A stretch of DNA of 64,000 nt from Anaeromyxobacter dehalogenans 2CP-C. GTDB taxonomy: Bacteria; Myxococcota; Myxococcia; Myxococcales; Anaeromyxobacteraceae. The translations under genes were made by a program, and so were the position numbers. Positions within the stretch are counted from its first letter, which is position 1; every line of letters starts with the position of its first letter. The DNA lies in contig NC_007760.1 of assembly GCF_000013385.1 (NCBI RefSeq), forward strand, positions 4,872,001 to 4,936,000, read 5' to 3'. Below the pieces are notes generated by a model that was not told the DNA's origin, made no database searches, and worked only from the letters and a program-made list of their open reading frames with translations. This document shows positions 1 to 64,000 of this stretch, piece by piece.

Positions 1-211
1 CCACCAGGATCCTTGCCATCGCGGGGGCAGTCTAATCCGGATCGCCGCCCGCGCGACCGCGCCGCATCCCCCGGACGCAGGGCCGGCGCGGGCGGGCGGT
101 CGCCGGCCGCTCGTTTTTTGGCGTGGATGCTGCGACATTTCGCATTTGTCAGGGTTCGAACGGTGGTTACGGATCAGGAATGGCGGCCGGAAGGCCGCCC
201 GGGTGATCCCA
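1..211. other. Upstream region of ftsH-like gene; no gene recognised
   Basis: This left-edge stretch shows no reading frame with a recognisable protein. A T-run near 114-120 gives it the only A+T-rich patch, which could belong to a promoter for the FtsH-like gene starting at 212. I could not fix a -35/-10 pair. It may also contain the end of a gene lying mostly outside the window. Confidence 0.3.
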
Positions 212-2077
212 ATGAACAAGAAGACCGCCGGCTTCAACGTCGCCTACATCTTCCTCGCCGCGCTCGGCGTCCTCATGGTGCAGGACTGGTGGGCCCGCTC
301 GCAGGCGGTCGCCACCCTCCCCTACAGCCAGTTCCAGCAGCTCGTCCGCGAGGACAAGGTGGCGAAGGTCACCGTCTCGCAGGACCAGGTCGCCGGCGAG
401 CTGAAGGAGCCGCTCAACGGCAAGACCCGCTTCGTCGCGATCCGCGTGGACTCGGACATGGCGAAGGAGCTGGACCAGCACGGCGTCACCTACGCCGGCC
501 GCTACGACAGCGACTTCGTGGCGATGCTCCTGTCCTGGGTGGTGCCCATCGCGCTGTTCTTCGGCGTGTGGCTGCTGCTCAGCCGGCGCATGGCGAAGCA
601 GCTCGGCGCGGGCGGTCCGGGCGGCGGGCTCATGTCCATCGGCAAGTCGAAGGCCAAGGTCTACGTGGAGACCGACACGAAGACGACGTTCGCCGACGTG
701 GCCGGGGTGGACGAGGCCAAGGACGAGCTGAAGGAGATCGTCACCTTCCTCAAGGACCCGAAGTCCTACGGCCGGCTCGGCGCCCGCATGCCGAAGGGCG
801 TGCTGCTGGTGGGCCCGCCGGGCACCGGCAAGACCCTGCTCGCGAAGGCGGTGGCGGGCGAGGCGAGCGTGCCGTTCTTCTCCATCTCCGGCTCGGAGTT
901 CGTGGAGATGTTCGTGGGCGTGGGCGCCGCCCGCGTGCGCGACCTGTTCGAGCAGGCCCGCGCCAAGGCGCCGGCCATCATCTTCATCGACGAGCTGGAC
1001 GCGCTCGGGCGCGCCCGCGCCAGCATGCCGGGCATGAGCGGCGGGCACGACGAGAAGGAGCAGACGCTGAACCAGCTGCTGGTGGAGCTGGACGGGTTCG
1101 ACCCCTCCGCCGGCATCGTGCTCCTCGCCGCCACCAACCGGCCCGAGATCCTCGACCCCGCGCTGCTCCGCGCCGGCCGCTTCGACCGGCAGGTGCTGGT
1201 GGACCGTCCGGACCGGGTGGGCCGCCTCGCCATCCTGAAGGTCCACACGCAGCGCGTGGTGCTCGACGACGGCGTGAAGCTGGAGGAGGTGGCGGCGCTC
1301 ACGCCGGGCTTCACCGGCGCGGACCTCGCGAACCTGGTGAACGAGGCCGCGCTGGTGGCCACGCGGCGGGACGCCGAGAAGATCTCGATGGAGGACTTCA
1401 ACGTCGCCGTCGAGCGGATCGTGGCCGGCCTCGAGAAGAAGAACCGGCTGCTCAACCCGCGCGAGCGCGAGGTGGTGGCGCACCACGAGATGGGCCACGC
1501 GCTGGTGGCGGCGGGCCTCGCCGGCACCGACCCGGTGCACAAGATCTCGATCATCCCGCGCGGCATCGGCGCGCTCGGCTACACCATCCAGCGGCCCACC
1601 GAGGACCGCTACCTCATGACGCGCGAGGAGCTGCAGAGCAAGATGGCGGTGCTGCTGGGCGGCCGCGCCGCCGAGCACCTCGTCTTCGACCACCTCTCCA
1701 CCGGCGCCTCCGACGACCTCTCCAAGGCCACCGAGATCGCCCGCAGCATGGTGACCCGCTACGGCATGGGCGAGACGCTCGGGCCGGTGACCTACGAGAC
1801 CGAGCCGAACGGCTACCTGGGCGAGCTGGGGACCCGCCGCCTCTACTCGGAGGCGACCGCCCGCGAGATCGACGTGGCGGTGCGCGACCTGGTGGAGGGC
1901 GCCTTCCAGCGCGCCGCCGGCATCCTCACCGACAACCGGGCGCTGCTCGACCAGGGCGCGTCCGAGCTGCTCGCCCGCGAGACGCTGGCCGGCAACGAGC
2001 TCCAGGCGCTGCTCGGGCGCGTGCACGGCGACGGGCCGCGCGTCGCCGCGGCCAGCGCGGCCAGCGCGGCCAGCTAG
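212..2077 (+). CDS. ftsH: FtsH-type ATP-dependent zinc metalloprotease
   Basis: Membrane-anchored AAA+ protease of the FtsH family, which unfolds and degrades misfolded membrane proteins and short-lived regulators. Counted from the ATG at 212 (621 residues), there are two N-terminal membrane segments (about 9-27 and 103-122), Walker A GPPGTGKT (201-208), Walker B ending IDELD (259-263) and the zinc motif HEMGH (425-429). The usual motif is HEAGH, so the middle residue differs, but both histidines and the glutamate are present. An upstream in-frame start at 146 would add 22 charged residues before the first membrane helix; 212 fits the family better. The C-terminus ends in a short Ala-Ala-Ser tandem. 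It may not be the only FtsH in the genome. Confidence 0.93.
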
Positions 2078-2079
2078 GG

Positions 2080-2205
2080 GGTCCCTCGACTCCGTTCACC
2101 CTGAGCGTCCCTCGACTCCGTTCACCCTGAGCGTAGGCCGCGCCGCCAGGCGCGGCCGGAGTCGAAGGGCCGGGATGAGCGACGGAGTCGAAGGGCCGGA
2201 GTCGA
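2080..2205. repeat. Palindromic intergenic repeat cluster 1
   Basis: Lies directly after the ftsH stop. It has two near-tandem copies of CCCTCGACTCCGTTCACC (from 2083 and 2109), then a hairpin with arms GGCCGCGCC and GGCGCGGCC around a CCA loop, then degraded GAGTCGAAGG copies. The same vocabulary recurs at 18.7, 25.2, 31.0, 31.6, 34.4, 36.9 and 39.7 kb. The repeat runs into the nominal upstream part of the phospholipase D frame, which argues for the later GTG start there. Confidence 0.85.
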
Positions 2206-2261
2206 AGGCCCGCGCGATCCGGCACCTCGACGGCCCGTCCGTTCGATGCTTCACTGATCCG

Positions 2262-3683
2262 GTGTTCCGGGACGCGTGGAGCGCCGCGGTGCTGGTGGTC
2301 GCGACGGGCCTGTCGCTCGTCGCGACGGGCCACGCCGTGCTGCACAAGCGCGACGTCCGCGCGGCGCTGGGCTGGGTGGGGCTCATCTGGCTCGCGCCCA
2401 TCGCCGGCGCGCTCGCGTACCTCCTGTTCGGCGTGAACCGCATCCGCCGGCGGGCCCAGGCCATCGGCCTGCCGGAGGTGCGGAGCCGCGCCGAGGACCG
2501 GCCGCCGCCGCCGCGGCTGCCGTCCGACGCCGAGCACCTCGCGCCGCTGGTGGCGCTCGCCGACGCGGTGGTGCGCCGCCCGCTCGTCGCCGGGAACGCC
2601 ATCACGCTCCTGCCCGGCGGCGGCCTCGCCTACCCGGCCATGCTCGAGGCCATCGACGCGGCCCACCACTCGGTCACCTTCTGCACGTACATCTTCGACA
2701 CCGGGCTGGCCGGCGACGCCTTCGCCGACGCGCTGGCCCGGGCGCACGAGCGCGGCGTGAAGGTGCGGGTGCTGGTGGACGCCATCGGCGTCCGCTACCG
2801 CTGGCCGCCCATCCACCGCCGCCTGCGCCGGCTGGGCGTGCGGACCGAGCTGTTCCTGCCGCGCCTCACCCCGGCCTGGCTGCCGTTCGTGAACCTGCGC
2901 AACCACCGCAAGATCCTGGTGGTGGACGGCCGGATCGGCTTCACCGGCGGGATGAACGTGCGCGACGAGTTCCTGCCCCGCCCCGGCGGCCCGCCGCCGT
3001 TCATGGACCTGCAGGTGCGCATCGAGGGGCCGGTGGTGGCGCACCTCCAGTCGGCGTTCGCGGAGGACTGGCTGTTCACCACCGGCGAGCCGCTCGACGG
3101 CAACGCGTTCTTCCCGCCGCTCGCGGCGGCCGGGTCGGTGCTGGCGCGCGGCGTGGCCGACGGGCCGGACGAGGACTTCGAGGCCATCCGCTGGCTGCTG
3201 CTCGGCGCGCTCTCGGCGGCGCGCCGCCGGGTGCGCGTGGTCACGCCCTACTTCCTCCCCGACCCGCCGCTCATCACCGCGCTCAACGTGGCCGCCATGC
3301 GCGGGGTCGAGGTGGACGTGGTGCTGCCGGAGCGCGGGAACCTGCCGCTCGTGCAGTGGGCGCAGACCGCGCAGCTCTGGCAGGTGCTCGACCGCGGCTG
3401 CCGGGTGTGGTGCACGCCGCCGCCGTTCGATCACACCAAGGCCATGGTGGTGGACGGCGCGTGGTCGCTCCTCGGCTCGGCGAACTGGGACCCGCGCAGC
3501 CTGCGGCTCAACTTCGAGCTGGACGTGGAGGCGTACGACCCGGAGCTGGCGGCGCGGGTGGACCGGCTGGTCGAGGACCGGCTCGCGGCGGCGCGCCCGC
3601 TCACGCTCGCCGAGGTGGACCGGCGTCCGCTCCCGGTGAAGCTGCGCGACGGCGTGGTGCGGCTGCTCTCGCCGTACCTGTGA
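2262..3683 (+). CDS. Cardiolipin synthase-like phospholipase D protein
   Basis: Two HKD motifs, HRKILVVD (about residue 215) and HTKAMVVD (about residue 391), each followed by a Gly-rich turn, mark a bacterial phospholipase D of the cardiolipin synthase type. These enzymes join two phosphatidylglycerols, or PG and PE, at the inner membrane. Two hydrophobic segments at the N-terminus, separated by a His-Lys-Arg-Asp loop, match the membrane anchor of such enzymes. I start at the GTG at 2262 (473 residues) because the upstream ATG at 2175 lies inside a dispersed repeat and its 29 extra residues are repeat translation. Substrate choice cannot be read from the sequence. Confidence 0.88.
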   Translation: MFRDAWSAAVLVVATGLSLVATGHAVLHKRDVRAALGWVGLIWLAPIAGALAYLLFGVNRIRRRAQAIGLPEVRSRAEDRPPPPRLPSDAEHLAPLVALADAVVRRPLVAGNAITLLPGGGLAYPAMLEAIDAAHHSVTFCTYIFDTGLAGDAFADALARAHERGVKVRVLVDAIGVRYRWPPIHRRLRRLGVRTELFLPRLTPAWLPFVNLRNHRKILVVDGRIGFTGGMNVRDEFLPRPGGPPPFMDLQVRIEGPVVAHLQSAFAEDWLFTTGEPLDGNAFFPPLAAAGSVLARGVADGPDEDFEAIRWLLLGALSAARRRVRVVTPYFLPDPPLITALNVAAMRGVEVDVVLPERGNLPLVQWAQTAQLWQVLDRGCRVWCTPPPFDHTKAMVVDGAWSLLGSANWDPRSLRLNFELDVEAYDPELAARVDRLVEDRLAAARPLTLAEVDRRPLPVKLRDGVVRLLSPYL

Positions 3684-3898
3684 CGCCCGCGTTCACCCAC
3701 CGTCGATCGAGGCGGAAGCGACCGGGGAGGATCGGGGCGGGCGGCGCATTCGTCGCCCCGCGCGTCCACGAAGTTGCGAGGCCACCGCGCGGCGTGGCAT
3801 GAGGGGTTGCGGCTGGCCCGATGGGTCGTCGCGTGGTCGTGGGGCAGCGTGTGGGCGTGGGTGGGTGCAGCGTGCGTGGGGGAGGGGTGTCCAGCTCG

Positions 3899-4732
3899 AT
3901 GCGAGGGTTCCCGCAGGTAGACTATCGGCGGGACCCGCGCCTGCCGGTGAGCGCGCCCGCCGTGCTCGCCGCGAGCGACGGCCGCTGGGACGTCATCGCC
4001 GAGGACTTCGCCGCCGGCGGCTGCCGCGTGGTGTCCCCGGTCCCGCTCCGGCTCGGCACCGCCGCCTACCTGACCTTGCAGCTCCCCTCCGGCGCGGGCC
4101 ACGTGGCCGCCACCGCCACCGTCGCCTGGAACACCGCCGCGCCGCCCTGGCGGATCGGCTTCGCGTTCGCGCGCTCCGGCGGCGAGGAGCGCGCCCGCCA
4201 GGTCCGCGCGCTGCTCGACGCGAACCCGCGGCTCGGCCGCCGCCCGCAGCCGCTCCGCCCGAGCGCGCGGCTGCGGCTCGGGGCGCCGCCGGATCCCTGC
4301 CCGGTGTTCACCCGCGACGAGCGGGTGGTGCTGCGGGCCGCCCGCGACGCGCTGGCGGTGCGCGAGCTGTTCGGCCGCCACGCGGTCCGCGCCGTCGAGC
4401 TGCGCCGCGCGCTGCAGGGCCTCATGCTCCACGGCTGGATCCAGACCGGCGCGCCGCGCGCCACCGACCGGCGCTGGTCGGCGGTGCTGGCGGAGACGCT
4501 CTCGACCGGCGGTGCGCGCGCCACCCGCGACCGCCCCGCCGACGGCGCCGGCTACCGCCCGCTGCGCGGCCGGCGCGCCCAGGCGTTCGTGGACCTGGCC
4601 CGCGCCGAGAGCGCCGAGGGGCACGACGCCTCCGCGGTGGAGTGGCTGCAGGCCGCGCTGGCCGCCTCGCCCGAGGACCCGTTCATCCTCGCCGCGCTCG
4701 ACGCGCTCACCGTGGGTCACGCCCGCGGCTGA
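3899..4732 (+). CDS. PilZ domain protein with unrecognised C-terminal region
   Basis: The N-terminal 100 residues fit a PilZ domain, the c-di-GMP receptor module: an RRDPR motif near residue 10 supplies the RxxxR signature and AEDFAAGG supplies the D/NxSxxG-like turn, although Ser is replaced by Ala. Beta-rich segments follow. The remaining roughly 170 residues are Arg/Ala-rich and helical and I do not recognise them. They include a stretch resembling a helical repeat pair near the end. The ATG at 3899 is preceded by a strong GGGGAGGGG site and is preferred over the one at 3821. Binding of c-di-GMP is inferred from the family; the Ser to Ala change could weaken it. Confidence 0.75.
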   Translation: MRGFPQVDYRRDPRLPVSAPAVLAASDGRWDVIAEDFAAGGCRVVSPVPLRLGTAAYLTLQLPSGAGHVAATATVAWNTAAPPWRIGFAFARSGGEERARQVRALLDANPRLGRRPQPLRPSARLRLGAPPDPCPVFTRDERVVLRAARDALAVRELFGRHAVRAVELRRALQGLMLHGWIQTGAPRATDRRWSAVLAETLSTGGARATRDRPADGAGYRPLRGRRAQAFVDLARAESAEGHDASAVEWLQAALAASPEDPFILAALDALTVGHARG

Positions 4733-4810
4733 GGAAGGGCTCGCACGAGGTCCCCGCGGGCGTGGCTGAACGCCGCGTCAACCCTCCCCCACCCTGGGCT
4801 CCGCCGCCTC

Positions 4811-4837
4811 TGGTAGGCTCCTCCGGAGGGAGGGGTC
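4811..4837 (+). promoter_or_regulatory. Extended -10 promoter and ribosome site of the DUF2157 gene
   Basis: TGGTAGGCT (4811-4819) fits an extended -10 element. It is followed by a strong purine ribosome site, GGAGGGAGGGG (4825-4835), two bases before the ATG. No clear -35 hexamer is present. The same TAGGCT-type -10 recurs just before other genes in this window. Confidence 0.45.
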
Positions 4838-6157
4838 ATGGAGCACGCATCGCGCCGGTTTCGCGAGGAGCTTCGCCGGGAGCTCCCGCGCTGGCAGCAG
4901 GACGGCCTGGTCTCGCCCGACGCGGCCGCGGCGCTCTGGTCGCGCTACCGGCTGGCCGAGGCGGAGCCGGCGTCCGGGCCGGGCCTCCTGCCGGTGTACG
5001 CGCTCGGCGCGCTGCTGGTCGGCGCGGGCGTGGTGTCGCTGGTGGCCTGGCACTGGGAGGACATGGGCCCGGCGCTCCAGCTCGCGCTCATCGGCGCGGC
5101 CATGGTGGCGAGCCACGCCGGCGGGTTGGCGCTCTGGCGCGGCCGCGCGCCGCGGCTCGGGCACGCGCTCACGCTGCTCGGCACCGTGATCTTCGGCGCG
5201 AACGTGGGGCTGGTGGCGCAGATCTTCCACGTGAGCGGCGTGTGGTGGGGCGGGTTCGCCGCGTTCGCGGCGGGCGCGCTCGTCGCCGGCGTCGCCTACC
5301 CGAGCCTGCCGCAGCTGCTGCTCGGCGCGGTGCTCGGGCTCTGGGTGTCCGGCCCCGGGCTCGCGCACGATCACTCCGGGCCCGGCCTCGCCGCCGCCTG
5401 GGTGGTCGCCCCCGCGCTCGTCGCGCTGGCCTGGCGCGAGCGCTCGCGCGCGCTCGCGGTGGTGGCCGCGCTCGGCCTGGCGCCCGTCTCCGGGTTCGCG
5501 CTGTTCGGCGCGAGGCTGGACCGCGGCTGGGTGGTGGTGGTGCTGTGCCTGGCGGCCGCGCTCTGCGCGACCCCGCTCGCGGCCGCGCCGCTCGCCGCCC
5601 GCTCCGACACCGGCGCCCGCCTGTCCGGCGCGCTCCGCGTCACCGGCCGCCTGCTGTTCTACGCGGCCGCCGCGGTGCTCTCCTTCACCGAGCTCGCCCA
5701 CGAGCTGCGCTTCCGCGGCGCCCTGCCCGGCCTCGTGCTCGCCGCCGCGGCGCCGGCCGCCGCCTTCGCGGTCGCGGCGCTCGCGATCGGCCTGCGCCGG
5801 CCGGAGGTGGACCCGCTCGCGCGCGGCGAGGCCATGCTGGTGGGCGCCACCGTGATCGCGCTCGCCGCCGGCATGTCGCTCGAGACCGGCACCGGCACCG
5901 CGCTCGTCGCGAACCTGGCCATCGCGTTCCTCGCCGCGGGGCGCATCGTGCGCGGGCTCTCCGGCCTGCGCCGGGCGCCGTTCTGGGAGGGCATGGCCGT
6001 CGCGGGCGGGCTCACGCTCGTCCGCTTCGTCTCCATCGACACCGGCCTCTGGCTGAAGGGCGCCGGCTTCATCGCCTGCGGCGCGGCGGTGCTGCTCGGC
6101 GGGATCGCGTTCGAGCGCCGGCGCGCCCGCGCCGCGGAGGTGACCCATGCCGCGTGA
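4838..6157 (+). CDS. DUF2157 multi-pass membrane protein
   Basis: Predicted inner-membrane protein of 439 residues. The N-terminal cytosolic part (FREELRRELPRWQQDGLVSP and an ALWSRYRL stretch) is the DUF2157 signature. It is followed by about 11-12 hydrophobic segments from about residue 47 to the end. Members are commonly encoded beside a GDYXXLXY protein, as here, where the last codons overlap the next gene by 11 bases. Function is unknown for the family; some annotators treat the pair as a membrane complex. An excellent ribosome site supports the ATG at 4838. Confidence 0.85.
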   Translation: MEHASRRFREELRRELPRWQQDGLVSPDAAAALWSRYRLAEAEPASGPGLLPVYALGALLVGAGVVSLVAWHWEDMGPALQLALIGAAMVASHAGGLALWRGRAPRLGHALTLLGTVIFGANVGLVAQIFHVSGVWWGGFAAFAAGALVAGVAYPSLPQLLLGAVLGLWVSGPGLAHDHSGPGLAAAWVVAPALVALAWRERSRALAVVAALGLAPVSGFALFGARLDRGWVVVVLCLAAALCATPLAAAPLAARSDTGARLSGALRVTGRLLFYAAAAVLSFTELAHELRFRGALPGLVLAAAAPAAAFAVAALAIGLRRPEVDPLARGEAMLVGATVIALAAGMSLETGTGTALVANLAIAFLAAGRIVRGLSGLRRAPFWEGMAVAGGLTLVRFVSIDTGLWLKGAGFIACGAAVLLGGIAFERRRARAAEVTHAA

Positions 6158-6665
6158 CCGCTCGCCGTCCTGGGGCCGCCTGGCGATCGTCCTCGCGGTC
6201 CAGCTCGCCATCCTGGCCGCCATCCCGTTCCGCCAGGCGCGGGCCCGCCTCGCTGGCGAGGACGTGGTGCTGGAGTCGATGCCGGTGGACCCGCTCGACC
6301 CGCTCTCCGGCTACTACGTCGCGCTCGCCTGGCGCGCCGAGCGCGACGCCGGCCCGTGGCAGGGGCCGGGCGACGGCGCCTGGCTGGTGATCCGGCGCAA
6401 CCTGCCGGCCTGGGTGGGCGAGGCGTGCCTGGGCGAGCGACCGCCGCCCGAGCCCGAGCGGATCGCCATCCGCGCGGAGCGCACGGACGGCGGGTGCCGC
6501 ATCCCCTCGGCGCAGCGCTTCTACATCCCCGAGGCGCGCCGCGCCGAGGTCGAGGCCGCCATGCGCGAGACCGGGCGCACCGCGCTCGTGGACGCGCGGG
6601 TGGACGCGGACGGGAACGTGGTGCTGCTCCGGCTGCGCGCCGGCGCGACGGTGGTCGGGCGCTGA
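6147..6665 (+). CDS. GDYXXLXY domain protein
   Basis: A 172-residue protein with one N-terminal hydrophobic segment (about residues 9-25) and an extracytoplasmic domain. The segment DPLDPLSGYYVALAW corresponds to the GDYXXLXY signature, with Ser-Gly-Tyr-Tyr in place of Gly-Asp-Tyr and Trp at the last position. The arrangement after DUF2157 with an 11-base overlap is the usual partner context and implies translational coupling. Its stop is three bases from the stop of the convergent histidine kinase. The biochemical role is unknown. Confidence 0.8.
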   Translation: MPRDRSPSWGRLAIVLAVQLAILAAIPFRQARARLAGEDVVLESMPVDPLDPLSGYYVALAWRAERDAGPWQGPGDGAWLVIRRNLPAWVGEACLGERPPPEPERIAIRAERTDGGCRIPSAQRFYIPEARRAEVEAAMRETGRTALVDARVDADGNVVLLRLRAGATVVGR

Positions 6666-6668
6666 CGG

Positions 6669-8078
6669 CTACGAGCGCGGCTCCGGCGGCGCGAGCGGGA
6701 CGGCGAGCCGCGCCACGGTGCCGCCGCCCTCGCGGTCGAGGAGCGCGAGCGCGCCGCCGTGCGCGTCCGCGACCTTCTTCGCGAGCGCGAGGCCGAGCCC
6801 GGTGCCCTTCTCCTTGGTGGTGAAGAACGGGCGGAACAGGCCGGCCCGCGCCTGCGGCCCCAGCCCCGCCCCGCGGTCGCGCACCTCGAACACCGCCTCG
6901 CCGCCCACCGCGCGCCCCGACAGCTCCACCTCGCTCGCGGCCGGCGCCGCCTCGACCGCGTTCCGCACCAGGTTCACGAGCGCGCGCCGGAGCTGCTCGC
7001 GGTCGGCCCGCGCCTCGCCCGCGCCCTTCACGCCGAGCGACACCTGCCGCGCCGCCGCGAGCGGCGAGGCGATCTCCGCCACCTCCGCGACCAGCGCCCC
7101 GAGCTCCACCGCCTCGCGCACCGGCGGACGCGTCCGGGCGTAGTCGAGGAACTCCTCGACGACCTTCGACAGCGCCGCCAGCTCGGAGCGGATGCGCGCC
7201 ACGTGCGCCGCCTCGGGCCGGCCCTCCAGCTCCTCCGAGAGGATCCCGGCGAACAGGTCGAGCGCGCCGAGCGGGTTGCGCACCTCGTGCGCGATGCCGG
7301 CGAGCAGGGTCTCGCGCTCCTCGTCCCGGGCGCGGAGCGCCTTGCGCATCTCCTCCAGCGTGTCGCGCAGCATGCCCAGCTCGTCGCGGCGGCCCCGCGG
7401 CCACAGCGGCGTCTCGAGGTCGCCGCGCCCGATGCGCCGCGCGGCCTCGGCGAGGCGGGTGAGCGGCCGGGTCACCGAGAGCGAGGCGCCCGCGGCCACG
7501 AGCGCGCCCAGCACCGCGCCGGCCACCGCCAGCGTCGCGAGCAGGCGGCGGAAGCGGCGGAAGGTGGCGAACGAGGCGGCGGTGCCGTCGGCGCCCACCA
7601 CCGCCACCACCTTGCCGGAGGCGTCGAGGAGCGGCGCGTAGCCGCTCTTGTAGAGCAGGCCGTCCGAGCCCTCGAACATCACCTGGCTCGCCACCGGCCG
7701 CCCGGCCGCGGCCTGCGCGATCTCCAGCCGGTCGCGCTCCAGCGCCGGCACCGGCTCGCCGATGCGGGTGCGGCCGTCGGAGTCCGCGAGGGCGGTGCGG
7801 TCGGGCCGGATCACGTAGAGGCGCGTGCCGGTGCTGCGCGCCAGCACGTCGAGGCGCGCGCGCACGTGGCCGTAGGTCCGGGTGCGCTCCTCGCCCGGCT
7901 CGAGCCGCGCCACCCGCTCCGCCGGCAGGGCCGAGGCCGCCGCCTGCGCCGCCGCGGTGAGGCGGGCCGAGAGCTCGTCCTCGAGCGCGCGCCGCGCCAG
8001 CCGGTCGGCGAGGAGCGCCATCGCGGCGAGCGAGACGAGCGCGGGGAGGGCGGCGGCGAGGGCGAAGCGGAGGCGCAC
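6669..8078 (-). CDS. Membrane sensor histidine kinase, orphan
   Basis: 469 residues arranged as: membrane helix (about 5-27), periplasmic sensor region of about 150 residues that looks like a single Cache-type fold, second membrane helix (about 178-200), HAMP, dimerisation/phosphoacceptor helix with GIAHEVRNPLG (His264), and a C-terminal ATPase with NLVRNAVEA (N box), DRGAGLG (G1) and GTGLGLA (G2). It should autophosphorylate on His264 in response to an external signal. No response regulator is adjacent, so the partner is unknown. It is convergent with the GDYXXLXY gene. Confidence 0.92.
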   Translation of the reverse strand: MRLRFALAAALPALVSLAAMALLADRLARRALEDELSARLTAAAQAAASALPAERVARLEPGEERTRTYGHVRARLDVLARSTGTRLYVIRPDRTALADSDGRTRIGEPVPALERDRLEIAQAAAGRPVASQVMFEGSDGLLYKSGYAPLLDASGKVVAVVGADGTAASFATFRRFRRLLATLAVAGAVLGALVAAGASLSVTRPLTRLAEAARRIGRGDLETPLWPRGRRDELGMLRDTLEEMRKALRARDEERETLLAGIAHEVRNPLGALDLFAGILSEELEGRPEAAHVARIRSELAALSKVVEEFLDYARTRPPVREAVELGALVAEVAEIASPLAAARQVSLGVKGAGEARADREQLRRALVNLVRNAVEAAPAASEVELSGRAVGGEAVFEVRDRGAGLGPQARAGLFRPFFTTKEKGTGLGLALAKKVADAHGGALALLDREGGGTVARLAVPLAPPEPRS

Positions 8079-8131
8079 GGGGCGATCCTAGCCGGATCGC
8101 GACCGGCCGGGGACGGCGCCCGCGCGGTCGG

Positions 8132-9205
8132 TCACCGGCGCTCCTCGAGCGCGGCGGCGAGGCTCGCCGGGCCGGAGTGCGCGAGCAGGAACTCGCGGAC
8201 CACCGGGAACACCTGCTCCGGCGCGCCGCGCCCGAGCAGCAGGTCGGTGTGCCCGTAGTCGCGCTCGAACACCACGTAGCGCTTCGGGCCGCCCCAGCGA
8301 CGGTAGGTCGCCTGCACCACCGAGGGCGGCGCGAGCCCGTCGCGCTCGGCGGCCACGAACAGCGCCGGCTGCGCGCACCCCTCCAGCCCGGCGCGGTAGT
8401 CGGCCTCCCCGTCCATCGACCGGAACGAGTCCTCGCGGATGAACGTCGCGAACTGCTCCAGCACCCCGGGCTCCAGGTTCTCGAGCCCGTTCGCGAGCAG
8501 GCGCCGGTACACCGGGGCCGCCACGTTCCGCATGTTGATGGCGAGGTCGGCCCAGGCCGGGTGCCAGTGGCCGGCGAACGGGGCCAGCATCCGGGCCGCC
8601 ACCCGGGTGAAGCGGCCGAGCACGGTGAAGCGCAGCAGCACCAGCTTCTTCAGCCGCTCCTGCACGTCGAAGTGCGCCGGCGCCGCCAGCGCGACGATCC
8701 CGGCGATGCGCTCGGGGTAGCGCTGGCAGGCGGCGAGGCCCATGAGCGCGCCCTGGCTGTGGCCGACCCAGAGCACCTGCCGGGCGCCGGTGGCGGCGCG
8801 GACGGCGTCGAGCGCCGCGGGCACGTCCTCGCGCAGGTACGTGTCGAGGTTCCAGCGGCGCGGCGCGCCGGGGCCGCGGCGGGAGGCGCCGTGGCCGCGG
8901 TGGTCGAGCGAGAAGCAGTCGAAGCCCGCCCGCGCCAGGTGCGCGGCGAGCGCGTAGCGCTCCACGCCGAACTCGAACGCCTGCCGGTTCATGGCGATGC
9001 CGTGCACGAGCAGCACCGGCGGGAGCCGCGCCGCCACCCTCGGGCGGCACCGCCCCAGGCCGAGGGTCCAGCCGTCGCGGGTGGGGACCGATAGCAGCTC
9101 GTCCTCCACCGGCGGCACGGCCAGCCGCCAGGACCAGAACGCGTAGTGGAGCAGGGTCGCGGCCAGGAGGATCCCGGCGGCCGCGATCGCGACGGGGAGG
9201 GACAT
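8132..9205 (-). CDS. Membrane-anchored alpha/beta hydrolase
   Basis: 357 residues beginning with one hydrophobic anchor (about residues 2-22), then an alpha/beta hydrolase fold: oxyanion HG motif in LLVHGIAMNR, SLDHRGHGAS, nucleophile elbow GHSQG, a later acid in AAERDGLAPP and catalytic His in YGHTDLLLG. The order matches lipase/esterase-like members that resemble steryl or polyester hydrolases. The substrate is not evident. It sits 53 bases upstream of the histidine kinase on the same strand and could be cotranscribed with it. Confidence 0.85.
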   Translation of the reverse strand: MSLPVAIAAAGILLAATLLHYAFWSWRLAVPPVEDELLSVPTRDGWTLGLGRCRPRVAARLPPVLLVHGIAMNRQAFEFGVERYALAAHLARAGFDCFSLDHRGHGASRRGPGAPRRWNLDTYLREDVPAALDAVRAATGARQVLWVGHSQGALMGLAACQRYPERIAGIVALAAPAHFDVQERLKKLVLLRFTVLGRFTRVAARMLAPFAGHWHPAWADLAINMRNVAAPVYRRLLANGLENLEPGVLEQFATFIREDSFRSMDGEADYRAGLEGCAQPALFVAAERDGLAPPSVVQATYRRWGGPKRYVVFERDYGHTDLLLGRGAPEQVFPVVREFLLAHSGPASLAAALEERR

Positions 9206-9311
9206 GGGGCGCGCATTCTACGGCGGGCGCGCCGGGGGCGCCCGGCGCCGGGCCGGCGATGCGACCCGAAGCCGCCGGGGCGCGGCCGGACGCCTCGCCC
9301 CGTCGCGAGCG

Positions 9312-9327
9312 TGGCCCACCCGTTGCA
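9312..9327 (+). promoter_or_regulatory. Sigma54-like -24/-12 promoter before glnB
   Basis: TGGCCCACCCGTTGCA keeps GG at -24 and GC at -12 with the exact spacing that sigma54 demands (consensus TGGCACG-N4-TTGCW). Transcription would begin near 9338, leaving a leader of about 230 bases before glnB. Sigma54 control of P-II genes is standard biology, and an NtrC activator is encoded just downstream. No NtrC binding site was identified by eye. Confidence 0.55.
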
Positions 9328-9904
<577 letters not shown>

Positions 9905-9982
9905 GCGCCCGGGCGCCCGTTCCGGCGGGCGCCCCGTCCTCCGCCCCCCGCGCACGCGGGGGCGCACCGGTCCACCGCACCC

Positions 9983-11042
9983 GTGTCCCGCACCGCCCAG
10001 CCCGCCCAGCTCTCCGCCGCGCTCTCCCGCGCCGCGATCGACTCCCTCGCCGACGCGGTCGTGATCGTCGGCGCCGACGGCGGGGTGCTGCACCTCAACC
10101 CCGCCGCCGAGGAGCTGTTCGGCCGCTCGCGCGAGCGCACCGTGGAGCTGCCGGTGCGCGCGCTCCCCGGCGGCGCCCAGCTCGAGAAGGTGGCCGAGCG
10201 CACCGTCCGCACGCACGAGGGGCAGGCGACCGAGTTCCCGTCGCCGCAGGACCGCGGCCTGCAGGTCTCGGTGTCGGCGACGCCGCTCCTCGACGGCGCG
10301 GTCTGCGCCGGGGCGGTGCTGGTGCTGCGGGTGCCCCGCTCCGCCGACCGCGCGCTCGACTTCGAGGCGCTCGCCGCCGGCCTCGCCCACGAGATCAAGA
10401 ACCCGCTGGCCGGCCTGCAGGGCTCGGCCGAGCTGCTCGCCCGCGAGGCCGAGGGGCCCGCCCGCGAGTACGCGGCGGTGATCGCGCGCGAGGCGAAGCG
10501 CGTGGACGGGCTGGTGCGCGAGCTGCTCGACCTCGCCCGCCCGGCCGCGCTGCAGGCAGGCGCCGGTCGAGCTGCACGACGTGCTCGGCGACGCGCTGGT
10601 GCTGGCGCGCGGCATCCCGGGCGCCGACCGGATCGCGTTCGTGGAGCGCTACGACCCGTCGCTCCCGCCGGTGCTGGGCGACGAGGAGAAGCTCATGCAG
10701 GTGGTGCTGAACCTCGTCCGCAACGCGGTGGACGCGGTCGCCACCACCCCCTCGCCGCGGGTGACCATCGAGACCTCGGTGTCCCCGCTGCGCCTGCGCG
10801 TGGCGAGCGGCCGCACCCGCCCGCTGGCGCGCGTCTCGATCCAGGACGAGGGCCCGGGAATCCCCGAGGCCATGCTGCAGCGGCTGTTCACGCCGTTCGC
10901 GACCTCGAAGCCGCACGGCACCGGGCTCGGGCTCGCCATCTCGCGGCGCATCGTGGAGGCGCACGGCGGGCGCATCGAGGTCCGCAACCGGGCCGGGGGC
11001 GGGGCGGAGGCCAACGTGTACCTGCCCCTCGACGTCCCCTAG
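9983..11042 (+). pseudogene. ntrB: NtrB nitrogen sensor kinase, frameshifted
   Basis: Codons from the GTG at 9983 encode a PAS-like N-terminal domain and the phosphoacceptor helix AAGLAHEIKNPLAGLQ (His136), typical of NtrB/GlnL. After Gln191 the frame breaks: CAGGCAGG at 10553-10560 is a tandem 4-base duplication. Removing one copy restores continuous LQ-APVELHDVLGDAL and leads into a complete HATPase domain (N box NLVRNAVDAV, DEGPGIPE, GTGLGLAIS) ending at 11042. As written, the first product keeps the histidine but gains an unrelated tail to 11056. The ATPase part could only be made by reinitiation, for example at the GTG at 10581. Sequencing error, a real mutation, or programmed slippage are the alternatives. 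Confidence 0.88.
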
Positions 11043-11068
11043 CCCGTCCGGCGTAGCGGCGGCCCCGC

Positions 11069-11108
11069 TGGCCCCGCGCTTGCCCCGCCGGTTGGCCCTG
11101 CGCTTGCT
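11069..11108 (+). promoter_or_regulatory. Two tandem sigma54-like promoters before ntrC
   Basis: TGGCCCCGCGCTTGCC (11069-11084) and TGGCCCTGCGCTTGCT (11093-11108) are near-identical, exactly 24 bases apart, and each keeps the GG/GC spacing of a -24/-12 promoter. The downstream copy is the better match and ends in T at the last consensus position. Starts would be near 11095 and 11119, upstream of the ntrC ribosome site. They lie in the gap after ntrB, so ntrC could be expressed independently of the broken ntrB. Confidence 0.55.
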
Positions 11109-11160
11109 ATGACGTACCGGGATCGGCGGATCATCGGGATCCCACAGCCAGGAGCGAGCG

Positions 11161-12612
<1,452 letters not shown>

Positions 12613-12623
12613 CAGGCCCGCGC

Positions 12624-12666
12624 CTGCCCGGAACCCGGGCAGCCCGGTGCCCGAAAACCGGGCACC
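12624..12666. terminator. Tandem hairpins between ntrC and the convergent gene
   Basis: Two consecutive perfect 8-base-pair stems: CTGCCCGG/CCGGGCAG (12624-12642) and GGTGCCCG/CGGGCACC with an AAAAC loop (12646-12666). Placed 12 bases after the ntrC stop and a few bases from the stop of the opposite gene, they probably end transcription from both sides. No U-run follows, as is common in very G+C-rich genomes. Confidence 0.6.
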
Positions 12667-12670
12667 TCCG

Positions 12671-13228
12671 CTACATCGCCTCGACCAGGATCGACGCCTG
12701 CCGGGTCCCGTCGGGCAGCCCGGCGAGCGCCCGCGCGGCGCGCAGGGCGGTCGCGCCCTCGCGCGCCACCGCGCCCGCGGCCGCGAGCACGCGCGCGTAG
12801 TCGAGCCCCTCGTCCGGCGCGCACACCGCGAAGAAGCGCTGCGGGCCGCGGGCCGGCGAGGCCTGCACCTCGACGTCGAGCGCCGCGTGCGCCTGCGGCG
12901 CCGCGACGATCGGGTGGATCCGCCGGACCTGCCCGGCCGCGTCCACCGCCACGAGCCACAGCGGGCACGGGCCGCCGGGGTCGAGCTCGAGGTAGAGGCT
13001 CGCGCCGGCGCGGACGCTGGCGCCGTCGGGCAGCGGCTGCGCGGCGCCGGGCCGGCCACCCCACGCCGAGAGGCCGAGCACGGGCGGCTGCGGGACCGCG
13101 GAGCGGAGCACGGCCACCACCGCCACGGCGGTGAGGACGAACGTCCCGAGCGGCACCAGCGCCGCGAGCAGGCGAGGCGGGAGGCGGCGCGGGGGCGGAA
13201 TGGCGCTGGCGCGATTCACTGCGTTCAC
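12671..13228 (-). CDS. Small single-pass membrane protein, DUF4384-like
   Basis: 185 residues from a GTG at 13228 that is preceded by GAGGA (reverse of 13235-13239). A Pro/Arg-rich start is followed by one membrane helix (about residues 20-42), then an extracytoplasmic domain. Its LPDGASVRAGASLYLELD and WLVAVDAAGQVRRIHP segments resemble the DUF4384 pattern, in which a secreted domain presents a beta-sandwich. That resemblance is by eye and tentative. It is transcribed away from glnA. Why it sits between ntrC and glnA is not obvious. Confidence 0.6.
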   Translation of the reverse strand: MNAVNRASAIPPPRRLPPRLLAALVPLGTFVLTAVAVVAVLRSAVPQPPVLGLSAWGGRPGAAQPLPDGASVRAGASLYLELDPGGPCPLWLVAVDAAGQVRRIHPIVAAPQAHAALDVEVQASPARGPQRFFAVCAPDEGLDYARVLAAAGAVAREGATALRAARALAGLPDGTRQASILVEAM

Positions 13229-13423
13229 GGCGTTTCCTCGTCCCGACCGCTCCGGCCGGGACGCCGAGCGTACATGGGGTCGCCCCCGCGGCGCCATGCC
13301 GCGCGGACTTCTGTCGCATCATACACCCATCGAGGTGCCCGGAAATCGAGCAGCGGCTGGCCGGGTTTGAGTCACGACCCGCCGGAGATCCGCGGATCTG
13401 GGCGCGTCAGCGGCTCGCAGGCG

Positions 13424-13439
13424 TGGCATGAGCCGTGCT
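13424..13439 (+). promoter_or_regulatory. Sigma54-like -24/-12 promoter of glnA
   Basis: TGGCATGAGCCGTGCT keeps GG and GC at the exact required spacing and matches TGGCACG-N4-TTGCW except at two positions. Transcription would start near 13450, giving a leader of about 34 bases to the glnA start at 13484. This is the best sigma54 candidate in the window by position and context; NtrC-activated glnA promoters are well known. Confidence 0.65.
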
Positions 13440-13483
13440 AACTGGGCCGGCCAACAACCCCGCAGGCCGTGGAGATCCTCGCG

Positions 13484-14908
<1,425 letters not shown>

Positions 14909-14932
14909 GCGCGACCGAGGTCCCGCAGCACC

Positions 14933-14960
14933 GGGCGGCCGTCCGCGAGGGCGGCCGCCC
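14933..14960. terminator. Hairpin after glnA
   Basis: Arms GGGCGGCCGTC and GGCGGCCGCCC pair over 11 positions with one mismatch, enclosing a 6-base loop. It lies 25 bases after the glnA stop and 19 bases before the stop of the convergent gene, so it could serve both. No T-run follows. Confidence 0.5.
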
Positions 14961-14978
14961 TTCGCTTGCGCGGCGGGT

Positions 14979-15623
14979 TCACCGCCAGGCGAGGGCCGGA
15001 TCGCGCAGCGGCCGGGCGCGCGTGGCCGGCCCGTCCGCGCCGGCCGGCGCCGGCACCTCCGGGCGCAGCGGCGTCGCCGCCGGCGCCCCGCTCATCACGA
15101 TCCGCGAGACCACCCAGGGCGCCAGCACCAGCTCGGTCGCGAGCGTGGCCGCCGGGAACGCGTTCGCCGCCGCGAAGCCGAGCAGCCGCACGCCGAAGCA
15201 GGCCCAGTACGCCGCCGCGGTGCGCTCGCGCCCGGCCACCCGCTGCGCGGCCCACACCGTCACGGCGGGCGTGACCGCGAGGAAGCCGCCCAGGCCCACG
15301 AGCGCGAGCGTCAGCCCGCCCGCGTCCGCGCTGGCCTCGCCGTCCCAGAGGTCGCCGAACAGCTGCACCATCCCGATCGCGAAGATGCCCGCGAACAGCA
15401 CGTCGGAGGCCGCCGCGCCCGCCGCCGCCGCGCCGTAGACGCGCCACGGGCCGGGCCGGTCCGCGGGCGGGGGCGGCGGCGCGGACAGATCGGGCGCGGC
15501 CGTGCGGCCTGGTCCGGGCGGCGCGACCTCCGCCGGCGCAGGAGGCGCGACGTCCACGGTGGGTGAATCGACCGGCGCCGCCACGGCGGCGGCGAGCCGG
15601 AGCGCGATCGCGCAGGCGAGCAT
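14979..15623 (-). CDS. Predicted membrane protein with proline-rich N-terminus, unknown
   Basis: 214 residues. A hydrophobic start ([14 protein letters not shown]) looks like a signal peptide. A Pro/Ala-rich stretch of about 40 residues follows, then three or four hydrophobic segments (about 65-85, 100-125, 140-165). The C-terminal tail is again Pro/Ala-rich. I recognise no family. It faces the guanidine exporter across a divergent promoter region. The frame is open and has typical third-position G+C, but the gene call rests on composition and context only. Confidence 0.55.
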
Positions 15624-15680
15624 CGGTCCCCCCTCCGCTCCACCGACGCCTCATCATCCCGGACCGCGCGTGCGCTCCGC

Positions 15681-15709
15681 TTGCCCCGACGCGGGGACCG
15701 GGGTATCTC
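15681..15709 (+). promoter_or_regulatory. Sigma70-type promoter of the guanidine exporter
   Basis: TTGCCC (15681-15686) and TATCTC (15704-15709) are separated by 17 bases. The predicted start near 15716 lies about 22 bases upstream of the riboswitch, which places the aptamer in the 5' leader as required. Confidence 0.45.
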
Positions 15710-15737
15710 GCTCCTGGCCGCGCGCGCCCGCGCGGCC

Positions 15738-15779
15738 CCGGACGAGGCGCGTCGTACCCGGTGACGACAAGACGACGCG
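15738..15779 (+). ncRNA. Guanidine-III riboswitch
   Basis: The segment has every landmark of the guanidine-III aptamer: CCGGACGAGG at the 5' end, ACCCGGT (15756-15762), GACAAGAC (15766-15773), a perfect stem CGCGTCGT/ACGACGCG (15748-15755 with 15772-15779), and CCGG at 15738-15741 able to pair with CCGG at 15758-15761 as the pseudoknot. This closely parallels the Thermobifida fusca aptamer as I remember it. The GGAGGA ribosome site of the exporter starts two bases later, so ligand binding would act on translation. Confidence 0.88.
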
Positions 15780-15793
15780 AGGAGGAACGCCTC

Positions 15794-16114
15794 GTGCCCT
15801 GGATCTACCTCGTCGTCGCCGGCCTGCTCGAGACGGGCTGGGCCATCGGCCTCAAGTACACCGACGGCTTCCGCCGCCCGCTGCCCTCGGTGCTGACGGC
15901 GCTCGCCATCGTCGCGAGCATGTGGCTGCTCGGGCTCGCCGCGCGCGACCTGCCCATCGGCACCGCCTACGCGGTGTGGACCGGCATCGGCGCCGCCGGC
16001 GCCGCCGTCCTCGGCGTGGTGCTGCTCGGCGAGCCGCTCAGCCTCGCGCGGGCCGCGTTCCTCGGGCTGCTGGTGGTCTCGATCCTCGGCCTGAAGCTCA
16101 CCGCCGCGTCCTGA
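15794..16114 (+). CDS. sugE: Guanidinium exporter, SMR family SugE/Gdx
   Basis: Small four-helix proton-coupled exporter of guanidinium. The 106-residue length, the conserved Glu13 in [16 protein letters not shown], and the last helix [13 protein letters not shown] match the Gdx branch rather than EmrE-type drug pumps. The GTG at 15794 follows GGAGGA with seven bases of spacing; longer readings run into the riboswitch and are rejected. The upstream guanidine-III aptamer gives independent support for the substrate. Confidence 0.95.
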
Positions 16115-16201
16115 GCCCGCGCCTGTCGAACGGCGCGCGCCCCCCGCGCAAGAACGCGCCGTGGCGGGCGCCGCGTCCGCCTGGTAGATGCACGGGGCGT
16201 C

Positions 16202-17461
16202 TTGATCCCGCCGCCCGCCAGCCTCCGCGCCGCCCTCGGCGGCCTGCCCCGCACCTTCTGGATGGTGTGGATGGGCATGCTGGTGAACCGGCTCGCGAGC
16301 TTCGTGGCGCCGTTCCTGGCGCTGTTCCTGGTCCGCGAGCGCGGCTTCGACGCGGCGGAGGCGGGCCGGATCGTGGCGCTCTACGGGCTCGGCGTCATGG
16401 TGGCGGGGCCGCTGGGCGGCACGCTCGCCGACCGGCTCGGCCGCCGCCCCACCATGCTGCTCGGCCTCGTCACCGGCGCGCTCTCGGTGGCGGCCCTCGC
16501 CCTGACGCGCGCCCCGCTGGCGCTCGCGGCGCTCGCGTTCGTGAACGGGGCCACCGGCGAGATCTACCGGCCCGCCATGAACGCGGTGGTGGCGGACGTG
16601 GTCGCGCCCGCCGAGCGCACCCGCGCCTACGGGCTCGTCTACTGGGCCATCAACATGGGCTGGTCCGTCGGCCTGTCGGTGGCCGGCCTGTTCGCGGAGC
16701 GGCACATCGCCTGGCTGTTCCTCGTGGACGCGACCACCTCGCTCGCGTTCGCGGCGGTGCTCGCGTTCACGGTGCCGGAGACGCGGCCGGCCGGCGTCGA
16801 GCCCGCGCCCGCGCTGGCCGGGCTCGCGCAGGTGTTCCGCGACCGGGTGTTCGTGGTGTTCGTCCTGCTCGCGCTCGGCGGGCTCATGGTGTTCACGCAG
16901 TTCCAGCTCGCCGCGCCGCTCGACATGGCCGCGCACGGCGTCGGGCCGGCCGGCTTCGCCTGGCTCATGGCGCTGAACGGCGTGGGCGTGGTGCTGCTCC
17001 AGCCGCTCCTCGGGGCGCGCCTGCGCCGGTACGACCCCTCGCGCGCGCTCGCCGTCTCGGCGCTGCTGTTCGGGATCGGCTTCGGCGTGAACGCGCTCGG
17101 CGGCAGCGTGCCGCTCTACGTGTTCGGCGTCCTGCTCTGGACCGTCGGCGAGGTGGTCGGCTTCCCGGTCGCGAACGCGGTCGTGGCCGATCTCTCGCCG
17201 GCCTCGCTGCGCGGGCGCTACCAGGGCGCCTACTCGATGAGCTGGGGCGTGGCCTTCACGCTCTCGCCGCTCATCGGCGGCGAGGTGATGAGCCGCCTCG
17301 GCGCGCGCACGCTCTGGATCGGCACGCTGGTCGTCGGGATCCTGCTCGCGGCCGGCCACCTCGCCGCCGCCCCCGCGCGGCGCCGCCGGCTCGCCGCGGA
17401 GCGGAGCGCGACGTCCTCCGGACCGGCGCCCCGCCAGGCGCTCGCCGCGCCGGACGCCTGA
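16202..17461 (+). CDS. Major facilitator superfamily transporter
   Basis: 419 residues with 12 predicted membrane helices. The loop between helices 2 and 3, GGTLADRLGRRPTMLLG, is the MFS motif A, and a second related loop LLGARLRRYDPSRAL follows the midpoint, as in MdtH/drug-H+ antiporter-like members. The substrate is unknown. The start is a TTG at 16202, 11 bases after an extended -10-like TGGTAGATG (16182-16190), so the transcript may have almost no leader. The first ATG inside helix 1 would truncate it. Confidence 0.85.
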   Translation: MIPPPASLRAALGGLPRTFWMVWMGMLVNRLASFVAPFLALFLVRERGFDAAEAGRIVALYGLGVMVAGPLGGTLADRLGRRPTMLLGLVTGALSVAALALTRAPLALAALAFVNGATGEIYRPAMNAVVADVVAPAERTRAYGLVYWAINMGWSVGLSVAGLFAERHIAWLFLVDATTSLAFAAVLAFTVPETRPAGVEPAPALAGLAQVFRDRVFVVFVLLALGGLMVFTQFQLAAPLDMAAHGVGPAGFAWLMALNGVGVVLLQPLLGARLRRYDPSRALAVSALLFGIGFGVNALGGSVPLYVFGVLLWTVGEVVGFPVANAVVADLSPASLRGRYQGAYSMSWGVAFTLSPLIGGEVMSRLGARTLWIGTLVVGILLAAGHLAAAPARRRRLAAERSATSSGPAPRQALAAPDA

Positions 17462-17557
17462 CGCCCCGAGCCGGTGGAGGGGCGAGCGGCGGCCCCCGCG
17501 CCCGCCTTCCGGCGCCGGCCGCAGGGCATCCGCAGCTTGGGTCCGGAGGAGGTCGCC

Positions 17558-18682
17558 ATGGCGCGGACCGGCATCGACGGGCTGGCGGAGGAGCTCTCCC
17601 GCGCGCGCGAGGCCGTCCGGCCGCGCTCGGCGGCGGACGCGCGGGCGCTGGAGCTGCTCGCGGACGTGCTCGCGGGACGGGCCGGCCGGGCGGTCGCGGC
17701 CGCCTGGGAGGCGCGGCGGTTCGAGGCGCCCTGCGAGCGTGCGGACCTCCTGCTCGCGGCGCTGCGGGCGGAGGCGCGGGCGGGCGGCCCCGGCCACCCG
17801 CTCTGGCCCGGGCTCGGCGCGGCGGCGCCGCAGGCCGGCGCGCTCGGCGCGGCGGCGCTGGAGGCGGTGCTCGCCCGGCCGGGCGACCGGCTGGAGGACG
17901 CACTCGCGCACCGGAGCGCGCGCGAGGACGACCCGGCGCGCGCGGTGGCGTGGCGCTGGCCGGCGGCGCTCGCCGGCGCGGGCGCGCGGCCGGTGGCGCT
18001 GGCGGAGCTCGGGTCGGTGGCCGGGCTCGGCCTGGTGACCGACGACCTCGCGGCGGCGTGGACGTTCGCGGACGGCGGGCGGGTGCCGGTGGTGGAGGGC
18101 CTGCGCGCGGTGGGCCGGCTCGGGCTCGACCCGGCGCCGCTCGATCCGGGGCGGGACGAGGACGCGGAGTGGCTGCGGGCCTGCGTCCCGTCCGGCGACG
18201 GCGCCGCGCAGGGCCGGCTCGACGCGGCCATCGCCGCCTTCCGGGCCGCGCGCCCCCGGCCCGACGCGCCGGTGCTGACGCCGGTGGCGCTCGCGTCGGC
18301 GCCGGAACGGCTGGCGCTGCTCTCCGCCACCGAGCCCGGCGCGCTGGTCATCGCCTGGCAGGCCCTGCTCCGGCCGCGGCTCGGGCGCGAGGCGCGCGCC
18401 GAGCTCGGCGCCGGCATGCGCGCGTGGCTCGCCACCCACCGGCCCGGCTCGGCGGTGTGGCTCGAGCTGGAGCGGGCGCCGGGGGCGCGCGCGCTCGGCC
18501 CCGGGCGCGCCGCGCTCCTCACCGCGCACCTGCGCGCGCCGGACGGCGCGCTCCGGTCGATCCGGCTGGCGCGGTGCGCGCTCGAGCCCACCGTGCTCGC
18601 GCCCGAGCCGGGCGCGGCCGAGGCGCTCGCGGCGCTGCTCGCGGCGCCGGCGGCCGGGGCGGTGGCGGCGGCGCAGCCGTGA
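17558..18682 (+). CDS. DUF2332 family protein
   Basis: 374-residue soluble protein. The start, with AREAVRPRSAADARALELLADVL, and the later pattern in which a ranked list of small Ala/Arg-rich helices is followed by DEDAEWLRACVPSGDG and the WLELERAPG/LRAPDGALRSIRLA region, fit DUF2332, a widespread actinobacterial and myxobacterial family of unknown function. The ATG at 17558 follows GGAGGAGG (17545-17552). It lies 96 bases after the MFS gene and could share its transcript. Confidence 0.7.
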   Translation: MARTGIDGLAEELSRAREAVRPRSAADARALELLADVLAGRAGRAVAAAWEARRFEAPCERADLLLAALRAEARAGGPGHPLWPGLGAAAPQAGALGAAALEAVLARPGDRLEDALAHRSAREDDPARAVAWRWPAALAGAGARPVALAELGSVAGLGLVTDDLAAAWTFADGGRVPVVEGLRAVGRLGLDPAPLDPGRDEDAEWLRACVPSGDGAAQGRLDAAIAAFRAARPRPDAPVLTPVALASAPERLALLSATEPGALVIAWQALLRPRLGREARAELGAGMRAWLATHRPGSAVWLELERAPGARALGPGRAALLTAHLRAPDGALRSIRLARCALEPTVLAPEPGAAEALAALLAAPAAGAVAAAQP

Positions 18683-18695
18683 GGCCACCGCTCAC

Positions 18696-18866
18696 CCTTC
18701 GACCCGGTCCGCTCATCCCGAGCGTAGGCCGTGCCGCCAGGCACGGCCGGAGTCGAGGGGCGCTCAGGGTGAGCGGACGATCAGGGAAGCTTCTCAGGGG
18801 GAGCGACCTTCCGGATCCGCTCCACCCCGAGCGTAGCGCCGCGGCAGCGGCGCGGAGTCGAGGGGC
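18696..18866. repeat. Palindromic intergenic repeat cluster 2
   Basis: Between convergent DUF2332 and livF. It contains GGCCGTGCC-gcca-GGCACGGCC flanked by CTCATCCCGAGCGTA and GAGTCGAGGG, a CTCAGGGTGAGCGGA segment, and a second degenerate copy with arms around GCCGCGGCAGCGGC. As a set of hairpins it could also end transcription from both sides. Confidence 0.85.
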
Positions 18867-18872
18867 GCCGGC

Positions 18873-19589
18873 TCACTCCCCGAGGTACGCCTTGCGCACC
18901 TCCGGCGAGGCGAGCAGCTCGGCGCCGGTGCCCTGCATCACGATGTTGCCGGTCTCGAGCACGTAGGCGCGGTGGGCGAGCTGGAGCGCCTTGTGCGCGT
19001 TCTGCTCGACGAGCAGCAGCGCCACGCCCTCGCGGTTCACCTCGCGCAGCACGGTGAAGATCTTCTCCACCACCTGCGGCGCGAGCCCGAGCGACGGCTC
19101 GTCGAGCAGCATGAGGCGCGGCTTGCTCATGAGCGCGCGCGCCACCGCCAGCATCTGCTGCTCGCCACCGGAGAGCGTGCCGCACACCTGGGTGCGCCGC
19201 TCCGCCAGGATGGGGAAGAGCGCGTAGGCCCGCTCGGCGTCGCGCAGGATGCCGGCGCGGTCGCGGCGGAGGTACGCGCCCAGCTCGAGGTTCTCGCGCA
19301 CGGTCAGGTTGAGGAAGATGCCGCGCCCCTCCGGCGCGTGCGCCATCCCGCGCGCCACCAGCGCGTGCGAGGGCAGCCGGGTCACGTCCTCGCCGCGGAA
19401 GCGCACCGCGCCGCCCGAGGCGCGGATCATGCGGGAGACGGCGCGCAGCGTGGTGGTCTTCCCCGCGCCGTTCGCGCCGATGAGCGCCACCACCTGGCCG
19501 TCCGGGACCTCGAGCGAGAGGCCGCGCAGCGCCTCGATGGCGCCGTAGTGCACCCGCAGCCCCTCCACCTGCAGGATGGGCCCGCTCAC
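18873..19589 (-). CDS. livF: Branched-chain amino-acid ABC transporter ATPase LivF
   Basis: Second cytosolic ATPase of the high-affinity Leu/Ile/Val (LIV) importer. 238 residues with Walker A GANGAGKTT, signature LSGGEQQ, Walker B LMLLDEPSLGLAP and switch His region VEQNAHKAL, a LivF-specific pattern. The start is a GTG at 19589 whose bases overlap the livG stop (GTGA); longer upstream readings are a shadow of livG. It is the last gene of the five-gene operon. Confidence 0.95.
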   Translation of the reverse strand: MSGPILQVEGLRVHYGAIEALRGLSLEVPDGQVVALIGANGAGKTTTLRAVSRMIRASGGAVRFRGEDVTRLPSHALVARGMAHAPEGRGIFLNLTVRENLELGAYLRRDRAGILRDAERAYALFPILAERRTQVCGTLSGGEQQMLAVARALMSKPRLMLLDEPSLGLAPQVVEKIFTVLREVNREGVALLLVEQNAHKALQLAHRAYVLETGNIVMQGTGAELLASPEVRKAYLGE

Positions 19590-20398
19590 GGGTGCGCCCC
19601 CGGCCCGGCGGGCCGCTCGATGTGCTTCTCCTCGAGGTACGCGTCGCCCAGGTACGCCTCGATCACCTTGGGGTCCTTCCGGATCGCCTCGGGCTTCCCC
19701 TCGGCGATGGTGACGCCGTGGTCGAGCACCAGCACGCGCTCGGAGACGCCCATCACGAGCCGCATGTCGTGCTCGATCACCAGGATGGCGAGGCCGAAGC
19801 GGTCGCGGAGGTCGCGGATGAGCGCCATGAGCTCGAGCTTCTCGGCCGCGTTCATGCCCGCGGCCGGCTCGTCCAGGCACAGCACCTTCGGCCCGGTGGC
19901 GAGCGCGCGCGCGATCTCGAGCCGGCGCTGCTCGCCGTAGGGCAGGTTGCGGGCGATCTCGTCGCGGCGGTGCGAGAGCCCCATCACCTCGAGGTAGCGC
20001 TCGGCGCGCTCCAGGATGCGGGCCTCCTCCGCGCGGTGCCGCGCGGTGAGCAGCAGCGCGTCGAAGAAGCCGGTGCGCGCGCCGGCGTGGCAGGCGATGC
20101 GCACGTTGTCGAGCGCCGACAGCTCGCGGAACAGGCGGATGTTCTGGAACGTGCGGGCGATGCCGCGGGCGCAGATCTGGTGGGGGCGCAGCCCGTTCAC
20201 CACCTGCCCGGCCACCACCACCTCGCCCTCGCTGGGCCGGTACACGCCGGTGATGGCGTTGAAGGCGGTGGTCTTGCCGGCGCCGTTCGGCCCGATGAGC
20301 CCGACCAGCTCGCCGGGCGCGAGCGAGAGGCTGAAGGACGAGAGCGCCTTCAGGCCGCCGAAGCGCATGGTGACCGCCTTCACGTGCAGCGGGATCAC
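19586..20398 (-). CDS. livG: Branched-chain amino-acid ABC transporter ATPase LivG
   Basis: First cytosolic ATPase of the LIV-type importer, 270 residues from a GTG at 20398 overlapping the livM stop by four bases. Walker A GPNGAGKTT, the LivG-typical GIARTFQNIRLF Q-loop, a degenerate signature LPYGEQRRLEIARAL, Walker B VLCLDEPAAGMN and the switch IEHDMRLVM are all present. The C-terminal extension after DPKVIEAYLG is longer than usual, ending in a Pro/Gly/His-rich tail. Confidence 0.95.
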   Translation of the reverse strand: MIPLHVKAVTMRFGGLKALSSFSLSLAPGELVGLIGPNGAGKTTAFNAITGVYRPSEGEVVVAGQVVNGLRPHQICARGIARTFQNIRLFRELSALDNVRIACHAGARTGFFDALLLTARHRAEEARILERAERYLEVMGLSHRRDEIARNLPYGEQRRLEIARALATGPKVLCLDEPAAGMNAAEKLELMALIRDLRDRFGLAILVIEHDMRLVMGVSERVLVLDHGVTIAEGKPEAIRKDPKVIEAYLGDAYLEEKHIERPAGPGAHP

Positions 20399-21453
20399 GG
20401 CCGGCCCCCGTGCGTGGAGTCGTCGCGCACCGCGGTGGGCGAGGCGCCCTCCGGGCCGGTGGACGCGCGCCCGCCGAACGGGCGCGGCCGCGGCAGCCGG
20501 CGGAACGGCGCGAGGTCCCACAGCTCGCGGGTGCCGAAGATGCCCTGCGGGCGGAGCAGCATGAGCACGATGAGCCCGGCCGCGTACGCGACCATGCGGT
20601 ACTGCTGGAACTCGCGCAGCCCCTCGAGCGCCACCGTGAGCACCACCGCCGCCACCACCGAGCCGGTGATGGAGCCGAGGCCGCCCAGCACCACCATCAC
20701 CACCACCTCGATCGAGCGCACGAACGTGAACATGCGCGGGGTGGTGAGCAGGATGGCGTGGGCGATGAGCCCGCCGGCGAGGCCGGCGTACGCGGACGAG
20801 ATCACGAACGCGCGCACCTTGTAGCCGGTGGTGTCCACGCCCATGGCCTCGGCCGCCACCTCGTCCTCGCGGATGGCGAACAGCGCGCGCCCCTGCGTCG
20901 AGACCGCGAGGCGCCGCGCCATCACCACCGTGGCGATGGCCGAGACGCCCACCCAGGCGATGTTCGTGTACGGCGGCAGGCCGGAGAGCCCGGTGGCCTG
21001 CCCCAGGAACTTCATGTTCTCGATGACCGAGCGGATGATCTCGCCGAAGCCGAGCGTGACGATGGCGAGGTAGTCGCCGCGCAGGCGCAGGGACGGCATG
21101 CCCACCAGGAACCCCGCCGCCGCCGCGGTGACCATGGAGGCGGCGAGCGCGAGCGCGAACACGAGCTGGTCGGAGACGGCCTCGGGCACGAAGGCGAGCT
21201 GCACGCCGGAGAAGGCGAGCGTGATCTTGGCCGCGGTGTAGGCGCCCACCGCCATGAAGCCGGCGTGGCCCAGGCTGAACTGCCCGGTGAAGCCGTTCAC
21301 CACGTTCAGCGAGACCGCCAGGATCACGTTCACGCCCACGTTCACGAGGATGAGCGTGTAGTCGGGCGGCGAGAGCGCCTGGACGCCGAGCAGGATGGGC
21401 AGGCCCACCAGGAACGGCAGGACGGAGCGGAGGACGGCCCGGGCGCGCGCCAC
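20395..21453 (-). CDS. livM: Branched-chain amino-acid ABC transporter permease LivM
   Basis: 352-residue inner-membrane permease with about nine or ten hydrophobic segments. LNVVNGFTGQFSLGHAGFMA and LRLRGDYLAIVTLGFGEI are the LivM landmark segments. The GTG at 21453 shares its first base with the livH stop (TAGTG). The C-terminus carries a polar tail of about 40 residues, Gly/Arg/Pro-rich, beyond the last helix, which is longer than typical. Confidence 0.95.
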   Translation of the reverse strand: MARARAVLRSVLPFLVGLPILLGVQALSPPDYTLILVNVGVNVILAVSLNVVNGFTGQFSLGHAGFMAVGAYTAAKITLAFSGVQLAFVPEAVSDQLVFALALAASMVTAAAAGFLVGMPSLRLRGDYLAIVTLGFGEIIRSVIENMKFLGQATGLSGLPPYTNIAWVGVSAIATVVMARRLAVSTQGRALFAIREDEVAAEAMGVDTTGYKVRAFVISSAYAGLAGGLIAHAILLTTPRMFTFVRSIEVVVMVVLGGLGSITGSVVAAVVLTVALEGLREFQQYRMVAYAAGLIVLMLLRPQGIFGTRELWDLAPFRRLPRPRPFGGRASTGPEGASPTAVRDDSTHGGRP

Positions 21454-22385
21454 TAGACCTTCTCCACCGTGGCCCGCCCGAACAGCCCCTCGGGCCGGAC
21501 CAGCAGCACCAGGATGAGCACGGTGAACGCGATGGCGTCGCGGTACTGCGAGCTGGTGTAGCCCGCCACGTACTCCTCGGTGAGCCCGAGCACGAGCCCG
21601 CCCACCATGGCGCCGGGCACCGAGCCGATGCCGCCGAGCACCGCGGCCACGAACGCCTTCAGGCCGCTCATGAGGCCGAACAGCGGCTCGATCTTCGGCC
21701 GCGACGAGGCGTTGATGATGCCGGCCGCGGCGGCGAGCGCGCTGCCGAGCACGAACGTCCAGGAGATGATCCGGTTCACCGGGATGCCCATGAGGCCGGC
21801 GACCTGCGGGTCGAACGAGGCGGCGCGCATGGCCATGCCGAAGCGGGTCCGGTAGACGATGAGCTGCAGGCCGATCATGAGCACGAGCGCCACGACGAGG
21901 CCGAGCAGGTCGATGCGCGGCACGGTCACGCCGAGGAACGTGAGCGGCTCGCCGAGCTCGAGGAGCGCCGGGAAGAAGCGCGGGCTCGGGCCGGGCGGGA
22001 ACTCCACCGGCGTGCGGACGATGGGCGAGAGCTGGAAGCCGTACTCGAGCAGGAACGACACGCCGATGGCGGTGATGAGCGCGGTGAGCCGGGCGCGGTT
22101 GCGGAGCGGGCGGTAGGCGAAGCGCTCGATGACGTAACCGAGCGCCCCGCAGACGGCCATCGCGCCGAGCGTGACGAGCGCGGCGCCCACCATGCCCGGC
22201 GCGCGGTCGGTGCCGGTGACGCTGCCCAGGTAGTACCCGGCGAACGCGCCCACCATGTACACGTCACCGTGCGCGAAGTTGATGAGCTTCAGCACGCCGT
22301 AGACCATCGTGTAGCCCAGCGCGATGAGGGCGTAGATGGTCCCGAGCGACAGGCCGTTCACGAGGTGCTGCAGGAACTCGGTCAC
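21453..22385 (-). CDS. livH: Branched-chain amino-acid ABC transporter permease LivH
   Basis: 310-residue permease partner of LivM. Landmarks are LVNGLSLGTIYALIALGYTM at the N-terminus, GVLKLINFAHGD, the GLMSGLKAFVAAVLGGIGS loop that contacts the ATPases, and RPEGLFG near the end. It begins 27 bases after the stop of the binding-protein gene and is coupled to livM by a one-base overlap. Confidence 0.95.
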   Translation of the reverse strand: MTEFLQHLVNGLSLGTIYALIALGYTMVYGVLKLINFAHGDVYMVGAFAGYYLGSVTGTDRAPGMVGAALVTLGAMAVCGALGYVIERFAYRPLRNRARLTALITAIGVSFLLEYGFQLSPIVRTPVEFPPGPSPRFFPALLELGEPLTFLGVTVPRIDLLGLVVALVLMIGLQLIVYRTRFGMAMRAASFDPQVAGLMGIPVNRIISWTFVLGSALAAAAGIINASSRPKIEPLFGLMSGLKAFVAAVLGGIGSVPGAMVGGLVLGLTEEYVAGYTSSQYRDAIAFTVLILVLLVRPEGLFGRATVEKV

Positions 22386-22412
22386 TAAGGATCGGTCTCC
22401 GCGGCGCGGCCG

Positions 22413-23627
22413 CTACTTCGCGGCCTGCGGCTGGTCCGGCTGCACGGTCGCCACGTAGTGGCCGGCGCTGCCCTTGATCTCGAGCACCACCGCGGGCTTC
22501 ACCGCGTCGTGATCGGCGTCGATGGAGATGACCCCGGTGACGCCGGGGTAGTCGCGGGTCGCGGCGAGCGCGTCGCGGATGGCCTCGCCGGAGAGGTCCT
22601 TCGCCCGGCCCATGGCGTCGGCGGCGATGCGGGCCGCGTCGTAGCCCTGGGCGGCGAGCGAGTCGGGCACCGCGCCGAACCGCTCCCTGTAGCGCTTCAC
22701 GAAGTCCTGGATGCGCGGGGCGGGATCCTCGGGCGAGTAGTGGTTGGAGAAGTACGAGCCCTCGAGCGCCTTGCCGCCGATCTCGTAGAGGCGGGCCGAG
22801 TCCCAGCCGTCGCCGCCCATGAGCGGCTGCTTCATGCCGAGCTCGCGCGACTGGCGCGCGATGAGCGCCACGTCGGTGTAGTAGCCGGGCACGTAGATGG
22901 CCTCGGGGTTCTTGCCCTTGATGTTCGTGAGCTGCGCCTTGAAGTCCTGGTCGCCGGCCTTGTAGCTCTGGTCGTCCACGATGGTGCCGCCGAGCTCCTT
23001 GAACTTCGCCAGGAAGAAATCGGCGAGGCCCATCGAGTAGTCGTTGCCCACGTCGCGCAGCACCGCCACCCGCGAGATCTTGAGGTGCTCGCGCGCGAAC
23101 TTCGCCATCACCGTGCCCTGGAACGGGTCGATGAAGCAGACGCGGAACACGTAGGGGCGGACCTTGCCGTTCTCCTTCGTGACGCGCGGGTTCGTGGAGG
23201 ACGGGGTGATCATCGGGACGTGGTTCGCGTCGGCGATGGGCGCCATGGCGAGCGAGCGGGTGGAGGCGACCTCGCCGAGCAGCACCGCCACGCGATCCTG
23301 GAGCACGAGGCGCGTCGCCGCGATGGCGGACTCCTCAGGCTTTCCCTGGTTGTCGTAGGTCTTGAGCGCGAGCGGCTTGCCCTTCACGCCGCCCTTCGCG
23401 TTGACCTCCTCGATGGCGAGCTGGATGCCCTTGTCGGTCGAGTCGCCGAACGTGGCCTCGGAGCCGGTGAGCGAGCCGACGTGGCCGAGGAGGATCCGGT
23501 CGCCCGTCGCGACCGCGCCGGCCCCGCCGGGCGCAGGGGCGGCGGCGCCCTCCGGCTTCTTCTTCTCGCAGGCGAGGACGGCGAGGGCGGCGACGACGAG
23601 GGGCAGCGCGCGGGGGAAGCGCAGCAT
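22413..23627 (-). CDS. livJ: Branched-chain amino-acid binding lipoprotein LivJ/LivK
   Basis: Periplasmic solute-binding protein of the LIV type, 404 residues. The start is the ATG at 23627, after GGAGG. The N-terminus has a signal peptide ending in the lipobox VLAC, so Cys20 should be lipidated. A Gly/Ala/Pro linker leads to the binding fold with VGSLTGSEATFGDS, AIEEVNAKGG, and LLGEVASTRSLAMAPIAD. Longer frames upstream extend into the divergent promoter and are unlikely. It heads the operon livJ-H-M-G-F. The exact amino acid preference cannot be told. Confidence 0.93.
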   Translation of the reverse strand: MLRFPRALPLVVAALAVLACEKKKPEGAAAPAPGGAGAVATGDRILLGHVGSLTGSEATFGDSTDKGIQLAIEEVNAKGGVKGKPLALKTYDNQGKPEESAIAATRLVLQDRVAVLLGEVASTRSLAMAPIADANHVPMITPSSTNPRVTKENGKVRPYVFRVCFIDPFQGTVMAKFAREHLKISRVAVLRDVGNDYSMGLADFFLAKFKELGGTIVDDQSYKAGDQDFKAQLTNIKGKNPEAIYVPGYYTDVALIARQSRELGMKQPLMGGDGWDSARLYEIGGKALEGSYFSNHYSPEDPAPRIQDFVKRYRERFGAVPDSLAAQGYDAARIAADAMGRAKDLSGEAIRDALAATRDYPGVTGVISIDADHDAVKPAVVLEIKGSAGHYVATVQPDQPQAAK

Positions 23628-23774
23628 CAGGCCTCCGAAGTGGCAGAGAAAGCACGATTTTTTAGCACACGCCCGAGGCGTGGGCCACGTTTGCGCTCGC
23701 CGGACGGCGCACCGGTCGGGGCTGACCGGGCGGACGGTCCACCTGGTGTGTCCCGTGTTCACATGACGCCATCG

Positions 23775-23814
23775 TTGATCGGCGGCCTGACCCGCCGGTA
23801 TGGTGCGCGACGCG
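23775..23814 (+). promoter_or_regulatory. Promoter with near-absent leader before the DUF4388 regulator
   Basis: TTGATC (23775-23780) and TATGGT (23799-23804) are spaced by 18 bases. Transcription would begin near 23811, only about four bases before the ATG at 23815. No ribosome site precedes that ATG, consistent with a leaderless or near-leaderless message. Confidence 0.4.
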
Positions 23815-25170
23815 ATGCCGGCGCCGACGATCCTGCTGGTGGACGACAACCAGGAGCTCCTCACGCTCCTCGCCCGCCTGGTGGAATCGGAGGGCTGGAC
23901 CCCCGTGACCGTGAACCGGGGCCGCGCCGCCATCGACCGGCTGGCGCCGGACCGGCCCGCGGCGGCGGTGGTGGACGTCCTGCTCCCGGACATGATGGGC
24001 TACGACGTCGCCCACGCGCTCCGGAACGCCAAGGTGCCGTTCGTGTTCATGACCGGCGTCTTCAAGGGCGGCCGCGCAGCCACCGAGGCGAGCGCGCAGC
24101 ACGGCGCGTCCGGCTACTTCGAGAAGCCGTTCGACGCCCGCAAGCTCATGGACGCGCTCCGCGCCCTGCTGCCGCCGCCGAGCGACACGCCCGCGCCGAT
24201 GCGGATCCCGCCGCGCGCCGGCGCGACGCCGCCGCCCGTCCGGCGGCCGGCCGCGGTCCCCGAGCCCGACTTCGACGTGGAGGTGGCGGTCGAGAGCGAC
24301 GAGCCGCTGGCGGCGATGGAGCTGACGGGCCGCGTGGTCGTGACCGAGGACGGGAGGGGCTCCTCGGTGCTGCGCGGCGAGGCGGTCACCGCCGCGCCGG
24401 TGGTGCCGCCGCCGCGCCCGCGCGCGCCGGTGCCCACGCCGCGGCCCTCGGCGACGCCGGCCCCGGACCTCTCCCGCACCGAGGGGCGGCTCGAGGACAA
24501 CCTCCCGCACCTCGTCACCGCGTTCCACCTGGCCCAGCAGACCGGCGCGCTCACGCTGCAGAAGGGCAAGGTCAAGAAGACGCTCTTCTTCGACGCCGGC
24601 CGGCCCTGCTTCGCGATCTCCAACCTGCTCACCGACCGCTTCGGCTCGTTCCTGGTGCGGGTGGGGAAGCTCTCCTCCGCGCAGCTCGAGCAGGTGCGCG
24701 CCGAGGCCGAGCGGAGCCGCCGGCGCAGCGGCGAGATCATGGTCGAGCTGGGGCTGCTGCAGGAGACCGAGCGGCTCTACTACCTCGCACAGCAGGTGAA
24801 GTCGATCGCGTACTCGGTGTTCGCCTGGGAGGAGGGCGCGTACCGGCTGCACTTCACCGACCGCGCCGCGCAGGAGGCGGTGCGGATCGAGCTGCCGCCC
24901 GCCAGCCTCATCAGCCGGGGCGTGAAGAAGCTCTACCGCCCCGAGCGGCTCTTCCGGCTGCTCGCCCCGGAGGACCGCCTCATCCCCTCCGCGCAGCCCG
25001 CCTACGGGCTGCACGAGGTGGAGCTCGACCGCTGGGAGGCCGAGCTGCTGCCCCGGGTGGACGGCACGCGCACGCTCGCCGAGCTGGTGCACATGGCCCA
25101 CCGGCCCGCGCACGTGGTCTACGCGTTCCTGTACGGCCTCGTGGCGCTGCAGATCCTCGATCGGGCCTGA
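23815..25170 (+). CDS. Response regulator with C-terminal DUF4388 domain
   Basis: 451 residues. The receiver domain (about 1-120) has the acidic pair in LLVDDNQE, phosphoacceptor Asp in VVDVLLPDMMGYD, and Lys in EKPFDARK. A Pro-rich linker of about 90 residues follows. The C-terminal half, from DNLPHLVTAFHLAQQTGALTL to IAYSVFAWEEGAYRL, is the DUF4388/PATAN pattern found in myxobacterial and cyanobacterial regulators. It is thought to mediate protein contacts, not DNA binding. The start at 23815 is favoured over the ATG at 23800, which would lie inside the -10 element. Confidence 0.82.
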   Translation: MPAPTILLVDDNQELLTLLARLVESEGWTPVTVNRGRAAIDRLAPDRPAAAVVDVLLPDMMGYDVAHALRNAKVPFVFMTGVFKGGRAATEASAQHGASGYFEKPFDARKLMDALRALLPPPSDTPAPMRIPPRAGATPPPVRRPAAVPEPDFDVEVAVESDEPLAAMELTGRVVVTEDGRGSSVLRGEAVTAAPVVPPPRPRAPVPTPRPSATPAPDLSRTEGRLEDNLPHLVTAFHLAQQTGALTLQKGKVKKTLFFDAGRPCFAISNLLTDRFGSFLVRVGKLSSAQLEQVRAEAERSRRRSGEIMVELGLLQETERLYYLAQQVKSIAYSVFAWEEGAYRLHFTDRAAQEAVRIELPPASLISRGVKKLYRPERLFRLLAPEDRLIPSAQPAYGLHEVELDRWEAELLPRVDGTRTLAELVHMAHRPAHVVYAFLYGLVALQILDRA

Positions 25171-25177
25171 GCACTCG

Positions 25178-25322
25178 GGCCCTTCGACTCCGGCGGGCCT
25201 GCGGCCCGCCTACGCTCAGGGCGAGCGGGGTCAACCGATCCGCTCATCCCGAGCGGACCAACCGAACCCCCGCTCATCCCGAGCGTAGGCCGTGCCGCCA
25301 GGCACGGCCGGAGTCGAGGGAT
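25178..25322. repeat. Palindromic intergenic repeat cluster 3
   Basis: Starts with CCCTTCGACTCCGGCGGGCC-tgc-GGCCCGCC, then TACGCTCAGGGCGAGCGG. Two partial CCGCTCATCCCGAGCG copies follow, then a complete GGCCGTGCC-gcca-GGCACGGCC element ending GAGTCGAGGGA. The two hairpin types occur in opposite orientation to each other. Confidence 0.85.
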
Positions 25323-25427
25323 GGCCTCGAGCAGGAAAGCGGACGCCCGGGGCCTGGGCGCGCGCACGAGCCGTGTACCGACTCCCCGTCTGCGGTCGCA
25401 GGTCGCACCTTTGACGCGGAGCGACAC

Positions 25428-26507
25428 TTGCACGTCCTCGACGTCCTCTTCGGGCTGACCGCCGCCGGGCCGCGGTTCTTCGCGGACGGCTGGGGCGATC
25501 GGCGGCTGGTGAAGCGGCTCCAGCCGCTGCCCCTCGCCCGGCGCGCCCCCGCCCGGATCGACGTCTCGCTGGGCCCGCCGCGGGCCGCGCACGGCGGCAC
25601 GCTCCGCGACGGCTCGTTCCGGAGCCCGGAGGCGCGCCTCCCCGGCTGCGCCCGGGCCGCGCGCATCCAGGTGCTCCTGCCGGACGGCCCGCTGCGCGGC
25701 GTCGCGGTGCACCTCGCCGCCTCGGGTGACCAGGGCTTCGCGATGCGGCTCCGCTTCGCCGCGCCGCTGCTCGCCCACGGCATCGGCGCGATCGTGCTCG
25801 AGAACGCGTTCTACGGCGCGCGCCGCCCCGAGCGCCAGGCGCGCCACGCGGTGCGCTCGGTCTCGGATCTCTACCTGATGGGCGCGGCCACCTTCCAGGA
25901 GGGCCGCGCGCTCCTCGCCTGGGCGCGCGAGGCGCTGGACGCGCCGCGGGTGGGCGTCACCGGCTACAGCATGGGCGGGCAGCTCGCGGCCATGGTGGGC
26001 GCGTCGATGCCGTGGCCGGTCGCGACCGTGCCGCTCGCGCCGTCCTGCTCGCCGGACTCGGTGCTCCTCTCCGGCGTGCTGCGCGACGTGCCGGACTGGG
26101 CGGCGCTCGCGGGCGACGCGGCGGACCGCGAGGCGGCGCGGGTGGAGCTGTGCGCCGGGCTGTCGCGCTTCTCGGTGTGCGCGCTGCCGCCGCCGGTCGC
26201 GCCGGGCGCCGCCATCGTGGTGGGCACCGCCGCGGACGGCGTGGTGCCGCCGGCCGAGATGGCCCGCATCGCCGCGCACTGGGGCTGCGAGCTGCGCTGG
26301 CTGCCGGCGGGGCACGTCTCGGCGGTGCTGCGCCACCAGGGCGCGATGCGCGAGGCGATCCTGGACGCGTTCCTGCGGCTCGAGGCGGCGGAGCGCGAGG
26401 TCAGCCCGGCCGCGCCGGGAAGCGCCGGTAGCGGCCGGCGTGCCAGCAGTCGAGCCAGGTCGCGGCGGGCCGGACCGAGAGGCCGGGCGCCGGGGCGGTT
26501 GCGCTAG
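25428..26507 (+). CDS. Alpha/beta hydrolase of the ABHD18 type
   Basis: About 359 residues. The order VLLPDGPLRGVAVHLAASGD, VLENAFYGARRP, nucleophile elbow GVTGYSMGGQLA, and a C-terminal LPAGHVSAVLRHQGAMR (possible catalytic His) resembles ABHD18-like (DUF2048) proteins, a poorly studied hydrolase family. A TTG at 25428, preceded by GGAG, is the likely start; everything upstream is repeat and non-coding. The last 36 or so residues after AAEREVSPAA are Arg/Gly-rich and overlap a convincing gene on the other strand by 107 bases, so they are probably non-essential read-through. Confidence 0.72.
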   Translation: MHVLDVLFGLTAAGPRFFADGWGDRRLVKRLQPLPLARRAPARIDVSLGPPRAAHGGTLRDGSFRSPEARLPGCARAARIQVLLPDGPLRGVAVHLAASGDQGFAMRLRFAAPLLAHGIGAIVLENAFYGARRPERQARHAVRSVSDLYLMGAATFQEGRALLAWAREALDAPRVGVTGYSMGGQLAAMVGASMPWPVATVPLAPSCSPDSVLLSGVLRDVPDWAALAGDAADREAARVELCAGLSRFSVCALPPPVAPGAAIVVGTAADGVVPPAEMARIAAHWGCELRWLPAGHVSAVLRHQGAMREAILDAFLRLEAAEREVSPAAPGSAGSGRRASSRARSRRAGPRGRAPGRLR

Positions 26508-26748
26508 GCGCGAAGCGGGCCGCGTCGTCCGGCGCGGCGCCGAGCTCGATGGCCCCGTCGCCGAGCCGCGCCCAGGCGTCGCCCTCGCACCGCGGGCAGC
26601 GGAGCGTGAGCACCGGCGCGTCGGGCAGGGCGAGCGTGCCCGCGTCGAGGATCTCGTCGGCGGTGAGCGGCGCGCGGCAGCTCGGGCAGGCGGCGGTGGG
26701 CGCGGGCAAGCGAGGAACGAAATCTAGTCGAGGCGGGGACTGCCTCAC
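26401..26748 (-). CDS. Small zinc-ribbon protein, unknown
   Basis: 115 residues from a GTG at 26748. CPSC near residue 21 and CPRC near residue 51 form a four-cysteine zinc ribbon of the kind used to hold small adaptor or nucleic-acid-binding domains. The remaining half has no recognisable motif. It follows nagZ by nine bases on the same strand, so it is likely the last gene of that transcript. Its 3' end overlaps the convergent hydrolase. Confidence 0.65.
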   Translation of the reverse strand: MRQSPPRLDFVPRLPAPTAACPSCRAPLTADEILDAGTLALPDAPVLTLRCPRCEGDAWARLGDGAIELGAAPDDAARFAPSATAPAPGLSVRPAATWLDCWHAGRYRRFPARPG

Positions 26749-26757
26749 AAGTTACCG

Positions 26758-27855
26758 TCAGGCGGTCGGGTCGCGGCCGATCTCGAGCGCGGGGACGTTC
26801 TGGACCAGCGCCAGGTGCTCCGGCGTGCGCAGGCGCTCCCGCACCCGGGCCGGGTCCGGCGGCGGACCCGCGTACGCGAGCAGCCGACCCACCCGGCCCC
26901 GGGCCTCGGCGACCCGCTCCGCCGGGATGCGACCCGCCTCCACCGCGGCCCGCACCAGGTCGATGGCCCGGTGCTGTACCGCGGGCGAGTGGCACACGAG
27001 CAGCGCGTCCACCCCGGCCGCCACCGCCCCCGGCGCCGACTCCTCCAGCGGGAAGTGCCCGGCCACCGCCTCCATCTCCAGGTCGTCGGAGATGGCGCAG
27101 CCGTCGAACCCGACCTCCTCGCGCAGGAGCCGCATCACCCTGGGTGAGAGCGTGGCCGGGCGGTCGCGGTCGAGCGCCTCGAACACCACGTGCGCGGTCA
27201 TCACCGAGGCCACCCCGGCGCGCGCCAGCGCGCGGAACGGCGCCAGCTCCACCGCCCGGAGCCGCTCGAGCGCGTGCGGGAGGCGGGGCAGGTCGGTGTG
27301 CGAGTCCTGGCTCGTGTCGCCGTGGCCGGGGAAGTGCTTCGCGCAGGCGGCCACCCCGGCCGACTGGAGCCCGAGCGCGATCGCGGCGCCGAGGCGGCCG
27401 ACCGTCTCCGGATCGCGGGAGAGGCTCCGGTCGCCGATGACCGGGTTGGCGGGGTTCGTGTCCACGTCCACCACCGGCGCGTAGTCCTGGTCGATCCCGA
27501 CCGCCCGCAGCTCGCGGCCGAGCAGCGCGCCCACCTCGCGGGCGAGCCCGGCGTCGCCGACCTCGCCCACCGCGCGCATGGGCGGCAGCTCGGTGAAGCC
27601 GTGGCGCGCCCGCAGCCGCGCCACCCGCCCGCCCTCCTGGTCCACCGCGACGAGGAGCGGCCGCCCCGCCGCGCGCTTCAGCTCGGCGGTGAGCGCCGCC
27701 ACCTGCTCGGCGCTCTCCACGTTGCGCGCGAACAGCACCACGCCGTGGACGCCGCGGCGGATGAGCTCGAGCACCTCGGGCGAGGCGGTCTTGCCGTCGA
27801 AGCCGACGCAGAGGAGGCCGGCGACCTGGGCGTCGAGGGAGGTCGGGTTGGGCAC
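26758..27855 (-). CDS. nagZ: Beta-N-acetylhexosaminidase NagZ
   Basis: 365-residue glycoside hydrolase family 3 enzyme, the cytosolic NagZ type that removes GlcNAc from anhydromuropeptides during cell-wall recycling. The motif KHFPGHGDTSQDSHTDLP holds the family His/Asp pair, and CAISDDLEMEAV carries the nucleophile Asp. The N-terminal GVVLFARNVES and VDQEGGRVARLR segments are typical. It lacks the signal peptide and second domain of plant-type GH3 enzymes. It sits downstream of the envelope operon, 26 bases from the vWA gene stop. Confidence 0.93.
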   Translation of the reverse strand: MPNPTSLDAQVAGLLCVGFDGKTASPEVLELIRRGVHGVVLFARNVESAEQVAALTAELKRAAGRPLLVAVDQEGGRVARLRARHGFTELPPMRAVGEVGDAGLAREVGALLGRELRAVGIDQDYAPVVDVDTNPANPVIGDRSLSRDPETVGRLGAAIALGLQSAGVAACAKHFPGHGDTSQDSHTDLPRLPHALERLRAVELAPFRALARAGVASVMTAHVVFEALDRDRPATLSPRVMRLLREEVGFDGCAISDDLEMEAVAGHFPLEESAPGAVAAGVDALLVCHSPAVQHRAIDLVRAAVEAGRIPAERVAEARGRVGRLLAYAGPPPDPARVRERLRTPEHLALVQNVPALEIGRDPTA

Positions 27856-27881
27856 GGACGGATCCTAGCCGAGGCGCCGGC

Positions 27882-30031
27882 TCACGCCAGCAACAGCCCC
27901 TCCAGGAAGAACGCCGCCACCCCCAGGGCGAGCAGGATCGACCAGAGCGGGAGCTGGCGCTCGCCCGCGCCGCGCGCGTCGCCGTCCACCCGGGCGTGCG
28001 CGGCGCCGCCGAACCAGGCGGTCAGCTCGGAGGGCTCGAGCCGGCGGGTGTCCGACTCGCGGGGGTCGAACGCCACCGCGAACGCGAGCCGCGGCTCGAC
28101 GCGCTGCTGCCCGCCGGCCGCGATCTTCACCTGCCAGAGGCCGGGCTCGCCCGGCGACAGCTCCAGCACGCCCGGCTTCTCCTCGGTGAGCCCCTCGCGC
28201 TCCAGCTCGGCGCGGGGCCGCTCGCGCCCGTCCGGCCCGACGAGCGCCACGAGCGCCTCGCCCTGGCCGAGCCGGAGCTTCCGCCGCGCGCCCACCACGC
28301 TCGGCGGCTCGCGCCGCTCCTCCAGCGCGCCGGCGAGGTAGCCGGCGAAGCGCTGCATGGCGGGGAGGAAGCTGGTGCGGATGGGCCAGTCGGTCCAGTC
28401 GCGGTCGGCGCTGGAGGTGAACAGGAGCACGCGCCCGCGGCCGCGCCGCGCCTCGACGAGCGCCGGCGCGCCGTCGTCGAACGTCATGAGCACCTGCGGC
28501 GCGGCGCCGCGGGCCCCGGGCTTCGCGAGCATGTAGCGGGCGGTCCGGACCCCGAGCAGCCCCTCGCGCGCGTCGCCGGTGAAGATCGAGAGCGCCGGGT
28601 GGTCCCAGGCCACCTCGGCAAAGCGGGCCGCGCGGAGCGCGCCGGCCGGATCGCCGCGGGCGCCGGCGGTCTTCTCCACGTGGAGCGGCATGGGGAGCAG
28701 CGGCCCGAGCTCGCGGCCGTACAGCTCCGGATCCACCTGGTCGCCGAGCGACACGAACAGCCCGCCGCCCGCCTCGACGAAGCGGGAGAGCTCCTGGGCC
28801 TTGCCCCCGAGCGTGCGGACGTTGAGCAGGAACACCACGTCGAACTTGGAGAGGTCGGTGCGCGGGAACGCCTCGGCGTCCACCAGCGTGGGGCGCACCG
28901 GCGAGGCGGGCGAGGCGAGCGCCGACTCCACGAAGTACGCCTCGTCGCGGTACTTCACCGGCGAGGGCGCGCCGTCCACCACCAGCGCCCGCACCTCGCG
29001 CGGCACCACCAGCGTGAGCGCGCGGGCGTCGTCGTCGGGCAGCCCGTCCTCGGGCAGGCTCACCTGCACCACCGCCGGCCCGCCCTCGGCGAACGCGTGC
29101 AGCAGCGACTTGCGGGTGGCGCCGCCCGCGGGCACCTCGGTGAACGCGCGGATGGGCGTCTTCGCGGCGGGGCCGGTGCCGACCGTGAGCAGGAGCGGCG
29201 CGTCCTTCAGCGGCGCGGCGGCGTGGTTCGCGAGGAGCGCGGTGACGCGGTAGCCGCGCGGGCCGGCGGCCGGATCCGGCTCGGCCTCGAGCCCCACCAC
29301 CGCGTGGTTCGGCAGCGCCGCGCCGCGGGCGGCGTCGAGCACGCTCACCTCCGGGCGCACCGCGCCCTGCGGCCCCTCCACCGCCGGCGCCGGCCCGTCG
29401 AGCCGCCAGGCCGAGGCGGCGAGGTCGGTCGCGACCACCACGCGCTTCGGCAGCCCCTCCTGCGCCTTCGCGGAGACGAGCGCGCGGAGCGCCGCGCCCA
29501 CGCAGGCGCTCAGGTCGGAGTAGGCCGCGCTCGCCTGCGCGCGCTCCAGCACCCGGCGCACCGCGGCCCGGTCGAACGAGGGCGCCTCGGCCTGCGGCGC
29601 GCCGGCCCCGCACACCACCGCGGTGGCCGGCTCCTCCGGCGCGAGCGCGGCGAGCGCGCCGAGCGCGTCGGCGCGGGCGCGGTCGAACAGCGGGCGGTTG
29701 CCGAGCCGGTAGCGCATCGACCCGGAGGCGTCGAGCACGATGGCGGTGGCGCGCGGGCCGCGGGCCGCCGCCTGGGCGGCCTCGCCCGGCTGCTCGGCGC
29801 GCGGCCGCGCGATCGCGGCGGCGATGGCGGCGAGGAGCAGCGTGCGCGCGGTGAACAGCAGCACCTTCTTCAGGCGCAGCCGCCGCTGCGTCTCGCGGCG
29901 CGCGCGGAGCACGAAGTCGATGGCGGGGAACGGCGTGGGCCGCGGGCGCCGGCGGAAGAACAGGTGCACGAGGAGCGGGATGGCCGCGGCGAGCAGCCCC
30001 CAGAGCAGCGCCGGGTTCCCGAAGCCGAGGT

Positions 30032-30035
<4 letters not shown>
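27882..30035 (-). CDS. BatA-type membrane protein with vWA domain
   Basis: 717 residues. The N-terminus, GNPALLWGLLAAAIPLLVHL followed by RRRPRPTPFPAIDF and a second hydrophobic segment, is the BatA/aerotolerance regulator N-terminal module. A von Willebrand A domain follows, with MIDAS DASGS near residue 105. The middle and C-terminal periplasmic part is beta-rich, with a likely class I glutamine amidotransferase-like region (FVEAGGGLFVSLGDQ). One membrane helix closes the protein. It overlaps the upstream DUF58 gene by four bases. Confidence 0.87.
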
Positions 30036-30936
<901 letters not shown>

Positions 30937-30940
<4 letters not shown>

Positions 30941-31479
30941 CGGGGGTCCTCGCCGTTCGGCTTCCCGCTCACCCTTCGACTCCGGCGGGCCTCCGGCCCG
31001 CCTACGCTCAGGGTGAGCGGATCCTTTGAGTGTCCGCTCATCCCGAGCGGGTGATCTGATCTTCCGCTCATCCCGAGCGTAGGCCGTGCCGTCAGGCACG
31101 GCCGGAGTCGAGGGATCATCCCGAGCGTAGCGCGGCCCTCGGCCGGCCGGAGTCGAGGGACCGCAGGGACGCGCTCCGACCGGTCCGGTCCGCGGCCCAG
31201 CCTGCCGATCTCGCTCCAGTCGTCGCGGATGAGCGCCTCCTTCTTGGCCCGGCTCCAGCGCTTCAGCTGGAGCTCGCGCAGGAACGCCTGGTCCCGGCTC
31301 GCGAACTCGGCGCTCCAGACCAGCGCGACGGGGCGGCGGGTGGCGGTGTAGCCGCCGAGCGCGCCGTGCTGGTGCTGGACCACGCGGGTCTCCAGGTCGT
31401 CGGTGTGACCGACGTAGTAGCTGCCGTCGCTGCAACGAAGCATGTACACGAAGAAGTGGATCCCGCCCTGGTGAGCCAT
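30937..31479 (-). CDS. GIY-YIG nuclease of the UPF0213/YhbQ type with repeat-derived tail
   Basis: The first about 95 residues are a GIY-YIG endonuclease domain: FVYMLRCSDGSYYVGHTDDL supplies the GIY and YIG strands, ETRVVQHQHG the conserved Arg and His region, and RELQLKRWSRAKKEAL the metal-binding Glu helix of the UPF0213 subgroup. About 80 further residues (from PRLRPAEGRATLG) are translation of the adjoining palindromic repeat cluster and have no fold of their own. The stop falls on the DUF58 start (ATGA). I use the ATG at 31479; the one at 31506 is possible. Flanked on both sides by repeats within an otherwise tight operon. Confidence 0.8.
30968..31160. repeat. Palindromic repeat cluster 4, inside the GIY-YIG 3' end
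   Basis: Begins with CTCACCCT, then GGCGGGCC-tcc-GGCCCGCC, then AGGGTGAG, a two-level hairpin. Two partial CCGCTCATCCCGAGCG copies follow, a GGCCGTGCC-gtca-GGCACGGCC copy, and a degraded last copy (GTAGCGCGGCCCTCGGCCGGCC). It encodes the non-native tail of the nuclease frame. Confidence 0.88.
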
Positions 31480-31559
31480 CCGGACACTCCGCTCATGGTG
31501 AGCCACGTGGAACCATGAGCGGGATGCATCCGCCCTGCCTGAATCCGCATCCTTTGCTC

Positions 31560-31755
31560 ACCCTTCGACTCCGGCGGGCCTCCGGCCCGCCTACGCTCAG
31601 GGTGAGCGGGTCCCTGGAACTTCCGCTCGTCCCGAGCTTAGGCCGTGCCGCCAGGCACGGCCGGAGTCGAGGGACCTCAGGGTGAGCGGGTCCCTGGAAT
31701 TTCCGCTCGTCCCGAGCGTAGGCCGTGCCGCCAGGCGCGGCCGGAGTCGAGGGAC
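31560..31755. repeat. Palindromic repeat cluster 5 with 80-base tandem duplication
   Basis: A two-level hairpin (CACCCTTCGACTCCGGCGGG to CTCAGGGTGAG) is followed by two directly repeated 80-base units, 31596-31675 and 31676-31755, that differ at only three positions. Each unit holds CTCAGGGTGAGCGGGTCCC, CGCTCGTCCCGAG and a GGCCGTGCC-type palindrome. It lies between MoxR and the GIY-YIG gene. Confidence 0.9.
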
Positions 31756-31775
31756 GAACCATGCGCGGCCCCCGG

Positions 31776-32807
31776 TCACTTCCCCTCCATCAGCCGCTCG
31801 ACGATCTTCTCGCTGGTGACGCCCTCGGACTCGGCGCGGAAGTTCGTGATCACGCGGTGCACGAGCACGTACTTCGCGAGCGCCTTCACGTCCTCCTCGC
31901 TCGCGGCCATGCGGCCGTCGAGGATGGCGCGGCTCTTGGCGCCGAGGATGAGGTACTGGCTGGCGCGCGGGCCGGCGCCCCAGGAGACGTTCTCCTTCAC
32001 GAACGCGGGGGCGCCCTGCTCGTTCGGCCGGGTGCGGCGCACCAGCTCGACGGCGTACTGGATGACGTGGTCGGCGGCCGGGACGCGGAGGACGAGGTCC
32101 TGCAGCTCGCGGATCTTCGAGGGCGAGAGGATGCGCCGCAGCGCCGGGCGCTTCGCGACGGTGGTGGAGCGGACGATCTCCAGCTCCTCGGTGGCGCTCG
32201 GGTAGCCCACCGGCACGTAGAACATGAAGCGGTCGAGCTGCGCCTCGGGCAGGGGATACGTGCCCTCCTGCTCGATGGGGTTCTGCGTCGCGAACACCAG
32301 GAACGGGAGATCGAGCGGGTAGGTCTCGCCGCCGGCGGTGACGCGGTACTCCTGCATGGCCTGCAGCAGCGCCGCCTGCGTCTTCGGCGGCGTGCGGTTG
32401 ATCTCGTCGGCGAGCAGCAGGTTCGCGAAGATCGGCCCCTGCACGAACCGGAACGCGCGCCGGCCGGTGGTGTGGTCCTCCTCCAGCACGTCGGTGCCGG
32501 TGATGTCGGAGGGCATCAGGTCGGGCGTGAACTGGATGCGGTTGAAGGAGAGGTCGAGCACCTCGGCCACGGTGGAGATGAGCAGGGTCTTCGCGAGGCC
32601 GGGCACGCCCACGAACAGGCAGTGCCCGCGCGCGAACAGCGCCACGAGCAGCGCGTCCACCACCTCGCGCTGCCCCACGATGCGCTTCTCGATCTCGCCG
32701 AGCAGCATGCGCCGCGCCTCGTGCAGCTCCTGCACGGCGCGCAGGTCGGAGTCGGGCTGGGGCTGGCCGGGGAACGGGGGCGGGGAGGCGTGGGGGACGT
32801 CGGTCAT
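31776..32807 (-). CDS. MoxR-family AAA+ ATPase
   Basis: 343 residues from the ATG at 32807, which follows GGAGGAACACCC. Walker A GVPGLAKT, Walker B LLADEINR, sensor-1 FATQNPIEQEGTYPLPEAQL and the C-terminal lid domain match the MoxR/RavA clade. Such ATPases act as chaperones that load metals or remodel partner vWA proteins; the partners DUF58 and BatA are encoded downstream. The first four bases overlap the stop of the metallopeptidase-like gene. Confidence 0.93.
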   Translation of the reverse strand: MTDVPHASPPPFPGQPQPDSDLRAVQELHEARRMLLGEIEKRIVGQREVVDALLVALFARGHCLFVGVPGLAKTLLISTVAEVLDLSFNRIQFTPDLMPSDITGTDVLEEDHTTGRRAFRFVQGPIFANLLLADEINRTPPKTQAALLQAMQEYRVTAGGETYPLDLPFLVFATQNPIEQEGTYPLPEAQLDRFMFYVPVGYPSATEELEIVRSTTVAKRPALRRILSPSKIRELQDLVLRVPAADHVIQYAVELVRRTRPNEQGAPAFVKENVSWGAGPRASQYLILGAKSRAILDGRMAASEEDVKALAKYVLVHRVITNFRAESEGVTSEKIVERLMEGK

Positions 32808-34474
32808 GGGTGTTCCTCCGGGCGTGCGGCCGCTGCGTCTCGGCCGCCCAGTATCCGCTCGAACCGCGCCTCGCGCGACGCGCCGCCGGGGTCGCCGAGC
32901 GCGCCGAGCACGCGGGCCAGGCCGCCGTGGATCTCGGGGTCGAAGGGGTCCTGCCGGTTCGCGACCAGCAGCCGGTCGCGCGCGGCCGCGAGCTCCTTGC
33001 GCTCGTACAGGAGCCGCGCCAGCTGCACGTTTAGCGCCGGGTACTCGGGGTTCCAGTCGAGCGCTCCGCGGAGCACCTGCTCGGCCTCCTCGGGCTCGCC
33101 GGACATGGTCGCGGCGAGCGCGAGCTGCCCCGAGAGGATGGGGAAGCGTGCGCCCACGCGCGCATGCGCCTTGCCGTACTCGATGCGCGCCGCCGCCCAG
33201 CGCCCGCGCGCGCGGTAGATCTCGCCGAGCCGCGCGAAGCCGCGCGCCTCCGGGTCCGGGATCTCGGCCCACTCCGCGCCGGCGCCGCCGTGCTTCGGGT
33301 CGTCCTTGAAGCGGAGCTTCTTCAGCGCGTGCTCGCCGCCGCGCGGGAGCGGGCGCGCGGCCATGTACCTCCGCCACTCGGCGAGGAACCGCTCGAACGG
33401 CATCCCGGTGGCCCGCGCCACCGCCTCGTCGGCCTCGACGCCCTCGCCCACCAGGCCCGTGACGCGCGCGAGCACCTCCGGCCCGGAGCGCTTCACCAGG
33501 TACTCCACCGCCAGCACCACCTGCGCGTACGCGAGCGCGGCCCGCTCCTGCGACGGGAGCTTCGCGAGCGACGGGTGCATCTCCTGGAACGTGACGAGCG
33601 TGTTCTTCGCGAGCGCGTCCTTCACCAGCGCCGCCGAGATCGGGCTCAGCGGATCGACCCGCCCGCGCCAGGCGGACTCGAACCACTTCGCGAGCCCCTC
33701 CTGCAGCCAGATGGGCGCGCGGTTGCCGGTGCGCGCGGTGACGACGTCGTGCGTGTACTCGTGCGCGGCGGTGTCGAGCCAGTCGTAGCCCTTCAGCAGC
33801 GCCTTCGGCGACAGCAGCATGAGCTTGCCGAACTTCGCCACCGCCACCGTGCCGCTGGTGCGGATCTCCGCCTCGGTGAGCGTCGAGACCTTCGCCAGCT
33901 CCTTCACGTCGTTCACGATCTCGACCGTGAGCCGGCGCGCCGGCGGCTCGCCGAGCGCCTTCCCGAGCACGGCGCGCTGCCGCTCGAGCGCGTCCACGAG
34001 GTACGGCACCAGCACCTCGTCCTTGCCCTTCGGGTAGGACACGACGAAGTGCTCGCTCTCGGAGCGGGCGTGGTCCTTCGTGACCTCGCGCGCCGCCCGC
34101 GCCAGCTCCAGGTACCCGCCCGCCTTCCCGGCGCCGGAGGCGGTGATGAGCGCGATGGCGTCGTCGTAGCGCTGGTCGAAGAAGCGCAGCACGCCGCCGG
34201 CGAGCTTCACCGCGTCGGGCGCCTCCTCGAACGGCTCCAGCGGCTCGAGCACCGCGCGCGCCGCCGGCAGGTCCTCCTGCGCAAGGAGCTTCAGGGCCTT
34301 GAAGGCGGTGCGCTCCACCGCATCCCGCTCACCCTGAGCGTAGGCGCGGCCGCCAGGCCGCGCCGGAGTCGAAGGGTCACCCTGAGCGTAGGCCGGAACG
34401 AGCGCGACGAGCATCAGCGCGACGAGTCCGGCTGCGCGGCCCCTGCGCCCCCGCTCGCGGTTCGACAGGCTCAC
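32804..34474 (-). CDS. Secreted gluzincin-type metallopeptidase-like protein with TPRs
   Basis: 556 residues if the GTG at 34474 is the start. A signal peptide (RERGRRGR, then a hydrophobic core to about residue 27) ends in AYA-Q. HEYTH at about 238-242 with WLQEG Glu near 259 gives the HExxH plus downstream Glu of MA-clan peptidases. After about 420 a series of helix pairs looks like tetratricopeptide repeats. A palindromic repeat has entered the frame at 34327-34398 (residues about 26-49). The ATG at 34414 is an alternative start with a shorter signal peptide. It is coupled to MoxR by a four-base overlap. Confidence 0.82.
   Translation of the reverse strand: MSLSNRERGRRGRAAGLVALMLVALVPAYAQGDPSTPARPGGRAYAQGERDAVERTAFKALKLLAQEDLPAARAVLEPLEPFEEAPDAVKLAGGVLRFFDQRYDDAIALITASGAGKAGGYLELARAAREVTKDHARSESEHFVVSYPKGKDEVLVPYLVDALERQRAVLGKALGEPPARRLTVEIVNDVKELAKVSTLTEAEIRTSGTVAVAKFGKLMLLSPKALLKGYDWLDTAAHEYTHDVVTARTGNRAPIWLQEGLAKWFESAWRGRVDPLSPISAALVKDALAKNTLVTFQEMHPSLAKLPSQERAALAYAQVVLAVEYLVKRSGPEVLARVTGLVGEGVEADEAVARATGMPFERFLAEWRRYMAARPLPRGGEHALKKLRFKDDPKHGGAGAEWAEIPDPEARGFARLGEIYRARGRWAAARIEYGKAHARVGARFPILSGQLALAATMSGEPEEAEQVLRGALDWNPEYPALNVQLARLLYERKELAAARDRLLVANRQDPFDPEIHGGLARVLGALGDPGGASREARFERILGGRDAAAARPEEHP
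34327..34398. repeat. Palindromic repeat 6, in frame within a coding region
   Basis: CTCACCCTGAGCGTAGGCGC, a GCGGCCGCCAGGCCGC palindromic centre, then GGAGTCGAAGGG and a second CACCCTGAGCGTAGGC. On the coding strand it reads AYAQGDPSTPARPGGRAYAQ, so the element both keeps the frame open and repeats the AYAQ signal-cleavage motif. Confidence 0.88.
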
Positions 34475-34530
34475 CGCGAGCGAAGCTCCCGGACATCGCT
34501 CGTCCTGAGCCTGTCGAAGGACGAGCGTGG
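34455..34530. repeat. Palindromic repeat 7, GACAGGCTCA type
   Basis: GTTCGACAGGCTCACCGCGA and CGCTCGTCCTGAGCCTGTCG form an inverted pair around a short spacer, followed by AAGGACGAGCG. This is a different element type from clusters 1-6, with the CCTGTCGAA core seen in many G+C-rich proteobacteria. It spans the likely start codon of the metallopeptidase-like gene and its upstream gap. Confidence 0.8.
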
Positions 34531-34557
34531 CAGGCTGGAGCCGGGCGGTCGCGGGCC

Positions 34558-37500
34558 TCACTTGACCAGCTCCTCGTAGTAGCGCTGCACCTCGCCGCGG
34601 TACCGCTCCGGCGCGCCCTGCTTCATGGCGTCGAGCAGGTCCTTGCGGAACTCCTCCGGGACGCGGTGCGCCTCGGCGCCCGGGATCTTCACCTTCTCGC
34701 GCGAGGCCTCGCGGCCGTCGCCCTCCTGCTCGCCGCCGGACTCCGCGAACGGGAACGGGAACCCCTGGCCGCCACCCGATCCGCCGCCCTTCTTCGCGGC
34801 CTCCTCGAGCCCCTTCTGCAGGCGCGAGAGCGCGTCCATCGCCAGCTCCTGCTGCCCGTGGCCGCGCTGCGGGTTTCGGGCGCCCAGCTCGGCGGCGGCC
34901 TCGCCCATGTGGCCGCGCGACTCGGACAGCTCCTCCTGCGCGGACGGCGGGAACACCGGCGCCTTCTGCGAGAGGTCGTAGAGCTGCGACTGGAGCCGCC
35001 CCGCCTTGCGCTCGAGCTGGTCCTGCTTCTGCGCGAGCTCGCCCAGCTTCCGCTGCTCCTCCTGGCCCAGCACCTGCCGCGGGTCCGGGAACATGCGCTG
35101 CAGCTTCTCGCGGATCTCGCGCACCTTCGGCACCGCGTCCATGGCGTGCTTGCGCGCCTCCGCCACCTGCTCCGGCTCGCGGCCGGTGAGCGGCGCGCCG
35201 CGGTCGCCCAGCGCCGCGTCCTCGTCCAGCTCCATGGCGAGCCGCTCCACCGACGGCTGCGCCCGCGTCACCGCCTCGGCCGCGCCCTCCAGCTCGCGCA
35301 TGCCGAGCGCGCGCTCCAGGTCCTTCACCGCCTCGCGCGACAGCTCGTACTCCGGCTCCGCCCGCATGGTGACGCCCGGCTCGGCGCGCTCCAGGTCCTG
35401 CCGCGCCTTGCCGGCCAGCTCGGCGAGCTTCTTCAGGTCGCCCTCGGCGCCCTTCATCCGGTCGGCGATCTTCTGCCGGTAGCGCCGGCGCACCTGGTCG
35501 GTCTCCTCGGCGGTGCGCCGCTGCTCGGACTGGACCTGCTCGAGCTGGTCCTTGAACGCGAGCATCTCCTTCATGAGCTGCTGCGCCTTCTCGTCCGGGC
35601 GGCCGGCGGTGCGCTCCAGGCCGGCGAGCATCTGGTCCATGGCGCCCGCCATCTGGTCGAGCGCCTTCATGGCGCCCTCGACGTCGCCCGCCGCGAGCTT
35701 CTTCTCGACCTCGTCGAGCCCGCCCATGAGGTCCTGCGACTTCGCCAACTCCGCGAGCGCCTCCTCGTTCATGTGCTCGTCGTTGAAGCCCTTCGACAGC
35801 TCGGCCATGCGCGCGAGCAGGTCCTTCACGCGGTCCTTCATGCGCGAGATCTGGGCGAGGACCTCCTTCTTCGCGGCCTCGGTCGGCGAGGCCCGGTACT
35901 TCTCGAGCAGGCCGGCGAGGTCGCGGCGCCGCTGCGCCAGGTCCTTCGCGAGGCGGACGAGGTCCTGCGCGCGCTGCTTGTCGAGGAGCTGCTCGAGGTA
36001 GAGGACGCCCTTCTCCATCGTCGCGTCGAGCGCCGCGTCGGCGGAGGTCATGTTCCGCACCAGCGACGCGTCCGGCCTCACCCGCACCCGGAACGCCTGG
36101 GCGATCGCGGCGCGGAGGGCGGCCACGCGCTGCTCGGCCACCCGCACGTTGCCGGCCACGTTCTGCAGCGCGGCCGCGACCTCGCGGGCGCCGGCGGGGT
36201 CGCGGCGCAGCTCGCGGGCGGCCTCGCGCAGGGTCTCGGAAAGCCGCCGGGTGCGCGCGTCGAGCTGCTGCGCCACCGGCAGCCGGTCCGCGGTCGCGAC
36301 CGGGCCCTCCGCCAGCGTCTCGAGCCGGTCGCCGAGCAGCGCCACCAGCTCCTCGAACGCCTGGCGCGCGCGCTCCAGCACGGCGCGGCGGTGCTCGGCC
36401 TCGGAGTAGACCTTCACGAACTGGTGCTCGGAGGCGGCGGTCTTCGGGCCCGAGACCGTGTCGCCGTCCACCGCCTCGATCCAGTACTCGATGGCCTCGC
36501 CCTCGGCGAGCCGCTCCGGGGCGAGCGCGAGCTGCTGCGTGCCGCCGTCGCGACGCAGCCCGTCGCCCTTGCGCAGCACCCGGCGCTGCGGCTCGCCCGC
36601 CGGCGCCTTCACCACGAGGGCCACCTCCGCCAGGCCCACGTCGTCCTCGGCCTGCCACTCGATGGCCACCACCGCGTTCGCGTCCACCTCCAGCTCGCGC
36701 TCCGGCGCGGTGATGCGCGCCTGCGGCGGCAGGTCCACCTCGACGGCGATGGGGATGGGCGGGCCCTCGGCCACCACCCGGCCCTTCGCGTCCAGGTACC
36801 GGAAGCGGTAGCTCCCGCCCTGATCGACGACGAAGCGGCCGGAGAGGTCGCGGCCGCCGGCGACCGCGAGGGCGCGGCGCTTCAGCACCGGTGCGCCCGC
36901 TCCCCCCTCGACAGGCTCGGGGTGACCCCTCGACTCCGGCCGGGCTGGCGCCCGGCCTACGCTCGGGGTGAGCGAATCTGGAGCCGCTCGTCCTGAGCCC
37001 GTCGAAGGACGAGCGGTGGCCTCGTCGCCGCTCCCGGTCCCCTGCGCGGCGGCGGGGCTCGCGGGCTGGGCGGCGGGCACCAGCCCCTCCTGCTCGATGA
37101 CGATCTCCGCCGCGACCACCGGCCGGTCGGCGCGGGTCTTCAGCTCCACCTCGGTGCCGCGGGGCGCGCGCACCTCGCCGCCGGTGCCCGACAGCGTGCG
37201 CGGATCGCGCTTCATGTAGGCCGGGTAGCGGTAGGTCAGCTCGATGTCGCCGGTGATCGGGTCCGCCTGGACGGCGGGCGCGCCCGGGGGATCGCCCCCG
37301 AGCACGCGGCCGTAGGCGGCGCGGAACCCGTGCCCCAGCCCGGCGAGCCCGAGCAGGTGGAGGCCCAGGACGGCGGCGAGCGCCCACCCCGCCTGCCGGG
37401 CGGCGCGGTCCGGGATGGCCCGGGCGAGGTCGAGCCCGCGGGCCCGCTCGGCGGTGAGGTCCAGGTGGGCATCCAGCAGCTCGACGGACAGCTCGCCCGA

Positions 37501-37851
37501 CGCGGCGAGGAGCGGGCGGGCGCGGGCCAGCTCCACGGAGGAGAGGAGCGCGGAGCGGAGCGCCGGCTCGCCCGCGGCCACGGTGCGGGCGGCGGCCTCG
37601 TCGTCGCGAGCGCCGCGCAGCAGGGTCCAGACGGCCCCGATCGCCGACCCCAGCAGCGCCAGGCCCGCCCCGCCGAGCGCCACCAGGCGGAAGCCGGTGC
37701 GGGCGCCCGCGGAGAGCGCGATCGCGCCGGCGAGCAGGCAGAGCAGGGCCGCGGCGCCGCCCCCGGCCGCGGCCGTGAGCAGGACGACCCGGACCTGCCG
37801 CCTTCGCGCCCCCTGGAGGACGCGGGCGATATCTGCGTAGGCGCCGGCCAT
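34558..37851 (-). CDS. DUF4175 family large envelope protein
   Basis: 1097 residues from the ATG at 37851. Two hydrophobic segments at about 22-48 and 55-78 and a third near 155-172 anchor a large, charged, helical body. The LTYRYPAYMKRDPRTLSGTGGE region and the Glu/Arg/Lys-rich coiled-coil half match DUF4175. A palindromic repeat insertion adds about 39 residues near 278-316. A Gly-rich stretch (GGGSGGGQG) precedes the C-terminal helical tail. It heads the operon with the metallopeptidase, MoxR, DUF58 and vWA genes. The molecular role is unknown; the context implies envelope integrity. Confidence 0.88.
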   Translation of the reverse strand: MAGAYADIARVLQGARRRQVRVVLLTAAAGGGAAALLCLLAGAIALSAGARTGFRLVALGGAGLALLGSAIGAVWTLLRGARDDEAAARTVAAGEPALRSALLSSVELARARPLLAASGELSVELLDAHLDLTAERARGLDLARAIPDRAARQAGWALAAVLGLHLLGLAGLGHGFRAAYGRVLGGDPPGAPAVQADPITGDIELTYRYPAYMKRDPRTLSGTGGEVRAPRGTEVELKTRADRPVVAAEIVIEQEGLVPAAQPASPAAAQGTGSGDEATARPSTGSGRAAPDSLTPSVGRAPARPESRGHPEPVEGGAGAPVLKRRALAVAGGRDLSGRFVVDQGGSYRFRYLDAKGRVVAEGPPIPIAVEVDLPPQARITAPERELEVDANAVVAIEWQAEDDVGLAEVALVVKAPAGEPQRRVLRKGDGLRRDGGTQQLALAPERLAEGEAIEYWIEAVDGDTVSGPKTAASEHQFVKVYSEAEHRRAVLERARQAFEELVALLGDRLETLAEGPVATADRLPVAQQLDARTRRLSETLREAARELRRDPAGAREVAAALQNVAGNVRVAEQRVAALRAAIAQAFRVRVRPDASLVRNMTSADAALDATMEKGVLYLEQLLDKQRAQDLVRLAKDLAQRRRDLAGLLEKYRASPTEAAKKEVLAQISRMKDRVKDLLARMAELSKGFNDEHMNEEALAELAKSQDLMGGLDEVEKKLAAGDVEGAMKALDQMAGAMDQMLAGLERTAGRPDEKAQQLMKEMLAFKDQLEQVQSEQRRTAEETDQVRRRYRQKIADRMKGAEGDLKKLAELAGKARQDLERAEPGVTMRAEPEYELSREAVKDLERALGMRELEGAAEAVTRAQPSVERLAMELDEDAALGDRGAPLTGREPEQVAEARKHAMDAVPKVREIREKLQRMFPDPRQVLGQEEQRKLGELAQKQDQLERKAGRLQSQLYDLSQKAPVFPPSAQEELSESRGHMGEAAAELGARNPQRGHGQQELAMDALSRLQKGLEEAAKKGGGSGGGQGFPFPFAESGGEQEGDGREASREKVKIPGAEAHRVPEEFRKDLLDAMKQGAPERYRGEVQRYYEELVK
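36903..37018. repeat. Palindromic repeat 8, in frame within DUF4175
   Basis: Contains CTCGACAGGCTCGGGGTGAC, a GGCCGGGC-tggc-GCCCGGCC palindrome, GCTCGGGGTGAGCG and GCTCGTCCTGAGCCCGTCGA. It mixes both repeat types of this window. In the protein it reads RPSTGSGRA and PEPVEG peptides that have no counterpart in the flanking domain. Confidence 0.85.
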
Positions 37852-38058
37852 GTGCCCCTGTCGAACCGTGGTAGCCACCGCACATTCCGGCGGTTCCCGG
37901 AAGGATAACGCGGGGGAACGCGCCGGGTGAGCCGATCCGCTCCGCCCGGGCGGCGGATCGCCGCGGGGCCGCCAGCGCGGAGACCCTCCCCCGGCGGCGC
38001 ACGTGCTAGCCTGCCGCACCGTCCCGTGAATTTCCCACCCGGACGCCCCGTCCCTCCG

Positions 38059-38688
38059 ATGGAAGCCGACGACCACGCGCTGGTCACGAGAGCCAAGGCC
38101 GGTGACGCCAACGCGTTCCGCGCGCTCGTCGTCCGCTACCAGAGGAAGGTCTACGCCGTGGCGCTGGGCATCGTGAAAGATCCGGACCTGGCCTGGGACG
38201 TCGCCCAGGAAGCCTTCGTCCGCGTCCACGGCCACCTCGGCGACTTCAAGGGCGATTCGGCCTTCTCGACCTGGGTGTTCCGCATCACCACCCACCTCTC
38301 CATCGACGCGGTGAGGCGGGAGCGGCACGCGCAGCGGCAGGACATGGACGACGTGCAGGAGGCGGAGCTGGAGGAGGGCGGCGAGGGCATCCTCTCGACC
38401 GCGCTCGGCAACGACCCGCGGCAGAACGCGCTCCGGCGCGAGCTGGCCGGCAAGATCCAGGACGCGCTGGCCGGGCTCCCGGAGAAGCACCGCACGATCC
38501 TGGTACTGCGCGAGGTCGAGGGTCTGTCGTACGAAGAGCTGGCGGAGCGCCTCGGGATCCACAAGGGCACGGTGATGAGCCGGCTGTTCCACGCGCGGAA
38601 GAAGATGCAGGCCGCGCTCCGCGAGTACGCGGGGCTCGCCGCGGCGGACGGGCCGGAGGGCGGAGAGGACGGGCAGGGCGATGGTTAG
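38059..38688 (+). CDS. ECF-type RNA polymerase sigma factor
   Basis: 209 residues with sigma region 2 (VVRYQRKVYAVALGIVKDPD, DVAQEAFVRVHGHL, STWVFRITTHLSIDAVRRER) and region 4 (LPEKHRTILVLREVEGLSYE, LGIHKGTVMSRLFHARKKM). These directly mark an ECF sigma of the RpoE type. The ATG at 38059 is used; an in-frame GTG at 38026 lies just after an extended -10-like TGCTAGCCT (38004-38012) and would give a near-leaderless message with 11 more residues. The following gene encodes its likely anti-sigma factor, overlapping by eight bases. Confidence 0.93.
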   Translation: MEADDHALVTRAKAGDANAFRALVVRYQRKVYAVALGIVKDPDLAWDVAQEAFVRVHGHLGDFKGDSAFSTWVFRITTHLSIDAVRRERHAQRQDMDDVQEAELEEGGEGILSTALGNDPRQNALRRELAGKIQDALAGLPEKHRTILVLREVEGLSYEELAERLGIHKGTVMSRLFHARKKMQAALREYAGLAAADGPEGGEDGQGDG

Positions 38689-39163
38689 GGCCAAGAGCGA
38701 TTGCGTCCGGTACGCGCCGATGATCGGCGCCCGCGAGGGCGAGCTCTCCACCGAGGAGGCGCGCGCGCTCGCGGCGCACCTCGAGGCCTGCGACGCCTGC
38801 GCCGCCCGCGCGCTCGACCTGGCCGCCACCGAGGGGCTCGTCTCCGAGGCGCTGCTCGCCCGCGCCGCCGAGCGCGACTTCGCGCCGTTCGTGGACGAGG
38901 TGATGGCCCGCATCGGCGACGGGGCGCCCGCCCGGCGCGGCGTCCTGTCCTGGCTGCGCCGCCACTGGCGTGGAACCGCCGCGGCGCTGACGCCGGCGGT
39001 GGCGGCGGTGGCCGTGTTCCTGTACGTTCGCTGGGAAGGCAGCCAGCCGGGCGAGATGGCGCTCCTCGAGTTCTCCAGCGAGGGCAACGTCTCGACCGTC
39101 ATCCAGACGTCCGACGGCCCGGTGGTGCTGCTCGACGACGACGACGAGGGATCCGGCTCCTAG
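38681..39163 (+). CDS. Zinc-binding anti-sigma factor
   Basis: 160 residues. The N-terminus holds HLEACDAC (H-x3-C-x2-C) with an earlier Cys8, the ZAS zinc motif of anti-ECF factors. A single membrane helix (about 98-117) separates it from a short exported tail ending in an acidic run DDDDEG. It should bind the sigma factor in the cytosol and sense envelope state. Overlap with the sigma gene fits co-translation. Confidence 0.85.
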   Translation: MVRAKSDCVRYAPMIGAREGELSTEEARALAAHLEACDACAARALDLAATEGLVSEALLARAAERDFAPFVDEVMARIGDGAPARRGVLSWLRRHWRGTAAALTPAVAAVAVFLYVRWEGSQPGEMALLEFSSEGNVSTVIQTSDGPVVLLDDDDEGSGS

Positions 39164-39180
39164 AGCCGCCCGGAGAGGTC

Positions 39181-39612
39181 ATGACCCGCCGCTCGTTCCT
39201 CCTCGCCCTGCTCGCCCTGGTCACCCTCGCCCCCGCCGTCTCCCGGGCCGACGTGCCCGTGCACGTCCGCGTCATCAAGGGCTCGCGCAAGGGCCCGCCG
39301 CACATCGACCCGCGCCTCGCGAACCTGAAGCGCCAGCTCTCGCCGCTCGCGTACGTGCGCTGGGAGCAGACCTCCGAGCAGGAGGTCTCGCTCACCCGCG
39401 GCAAGACCGAGTTCGTGAGCCTGCCCGACGGCGATCACGTGGGCGTGACGCTGCAGGAGCAGCGCGGCAACACCGTGACCCTCGAGGTCGCGCTCGCCTC
39501 GCGCAACACGCAGTCCCGGCTCACCGTCGAGCGCGGCCAGCGCATCGTGCACCAGGTGACCGGCGAGAAGAGCGGCGCCGCGTTCTTCCTGACGGTGATC
39601 GCGGGGCCCTGA
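39181..39612 (+). CDS. Small exported protein, unknown
   Basis: 143 residues with a clear signal peptide (RRSFLLALLALVTLAPAVSRA). The mature part VPVHVRVIKGSRKGP to the end is beta-rich and polar, about 120 residues, with no Cys and no catalytic motif that I recognise. It follows the anti-sigma gene by 17 bases with GAGAGG before the ATG, so it probably shares that operon and could be a target or a periplasmic modulator of the sigma system. Confidence 0.75.
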   Translation: MTRRSFLLALLALVTLAPAVSRADVPVHVRVIKGSRKGPPHIDPRLANLKRQLSPLAYVRWEQTSEQEVSLTRGKTEFVSLPDGDHVGVTLQEQRGNTVTLEVALASRNTQSRLTVERGQRIVHQVTGEKSGAAFFLTVIAGP

Positions 39613-39635
39613 GCTCCGCCCACCCTCCGCCCTGA

Positions 39636-39794
39636 CCCTTCGACTCCGGCCGGGCCTCGGGCCCGGCCTACGCTCAGGGTGAGCGGGTCCTCGGATCGCT
39701 CATCCCGAGCGTAGGCCGTGCCGCCAGGCACGGCCGGAGTCGAGGGATCATCCCGAGCGTGGCGCGGCCCGTGGGCCACGCGGAGTCGAGGGAC
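39636..39794. repeat. Palindromic intergenic repeat cluster 9
   Basis: CCCTTCGACTCCGGCCGGGCC-tcg-GGCCCGGCC element, CGCTCAGGGTGAGCGGGTCC, then a GGCCGTGCC-gcca-GGCACGGCC copy with GAGTCGAGGGA, then a degraded GTGGCGCGGCCCGTGGGCCA copy. It ends one base before the wzc stop and is the last such repeat before the polysaccharide locus. Confidence 0.88.
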
Positions 39795-39795
39795 C

Positions 39796-42033
39796 CTACT
39801 TGTACGAATACTGGTAGTGGTACGCGCTCCGCCGGCCCAGGCCGCGGTCGAGGCGCACGTCGTTCATCACGATGCCGTGGACGCGGGCGCCGGCGCGGGT
39901 GAGCTGGCGCAGGCCGGCCTGGATCTCGCGGATCGGGTGCTTGCCCGCCTTCACCACGAACAGGTTCACGCCCGCCTGGCGCGCGATGAGCGCGCCGTCG
40001 GCGACGGCGAGGATGGGCGGGGTGTCCACCACCACGAGGTCCCACTTCGCCGACAGCTCCTCGAGCAGCCGCTGGAAGCGCTCCGAGCCGATCAGCTCGG
40101 CCGGGTTGGGCGGGATGGTGCCGGTGGTGAGCAGGTGGATGTTCTCGTGCTCGGTGTCGCGGAGCGCGCTCGCGAGCGTGTGCTCACCGCTCAGGACGTC
40201 GGTGAGCCCGGGGGCGCGATCGCCGCCCAGGAAGCGGTGCAGGTGGCCGCGCCGGAGGTCGGCGTCCACCACCACGACGCGCTTGCCCGCCTCGGCGAGC
40301 AGGACGGCGAGGTTCGCGGTGACGAACGACTTGCCGATGCCCGGCGCCGGGCCGCCCACCGTGAGGACGTTGGAGGTCGCCTCGAGGAGCGCGAACTGCA
40401 CGCTGGTGCGCAGGCTGCGGAGCGCCTCGACCGCGAGGTCGTTCGGATCGGTGCGCGCGAGCACCGGGTGCTTGCCGGTGCGCCCCGCCGCGCGGGTGGC
40501 GATCACCTCCGCCTCGCTGTGCGGCACCGCGGCGTGCACGCCCACCCCGGTGGCCCGCTCCAGCGCGTCCGGATCCTCGACGCCCTGGTCGAGCGCCCGG
40601 CGCACGAACGCGAGCGCCACGCCGCCGGCGAGGCCGAGCAGCAGCGCGAGCGCCACCACCGCGCCGCGCTTCGGCGCGACCGGCTTCAGCGGCACGAGCG
40701 CGGCGTCGAGGATGCGCACGTTGCCGACCGTGCCCTCCTTCACGACCTTCAGCTCCTGCGCCTTGTTGAGGAGCGTGAGGTACAGCTCGTTCGCGACCTT
40801 CACGTCGCGCAGGCGGCGGGCCGACTCCAGCTCCGCCTCCGGCAGCTTGCGCATGCGCGCCTCGAGGTTCCGGCGCTCCTCCTCCAGCCGGCCCATCTTC
40901 TGGCGGGCGGCGATGAGCAGCGGGTGGTCCTCGGTGAAGCGCTGGCGCAGGGCGGCGATCTCGAGCTGCAGCTCGGAGGCGGCCTTCTCGATGTCCACCG
41001 CGCGGGTGAGCGCGGCCTGCGTCTCCATGGAGACGTCCACGCTGCCCTTGGCCGAGCGGTAGGCCTCGAGGTCGCGCTCGGCCGCGTCGAGCTTGCCGCG
41101 CAGCTCGGGGAGCTGCGTCTCCAGGAACTCGAGCGTCTTCTCGGCCTCGGCGCTCTTGCGCTCCACGTTCTGGCGCAGGTAGGCGCTCGAGAGCGCGTCG
41201 AGGATGGCCGCGGCGCGGGCCGGGTCCTCGTCCTCCAGCGCGAGCTGGATGACGCCGGTCTTCTTGCCCTTCTCCGAGATCCGCAGGCCCTCCTGCAGGT
41301 CGGCGATGGCCGCGTCGCGCGGCTGGTGCGACACCCGGAACTGCGTGCCCGGGCGCGCCACCAGCTCCGCCACGAACAGCTCGGTGCGCCGCCCCGAGGC
41401 GGCCGCGCCCACGGCGCCCTCCACCAGGAGCTCGCCGTCCGGATCGAGCAGCGCGAAGCGCCCGCCCTCGCGGGCCTCCAGCGTGAGCGCCTCGCCCTCC
41501 AGCTCCTCCGGCACCGCGAGCCGGCCGAGCGTGAGCTTCTCGCCGCCCCAGCCGAAGCGCCCGAAGCCCGGCAGCGCCGAGGCCGGCGCGTCGCCCTGGT
41601 GGCGGCGCGCCAGGAAGCGACCGACCACCGGGAAGCGCCGCGGCTCGGCGGTGATCTCGAGCTTCAGCGCGTCCACGACCGAGCCGACCAGCGAGCGCGA
41701 GCGGAGGATCTCCATCTCGGTCTCGGCCGGCGAGGCCTCGCTGAACAGCGCCGAGAGATCGCCCAGCGCCCCGGTGCCGCCCTTCTTGTCCTCCACCTGC
41801 ACGAGCGCGTCGGAGCGGTACACCGGCGTCGCGAGGAGCGCGTAGGCGACGCCGAGCACGAGCGCGACCGCGGCCGCGCCGGCGATGAGCCAGCGCCCCT
41901 GCACCAGCACGTCGAGGTACTCGGCGAGGCTCACCTCGTCGCCGTCGCCGGCGTCGTAGGCGGGCTCGGGCGGCGGCGCGCCGCGCTGCTCCGGGAGCAT
42001 CTCCAGGGCCGGACGGCCGGGCTTCGGGGTCAT
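39796..42033 (-). CDS. wzc: Wzc-like polysaccharide co-polymerase and tyrosine autokinase
   Basis: 745 residues. Wzz-type chain-length domain with membrane helices near 50-70 and 450-470 and a long periplasmic coiled coil between them. The cytosolic BY-kinase has Walker A' GPAPGIGKS, Walker A-like VVVVDADLRRG and Walker B LVVVDTPP. The C-terminus ends in a tyrosine cluster (YHYQYSYK), the autophosphorylation target that Wzb reverses. It controls polymer length and export. The start at 42033 shares one base with the wza stop (TGATG). Confidence 0.92.
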   Translation of the reverse strand: MTPKPGRPALEMLPEQRGAPPPEPAYDAGDGDEVSLAEYLDVLVQGRWLIAGAAAVALVLGVAYALLATPVYRSDALVQVEDKKGGTGALGDLSALFSEASPAETEMEILRSRSLVGSVVDALKLEITAEPRRFPVVGRFLARRHQGDAPASALPGFGRFGWGGEKLTLGRLAVPEELEGEALTLEAREGGRFALLDPDGELLVEGAVGAAASGRRTELFVAELVARPGTQFRVSHQPRDAAIADLQEGLRISEKGKKTGVIQLALEDEDPARAAAILDALSSAYLRQNVERKSAEAEKTLEFLETQLPELRGKLDAAERDLEAYRSAKGSVDVSMETQAALTRAVDIEKAASELQLEIAALRQRFTEDHPLLIAARQKMGRLEEERRNLEARMRKLPEAELESARRLRDVKVANELYLTLLNKAQELKVVKEGTVGNVRILDAALVPLKPVAPKRGAVVALALLLGLAGGVALAFVRRALDQGVEDPDALERATGVGVHAAVPHSEAEVIATRAAGRTGKHPVLARTDPNDLAVEALRSLRTSVQFALLEATSNVLTVGGPAPGIGKSFVTANLAVLLAEAGKRVVVVDADLRRGHLHRFLGGDRAPGLTDVLSGEHTLASALRDTEHENIHLLTTGTIPPNPAELIGSERFQRLLEELSAKWDLVVVDTPPILAVADGALIARQAGVNLFVVKAGKHPIREIQAGLRQLTRAGARVHGIVMNDVRLDRGLGRRSAYHYQYSYK

Positions 42034-43127
42034 CAGTACGCTCCCGTCCGGTTGCCGACGTCCACCGTCTGCCAGATGCCCTGCACGGTCGGGAGGATCT
42101 GCGTCATGACGCGGTTCCAGTCGGTGAGCTTGTACTGCGAGACGAAGACGACGTCGTACGGCTCGAGCTGGAACTGCACCGCGAGCAGCAGCGCGTCGGC
42201 GCTGGAGGCGTCGAGCTTGAAGACGCGCGGCGCCTCGTAGCGGCCGCGGAGCACGTAGACCTCGCCCGGGTTCGAGGTGATCGGGTCGAAGCCCTCCGAG
42301 TCGCCGATCGCCTCGGCGAGGCTCATGCGCCCCTTCGCCATCAGCTTGGAGGAGGGCTTGCGCACCTCGCCCAGCACGAAGACCTTGTTCTGCTCGCGGC
42401 TCGGCACGTTCAGGATGTCGCCGTCCTGCAGCAGCCAGTTCTGCGAGACGTCGCCCTCCTCGTAGAGCGCCTGGAGGTCGAGCGCGTAGGTCCTGCCGGC
42501 GCGGGTGAGCGTGACGCCGCGGGTCCAGGCGTCCTTGGTGAGGCCCTTCGCCGACGCGATGGCGTCCTGCACGCGCACCGGCACGTCGGTGACCGGGAGC
42601 GTCGAGGGCTGCACCACCTCGCCGGTGACCTGGAAGCGCTTGCCGCGGAACGCCGCCACGCGGACGTCGAGCTGCGGGTTCGCGACGTACTTGCGGAGCC
42701 GCTCGGTGAGGAGCGCGCGGATCTCCGGGAGCGTCTTCCCCGCCACCTCCACCACGCCGACGTGCGGGTAGAACATGGTGCCGTCGGCGTTGACCGGGTT
42801 GCCGGTCTGCTCCGGCGGGCGGTACTCGCCGGCCGGGATGGTCAGCTCCGGGTGATCCCACACGATGATGGAGAGGACGTCGTACGGCGCCACCCGGTAC
42901 TGGTAGCCCGCGAGCGTCTCGGCGAGCGGGTCCGCGGGCCGGGCGCCGGCCGCGCGGGCGCGCGCCCCCGCCTGCTCCACCAGCAGCGCCGGCGTGATCG
43001 GCAGCACCTTCACGTCCGCGCCCTGCTCGCCGCGCCCCTCGAGCGCGGACTCCTTCATGTGCAGGCCCGGGGAGATGTGCGAGCAGCCGGACAGCGCGAC
43101 GGCGAACAGGAGGACGCTGCGTCTCAC
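42033..43127 (-). CDS. wza: Wza-like outer-membrane polysaccharide export lipoprotein
   Basis: 364 residues from a GTG at 43127, preceded by GGAAGG. Signal peptide with lipobox LSGC (Cys15). The PES domain is visible in YRVAPYDVLSIIVWDHPELT and the SLBB-like strands in FRGKRFQVTGEVVQPSTLPV. This protein type forms the outer-membrane channel. The Wzb gene overlaps its start by four bases, keeping all three control genes coupled. Confidence 0.92.
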   Translation of the reverse strand: MRRSVLLFAVALSGCSHISPGLHMKESALEGRGEQGADVKVLPITPALLVEQAGARARAAGARPADPLAETLAGYQYRVAPYDVLSIIVWDHPELTIPAGEYRPPEQTGNPVNADGTMFYPHVGVVEVAGKTLPEIRALLTERLRKYVANPQLDVRVAAFRGKRFQVTGEVVQPSTLPVTDVPVRVQDAIASAKGLTKDAWTRGVTLTRAGRTYALDLQALYEEGDVSQNWLLQDGDILNVPSREQNKVFVLGEVRKPSSKLMAKGRMSLAEAIGDSEGFDPITSNPGEVYVLRGRYEAPRVFKLDASSADALLLAVQFQLEPYDVVFVSQYKLTDWNRVMTQILPTVQGIWQTVDVGNRTGAY

Positions 43128-43570
43128 GAGACCTTCCACACCTTCTCCTCGAAGTCGTCGAGCCCGCGCTCGATGAGCGCGAGCGCGCGCTCGAACGCCG
43201 GGCGGCCCTGGCGATAGGGATCCGGCACGTCGAACGCGCCGAAGCGGCCCAGCCGCTGGACGCGCCCGCGCGCGCCCGGGGCGATGGCCTCGACCTCGCG
43301 CCGGTGGCCCTCCTCCATCACGAGCACGAGGTCGAAGCCCGAGAGGAGCGCCGGGGTGAGCTGCCGGGCCCGGTGCGCCGTGAGGTCGAGCCCGCGCGCC
43401 GAGAGGAGCTCGCGCGCCGTCTCGTCGGCCGGGCGGCCCACCAGCGCCGCCACGCCCGCGGACTCGACGCGCGCGCCGGCCCGCCCCTCGAACCGGGCCC
43501 GCAGGAGGGCCTCGGCCATCGGGCTGCGGCAGATGTTGCCGACGCAAACCATGAGTACGCGGTCGAGCAT
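43124..43570 (-). CDS. wzb: Low-molecular-weight protein tyrosine phosphatase Wzb
   Basis: 148 residues. The P-loop VCVGNICRSP (C-x5-R-S) near residues 8-17 and the acid loop DVPDPYRQG near 115 define the LMW-PTP family. It dephosphorylates the Wzc tyrosine cluster. The ATG at 43570 is preferred; the longer reading extends into the upstream gap. It heads the wzb-wza-wzc operon. Confidence 0.93.
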   Translation of the reverse strand: MLDRVLMVCVGNICRSPMAEALLRARFEGRAGARVESAGVAALVGRPADETARELLSARGLDLTAHRARQLTPALLSGFDLVLVMEEGHRREVEAIAPGARGRVQRLGRFGAFDVPDPYRQGRPAFERALALIERGLDDFEEKVWKVS

Positions 43571-43708
43571 CGTAGGGGGGCGAAAGAAGCCGGGTTTTAC
43601 CCCACGCTGCGCGTCAAGTCGAGCCGGCCGGGCGGTGAGAGATTCGCCCCTACAGTGGCCGCCCACCAAAGGCGGCACGCCTGCATGCCCCCGGACGGTC
43701 AGTGCGGC

Positions 43709-45196
43709 TCACGCCGAGCGCTGGTCCCTCCCGGCCTGCCGCGCATTTCCGATGGCCCGCCGCAGCCGGACCCGGCTGCGGATGCGCTCCAGCACCGGCT
43801 CCACCTCGCGGCACAGCAGCTCGACCGCGATCTCGGTGTCGCGATCGACCTTCCTCCGACCGTCGGCCCAGCCGAGCAGCAGCTCGTCCCCGGCCGAGCG
43901 CTCGCCTCCGATGCCGAACGTCGCGCACGCGAGGTCGCTCGCCGCCGGCTCGGCGCCGCTCGAGTAGAGGCGCCGTGGCCCGCCGTGGGTGCCCAGGCGG
44001 AGTTGCACCTCGCGGGCCCTCAGCGCCCGCGCGGCCGGCTCGATCGCGCGCCACAGCTCGTCGAAGCTCTCGGCCGCATCCAGCGCAGGGCGCGCCTGCA
44101 GCACCGCCTGGCGCATGGCCGCGTTCCGCTTGCGCGCCTCGAGCACCTCGAGCGCGTTCTCCACGCGGAAGAAGCCGAGGCGGTACAGGCCGCACGCCGA
44201 CAGCGTCGCGAGCACGAGCAGACCGCCGAACGCCTGCGCCGGGGTGGCGTGCGCCAGCGCGATGGCGGTGCAGCCCAGCAGCACGGAGGCGCCGTGGAGC
44301 ACGAGCACGGTCTGGCGGTGCGTCAGCCCGAGATCGAGCAGGCGATGGTGGATGTGGCCCCGGTCCGCCGAGAACATCGGGACGCCGCGCGCCGCGCGGC
44401 GGCTCATGGCGAGCAGCGTGTCGGCGATGGGCAGGCCGAGCGCGACGATCGGGATCAGCAGCGAGACGGCCGTGGTGGACTTCTGGTGGGTGCCGATCGA
44501 CAGCGTCGCGAGCACGAAGCCGAGGAACATGGACCCCGAGTCGCCCATGAAGATCGACGCCGGGTTCAGGTTGTAGCGGAGGAAGCCGAGCACCGCGCCG
44601 GCGAGCACCGCGGCGAAGAAGATCATGCCCGGGCGCCCGTGCTGCGCGCCCACCGCGACGGTGGTCGCCAGGGCGACGACCGCCACCCCGCCGGCGAGGC
44701 CGTCCAGGCCGTCGATGAGGTTGAGGGCGTTGATGATGCCCGCGATCCAGAGGAGCGTGAACGGGAACGCGAGGAAGCCCAGCTCGAGGTGCGGTCCGAA
44801 CGGATTCGCCAGCGTCTCGATGCGGAAGCCGGACCAGTACATGGCGGCCGCGACGCCGAACTGGACCGCGAACTTGGTCCGGGCGTTCGCGCCGCGGAGG
44901 TCGTCGAAGATACCCAGCGCCGCGATCACCGCGCCGCCGGCCAGGAACGCGCCCGTCATGACAGGCGAAGGGGTGAAGCCGGCGATCGGACCCATGAGCC
45001 GCGCCAGACCCACCGCCCCGAAGAACGCCACGATGATGGCGATGCCCCCGAGCCGTGGGACAGCCCGGCCGTGGATCTTCCGCGAGCTGTGCGCCACGTC
45101 GAGCGCGCCGCGCCGCTTCGCTGCGTCGCGAACGAGCGGCGTGGCGACCAGGCTGATGGCTGCGGCGACCGAAAATCCCAGGAAAGCGGCGTTCAA
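43709..45196 (-). CDS. wecA: WecA-like undecaprenyl-phosphate sugar-1-phosphate transferase with C-terminal extension
   Basis: 495 residues from a TTG at 45196 after GGGAG. The first about 340 residues are an 11-helix MraY/WecA transferase: FDDLRG, NALNLIDGLDGLAGG, FMGDSGSMFLG and the DRGHIHHRLLDLG loop that places UDP-GlcNAc. It should start lipid-linked repeat units with GlcNAc-1-P. About 150 soluble residues follow the last helix, with a helical linker (RVENALEVLEARKRNA) and a small mixed fold resembling GAF-like domains. That tail is absent from enteric WecA. Confidence 0.88.
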   Translation of the reverse strand: MNAAFLGFSVAAAISLVATPLVRDAAKRRGALDVAHSSRKIHGRAVPRLGGIAIIVAFFGAVGLARLMGPIAGFTPSPVMTGAFLAGGAVIAALGIFDDLRGANARTKFAVQFGVAAAMYWSGFRIETLANPFGPHLELGFLAFPFTLLWIAGIINALNLIDGLDGLAGGVAVVALATTVAVGAQHGRPGMIFFAAVLAGAVLGFLRYNLNPASIFMGDSGSMFLGFVLATLSIGTHQKSTTAVSLLIPIVALGLPIADTLLAMSRRAARGVPMFSADRGHIHHRLLDLGLTHRQTVLVLHGASVLLGCTAIALAHATPAQAFGGLLVLATLSACGLYRLGFFRVENALEVLEARKRNAAMRQAVLQARPALDAAESFDELWRAIEPAARALRAREVQLRLGTHGGPRRLYSSGAEPAASDLACATFGIGGERSAGDELLLGWADGRRKVDRDTEIAVELLCREVEPVLERIRSRVRLRRAIGNARQAGRDQRSA

Positions 45197-45550
45197 CGGC
45201 GCTCTCCCACCCGTGCGCCTTCGGCGCCCGGGCCCACCCCAGTGCACGTCATGTTTCGGGCATTCCTCGGTTGCGACCGCCGGGTTACCCCGCGGTCCTA
45301 GTTCTCTACGTCAAACCTGACCCGATGACCAGTCCTGCTGAACTCCGTGGAGTGCAAACGTGACACCACGTGTTCGACCACGGACGGTGTGTACTTCTCA
45401 TCGGGGACGAGCGCTGGTGGGTGAGCGAGCATCGCCCGCTCATCGTCGTCTCCGAACGGACATTCGCCTCTTGCGGAGTCGTTCGCGCCGTCTTCCCTTG
45501 ACCCCTGCGTCGCGCCTAGACTCGCCGCCCTCTCAACTTCCAGGGGCCAC
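45197..45550. other. Divergent gap at the edge of the A+T-richer island
   Basis: No gene with family signature is seen in these 354 bases. Composition begins to shift toward A+T near 45300. A TTGACC at 45498-45503 and a TAGACT at 45517-45522 are only 13 bases apart, too close for a sigma70 pair. The region must hold promoters for wecA (leftward) and the wecC-like gene (rightward), but I cannot place them confidently. Confidence 0.4.
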
Positions 45551-46876
45551 ATGAGGACGCTGCTCACACACATCTCCAACCGCTCGGCCCACGTCGGCGT
45601 AATCGGTCAGGGCTATGTCGGACTGCCGCTCGCACTGGTATTCAGGGAAGCCGGCTTTCGCGTGACAGGCTTCGATGTCGATCCGAAGAAGACCGACGCG
45701 CTTCGACGTGGCGAGTCTTACATCAAACACATCGGCGCAGAGCGCGTCTCGGCGGCAGTCGCCAGCAAACAATTTGACGCCACGACGAACTTCGATCTGC
45801 TCGCCGAATGCGACGCGATCTTGGTGTGCGTCCCTACGCCGCTCGGTCTCCACCGCGAACCAGACAACTCGTACATCCACCGCACCGCGCGCGAAATCGC
45901 AAAGCGACTGCGGAAGGGGCAACTCGTCGTCGTGGAATCGACCACCTATCCCGGCACCACGGACGAGGAAGTGCAGGCGATCTTCGCGCCGACGGGCCTG
46001 CGAACGCCCGACGATTACTTCCTCGCGTTCTCGCCCGAACGTGAAGACCCGGGGCGTAAGGATTTCTCGACCAAGTCGATCCCGAAGGTGGTGGGGGGCG
46101 TCAATTCCGCCTCAACCGAGGTCGCGGCGGCACTCTACTCAGCAGCGCTCGATCGCGTGGTACCCGTGTCCTCGTCTCGGGTTGCGGAGTCCGCGAAGCT
46201 GCTCGAGAACATCTTCCGCTCGGTTAACATTGCACTCGTCAACGAGCTCAAGGTCATTTTTGATCGCATGGGCATCGATGTTTGGGAGGTGATCGAGGCG
46301 GCAAAGACGAAGCCGTTCGGCTTCATGCCGTTCTATCCGGGACCCGGGCTAGGGGGCCACTGCATCCCGCTCGATCCCTTCTACCTGTCGTGGAAGGCAG
46401 CTGAGCATGGTGACTGGGCGCGATTCATCGAGCTCGCCGGCGAGATCAACACCAGGATGCCTCGCTACGTCGTCGACAAGGTGATGCGCGCGCTCAACGA
46501 TGACGGGAAGGCGCTCAAGGGAGCGCGAGTGGTCGTCCTCGGCTTGTCGTACAAGGCCAACATCGATGACGACCGCGAGTCGCCCTCCTACGAGATTCTT
46601 GAACTCCTGAAGGACTCCGGCGCCGTCGTCGACTACTGCGACCCCTACTTCCCGGCAACACACAAGACGCGGCGCCACGACCTTGGACTCGTGACGATCC
46701 CGTGCACGGCCGAGGCCTTCTCTCGCTATGACGCAATCGTCCTTTCGACCGCTCATGACTGTTTCAAGGATCCCGCCCTGTACGAACGCGCCACGCTGGT
46801 GGTCGATACTCGCAACGTCATCGGGCCGCTCCTGGCGAAGCGGCGCGCCGGCGCTCCGCGACTGGTGAAGGCCTAA
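45551..46876 (+). CDS. wecC: UDP-N-acetyl-D-mannosamine dehydrogenase-like, WecC type
   Basis: 441-residue UDP-sugar 6-dehydrogenase. Rossmann start HVGVIGQGYVGLPLALVF, substrate loop SPEREDPG, and catalytic region PGPGLGGHCIPLDPFYL with the Cys nucleophile. With WecB encoded next, UDP-ManNAc to UDP-ManNAcA is the likely reaction; UDP-GlcNAc dehydrogenase (VipA-like) is the alternative. Its sequence is closely related to the gene at 61119-62441, but codon usage is visibly less G+C-rich. Opens the acquired island. Confidence 0.88.
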   Translation: MRTLLTHISNRSAHVGVIGQGYVGLPLALVFREAGFRVTGFDVDPKKTDALRRGESYIKHIGAERVSAAVASKQFDATTNFDLLAECDAILVCVPTPLGLHREPDNSYIHRTAREIAKRLRKGQLVVVESTTYPGTTDEEVQAIFAPTGLRTPDDYFLAFSPEREDPGRKDFSTKSIPKVVGGVNSASTEVAAALYSAALDRVVPVSSSRVAESAKLLENIFRSVNIALVNELKVIFDRMGIDVWEVIEAAKTKPFGFMPFYPGPGLGGHCIPLDPFYLSWKAAEHGDWARFIELAGEINTRMPRYVVDKVMRALNDDGKALKGARVVVLGLSYKANIDDDRESPSYEILELLKDSGAVVDYCDPYFPATHKTRRHDLGLVTIPCTAEAFSRYDAIVLSTAHDCFKDPALYERATLVVDTRNVIGPLLAKRRAGAPRLVKA

Positions 46877-46880
46877 GGTC

Positions 46881-47993
46881 ATGAATATTCTGCACGTAGT
46901 CGGTGCTCGACCCAACTTCATGAAGATTGCGCCGATAATGGGCGCCATCGCTCGCGTGGGCTTCGCGCGGCAGAGGCTTGTTCATACCGGCCAGCACTAC
47001 GACGCCTCGATGTCCGACGTGTTCTTTAGCGACCTCGGCATGCCGCGACCCGACATCCATCTGGGAGTCGGCTCCGGCTCGCACGCGGAGCAGACCGCGA
47101 AGGTTCTTGTCGGATTCGAAGCGGTATGCAGAGACGAGCATCCCGACCTCGTCGTCGTGGCCGGAGACGTGAACTCCACGCTAGCTTGTGCGCTCGATGC
47201 GGCAAAGCTCTGTATCCCTTGCGCGCACGTCGAGGCAGGCCTTCGCTCGCGCGACATGACGATGCCCGAGGAGGTCAATCGCCTCGTAACAGACCGCGTC
47301 TGCGAACTCCTCTTCACACCATCGCCTGACGCTGACGAAAACCTTCTGAAGGAGGGCACGGACCCGGCCCACATTCACCTCGTCGGAAACGTCATGATCG
47401 ACACGCTCATGGCACACCTGCCGAAAGCGCGCGCTACCGGCACCCCCGAACGCCTCGGGGTGCTACCGGGGTCCTACGCGGTCATGACGTTGCACCGTCC
47501 ATCCAACGTGGACGACCGAGATACGTTCGCCGGGCTGCTGGACGCAGTTGCGCACGTTCAGCGATTCCTGCCGGTCGTGTTCCCGGTACATCCAAGGACC
47601 CGGAGCCGTTTGGATGAGTTTTCGCTCACCCCTCGGCTGACGCAGATGTCCAACGTCAAGCTTTGCGCGCCCCTGGGATACTTGGAATTTTTGGGCCTGA
47701 CTTCTCAGGCGAAGCTCGTCCTCACGGATTCGGGCGGACTCCAGGAGGAGACGACGGCACTCGGCGTGCCTTGCCTAACGCTCAGGGAGAACACCGAGCG
47801 GCCCGTCACCGTTACGCACGGGACGAACACCCTGGTCGGCACGGACCCGCAGGCAATCATCGGTGCGGCAGATCGTGCGCTCGCGTCGCGCTGCGCGCCT
47901 CGCTTCGTACCGCTGTGGGACGGGCACGCAAGCGATCGCATCGCGAGCGTCATCCAGTCATGGTGGTCGGCATCCGCTCGAAGCGTGGCGTGA
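46881..47993 (+). CDS. wecB: UDP-N-acetylglucosamine 2-epimerase WecB
   Basis: 370 residues with VVGARPNFMKIAPIMGAI, VAGDVNSTLACALDA, HVEAGLRSRDMTMPEEVNR and DSGGLQEETTALGVPCLTLR, all landmark segments of non-hydrolysing UDP-GlcNAc 2-epimerases. It supplies UDP-ManNAc for the preceding dehydrogenase. Four bases separate the two genes, and its stop overlaps the wzx start as GTGA. Confidence 0.95.
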   Translation: MNILHVVGARPNFMKIAPIMGAIARVGFARQRLVHTGQHYDASMSDVFFSDLGMPRPDIHLGVGSGSHAEQTAKVLVGFEAVCRDEHPDLVVVAGDVNSTLACALDAAKLCIPCAHVEAGLRSRDMTMPEEVNRLVTDRVCELLFTPSPDADENLLKEGTDPAHIHLVGNVMIDTLMAHLPKARATGTPERLGVLPGSYAVMTLHRPSNVDDRDTFAGLLDAVAHVQRFLPVVFPVHPRTRSRLDEFSLTPRLTQMSNVKLCAPLGYLEFLGLTSQAKLVLTDSGGLQEETTALGVPCLTLRENTERPVTVTHGTNTLVGTDPQAIIGAADRALASRCAPRFVPLWDGHASDRIASVIQSWWSASARSVA

Positions 47994-49210
47994 ACCCCGT
48001 GTCGTTGCTCCTGCGGATCCGGGATCGACTCCCACTCCTCGTCATCCTCGGTGGTGCGGGCGGCGTCTTCGTCGCGAACGTAGCTGCAAAGCGACTTTAT
48101 GCGCCAGCCGACTTCGCAAGCTGGGCGTATCTCAGCACGCTCACAACGCTATTCTTTTCGTTCTCGCTGTTCGGAACTGAGCAGCTCATCATCCGCTCTG
48201 CTCGCGAGCGCGACGGCATGTTCGAGTTGCCAAAGCGGACAACGGCTCTGATCCTCGGTGCGTGTGTTGTGTTCGCCCTGGCGTACGTCACCCTGCTTGA
48301 TGGCCGCCTGTTTACGTACAGACTTGGCTTCCTCGCCATCCCGACGCTGGGATGCATTGCAGCGATACAGGTCGTGCATCAGGTGGAGCGCACTCGCGGC
48401 CGTCTACTCGCGTCTCAGCTTGTGCTGAACGGGTGGAAGCTACTGATGCTGCCGCTCGTCACTGCGTCCGTGATTTTCGAGCGCCACCCTGCCGAATTTG
48501 CGGTTGTCGGCGCGCTCGCGGTTGGTCTCATCGTGTCGGCTACGGTCTTGTACGGAGCACGTCATTCCGTTCGGGTCGCGCCCGTTGCGACGGACGTCGG
48601 CAGCGTCGCGGTGCCATTTGTCCTCTCATTAGGACTCATGGCGCTTCTCAACACCGTAGACCGCTTCACCCTGGAGAAGATCCACTCTCCGACGGTCTTC
48701 GCAGAGTACGTATATGCCGTGACGATCCTCTCCACCCCATTCACCATTCTCTCCAGCTACTTCGGGTTCAAGGAAGCCGTGCGGTACCGGAAGCAATACT
48801 CCAGGAACGGCGTTCGGAAGGACGCGCTGCGAACGGTTGCCATTTCGGCCTTGCAGGTCATCGCATGGTCCGTTGCCTGTTATTTGACGAGGCAGCTCTC
48901 CGGTCTGACATTCGATCTGTCGCTGTGGATACTTCTCGGGATTCTCTCTGCTGTACGCTGCGGGTACGGAATCCTGTCCGCTGCTATGGGTATCCGAGGC
49001 ACCGCTTCAGCGATTTATTGGTCCAACTCGATCACCGCCATCAGCCTGGCGGCGTTTGGGTTCACGGCCATACTCCTCCGCGTGCCAGTGATCGCCGTGG
49101 TCGCGGGTTATGTTCTTGTCTGGGTTCTTCGCTTCGTCGCCTATTTCGTCTTCTTGACCGAGTCCGCAGACGTGATGCGGTCTGCGAACGCTGAAGGCGA
49201 GGCGGCGTAA
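47990..49210 (+). CDS. wzx: Wzx-type oligosaccharide flippase
   Basis: About 406 residues with 12 or so hydrophobic segments, beginning with LLVILGGAGGVFVANVAAK. Loop FGTEQLIIR and later SLGLMALLNTVDRFTL resemble MATE/MOP-type polysaccharide flippases, which move the lipid-linked unit across the inner membrane. Sequence in this family is poorly conserved, so the call leans on topology and on the Wzc/WecA context. I use the GTG at 47990 because it overlaps the wecB stop; the ATG at 47960 is possible. Confidence 0.78.
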   Translation: MNPVSLLLRIRDRLPLLVILGGAGGVFVANVAAKRLYAPADFASWAYLSTLTTLFFSFSLFGTEQLIIRSARERDGMFELPKRTTALILGACVVFALAYVTLLDGRLFTYRLGFLAIPTLGCIAAIQVVHQVERTRGRLLASQLVLNGWKLLMLPLVTASVIFERHPAEFAVVGALAVGLIVSATVLYGARHSVRVAPVATDVGSVAVPFVLSLGLMALLNTVDRFTLEKIHSPTVFAEYVYAVTILSTPFTILSSYFGFKEAVRYRKQYSRNGVRKDALRTVAISALQVIAWSVACYLTRQLSGLTFDLSLWILLGILSAVRCGYGILSAAMGIRGTASAIYWSNSITAISLAAFGFTAILLRVPVIAVVAGYVLVWVLRFVAYFVFLTESADVMRSANAEGEAA

Positions 49211-49256
49211 TTGCAGAGTCGCAACCCTGAACTGCGATGCGCACCGGGCTTTCGTC

Positions 49257-49790
49257 ATGGTCATAAAGGTACTGTTCGAGATCAAACTGTGGGTGTTCTG
49301 GTTCGTGAAGTCTGTTCCCGGGAACATCGGTTGTGCGCTCCGTCGCGCGGTGCTGCCGGCAGCGATCGCAAAAGGAGCCAAGGTCTGGGATGGCGTTCAG
49401 ATTGACATGCCCTCGAAACTCCGGATTGGACTCAGAACGTCCATCAACCGCGGCACGATTTTGAACTGTGGCGGAGGCATTACGATAGGTGACGACGTTC
49501 TGATCGGGCCGGACGTCATAGTGTATTCCCAGAACCACAACTACAAAGACGCATCCCGACTGGTCGCTGAACAGGGCTATAGCTTCGCTCCCGTCGTGAT
49601 CGGTGATGATGTGTGGATCGCGGCCCGCGCCGTGATCCTGCCGGGGGTAGAGCTTGGACGGGGCGCCGTTGTTGCGAGTGGCGCAGTCGTGACCAAGAAC
49701 GTCCCGCCCTACACACTCGTCGGAGGCGTCCCCGCCCGCGCCCTCGGACGTCGAACGTCCGACAGCGATCCTCAATCGTCCACGACCTAA
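49257..49790 (+). CDS. Left-handed beta-helix O-acetyltransferase
   Basis: 177 residues. Hexapeptide repeats run from about residue 60 (INRGTILNCGGGITIGDDVL, VVIGDDVWIAARAVILPGV, GRGAVVASGAVVTKNVPPY) and end with LVGGVPARALG, the typical C-terminal CoA-site loop of the maltose/NodL-type acetyltransferases. It probably acetylates a sugar of the repeat unit. The N-terminus (KVLFEIKLWVFWFVKS) is hydrophobic and may associate with the membrane. Confidence 0.87.
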   Translation: MVIKVLFEIKLWVFWFVKSVPGNIGCALRRAVLPAAIAKGAKVWDGVQIDMPSKLRIGLRTSINRGTILNCGGGITIGDDVLIGPDVIVYSQNHNYKDASRLVAEQGYSFAPVVIGDDVWIAARAVILPGVELGRGAVVASGAVVTKNVPPYTLVGGVPARALGRRTSDSDPQSSTT

Positions 49791-49852
49791 TCACCGCCGC
49801 CAATGTTCGGCAGCGCTCGCGCCGACTGTTTGCGCACCTGGTCCTCCACATC

Positions 49853-51043
49853 ATGCACAAAGTTCTGCACGTCTTCTATGAGTTCCTTCCGCATATCAAC
49901 GGATCCTGCGTCCGAAGCGCGGGCCTGCTCGGCGGTCAGCGGGCGCGGGGGATTCCCGTCGCGGCCATCTCCTCTCCCTTTCAGCCCGGATTCGGGCCGA
50001 GCGCGGTGGAGGACTACAACGGGATAACCCTATATCGCTGCTATCGTCCCGGTGCCCCTACAGTTAAGGACGCCGGTTCGTCTTTGATGGACAGGATCCG
50101 TAAGGTCGTCCTCTTTCCGCGCTTTGTTCTTCGCGTCAGGCGAGCTGCTCAGCGGGAGCGCGCCACCGTGTTGCACGCGCACAGTACGTTCTACTGCGGC
50201 TGCGCCGCCTACCTCGTGGCCCGTTCGCTGGGCATCTCCTACGTTTACGAGTTTCGCTCCATCTGGGAGGAACGGGCGCGAGCACTCGGCCTGCTGTATC
50301 GCCTCCAGGCGCATGTCAGCGTCTGGCTCGAGACCCTGTCTTTGCGCCTCGCGGATCGCGTCGTGGCGATCAACGAGGGGCTCAAGGCGGAGATTGTGTC
50401 CAGGGGCATTCCCGCTGAGCGCGTTACGGTTGCACCGAACGCGGTTGACGATGACGTGATCGAAACCGGGAGCCACCTGTCTCCGCCGCACCGAGCAACA
50501 CGGTTCGGATACGTAGGCACCTTTTACGCCAACGAGGGTCTAGACTTACTTGTCGAAGCATTTCACCGAGCATTCGCTCCTGGCGTCGATGCTTCTCTAG
50601 TGTTTCACGGTTCCGGACCGTTCGAAAGTCAGCTTCGACAGGTGATCGAACAGACCGGTGACTCGCGGATTCGCGTATGCGGTCCGTTCACACGCCCAGA
50701 GGTCGAGTCCGTGTATCGGACGATCGACTGCGTCGTGCTTCCGCGACGCGCCACGAGGTTGAATGAGGTGGTTACGCCGCTGAAACCTCTGGAAGCGATG
50801 GCGTTCAGCCGCTTGGTTGGCGTGAGTGAGGTCGGCGGCTTGCTCGAGGTAGTTGGCGGGCGTGAGCACGCATGGACGTTTCCGCCGGACGATGTTGGCG
50901 CGCTCTCCACCCGGCTTCGGGCCGTGTACGACGGGCAGATTGATGCTGCAAGCGTCGCGGCTGCCGGGCGAACGTTCGTAGTCCGTCATCGAGGCTGGAA
51001 GGCCGTGGCTGCCGCCTATTCTGCCCTCTATTCAGGACTGTGA
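49853..51043 (+). CDS. Glycosyltransferase family 4
   Basis: 396 residues with a GT-B fold: N-terminal HVFYEFLPHINGSCVRSAGL (acceptor side) and C-terminal FGYVGTFYANEGLDLLVEAF, LVFHGSGPFESQL and PLKPLEAMAFSRLVGVSEVG. The last holds the EX7E-like donor-binding region, with the first Glu less certain. It would add one sugar of the repeat unit on the cytosolic face. Donor unknown. The frame opens earlier, but the ATG at 49853 aligns with the fold start. Confidence 0.85.
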   Translation: MHKVLHVFYEFLPHINGSCVRSAGLLGGQRARGIPVAAISSPFQPGFGPSAVEDYNGITLYRCYRPGAPTVKDAGSSLMDRIRKVVLFPRFVLRVRRAAQRERATVLHAHSTFYCGCAAYLVARSLGISYVYEFRSIWEERARALGLLYRLQAHVSVWLETLSLRLADRVVAINEGLKAEIVSRGIPAERVTVAPNAVDDDVIETGSHLSPPHRATRFGYVGTFYANEGLDLLVEAFHRAFAPGVDASLVFHGSGPFESQLRQVIEQTGDSRIRVCGPFTRPEVESVYRTIDCVVLPRRATRLNEVVTPLKPLEAMAFSRLVGVSEVGGLLEVVGGREHAWTFPPDDVGALSTRLRAVYDGQIDAASVAAAGRTFVVRHRGWKAVAAAYSALYSGL

Positions 51044-51049
51044 GTTCGC

Positions 51050-51898
51050 GTGCCTAACTCAGTTGACGCGCACTCCCGCGCGAAGCCGGGAGAGACCGAC
51101 GCGTGGGTCGCCGGCATTCCCTTGTGGCTCCCGTCGGCAGCCGAGTTGAGGAAACACATCAACGCTCGCGTTCTTGCGCGGGCGGACGCATCACCTGTTC
51201 GCCTTTTCACCATCAATCCTGAGATCGCGATGCTCGCCGTGCGTGATCCAGCCTATCTTGCGACCATTCAGAGTGCCGAATGGAATGTTGTGGATGGGTC
51301 GGGCATCGCCGCCGGGATACGACTCCGAGCCCTCACTCACCGTGGTCGGCGGCTTCCCCGCGAAGACCTGCGCCGCCCCGGAGCCGACCTCATCTGGGAC
51401 CTTGCTTCGGCGTGTTCAACAGCGGAGCGCGCCCTGCTCGTCGTTGGCGGGCAGCCCGACCGCTTGTCGAAGGCCCTAGCTCGCCTCCGTTTCGCGCTTC
51501 CAAGCCTGGTCGTTGAAGGGATTGCGCCGCATTTCGGACAGTCTCCCGTCCCCGATGAGCAGCGCGAGATCGAGGCTCTGATCGATGGCTTGCGCCCGGC
51601 TGTAGTCGTCGCGTGTCTCGGCGCGCCGAAGCAAGAGCGCTGGATCGAGGCATCCTTCGATGCGCTCCACCGGGGCGACGTCCGGATCGCGGCGGGACTC
51701 GGCGGCACAGTTGATTTTCTGTCCGGAGACGTTCCGCGAGCGCCTGAGTTCGTTCGGCGCGTCGGGTTCGAGTGGCTTTACCGACTGTACGTCGAGCCTT
51801 ACCGTTGGCGGCGGCAGGCACGCGCGCTTCCTGCATTCGCTTTGCGTGCGGTTCTCCAGCGCGACTTCATTCACGTTTCGCACAGGGAGGGCGGATAG
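51050..51898 (+). CDS. wecG: WecG/TagA/CpsF family glycosyltransferase
   Basis: 282-residue GT26 enzyme. FTINPEIAMLAV, VVDGSGIAAGIRLRA, VVACLGAPKQERWIEAS and GLGGTVDFLSGDVPRAPEF match the family throughout. WecG adds ManNAcA to GlcNAc-PP-undecaprenol in enterobacterial common antigen. The presence of WecA, WecB and WecC-like genes here makes that reaction likely. The start is a GTG at 51050, six bases after the previous stop. Confidence 0.92.
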   Translation: MPNSVDAHSRAKPGETDAWVAGIPLWLPSAAELRKHINARVLARADASPVRLFTINPEIAMLAVRDPAYLATIQSAEWNVVDGSGIAAGIRLRALTHRGRRLPREDLRRPGADLIWDLASACSTAERALLVVGGQPDRLSKALARLRFALPSLVVEGIAPHFGQSPVPDEQREIEALIDGLRPAVVVACLGAPKQERWIEASFDALHRGDVRIAAGLGGTVDFLSGDVPRAPEFVRRVGFEWLYRLYVEPYRWRRQARALPAFALRAVLQRDFIHVSHREGG

Positions 51899-52070
51899 AG
51901 GCAGCCGAGCGTATTCGCGCCGACACGCAAGTCGGTCTCATCCTCGCAAATCCACGCGTCCTCCAAGGAGCGCTAGTTGGCTGCCGCCGGGCTCGTCGCT
52001 CTCCGTGCGCGCCAGTCTTAGTGGCAGGAGCGGCCTTGCTCAGACCTATGCTCAACATGACCGGCTCTGG

Positions 52071-52085
52071 TAGGCTGCGCGTTCC
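52071..52085 (+). promoter_or_regulatory. Extended -10 promoter of the wzy-like gene
   Basis: TGG immediately before TAGGCT (52071-52076) gives an extended -10. Only nine bases separate it from the GTG at 52086, so the message would be leaderless or nearly so. No -35 is visible at the expected distance. The preceding 187-base gap (51899-52085) otherwise shows no feature. Confidence 0.35.
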
Positions 52086-53399
52086 GTGACTATCCGGCTC
52101 AAGGCCGGCGGCATGCGAATGCTCGGCCGCTTCCTCCAATACGTTCTGCCACCCGTGGCCCTCGTGGTTGCTGCGAGAGCCGACACTTTCGTCACCGCGT
52201 ATCTCGCGTTTGCATTAGTTGGCGTGCTGACGAGTTTGTCGGCCCACCGGGAGGGCCGTCTCCTTATCCTGGCAACCACCGGCTATCTACTCGTCGCCCT
52301 TTTGAACATATCTACGTGGCGTGGCCGCATTGAGCCGCCGACGGTAGCGATGTACGCGGCCGCACTCTACGCTCTCCATCTGCCTTTCTTGCTTCTTCCG
52401 CGCCGGCGCCGGCTCGCTATCGCGCCCCTCCGCCCCAAGGCAGTCGTGCGCATCGCCCTGGTCGGGCATTTCGCTCTGGCGCTTGGCGCCGTGTGCGTGG
52501 TGTACGCAACGCGCGGGATCATCGTCCTGCACCAAGAGCTCCGGTTCGGACTCCCTCCGGCGCTCCTCTACCTTGCGTCGTCAACGCTTCCGATCGCCGT
52601 TGTTGCGCCATTCTTCTTTCCTGACACCAAGCATGCGTGGATGCTCGCTTCGGTTGCGATGCTGCCGGCACTTCTCCTTGGCGTAAGAGGCACCCCGGTG
52701 GTGGCAGCCTTTGGCTTTGTCCTTGGAAGGCTCTACGTCCGACCGATGATGCCCACCAAGACCACGCTCACGAAGACAAAGGCACTAGTCCTCCTCGGAC
52801 TCGTCGGTCTTTCCGTTATCGCGCTTGGCTTCCATATCCGGCGCACGGCGAATCCTGACCTGGAAACGCCCGAGCGACTGGCGCGGCTATATTTTGACGA
52901 CCCCGACGAGTGGTGGGTGCTGCCTGTTATGCCTCTATATTTGGGAGTCCGCGAGACGGTCGGACTTACAAACGCCATAATTAGCAACCGCATCACGAAC
53001 GACGTGAACGAGTCGCCACTCTTTTTCGCGGACCTTTTCACCGTGTTGCCAGGCGAGCAGCTCGATGCTGGTCAGAGCATGGGTCGCGTGTTCGGCTCGA
53101 CGGACGGCGGCGGGCTGACACCGGGCCTACTCGGCGGTCTCTATATCGACTACGGAGTCGCAGCCTTGGGCGGCTTCTTCATCATCGGTGCCATGCTGGC
53201 TGCACTGGCTCGGTGTGCCTCGTTCTACTGCAGATGCGTGCCTCTATACATTCTGGCACTCACGCAGGCGATTCATCTGTTCCACCGCGGCTTTCTGAAG
53301 CCCGAGTACTTTACTTCCTTAGCGATTGCTGGCTTCTACGTGTTGCTCGCAACGCGAACGGCGGGCGCACAACGCAGCGCTCCGCCAGTACCGCGCTAG
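52086..53399 (+). CDS. wzy: Wzy-type O-antigen polymerase, probable
   Basis: 437 residues, about 11 or 12 membrane helices, with one longer extracytoplasmic loop between about 255 and 330 (RRTANPDLETPERLARLYFD to VNESPLFFADLFTVLPGEQ). Large periplasmic loops late in the protein are typical of Wzy polymerases and O-antigen ligases. No sequence motif is decisive. Position in a Wzx/Wzy locus that otherwise lacks a polymerase is the main support. O-antigen ligase would be the alternative. Confidence 0.65.
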   Translation: MTIRLKAGGMRMLGRFLQYVLPPVALVVAARADTFVTAYLAFALVGVLTSLSAHREGRLLILATTGYLLVALLNISTWRGRIEPPTVAMYAAALYALHLPFLLLPRRRRLAIAPLRPKAVVRIALVGHFALALGAVCVVYATRGIIVLHQELRFGLPPALLYLASSTLPIAVVAPFFFPDTKHAWMLASVAMLPALLLGVRGTPVVAAFGFVLGRLYVRPMMPTKTTLTKTKALVLLGLVGLSVIALGFHIRRTANPDLETPERLARLYFDDPDEWWVLPVMPLYLGVRETVGLTNAIISNRITNDVNESPLFFADLFTVLPGEQLDAGQSMGRVFGSTDGGGLTPGLLGGLYIDYGVAALGGFFIIGAMLAALARCASFYCRCVPLYILALTQAIHLFHRGFLKPEYFTSLAIAGFYVLLATRTAGAQRSAPPVPR

Positions 53400-53412
53400 G
53401 CGGATCGCTCGC

Positions 53413-55089
53413 TTACGGCCGTATCGTCTCAGTTCCGTACTGGTCTCCGATAACCGTTCCGTCAGTATCGCCTGAAGGGCGTCCTCGCTTTACCCTCAAT
53501 CGACCGCTCGCATCGACCCAAAATCGATACTGTCCCAGGAGCAGCGGCACGCTTCCGTTCCAGGCACTGTCGAACGCAGGCGGCGCCTTCGGGGAGACGG
53601 CGGGGCGGTCACCGCCAACCTCGAGGAGTGCCGCTCCGTCGGCATCTACGACTCGGAGCACGCCCTCATCTCTAGCGGGGCCGCTCCGCCCAGGCGCATG
53701 CTGCTGAAGTTGCTTCCGGAGCGTTCCCTGCTGCATTACAACCGTCGCCGGGCCCAGGGTGACCGTCCAATGTTCGCGGCCCGCGAACCCCACCCCATCC
53801 ACCCAGTTTGTCGATGCGGCCGCCTCGTCGAATGACACGACGGACGATACGGCTACGTGCGACGGATCCATTGGACCCAAGCTCACTTCCGCGCTGTTTC
53901 GCTGTTGGCCTGCCGAGGCGCGCCCATCGAAGCGAACCCAAGTTTTCCACGGTGCGTAAGCGACGATTGGGCCTGCGCGACAGTCGCTAGCCACACCAAA
54001 CTGGATCGCTGGATTCATGAAGTAGTCTGTATTGCGGCCGAATCCGTCGGGTTGACCTCTTGCGTTCATGTACAGGCGGGGTTGAAGTGACTGCACGTTG
54101 AACGGCAGAGACGAACCGGAGGCCCTTCCGCCTTCAAACGACACGGCCGCGCCTGTGATTCCCTCAAAGGTGGTTCCGATGTCCCTAGAGTTGCGAACCC
54201 ATTCTCCGTACCGGATCCCTGCGTTTGTGCGCGCGCTACCGTTTCCGGAGTCCTTTATCATCGTCACTGACGCCCCAAGTAGCGTCAGTCCTTGGACGCC
54301 CGCGCGCGTCCCGATCGCGAAGCCCGCCGCATGGCTGCTAGAGGTGGAGCTCATGCCCCTCGCTCCACCCCCGATGACCTGGGACTCGAACAAGCCGTCA
54401 AGTAACCACGCCGCTGACCTCACCCAAGGGCCGCCGATAACCCACACATTCCTGAACTGGACGCCTTGGTTCTGGTAGACATCGGCCGCGCCACCCAGAT
54501 TGCAGGACTGATTGGTGGCCACACCTGGGACGGTGTGTTGATTCCGTACGACGACGTCCTCAAATGCACTACCATCGCGCAGTCCGTAGGCTTCGAAGCC
54601 TGTGACCGCCTGCGCATTCCCGTCGAGGGTGAGCGATTTCAACTGCACCGTCGTCACGTTCGCGGTCTGAACGCACGGCGCCCCTTGTTTTCTGCCCAGT
54701 ACAAATAGAGCCGAGCCTTCGAACGGCGCCATTGCCCTGACAACGGTTGCGCCCGGGCCATCTCCCGCAAAGTTCACATTTGAGGCTTCTGACGCCACAG
54801 TTCGCGAAAGGTCCCAGACACCTGCCGGAATGCGAATGAGTCCGTGTCCTTCAGCACTTGCCGCTCTGCGCGCCGCATCGAACGCAGGGAAGTCGTCCTC
54901 CCCGTCGGACGGTACGGCCCCGTAGTCAACAACGCTGAATGCCTGCGCGCGCGCCGGGGTAGCCGCCGCGCAGTTCGTATTTTGGCCCGACGGGGGTTCG
55001 TTTCCCGCTGCGAGCACGCAGCCAGGGATCAGAAGTGCAAGCACCCATGCACGTGAACGGTACGAAGCCGCGGGCAGGTCCCTCATCAT
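53413..55089 (-). CDS. Exported right-handed beta-helix protein, pectate-lyase-3 type
   Basis: 558 residues from the ATG at 55089, preceded by GGAG. N-terminal signal with hydrophobic AWVLALLIPGC; Cys24 could be lipidated, although Pro at -2 is unusual, or cleavage may occur after VLAA. The mature start FSVVDYGAVPSDGEDDFPAF is the Pectate_lyase_3 opening seen in polygalacturonases, tailspike-like and polysaccharide lyases. Regularly spaced beta turns follow. Low-complexity in places and A+T-rich relative to the backbone. It faces the wzy gene end to end and may trim or cleave the uronic-acid-containing polymer. The active site was not identified. Confidence 0.72.
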   Translation of the reverse strand: MMRDLPAASYRSRAWVLALLIPGCVLAAGNEPPSGQNTNCAAATPARAQAFSVVDYGAVPSDGEDDFPAFDAARRAASAEGHGLIRIPAGVWDLSRTVASEASNVNFAGDGPGATVVRAMAPFEGSALFVLGRKQGAPCVQTANVTTVQLKSLTLDGNAQAVTGFEAYGLRDGSAFEDVVVRNQHTVPGVATNQSCNLGGAADVYQNQGVQFRNVWVIGGPWVRSAAWLLDGLFESQVIGGGARGMSSTSSSHAAGFAIGTRAGVQGLTLLGASVTMIKDSGNGSARTNAGIRYGEWVRNSRDIGTTFEGITGAAVSFEGGRASGSSLPFNVQSLQPRLYMNARGQPDGFGRNTDYFMNPAIQFGVASDCRAGPIVAYAPWKTWVRFDGRASAGQQRNSAEVSLGPMDPSHVAVSSVVSFDEAAASTNWVDGVGFAGREHWTVTLGPATVVMQQGTLRKQLQQHAPGRSGPARDEGVLRVVDADGAALLEVGGDRPAVSPKAPPAFDSAWNGSVPLLLGQYRFWVDASGRLRVKRGRPSGDTDGTVIGDQYGTETIRP

Positions 55090-57555
<2,466 letters not shown>

Positions 57556-57556
<1 letters not shown>

Positions 57557-57581
57557 GGGCGCGGCGCTGGCCGCCCGCCCC
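57556..57581. terminator. Hairpin between convergent gmd and rmlB
   Basis: Outer arms GGGGCG/CGCCCC and inner arms GGCG/CGCC pair with one bulged C and a 5-base loop. The hairpin begins at the last base of the gmd stop and ends six bases before the rmlB stop, so it probably terminates both transcripts. Confidence 0.55.
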
Positions 57582-57586
57582 GACGG

Positions 57587-58597
57587 CTACCCTCGCCCGT
57601 ACTGCGTCTCGTAGTACGTCAGGTACTCGCCGGAGATGATCCGCTCCCACCAGGCGCGGTGCTCCCGGTACCAGCGGACCGTGTCGCCGAGCGCGGCCTC
57701 GAAGTGGTGCCGCGGCGCCCAGCCGAGCTTCGCGCGCGCCTTGGTCGCGTCGATGGCGTAGCGGCGGTCGTGGCCGAGCCGGTCCTTCACGTAGGTGATG
57801 AGCGTCTCCGGCTTGCCCACGTGGCGCAGCACCTGCTTCACGATGTCGATGTTGTGCCGCTCGCTCGACGCGCCGAAGTTGTAGACCTCGCCGTCGTGGC
57901 CGTGCTCGAGCGCGGCGAGCAGCCCGCGGCAGTGGTCCTCGACGTGGATCCAGTCGCGCACGTTCATCCCGTCGCCGTACACGGGCAGCGGGAGGTCCCG
58001 GAGCGCGTTCGCGATCATGAGCGGGATGAGCTTCTCGGGGAACTGGTAGGGCCCGTAGTTGTTGGAGCAGCGGGTCACCACCACCGGGAGCTTGAACGTG
58101 TGCGCGTACGCGAGCGCGAGCAGGTCGCTCGACGCCTTCGACGCCGAGTAGGGCGAGGACGGGTCGAGCGGCGTCGTCTCGGTGAAGTAGCCGCTGGGAC
58201 CGAGCGAGCCGTACACCTCGTCGGTCGAGACGTGCAGGAAGCGCTTCACGCCGTGCTCGCGCGCGGCCTCGAGCAGCACCTGCGTGCCGCGCACGTTCGT
58301 GTCGATGAACACCGCGGGCGCCAGGATCGACCGGTCCACGTGGCTCTCGGCGGCGAGGTGCATCACCGCGTCGATGCGCTCCGTGCGGAAGACGTCGGCC
58401 ACCAGCTCGCCGTTGCCGATGTCGCCGCGGACGAAGCGGTACTGCGAGCTGCCCTTCACGTCCGCGAGGTTCTCGGCGTTCCCGGCGTAGGTGAGCTTGT
58501 CGAGGTTGACGACGCGCCAGCCGGGCCGCTCGGCGAGGAGCAGCCGGACCAGGTTGGAGCCGATGAAGCCGCAGCCGCCGGTGAGGAGGACGTTCAC
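57587..58597 (-). CDS. rmlB: dTDP-glucose 4,6-dehydratase
   Basis: 336 residues from a GTG at 58597 that overlaps the rmlC stop by four bases. NVLLTGGCGFIGSNLVRLLL, LTYAGNAENL, HLAAESHVDRSI, STDEVYGSLG, YSASKASSDLLA (Y-x3-K) and CSNNYGPYQFPEKLIPLMI are RmlB landmarks. Second step of dTDP-L-rhamnose synthesis. The operon runs rmlA-rmlC-rmlB. Confidence 0.96.
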   Translation of the reverse strand: MNVLLTGGCGFIGSNLVRLLLAERPGWRVVNLDKLTYAGNAENLADVKGSSQYRFVRGDIGNGELVADVFRTERIDAVMHLAAESHVDRSILAPAVFIDTNVRGTQVLLEAAREHGVKRFLHVSTDEVYGSLGPSGYFTETTPLDPSSPYSASKASSDLLALAYAHTFKLPVVVTRCSNNYGPYQFPEKLIPLMIANALRDLPLPVYGDGMNVRDWIHVEDHCRGLLAALEHGHDGEVYNFGASSERHNIDIVKQVLRHVGKPETLITYVKDRLGHDRRYAIDATKARAKLGWAPRHHFEAALGDTVRWYREHRAWWERIISGEYLTYYETQYGRG

Positions 58598-59160
58598 TTG
58601 GAATGCTCCGGGCCCTCGAACACGGCCGCCTCGCGGAAGGACCTGCCGCCGGCGTCCTTCGCCGACACGATCGGCGGTGCGCCGCCGGTGGGCCAGTCGA
58701 TGCCGAGGGCCGGGTCGTCCCACCGGATGCAGTGCTCGTGCTCGGGGTGCCAGTAGTCGGTGATCTTGTAGACGAACTCGGCCTCGTCGGAGAGCACGAG
58801 GAAGCCGTGCGCGAAGCCCTCGGGGATCCAGAGCTGCCGCTTGTCCTCGGCGGAGAGGGTCTCCCCGGCCCAGCGCCCGAACGTGGGCGAGCCGCGGCGG
58901 AGGTCCACCGCCACGTCGAACACCTCGCCGCGCGTGACGCGCACGAGCTTCCCCTGCGGGTTGGGGAGCTGGTAGTGCAGCCCGCGGAGCACGTTGCGGG
59001 TGGAGAGGCTGTGGTTGTCCTGCACGAACTCCACGTGCCGGCCCACGGCCGCGTCGAACGCCCGCTGGTTGAAGCTCTCGAAGAAGAAGCCGCGCGCGTC
59101 GCCGAAGACGCGCGGCTCGACCACCAGCAGGCCGGGCAACGGGGTGGCACGGGCGTGCAT
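58594..59160 (-). CDS. rmlC: dTDP-4-dehydrorhamnose 3,5-epimerase
   Basis: 188-residue cupin enzyme: VVEPRVFGDARGFFFESF, VQDNHSLSTRNVLRGLHYQ with the active-site His, VFDVAVDLRRGSPTFG, WIPEGFAHGFLVLSD and ITDYWHPEHEHCIRWDDP. The C-terminal tail is about as long as usual. The ATG at 59160 shares its A with the rmlA stop (TGATG). Confidence 0.95.
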   Translation of the reverse strand: MHARATPLPGLLVVEPRVFGDARGFFFESFNQRAFDAAVGRHVEFVQDNHSLSTRNVLRGLHYQLPNPQGKLVRVTRGEVFDVAVDLRRGSPTFGRWAGETLSAEDKRQLWIPEGFAHGFLVLSDEAEFVYKITDYWHPEHEHCIRWDDPALGIDWPTGGAPPIVSAKDAGGRSFREAAVFEGPEHSK

Positions 59161-60044
59161 CAGAACACCCGCGTCTCGAGCAGGCTCCGCACGTATTGAC
59201 CGTACGTGGACTTGCCGAGCGCCGCGGCGCGCTCCTCGAGCTGCGCGTCGCTGATCCAGCCCCGCCGCCAGGCGACCTCCTCCGGGCACGCGATCTTGAG
59301 CCCCTGCCGCTTCTCGATGGTGGCGATGAACTGCCCCGCGTCGAGGAGCGAGTCGTGCGTGCCGGTGTCGAGCCAGGCGTAGCCGCGGCCCATGATCTCG
59401 ACCGAGAGCTGGCCGCGCTCGAGGTAGAGGCGGTTGAGGTCGGTGATCTCGAGCTCGCCACGGGCGGAGGGCCGGATGGTGGAGGCGAGCTCGACCACGT
59501 TGTGGTCGTAGAAGTAGAGGCCGGTGACGGCGTAGCGCGACTTGGGCTTCGCGGGCTTCTCCTCGATGCTCACCGCGCGGCGCTCGCCGTCGAACTCCAC
59601 CACGCCGTAGCGCTCGGGGTCGGTCACCGCGTAGGCGAAGACGGTCGCGCCGTCGGTGCGGGCGTCGGCGTCCCGCAGCACGCTCTGCAGTTCGTGGCCG
59701 TAGAAGATGTTGTCGCCGAGCACCAGCGCCGAGGGGCCGCCGCGCACGAAGTCGGCGCCGATGACGAACGCCTGCGCCAGCCCCTCCGGCCTGGGCTGCA
59801 CCTGGTACTCGAGCCGGAGCCCCCACTGGCTGCCGTCGCCGAGCAGCTCCTGGAAGCGCGGGGTGTCCTGGGGCGTCGAGATGACGAGGATGTCCTGGAT
59901 CCCCGCCAGCATGAGCGCGCTGAGCGGGTAGTACACCATCGGCTTGTCGTAGACCGGCAGGAGCTGCTTCGAGATCGCGAGCGTGGCCGGATAGAGCCGC
60001 GTCCCGGCTCCGCCCGCGAGGATGATTCCCTTGCGCCTGGTCAT
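59160..60044 (-). CDS. rmlA: Glucose-1-phosphate thymidylyltransferase
   Basis: 294 residues. [66 protein letters not shown] and [15 protein letters not shown] match RmlA fully. First step of dTDP-L-rhamnose synthesis and usually feedback-inhibited by the end product. The ATG at 60044 heads the operon; the longer reading enters the promoter block. Confidence 0.96.
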
Positions 60045-60095
60045 GAGGTCGTCTTCCGCAGAGTACGGCCGCGCGCCGGCTGGGCGGCGCCACGG

Positions 60096-60182
60096 ACGGC
60101 CAACCCTACCACCGGCAGCGGCCTTCATGCCCGGGAGGCACGATGCCCGCGCCGGGTCGGGCGGGCTCGTTTGCCGCAGCGC
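60096..60182 (-). promoter_or_regulatory. Promoter block A, shared with the second UDP-sugar dehydrogenase
   Basis: On the rmlA strand this block contains the extended -10 TGGTAGGGT (its TAGGGT is the complement of 60103-60108), giving a start near 60096 and a leader of about 52 bases. Upstream lie GGCATGAA, CGGGCA, CGACCC and GCTGCGGCAAACG. The same ordered segments, about 70-75 percent identical by eye, occur at 62519-62608 before the second dehydrogenase gene. On the opposite strand TTGCCG of this block can serve rmlD as a -35. Confidence 0.55.
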
Positions 60183-60204
60183 GGATCGGCGGTAGGCTCG
60201 CCCC
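60171..60204 (+). promoter_or_regulatory. Promoter of rmlD, leaderless
   Basis: TTGCCG (60171-60176), a 16-base spacer and TAGGCT (60193-60198). Only CGCCCC stands between the -10 and the GTG at 60205, so transcription should begin at or next to the start codon. No ribosome site can fit. Confidence 0.45.
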
Positions 60205-61101
60205 GTGCGCATCGCGATCACCGGGGCGAACGGGCTGCTGGGCGGCGCCGCGGTCACGCTGGCCGTGTCGGGCGGTCACGAGGTGGTCGGCCTCGGGCGC
60301 GGCCCGTGCCGGCTCGCGCCAGGGCGCTTCGCCTGGGCCGACGCGGACCTGTCGGACGGGCGCTCGGTCGAGCGCACGCTCCTCGAGCTCCGGCCCGAGG
60401 CGGTCCTCCACGCGGGCGCCATGACCGACGTGGACGGCTGCGAGCGCGAGCCGGAGCTCGCCTGGCGCGCGAACGTGGGCGGCACCGAGCAGGTGGCCCG
60501 CGCCTGCCGCGCCCTGGGCGCGCGGCTCGTGGCGGTCTCCACCGACTACGTCTTCGACGGCACGCGGGGCCGCTACCGCGAGGACGACCTGCCCAACCCG
60601 CAGGGCGCCTACGCGCGCACGAAGCGCTGCGGCGAGGAGGCGGCGCTCGTGATCGCGCCGGACGCGGCGGTGGCGCGGGTGGCGGTGGTGTACAGCGGTC
60701 GGCCGGGAGCGAAGGCGACCTTCGCCACGCAGGTGGTGGAGAAGCTCTCGCGCGGCGAGCCGGTGAAGGCGTTCTCGGACCAGGTGGTCTCGCCGACGCT
60801 CGCCGAGAGCGCGGCGGAGATGACGCTCGAGCTGCTCCTCGAGCACGACCTCCGGGGCGTGCTCCACACCGCGGGCGCGACCGCGCTCGACCGCGTTGAC
60901 TTCGCCCGCCGCGTGGCGGCGCGCTTCGGCCTCTCGGGCGAGATCGTGCCGGTGAAGACCGCCGACGCGAAGCTGCTCGCGCCGCGGCCGCTGCGGAGCG
61001 GCCTCGACGTCGGCCGCGCGATGGCGCTGCTCCGGGCGAAGCCGCTCGCGATCGACGTCGCGCTGGACCGCTTCCACGCGCAGTGGGTGGCGCGGGGGTA
61101 G
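60205..61101 (+). CDS. rmlD: dTDP-4-dehydrorhamnose reductase
   Basis: 298 residues: [65 protein letters not shown] (Y-x3-K) and a C-terminal [13 protein letters not shown] region resembling the usual RPxNSxL segment. Last step of dTDP-L-rhamnose synthesis. It is divergent from rmlACB and shares the 160-base control region. The GTG at 60205 follows its own -10 element directly. A CGCGGG/CCCGCG hairpin overlaps its stop. Confidence 0.92.
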
Positions 61102-61118
61102 CCCGCGCCCGCCCGCTG

Positions 61119-62441
61119 CTACGCCTTCACCACCCGCGGCCCGCCGCTCCCCTGCACGAGCGCGGGGAGCATGTTGCGCGTGTCCACCACCAGGCGCACG
61201 CCGCGGAAGAGCTTCGGGTCCTTGAACAGCTCGTGCGCGGTCGCGACCACCACGGCGTCGTAGGACGCGAACGTGGCGGCGTCGAGCGGCACCGACGAGA
61301 GGCCGAGGTCGTGCTTGCGGGTCCGGTGGGTCTTCGGGAAGTACGGGTCGCAGTAGTCCACGTCGGCGCCGCCCTCGCGGAGCAGCTCGATGATCTCGTA
61401 CGAGGGCGACTCGCGGTCGTCGTCGATGTTCGCCTTGTAGGCGAGCCCGAGCACCAGCACCCGCGAGCCCTTCACCGACTTGTGGTCGCCGTTCAGCGCG
61501 TCGGCCACCTTCTGCGCCACGTACCGCGGCATCCGGGTGTTGATCTCGCCGGCGAGCTCGATGAAGCGCGCCCACTCGCCGTGCTCGGCGGCCTTCCACG
61601 AGAGGTAGAACGGGTCGAGCGGGATGCAGTGCCCGCCGAGGCCCGGGCCCGGGTAGAACGGCATGAAGCCGAAGGGCTTCGTGGACGCGGCGCGGATCAC
61701 CTCCCACACGTCGATGTCCATCCGGTCGAAGATCACCTTCAGCTCGTTCACGAGCGCGATGTTCACCGACCGGAACACGTTCTCGAGCAGCTTGCAGGAC
61801 TCGGCCACCCGCGCGCTCGACACGGGCACCACGTTCTCGAGCGCGGCGCCGTACAGCGCGGCCGCGGCGCGGGTGGACGCCTCGTCCACGCCGCCGACCA
61901 CCTTCGGGATGGTCTTCGTGCTGAAGTCCTTGCGGCCCGGGTCCTCGCGCTCGGGCGAGAACGCGAGCAGGAAGTCCTCGCCGAAGCGGAGCCCGCTCTT
62001 CTCGAGCAGGGGCTTCACCTCCTCGTCGGTCGTGCCGGGGTACGTCGTGGACTCGAGCACCACGAGCTGCCCGGGGCGGAGCTGCTTCGCGATCTTCTCG
62101 GCGGTGGAGTGGATGTACGAGTTGTCGGGCTCGCGGTGCGGGCCGAGCGGCGTGGGGACGCAGATGAGGATCGCGTCGCACTCGCGCAGCCGCTCGAAGT
62201 CGGTGGTGGCGGTGTACTGGCCGCTCTCCACCGCGGCCTTCACGCGGTCGGGGCCGATGTGCTTGATGTACGACTCGCCCCGCGAGATGGCGGCGATCTT
62301 GGCGGGATCCACGTCCAGCCCCAGCACCGGGAAGCCGGCCTCCCGGAACACCAGCGCCAGCGGCAGCCCCACGTAGCCCTGGCCGATGACGCCCACGCGC
62401 GCGGTGCGCGCGGCGATCCGCGCCTCGAGTTCCTTGATCAC
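61119..62441 (-). CDS. UDP-sugar 6-dehydrogenase, second copy
   Basis: 440 residues from a GTG at 62441 after GGGGGAA. RVGVIGQGYVGLPLALVFRE, CVPTPLGPHREPDNSYI, SPEREDPGRKDFSTK and PGPGLGGHCIPLDPFYLSW make it a UDP-N-acetylhexosamine (UDP-ManNAc/GlcNAc) dehydrogenase. It is highly similar to the product of 45551-46876 over the full length, but its codons are strongly G+C-rich. It is likely the native copy, or supplies a second uronic acid. Promoter block B lies upstream. Confidence 0.88.
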   Translation of the reverse strand: MIKELEARIAARTARVGVIGQGYVGLPLALVFREAGFPVLGLDVDPAKIAAISRGESYIKHIGPDRVKAAVESGQYTATTDFERLRECDAILICVPTPLGPHREPDNSYIHSTAEKIAKQLRPGQLVVLESTTYPGTTDEEVKPLLEKSGLRFGEDFLLAFSPEREDPGRKDFSTKTIPKVVGGVDEASTRAAAALYGAALENVVPVSSARVAESCKLLENVFRSVNIALVNELKVIFDRMDIDVWEVIRAASTKPFGFMPFYPGPGLGGHCIPLDPFYLSWKAAEHGEWARFIELAGEINTRMPRYVAQKVADALNGDHKSVKGSRVLVLGLAYKANIDDDRESPSYEIIELLREGGADVDYCDPYFPKTHRTRKHDLGLSSVPLDAATFASYDAVVVATAHELFKDPKLFRGVRLVVDTRNMLPALVQGSGGPRVVKA

Positions 62442-62518
62442 GCTGTTCCCCCTGCGGCCGGCCCAGCGGGCCGTGCTCCGTCTCGTCCCGGGCGCCCGCC
62501 TGCGTGGGGGGGCCAGGG

Positions 62519-62608
62519 ACGGCCGAACCTACCACCGGGGGCGGGGGGTTTCATGCCGGGGAGCCATGGTGCCCGTAGAGGGTCGGAGGGCGCCCGTTTG
62601 CCGCAGCT
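62519..62608 (-). promoter_or_regulatory. Promoter block B, related to block A before rmlA
   Basis: On the dehydrogenase strand it holds the extended -10 TGGTAGGTT (TAGGTT is the complement of 62526-62531), with a start near 62519 and a leader of about 78 bases. GGCATGAA, CGGGCA, CGACCC and GCTGCGGCAAACG follow upstream in the same order as in block A. The rest of the 62442-62729 gap shows only a TAGAAC (62715-62720) nine bases before the next gene, a weak leaderless -10 candidate. Confidence 0.55.
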
Positions 62609-62729
62609 CCGCCTCGGACGCGGGCGGCGGACGGACCGTCCGGGCGCGGAACGCGACCCGCCCGGCGGCTCGGCCGCTCCCCGCCCGCGAGTACCCCGGG
62701 TCCCCCGCGTCTGCTAGAACCGCACCGCG

Positions 62730-64000
62730 ATGACCTCCCTCTCCGTCCTGGTCCCCGTCTACAACGAGCAGCACCTCGTCTCGACCTCCCTCGGCAGGCT
62801 CGAGATCCTGGACGGCTCGCCGCACCTCGAGCGCGTGCAGGTGGTGGTGGTGGACGACTGCTCGCGCGACGCGACCGGCGAGGTCCTGCGCGCCTTCGCC
62901 GCCGCCCGCGGCGTCCAGTGGCTGGAGAACGGGCCCATCGAGAACGGCGTGGAGCTGTGCGGGCACGGCCGGCAGGGCAAGTTCGAGTGGGTGTTCCTCC
63001 GCCACGTCATGAACGGCGGGAAGGGCCGCGCCATCCGCACCGCGCTCGCCGAGGCGGACGGCGAGCTGTCGGTGATCCACGACGCGGACCTCGAGTACCA
63101 CCCGCGCGACCTCGCCCGCATCGTGAAGGTGTTCGTGGAGGAGGAGGCGGACGCGGTGTTCGGCTCGCGCTTCGCGGGCGGCGAGGCCCGGCGCGCGCTG
63201 CTGTTCCGCCACGAGCTCGGCAACCGGCTGCTCACGTTCCTCACCAACTGGGTGACCAACGTGAACCTGACCGACATGGAGACCTGCTACAAGGCGGTCC
63301 GCACCGACCTCCTGAAGTCGATCCCCATCGTCTCGAACGACTTCCGGCTCGAGCCCGAGCTGACCATCAAGCTCGCGAAGCGCGAGGCGCGCATCTTCGA
63401 GATCCCCATCAGCTACTCGGGGCGGACCTACCAGGAGGGCAAGAAGATCAACTGGCGGGACGGCGTGAAGGCGCTGTGGGCCATCACCCGCTTCTGGCTC
63501 TCCGACCACGTCTACCAGGAGGACGCGTACGGCTCGCAGATCCTGGGCCGGCTCGCCCGCGCGCCGCGCTTCAACGCCTGGATGGCGGACGTCATCCGGC
63601 CGTTCTGCGGGCAGCGCGTGCTCGAGATCGGGAGCGGCACCGGCAACCTCACCCGCCGCCTCGTCCCGCGCAACACCTACGTCGCCTCCGACGTCAACCC
63701 GCTCTACCTCCAGACGCTCCGCGGCCTCACGCTCGACCGGCCCTACCTCGACGTCACGCTCACCGACGTCACGAAGGGCGAGTCGTTCCCCACGGTGGAG
63801 GGCGGCTTCGACACGGTGGTGTGCCTCAACATCATCGAGCACGTGGACGACGACCTCGGCGCGCTCAGGAACGTCCGCGCGGCGCTCGCCGAGACCGGCC
63901 GCGCCATCGTGCTCGTGCCGCGCGGCCCGGACCTGTTCGGCACGCTCGACGAGGTGCTGGGGCACAAGCGGCGCTACACCGAGAACACGCTGGTGGAGCT
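62730..64000 (+). CDS. GT2 glycosyltransferase fused to a SAM methyltransferase, cut by the window edge
   Basis: Reads from the ATG at 62730 to the end of the window without a stop (at least 423 residues). The first about 240 residues are a GT-A family 2 domain of the dolichol-phosphate-mannose synthase style: LSVLVPVYNEQHLV, VVVVDDCSRDAT, GGKGRAIRTALAEADGEL and HDADLEYHPRDL (DxD region), then a METCYKAVRTDLLKSIP segment. From about 285, VLEIGSGTGNLTRRLVPR (SAM motif I), ASDVNPLYL and VVCLNIIEHVDDDLGAL form a class I methyltransferase. The fusion suggests sequential transfer and methylation of a sugar or lipid carrier. Confidence 0.9.
   Translation, partial: MTSLSVLVPVYNEQHLVSTSLGRLEILDGSPHLERVQVVVVDDCSRDATGEVLRAFAAARGVQWLENGPIENGVELCGHGRQGKFEWVFLRHVMNGGKGRAIRTALAEADGELSVIHDADLEYHPRDLARIVKVFVEEEADAVFGSRFAGGEARRALLFRHELGNRLLTFLTNWVTNVNLTDMETCYKAVRTDLLKSIPIVSNDFRLEPELTIKLAKREARIFEIPISYSGRTYQEGKKINWRDGVKALWAITRFWLSDHVYQEDAYGSQILGRLARAPRFNAWMADVIRPFCGQRVLEIGSGTGNLTRRLVPRNTYVASDVNPLYLQTLRGLTLDRPYLDVTLTDVTKGESFPTVEGGFDTVVCLNIIEHVDDDLGALRNVRAALAETGRAIVLVPRGPDLFGTLDEVLGHKRRYTENTLVE

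Follow-up and report, generated by a model that had tools for sequence, protein, structure and literature searches.

NtrB (NR(II), GlnL) is the PII-controlled kinase of the NtrB–NtrC system. HisKA kinases need their ATPase domain for autophosphorylation, and in enteric bacteria acetyl phosphate can phosphorylate NtrC without the kinase. Genes of two-component systems are known to lose their frame in the genus considered here: the main text of a two-component survey describes sporadic frameshift pseudogenes in Anaeromyxobacter strains, which make up less than 1% of orthologue clusters within a genus (PMC4603909).

The DNA analysed here (the window) is a stretch of 64 kb from the complete genome of Anaeromyxobacter dehalogenans 2CP-C, which has 5,013,479 bases. 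Positions are those of the window unless a genome position is given. An ntrB-like kinase gene is located between glnB and ntrC, and in the deposited sequence it is out of frame at 10553–10560.

A kinase gene in two frames

The frame that starts with GTG 9983 contains a PAS domain (residues 16–113) and a HisKA domain (residues 130–187) and is coding up to Gln191. Beyond Gln191 it gives a basic tail rich in Arg, Ala, and Gly, up to a stop at 11056. The HATPase_c domain is found in the adjacent frame, which has its stop at 11042. The PAS, HisKA, and HATPase domains are thereby distributed over two frames in 2CP-C, whereas they share a single frame in the nearest relatives. An earlier note on this DNA had placed the break between the histidine and ATPase domains, had given the letters at the break as CAGGCAGG, and had described P-II, NtrC, and GlnA as intact on either side. 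All of this holds: the letters are as given, PAS and HisKA are in one frame and HATPase_c in the next, and the three neighbours are full length by their profile matches (Table 1).

Table 1 Features of the ntrB-like locus (window positions)
Feature	Position	Strand	Basis
glnB, P-II nitrogen regulator, 117 aa, intact	9551..9904	+	Pfam P-II 1.4e-32; NCBIfam PRK10858 1.1e-52
ntrB-like kinase 5' part, PAS + HisKA (HEIKNPL H-box), to Gln191	9983..10555	+	Pfam PAS, HisKA
CAGGCAGG, site of the single-base net length difference (GG in 2CP-C, G in relatives, 10555–10556)	10553..10560	+	nine-genome Anaeromyxobacter alignment
ntrB-like kinase 3' part, HATPase domain, next frame	10557..11042	+	Pfam HATPase_c 5.8e-27
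out-of-frame Arg/Ala/Gly-rich tail, post-break product of the GTG 9983 frame	10556..11056	+	translation of 9983–11056
ntrC-like response regulator (receiver, sigma-54 activator, Fis-type HTH), intact	11161..12612	+	profile matches
glnA, type I glutamine synthetase, intact	13484..14908	+	TIGR00653 689.9 bits, cut-off 429

The name ntrB rests on the context of the gene, because even the intact kinase of a relative scores 168.0 bits and does not reach the curated NR(II) cut-off of 240. The locus and its flanks are colinear in the nearest complete relative, and in plasmid records the P-II region is the only match. ARAGORN calls a tRNA-SeC on the minus strand at 12540–12638, overlapping the 3' end of ntrC. 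This call is probably false, as it is absent from the related loci searched (including that of the nearest complete relative, which spans the site) and has no Rfam match.

Comparison with sister genomes

Nine Anaeromyxobacter genomes were compared, 2CP-C included; its two closest relatives are 95 and 96% identical to it. The ntrB-like gene is present in all nine, and the break is absent from the eight others. Over 1060 bases, each of the two nearest relatives is one base shorter than 2CP-C, and the sole gap falls at this spot, where 2CP-C reads CTGCAGGCAGG and both relatives read CTGCA-GCAGG. The relatives have CTGCAGCAGG in frame, encoding Leu-Gln-Gln. The six more distant genomes are also without the base at the same alignment column. 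As in a pseudogene, the disabling base is private to 2CP-C among the nine genomes. The alignment shows a net gain of one base in 2CP-C, where G has become GG.

The earlier note had interpreted the break as a tandem duplication of CAGG, expecting four bases in relatives where 2CP-C has eight, and had suggested that slippage at the repeat could make it a reversible switch. The letters do make CAGGCAGG. However, the nearest relatives carry CAGCAGG, which is one base shorter and not four. In addition, dropping one CAGG restores the frame as Leu-Gln-Ala-Pro, one residue short of the Leu-Gln-Gln-Ala/Gly-Pro of the relatives. Their proteins follow the pattern Leu-Gln-X-(Ala/Gly)-(Pro/Ala), with one residue between Gln191 and the Ala-Pro of the proposed restored frame. 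A single-base insertion is the more parsimonious history, because after a CAGG duplication the lineage would then have had to lose three bases. The window contains 128 perfect 4-base tandem pairs, and therefore the repeat is best attributed to chance and carries no evidential weight. Without the duplication, the switch loses its basis as well. A contingency locus needs more than two copies, and the relatives differ from 2CP-C by one base, not by copy number, and do not have the single-copy state. A four-base duplication that works as a reversible switch by slippage is accordingly very improbable. A chance tandem repeat beside a frame break mimicked a duplication and a switch here, and the sister genomes show a one-base indel, which calls for caution with such repeats.

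Rarity and age of the break

The frequency of frame breaks was estimated with a codon-usage screen of five stretches, about 789 kb in total, aligned to the nearest complete relative; the rate is that of a sample. This screen was used in place of an earlier one based on open reading frames and mismatch phase, which was dominated by intergenic indels and missed ntrB. The screen gives three in-gene frame breaks in 2CP-C (ntrB included) and two in the nearest complete relative, all of them candidates that were not individually vetted, and the ntrB-bearing stretch was chosen for ntrB. With stricter limits, over 520 kb, ntrB is the sole clear mid-gene break in either genome, and the one other hit has no stop and is located right at the beginning of a gene. 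Two other 200-kb stretches contain no frame breaks by the strict criteria. Neither genome has many such frame differences, and errors do not abound in the assembly. Residual errors or sporadic null mutations would yield a few per genome, and these counts neither rule out an error nor establish a null.

Besides ntrB, the in-gene candidates in 2CP-C are located at genome positions 1301531 and 1282326. At genome position 4807796, 2CP-C has a 13-base insertion compared with the closest complete genome, with an imperfect tandem repeat (CTGACGCGCGCGC / CTGACGCG); judged by mismatch phase, the DNA to either side of this insertion is probably coding.

Both parts of the kinase are well preserved. At the protein level, the 5' part is 96% identical to residues 2–194 of the relative's kinase and the 3' part is 95% identical to residues 185–350; the 3' half retains its N, G1, and G2 boxes. 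Private changes of 2CP-C in the 151 codons of the 3' half amount to 2 synonymous and 2 replacement, compared with 8 and 2 and with 8 and 3 in the two relatives. In the 184 codons of the 5' half, 2CP-C has 12 synonymous and 2 replacement private changes. The replacement share expected without selection is 0.72; the four private changes in the 3' half contain no replacement excess, and four are too few to show or exclude relaxation. Because the 3' half carries no further damage, the break is either very young or absent from the cell.

Sequencing error or young null mutation

The best explanation is that the deposited glnB–ntrB–ntrC operon is normal apart from one added base (G to GG), a very recent indel that is either an error or a null mutation. 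We put the probability of this reading at about 0.9. In the deposited sequence, this base shifts the ATPase domain of the kinase into another frame. Should it be real, the cell would make a fragment consisting of PAS and HisKA followed by a basic tail read in the wrong frame, and this fragment would be unable to autophosphorylate. By analogy with enteric NtrB, NtrC would then rely on acetyl phosphate or cross-talk.

Whether the base is a base-call error or a young null mutation stands at about even odds. A residual base-call or assembly error in a finished genome, with an intact kinase in the cell, has an even chance of being correct. The base is absent from the relatives and the 3' half shows no decay. 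A one-base break without other damage in a conserved operon gene has the usual look of an error, and the sister genome has comparably few sporadic frame breaks. On the other hand, the site is not within a long homopolymer, and a search for a hairpin found folding of the surrounding DNA no stronger than that of shuffled versions (z +1.33), which leaves no particular ground to suspect a sequencing artefact. The scarcity of such breaks in the assembly, with none by the strict criteria in the two other 200-kb stretches, also argues against an error.

A real and recent null mutation of the strain or laboratory stock, with NtrC left to acetyl phosphate or other kinases, comes just short of an even chance. 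The cells that supplied DNA for the 2CP-C genome had been cultured in R2A complex medium (PMC2330069). Nitrogen control is less important in rich-medium cultures, and loss of NtrB would probably be tolerated in R2A. The genome has about 70 other kinase-like matches, the best of them 40% identical. A nifH match above the family cut-off is missing from the whole genomes of 2CP-C and its closest complete relative, and is present in all seven other members of the genus, including the relative at 96% identity. This pattern would reflect a recent loss of nitrogen fixation, or its gain elsewhere. With no nifH in the strain, control of nitrogenase is not at stake, and the physiological stakes are therefore limited. 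Against a null mutation, the base is known from a single isolate, and the 3' half gives no sign of relaxed selection in its four private changes, a weak test.

It is highly unlikely that the break is bridged, by programmed frameshifting or by translation of the ATPase half on its own (with GTG 10581 as one possible start), in a manner that preserves kinase function. In favour of bridging, the ATPase half keeps its conserved sequence in the adjacent frame. However, the site lacks a slippery run, and no stop that could couple re-initiation is close to the break in the GTG 9983 frame. The nearest intact relatives also have the internal GTG, where it is read as an ordinary valine codon, and none of the relatives is arranged in this way. 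We give very little credence to a real split in which both pieces are made and nitrogen is controlled by an NtrB in two parts, its free ATPase domain phosphorylating a separate PAS-HisKA protein.

An effect of the single extra base on nitrogen control is possible, on condition that the base is real. In that case, the sequenced strain would be an ntrB null, which matters for studies of its nitrogen control. If the base is not real, the reference sequence holds an error in a regulatory gene. We found no report of this ntrB break in the literature.

Compared with phase-variable short-repeat genes (contingency loci), the gene shares a short tandem repeat within a coding frame, but it has two four-base copies, which are not ancestral and do not vary in number among relatives. 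This ntrB is not among the frameshift pseudogenes listed in the main text of the two-component survey (PMC4603909), although it resembles those described there in being a sporadic frameshift in an Anaeromyxobacter two-component gene. The likeness to NtrB (NR(II)) extends to the glnB–ntrB–ntrC operon near glnA, the PAS, HisKA, and HATPase architecture, and the HEIKNPL H-box; the 2CP-C gene differs from NtrB in its interrupted reading frame.
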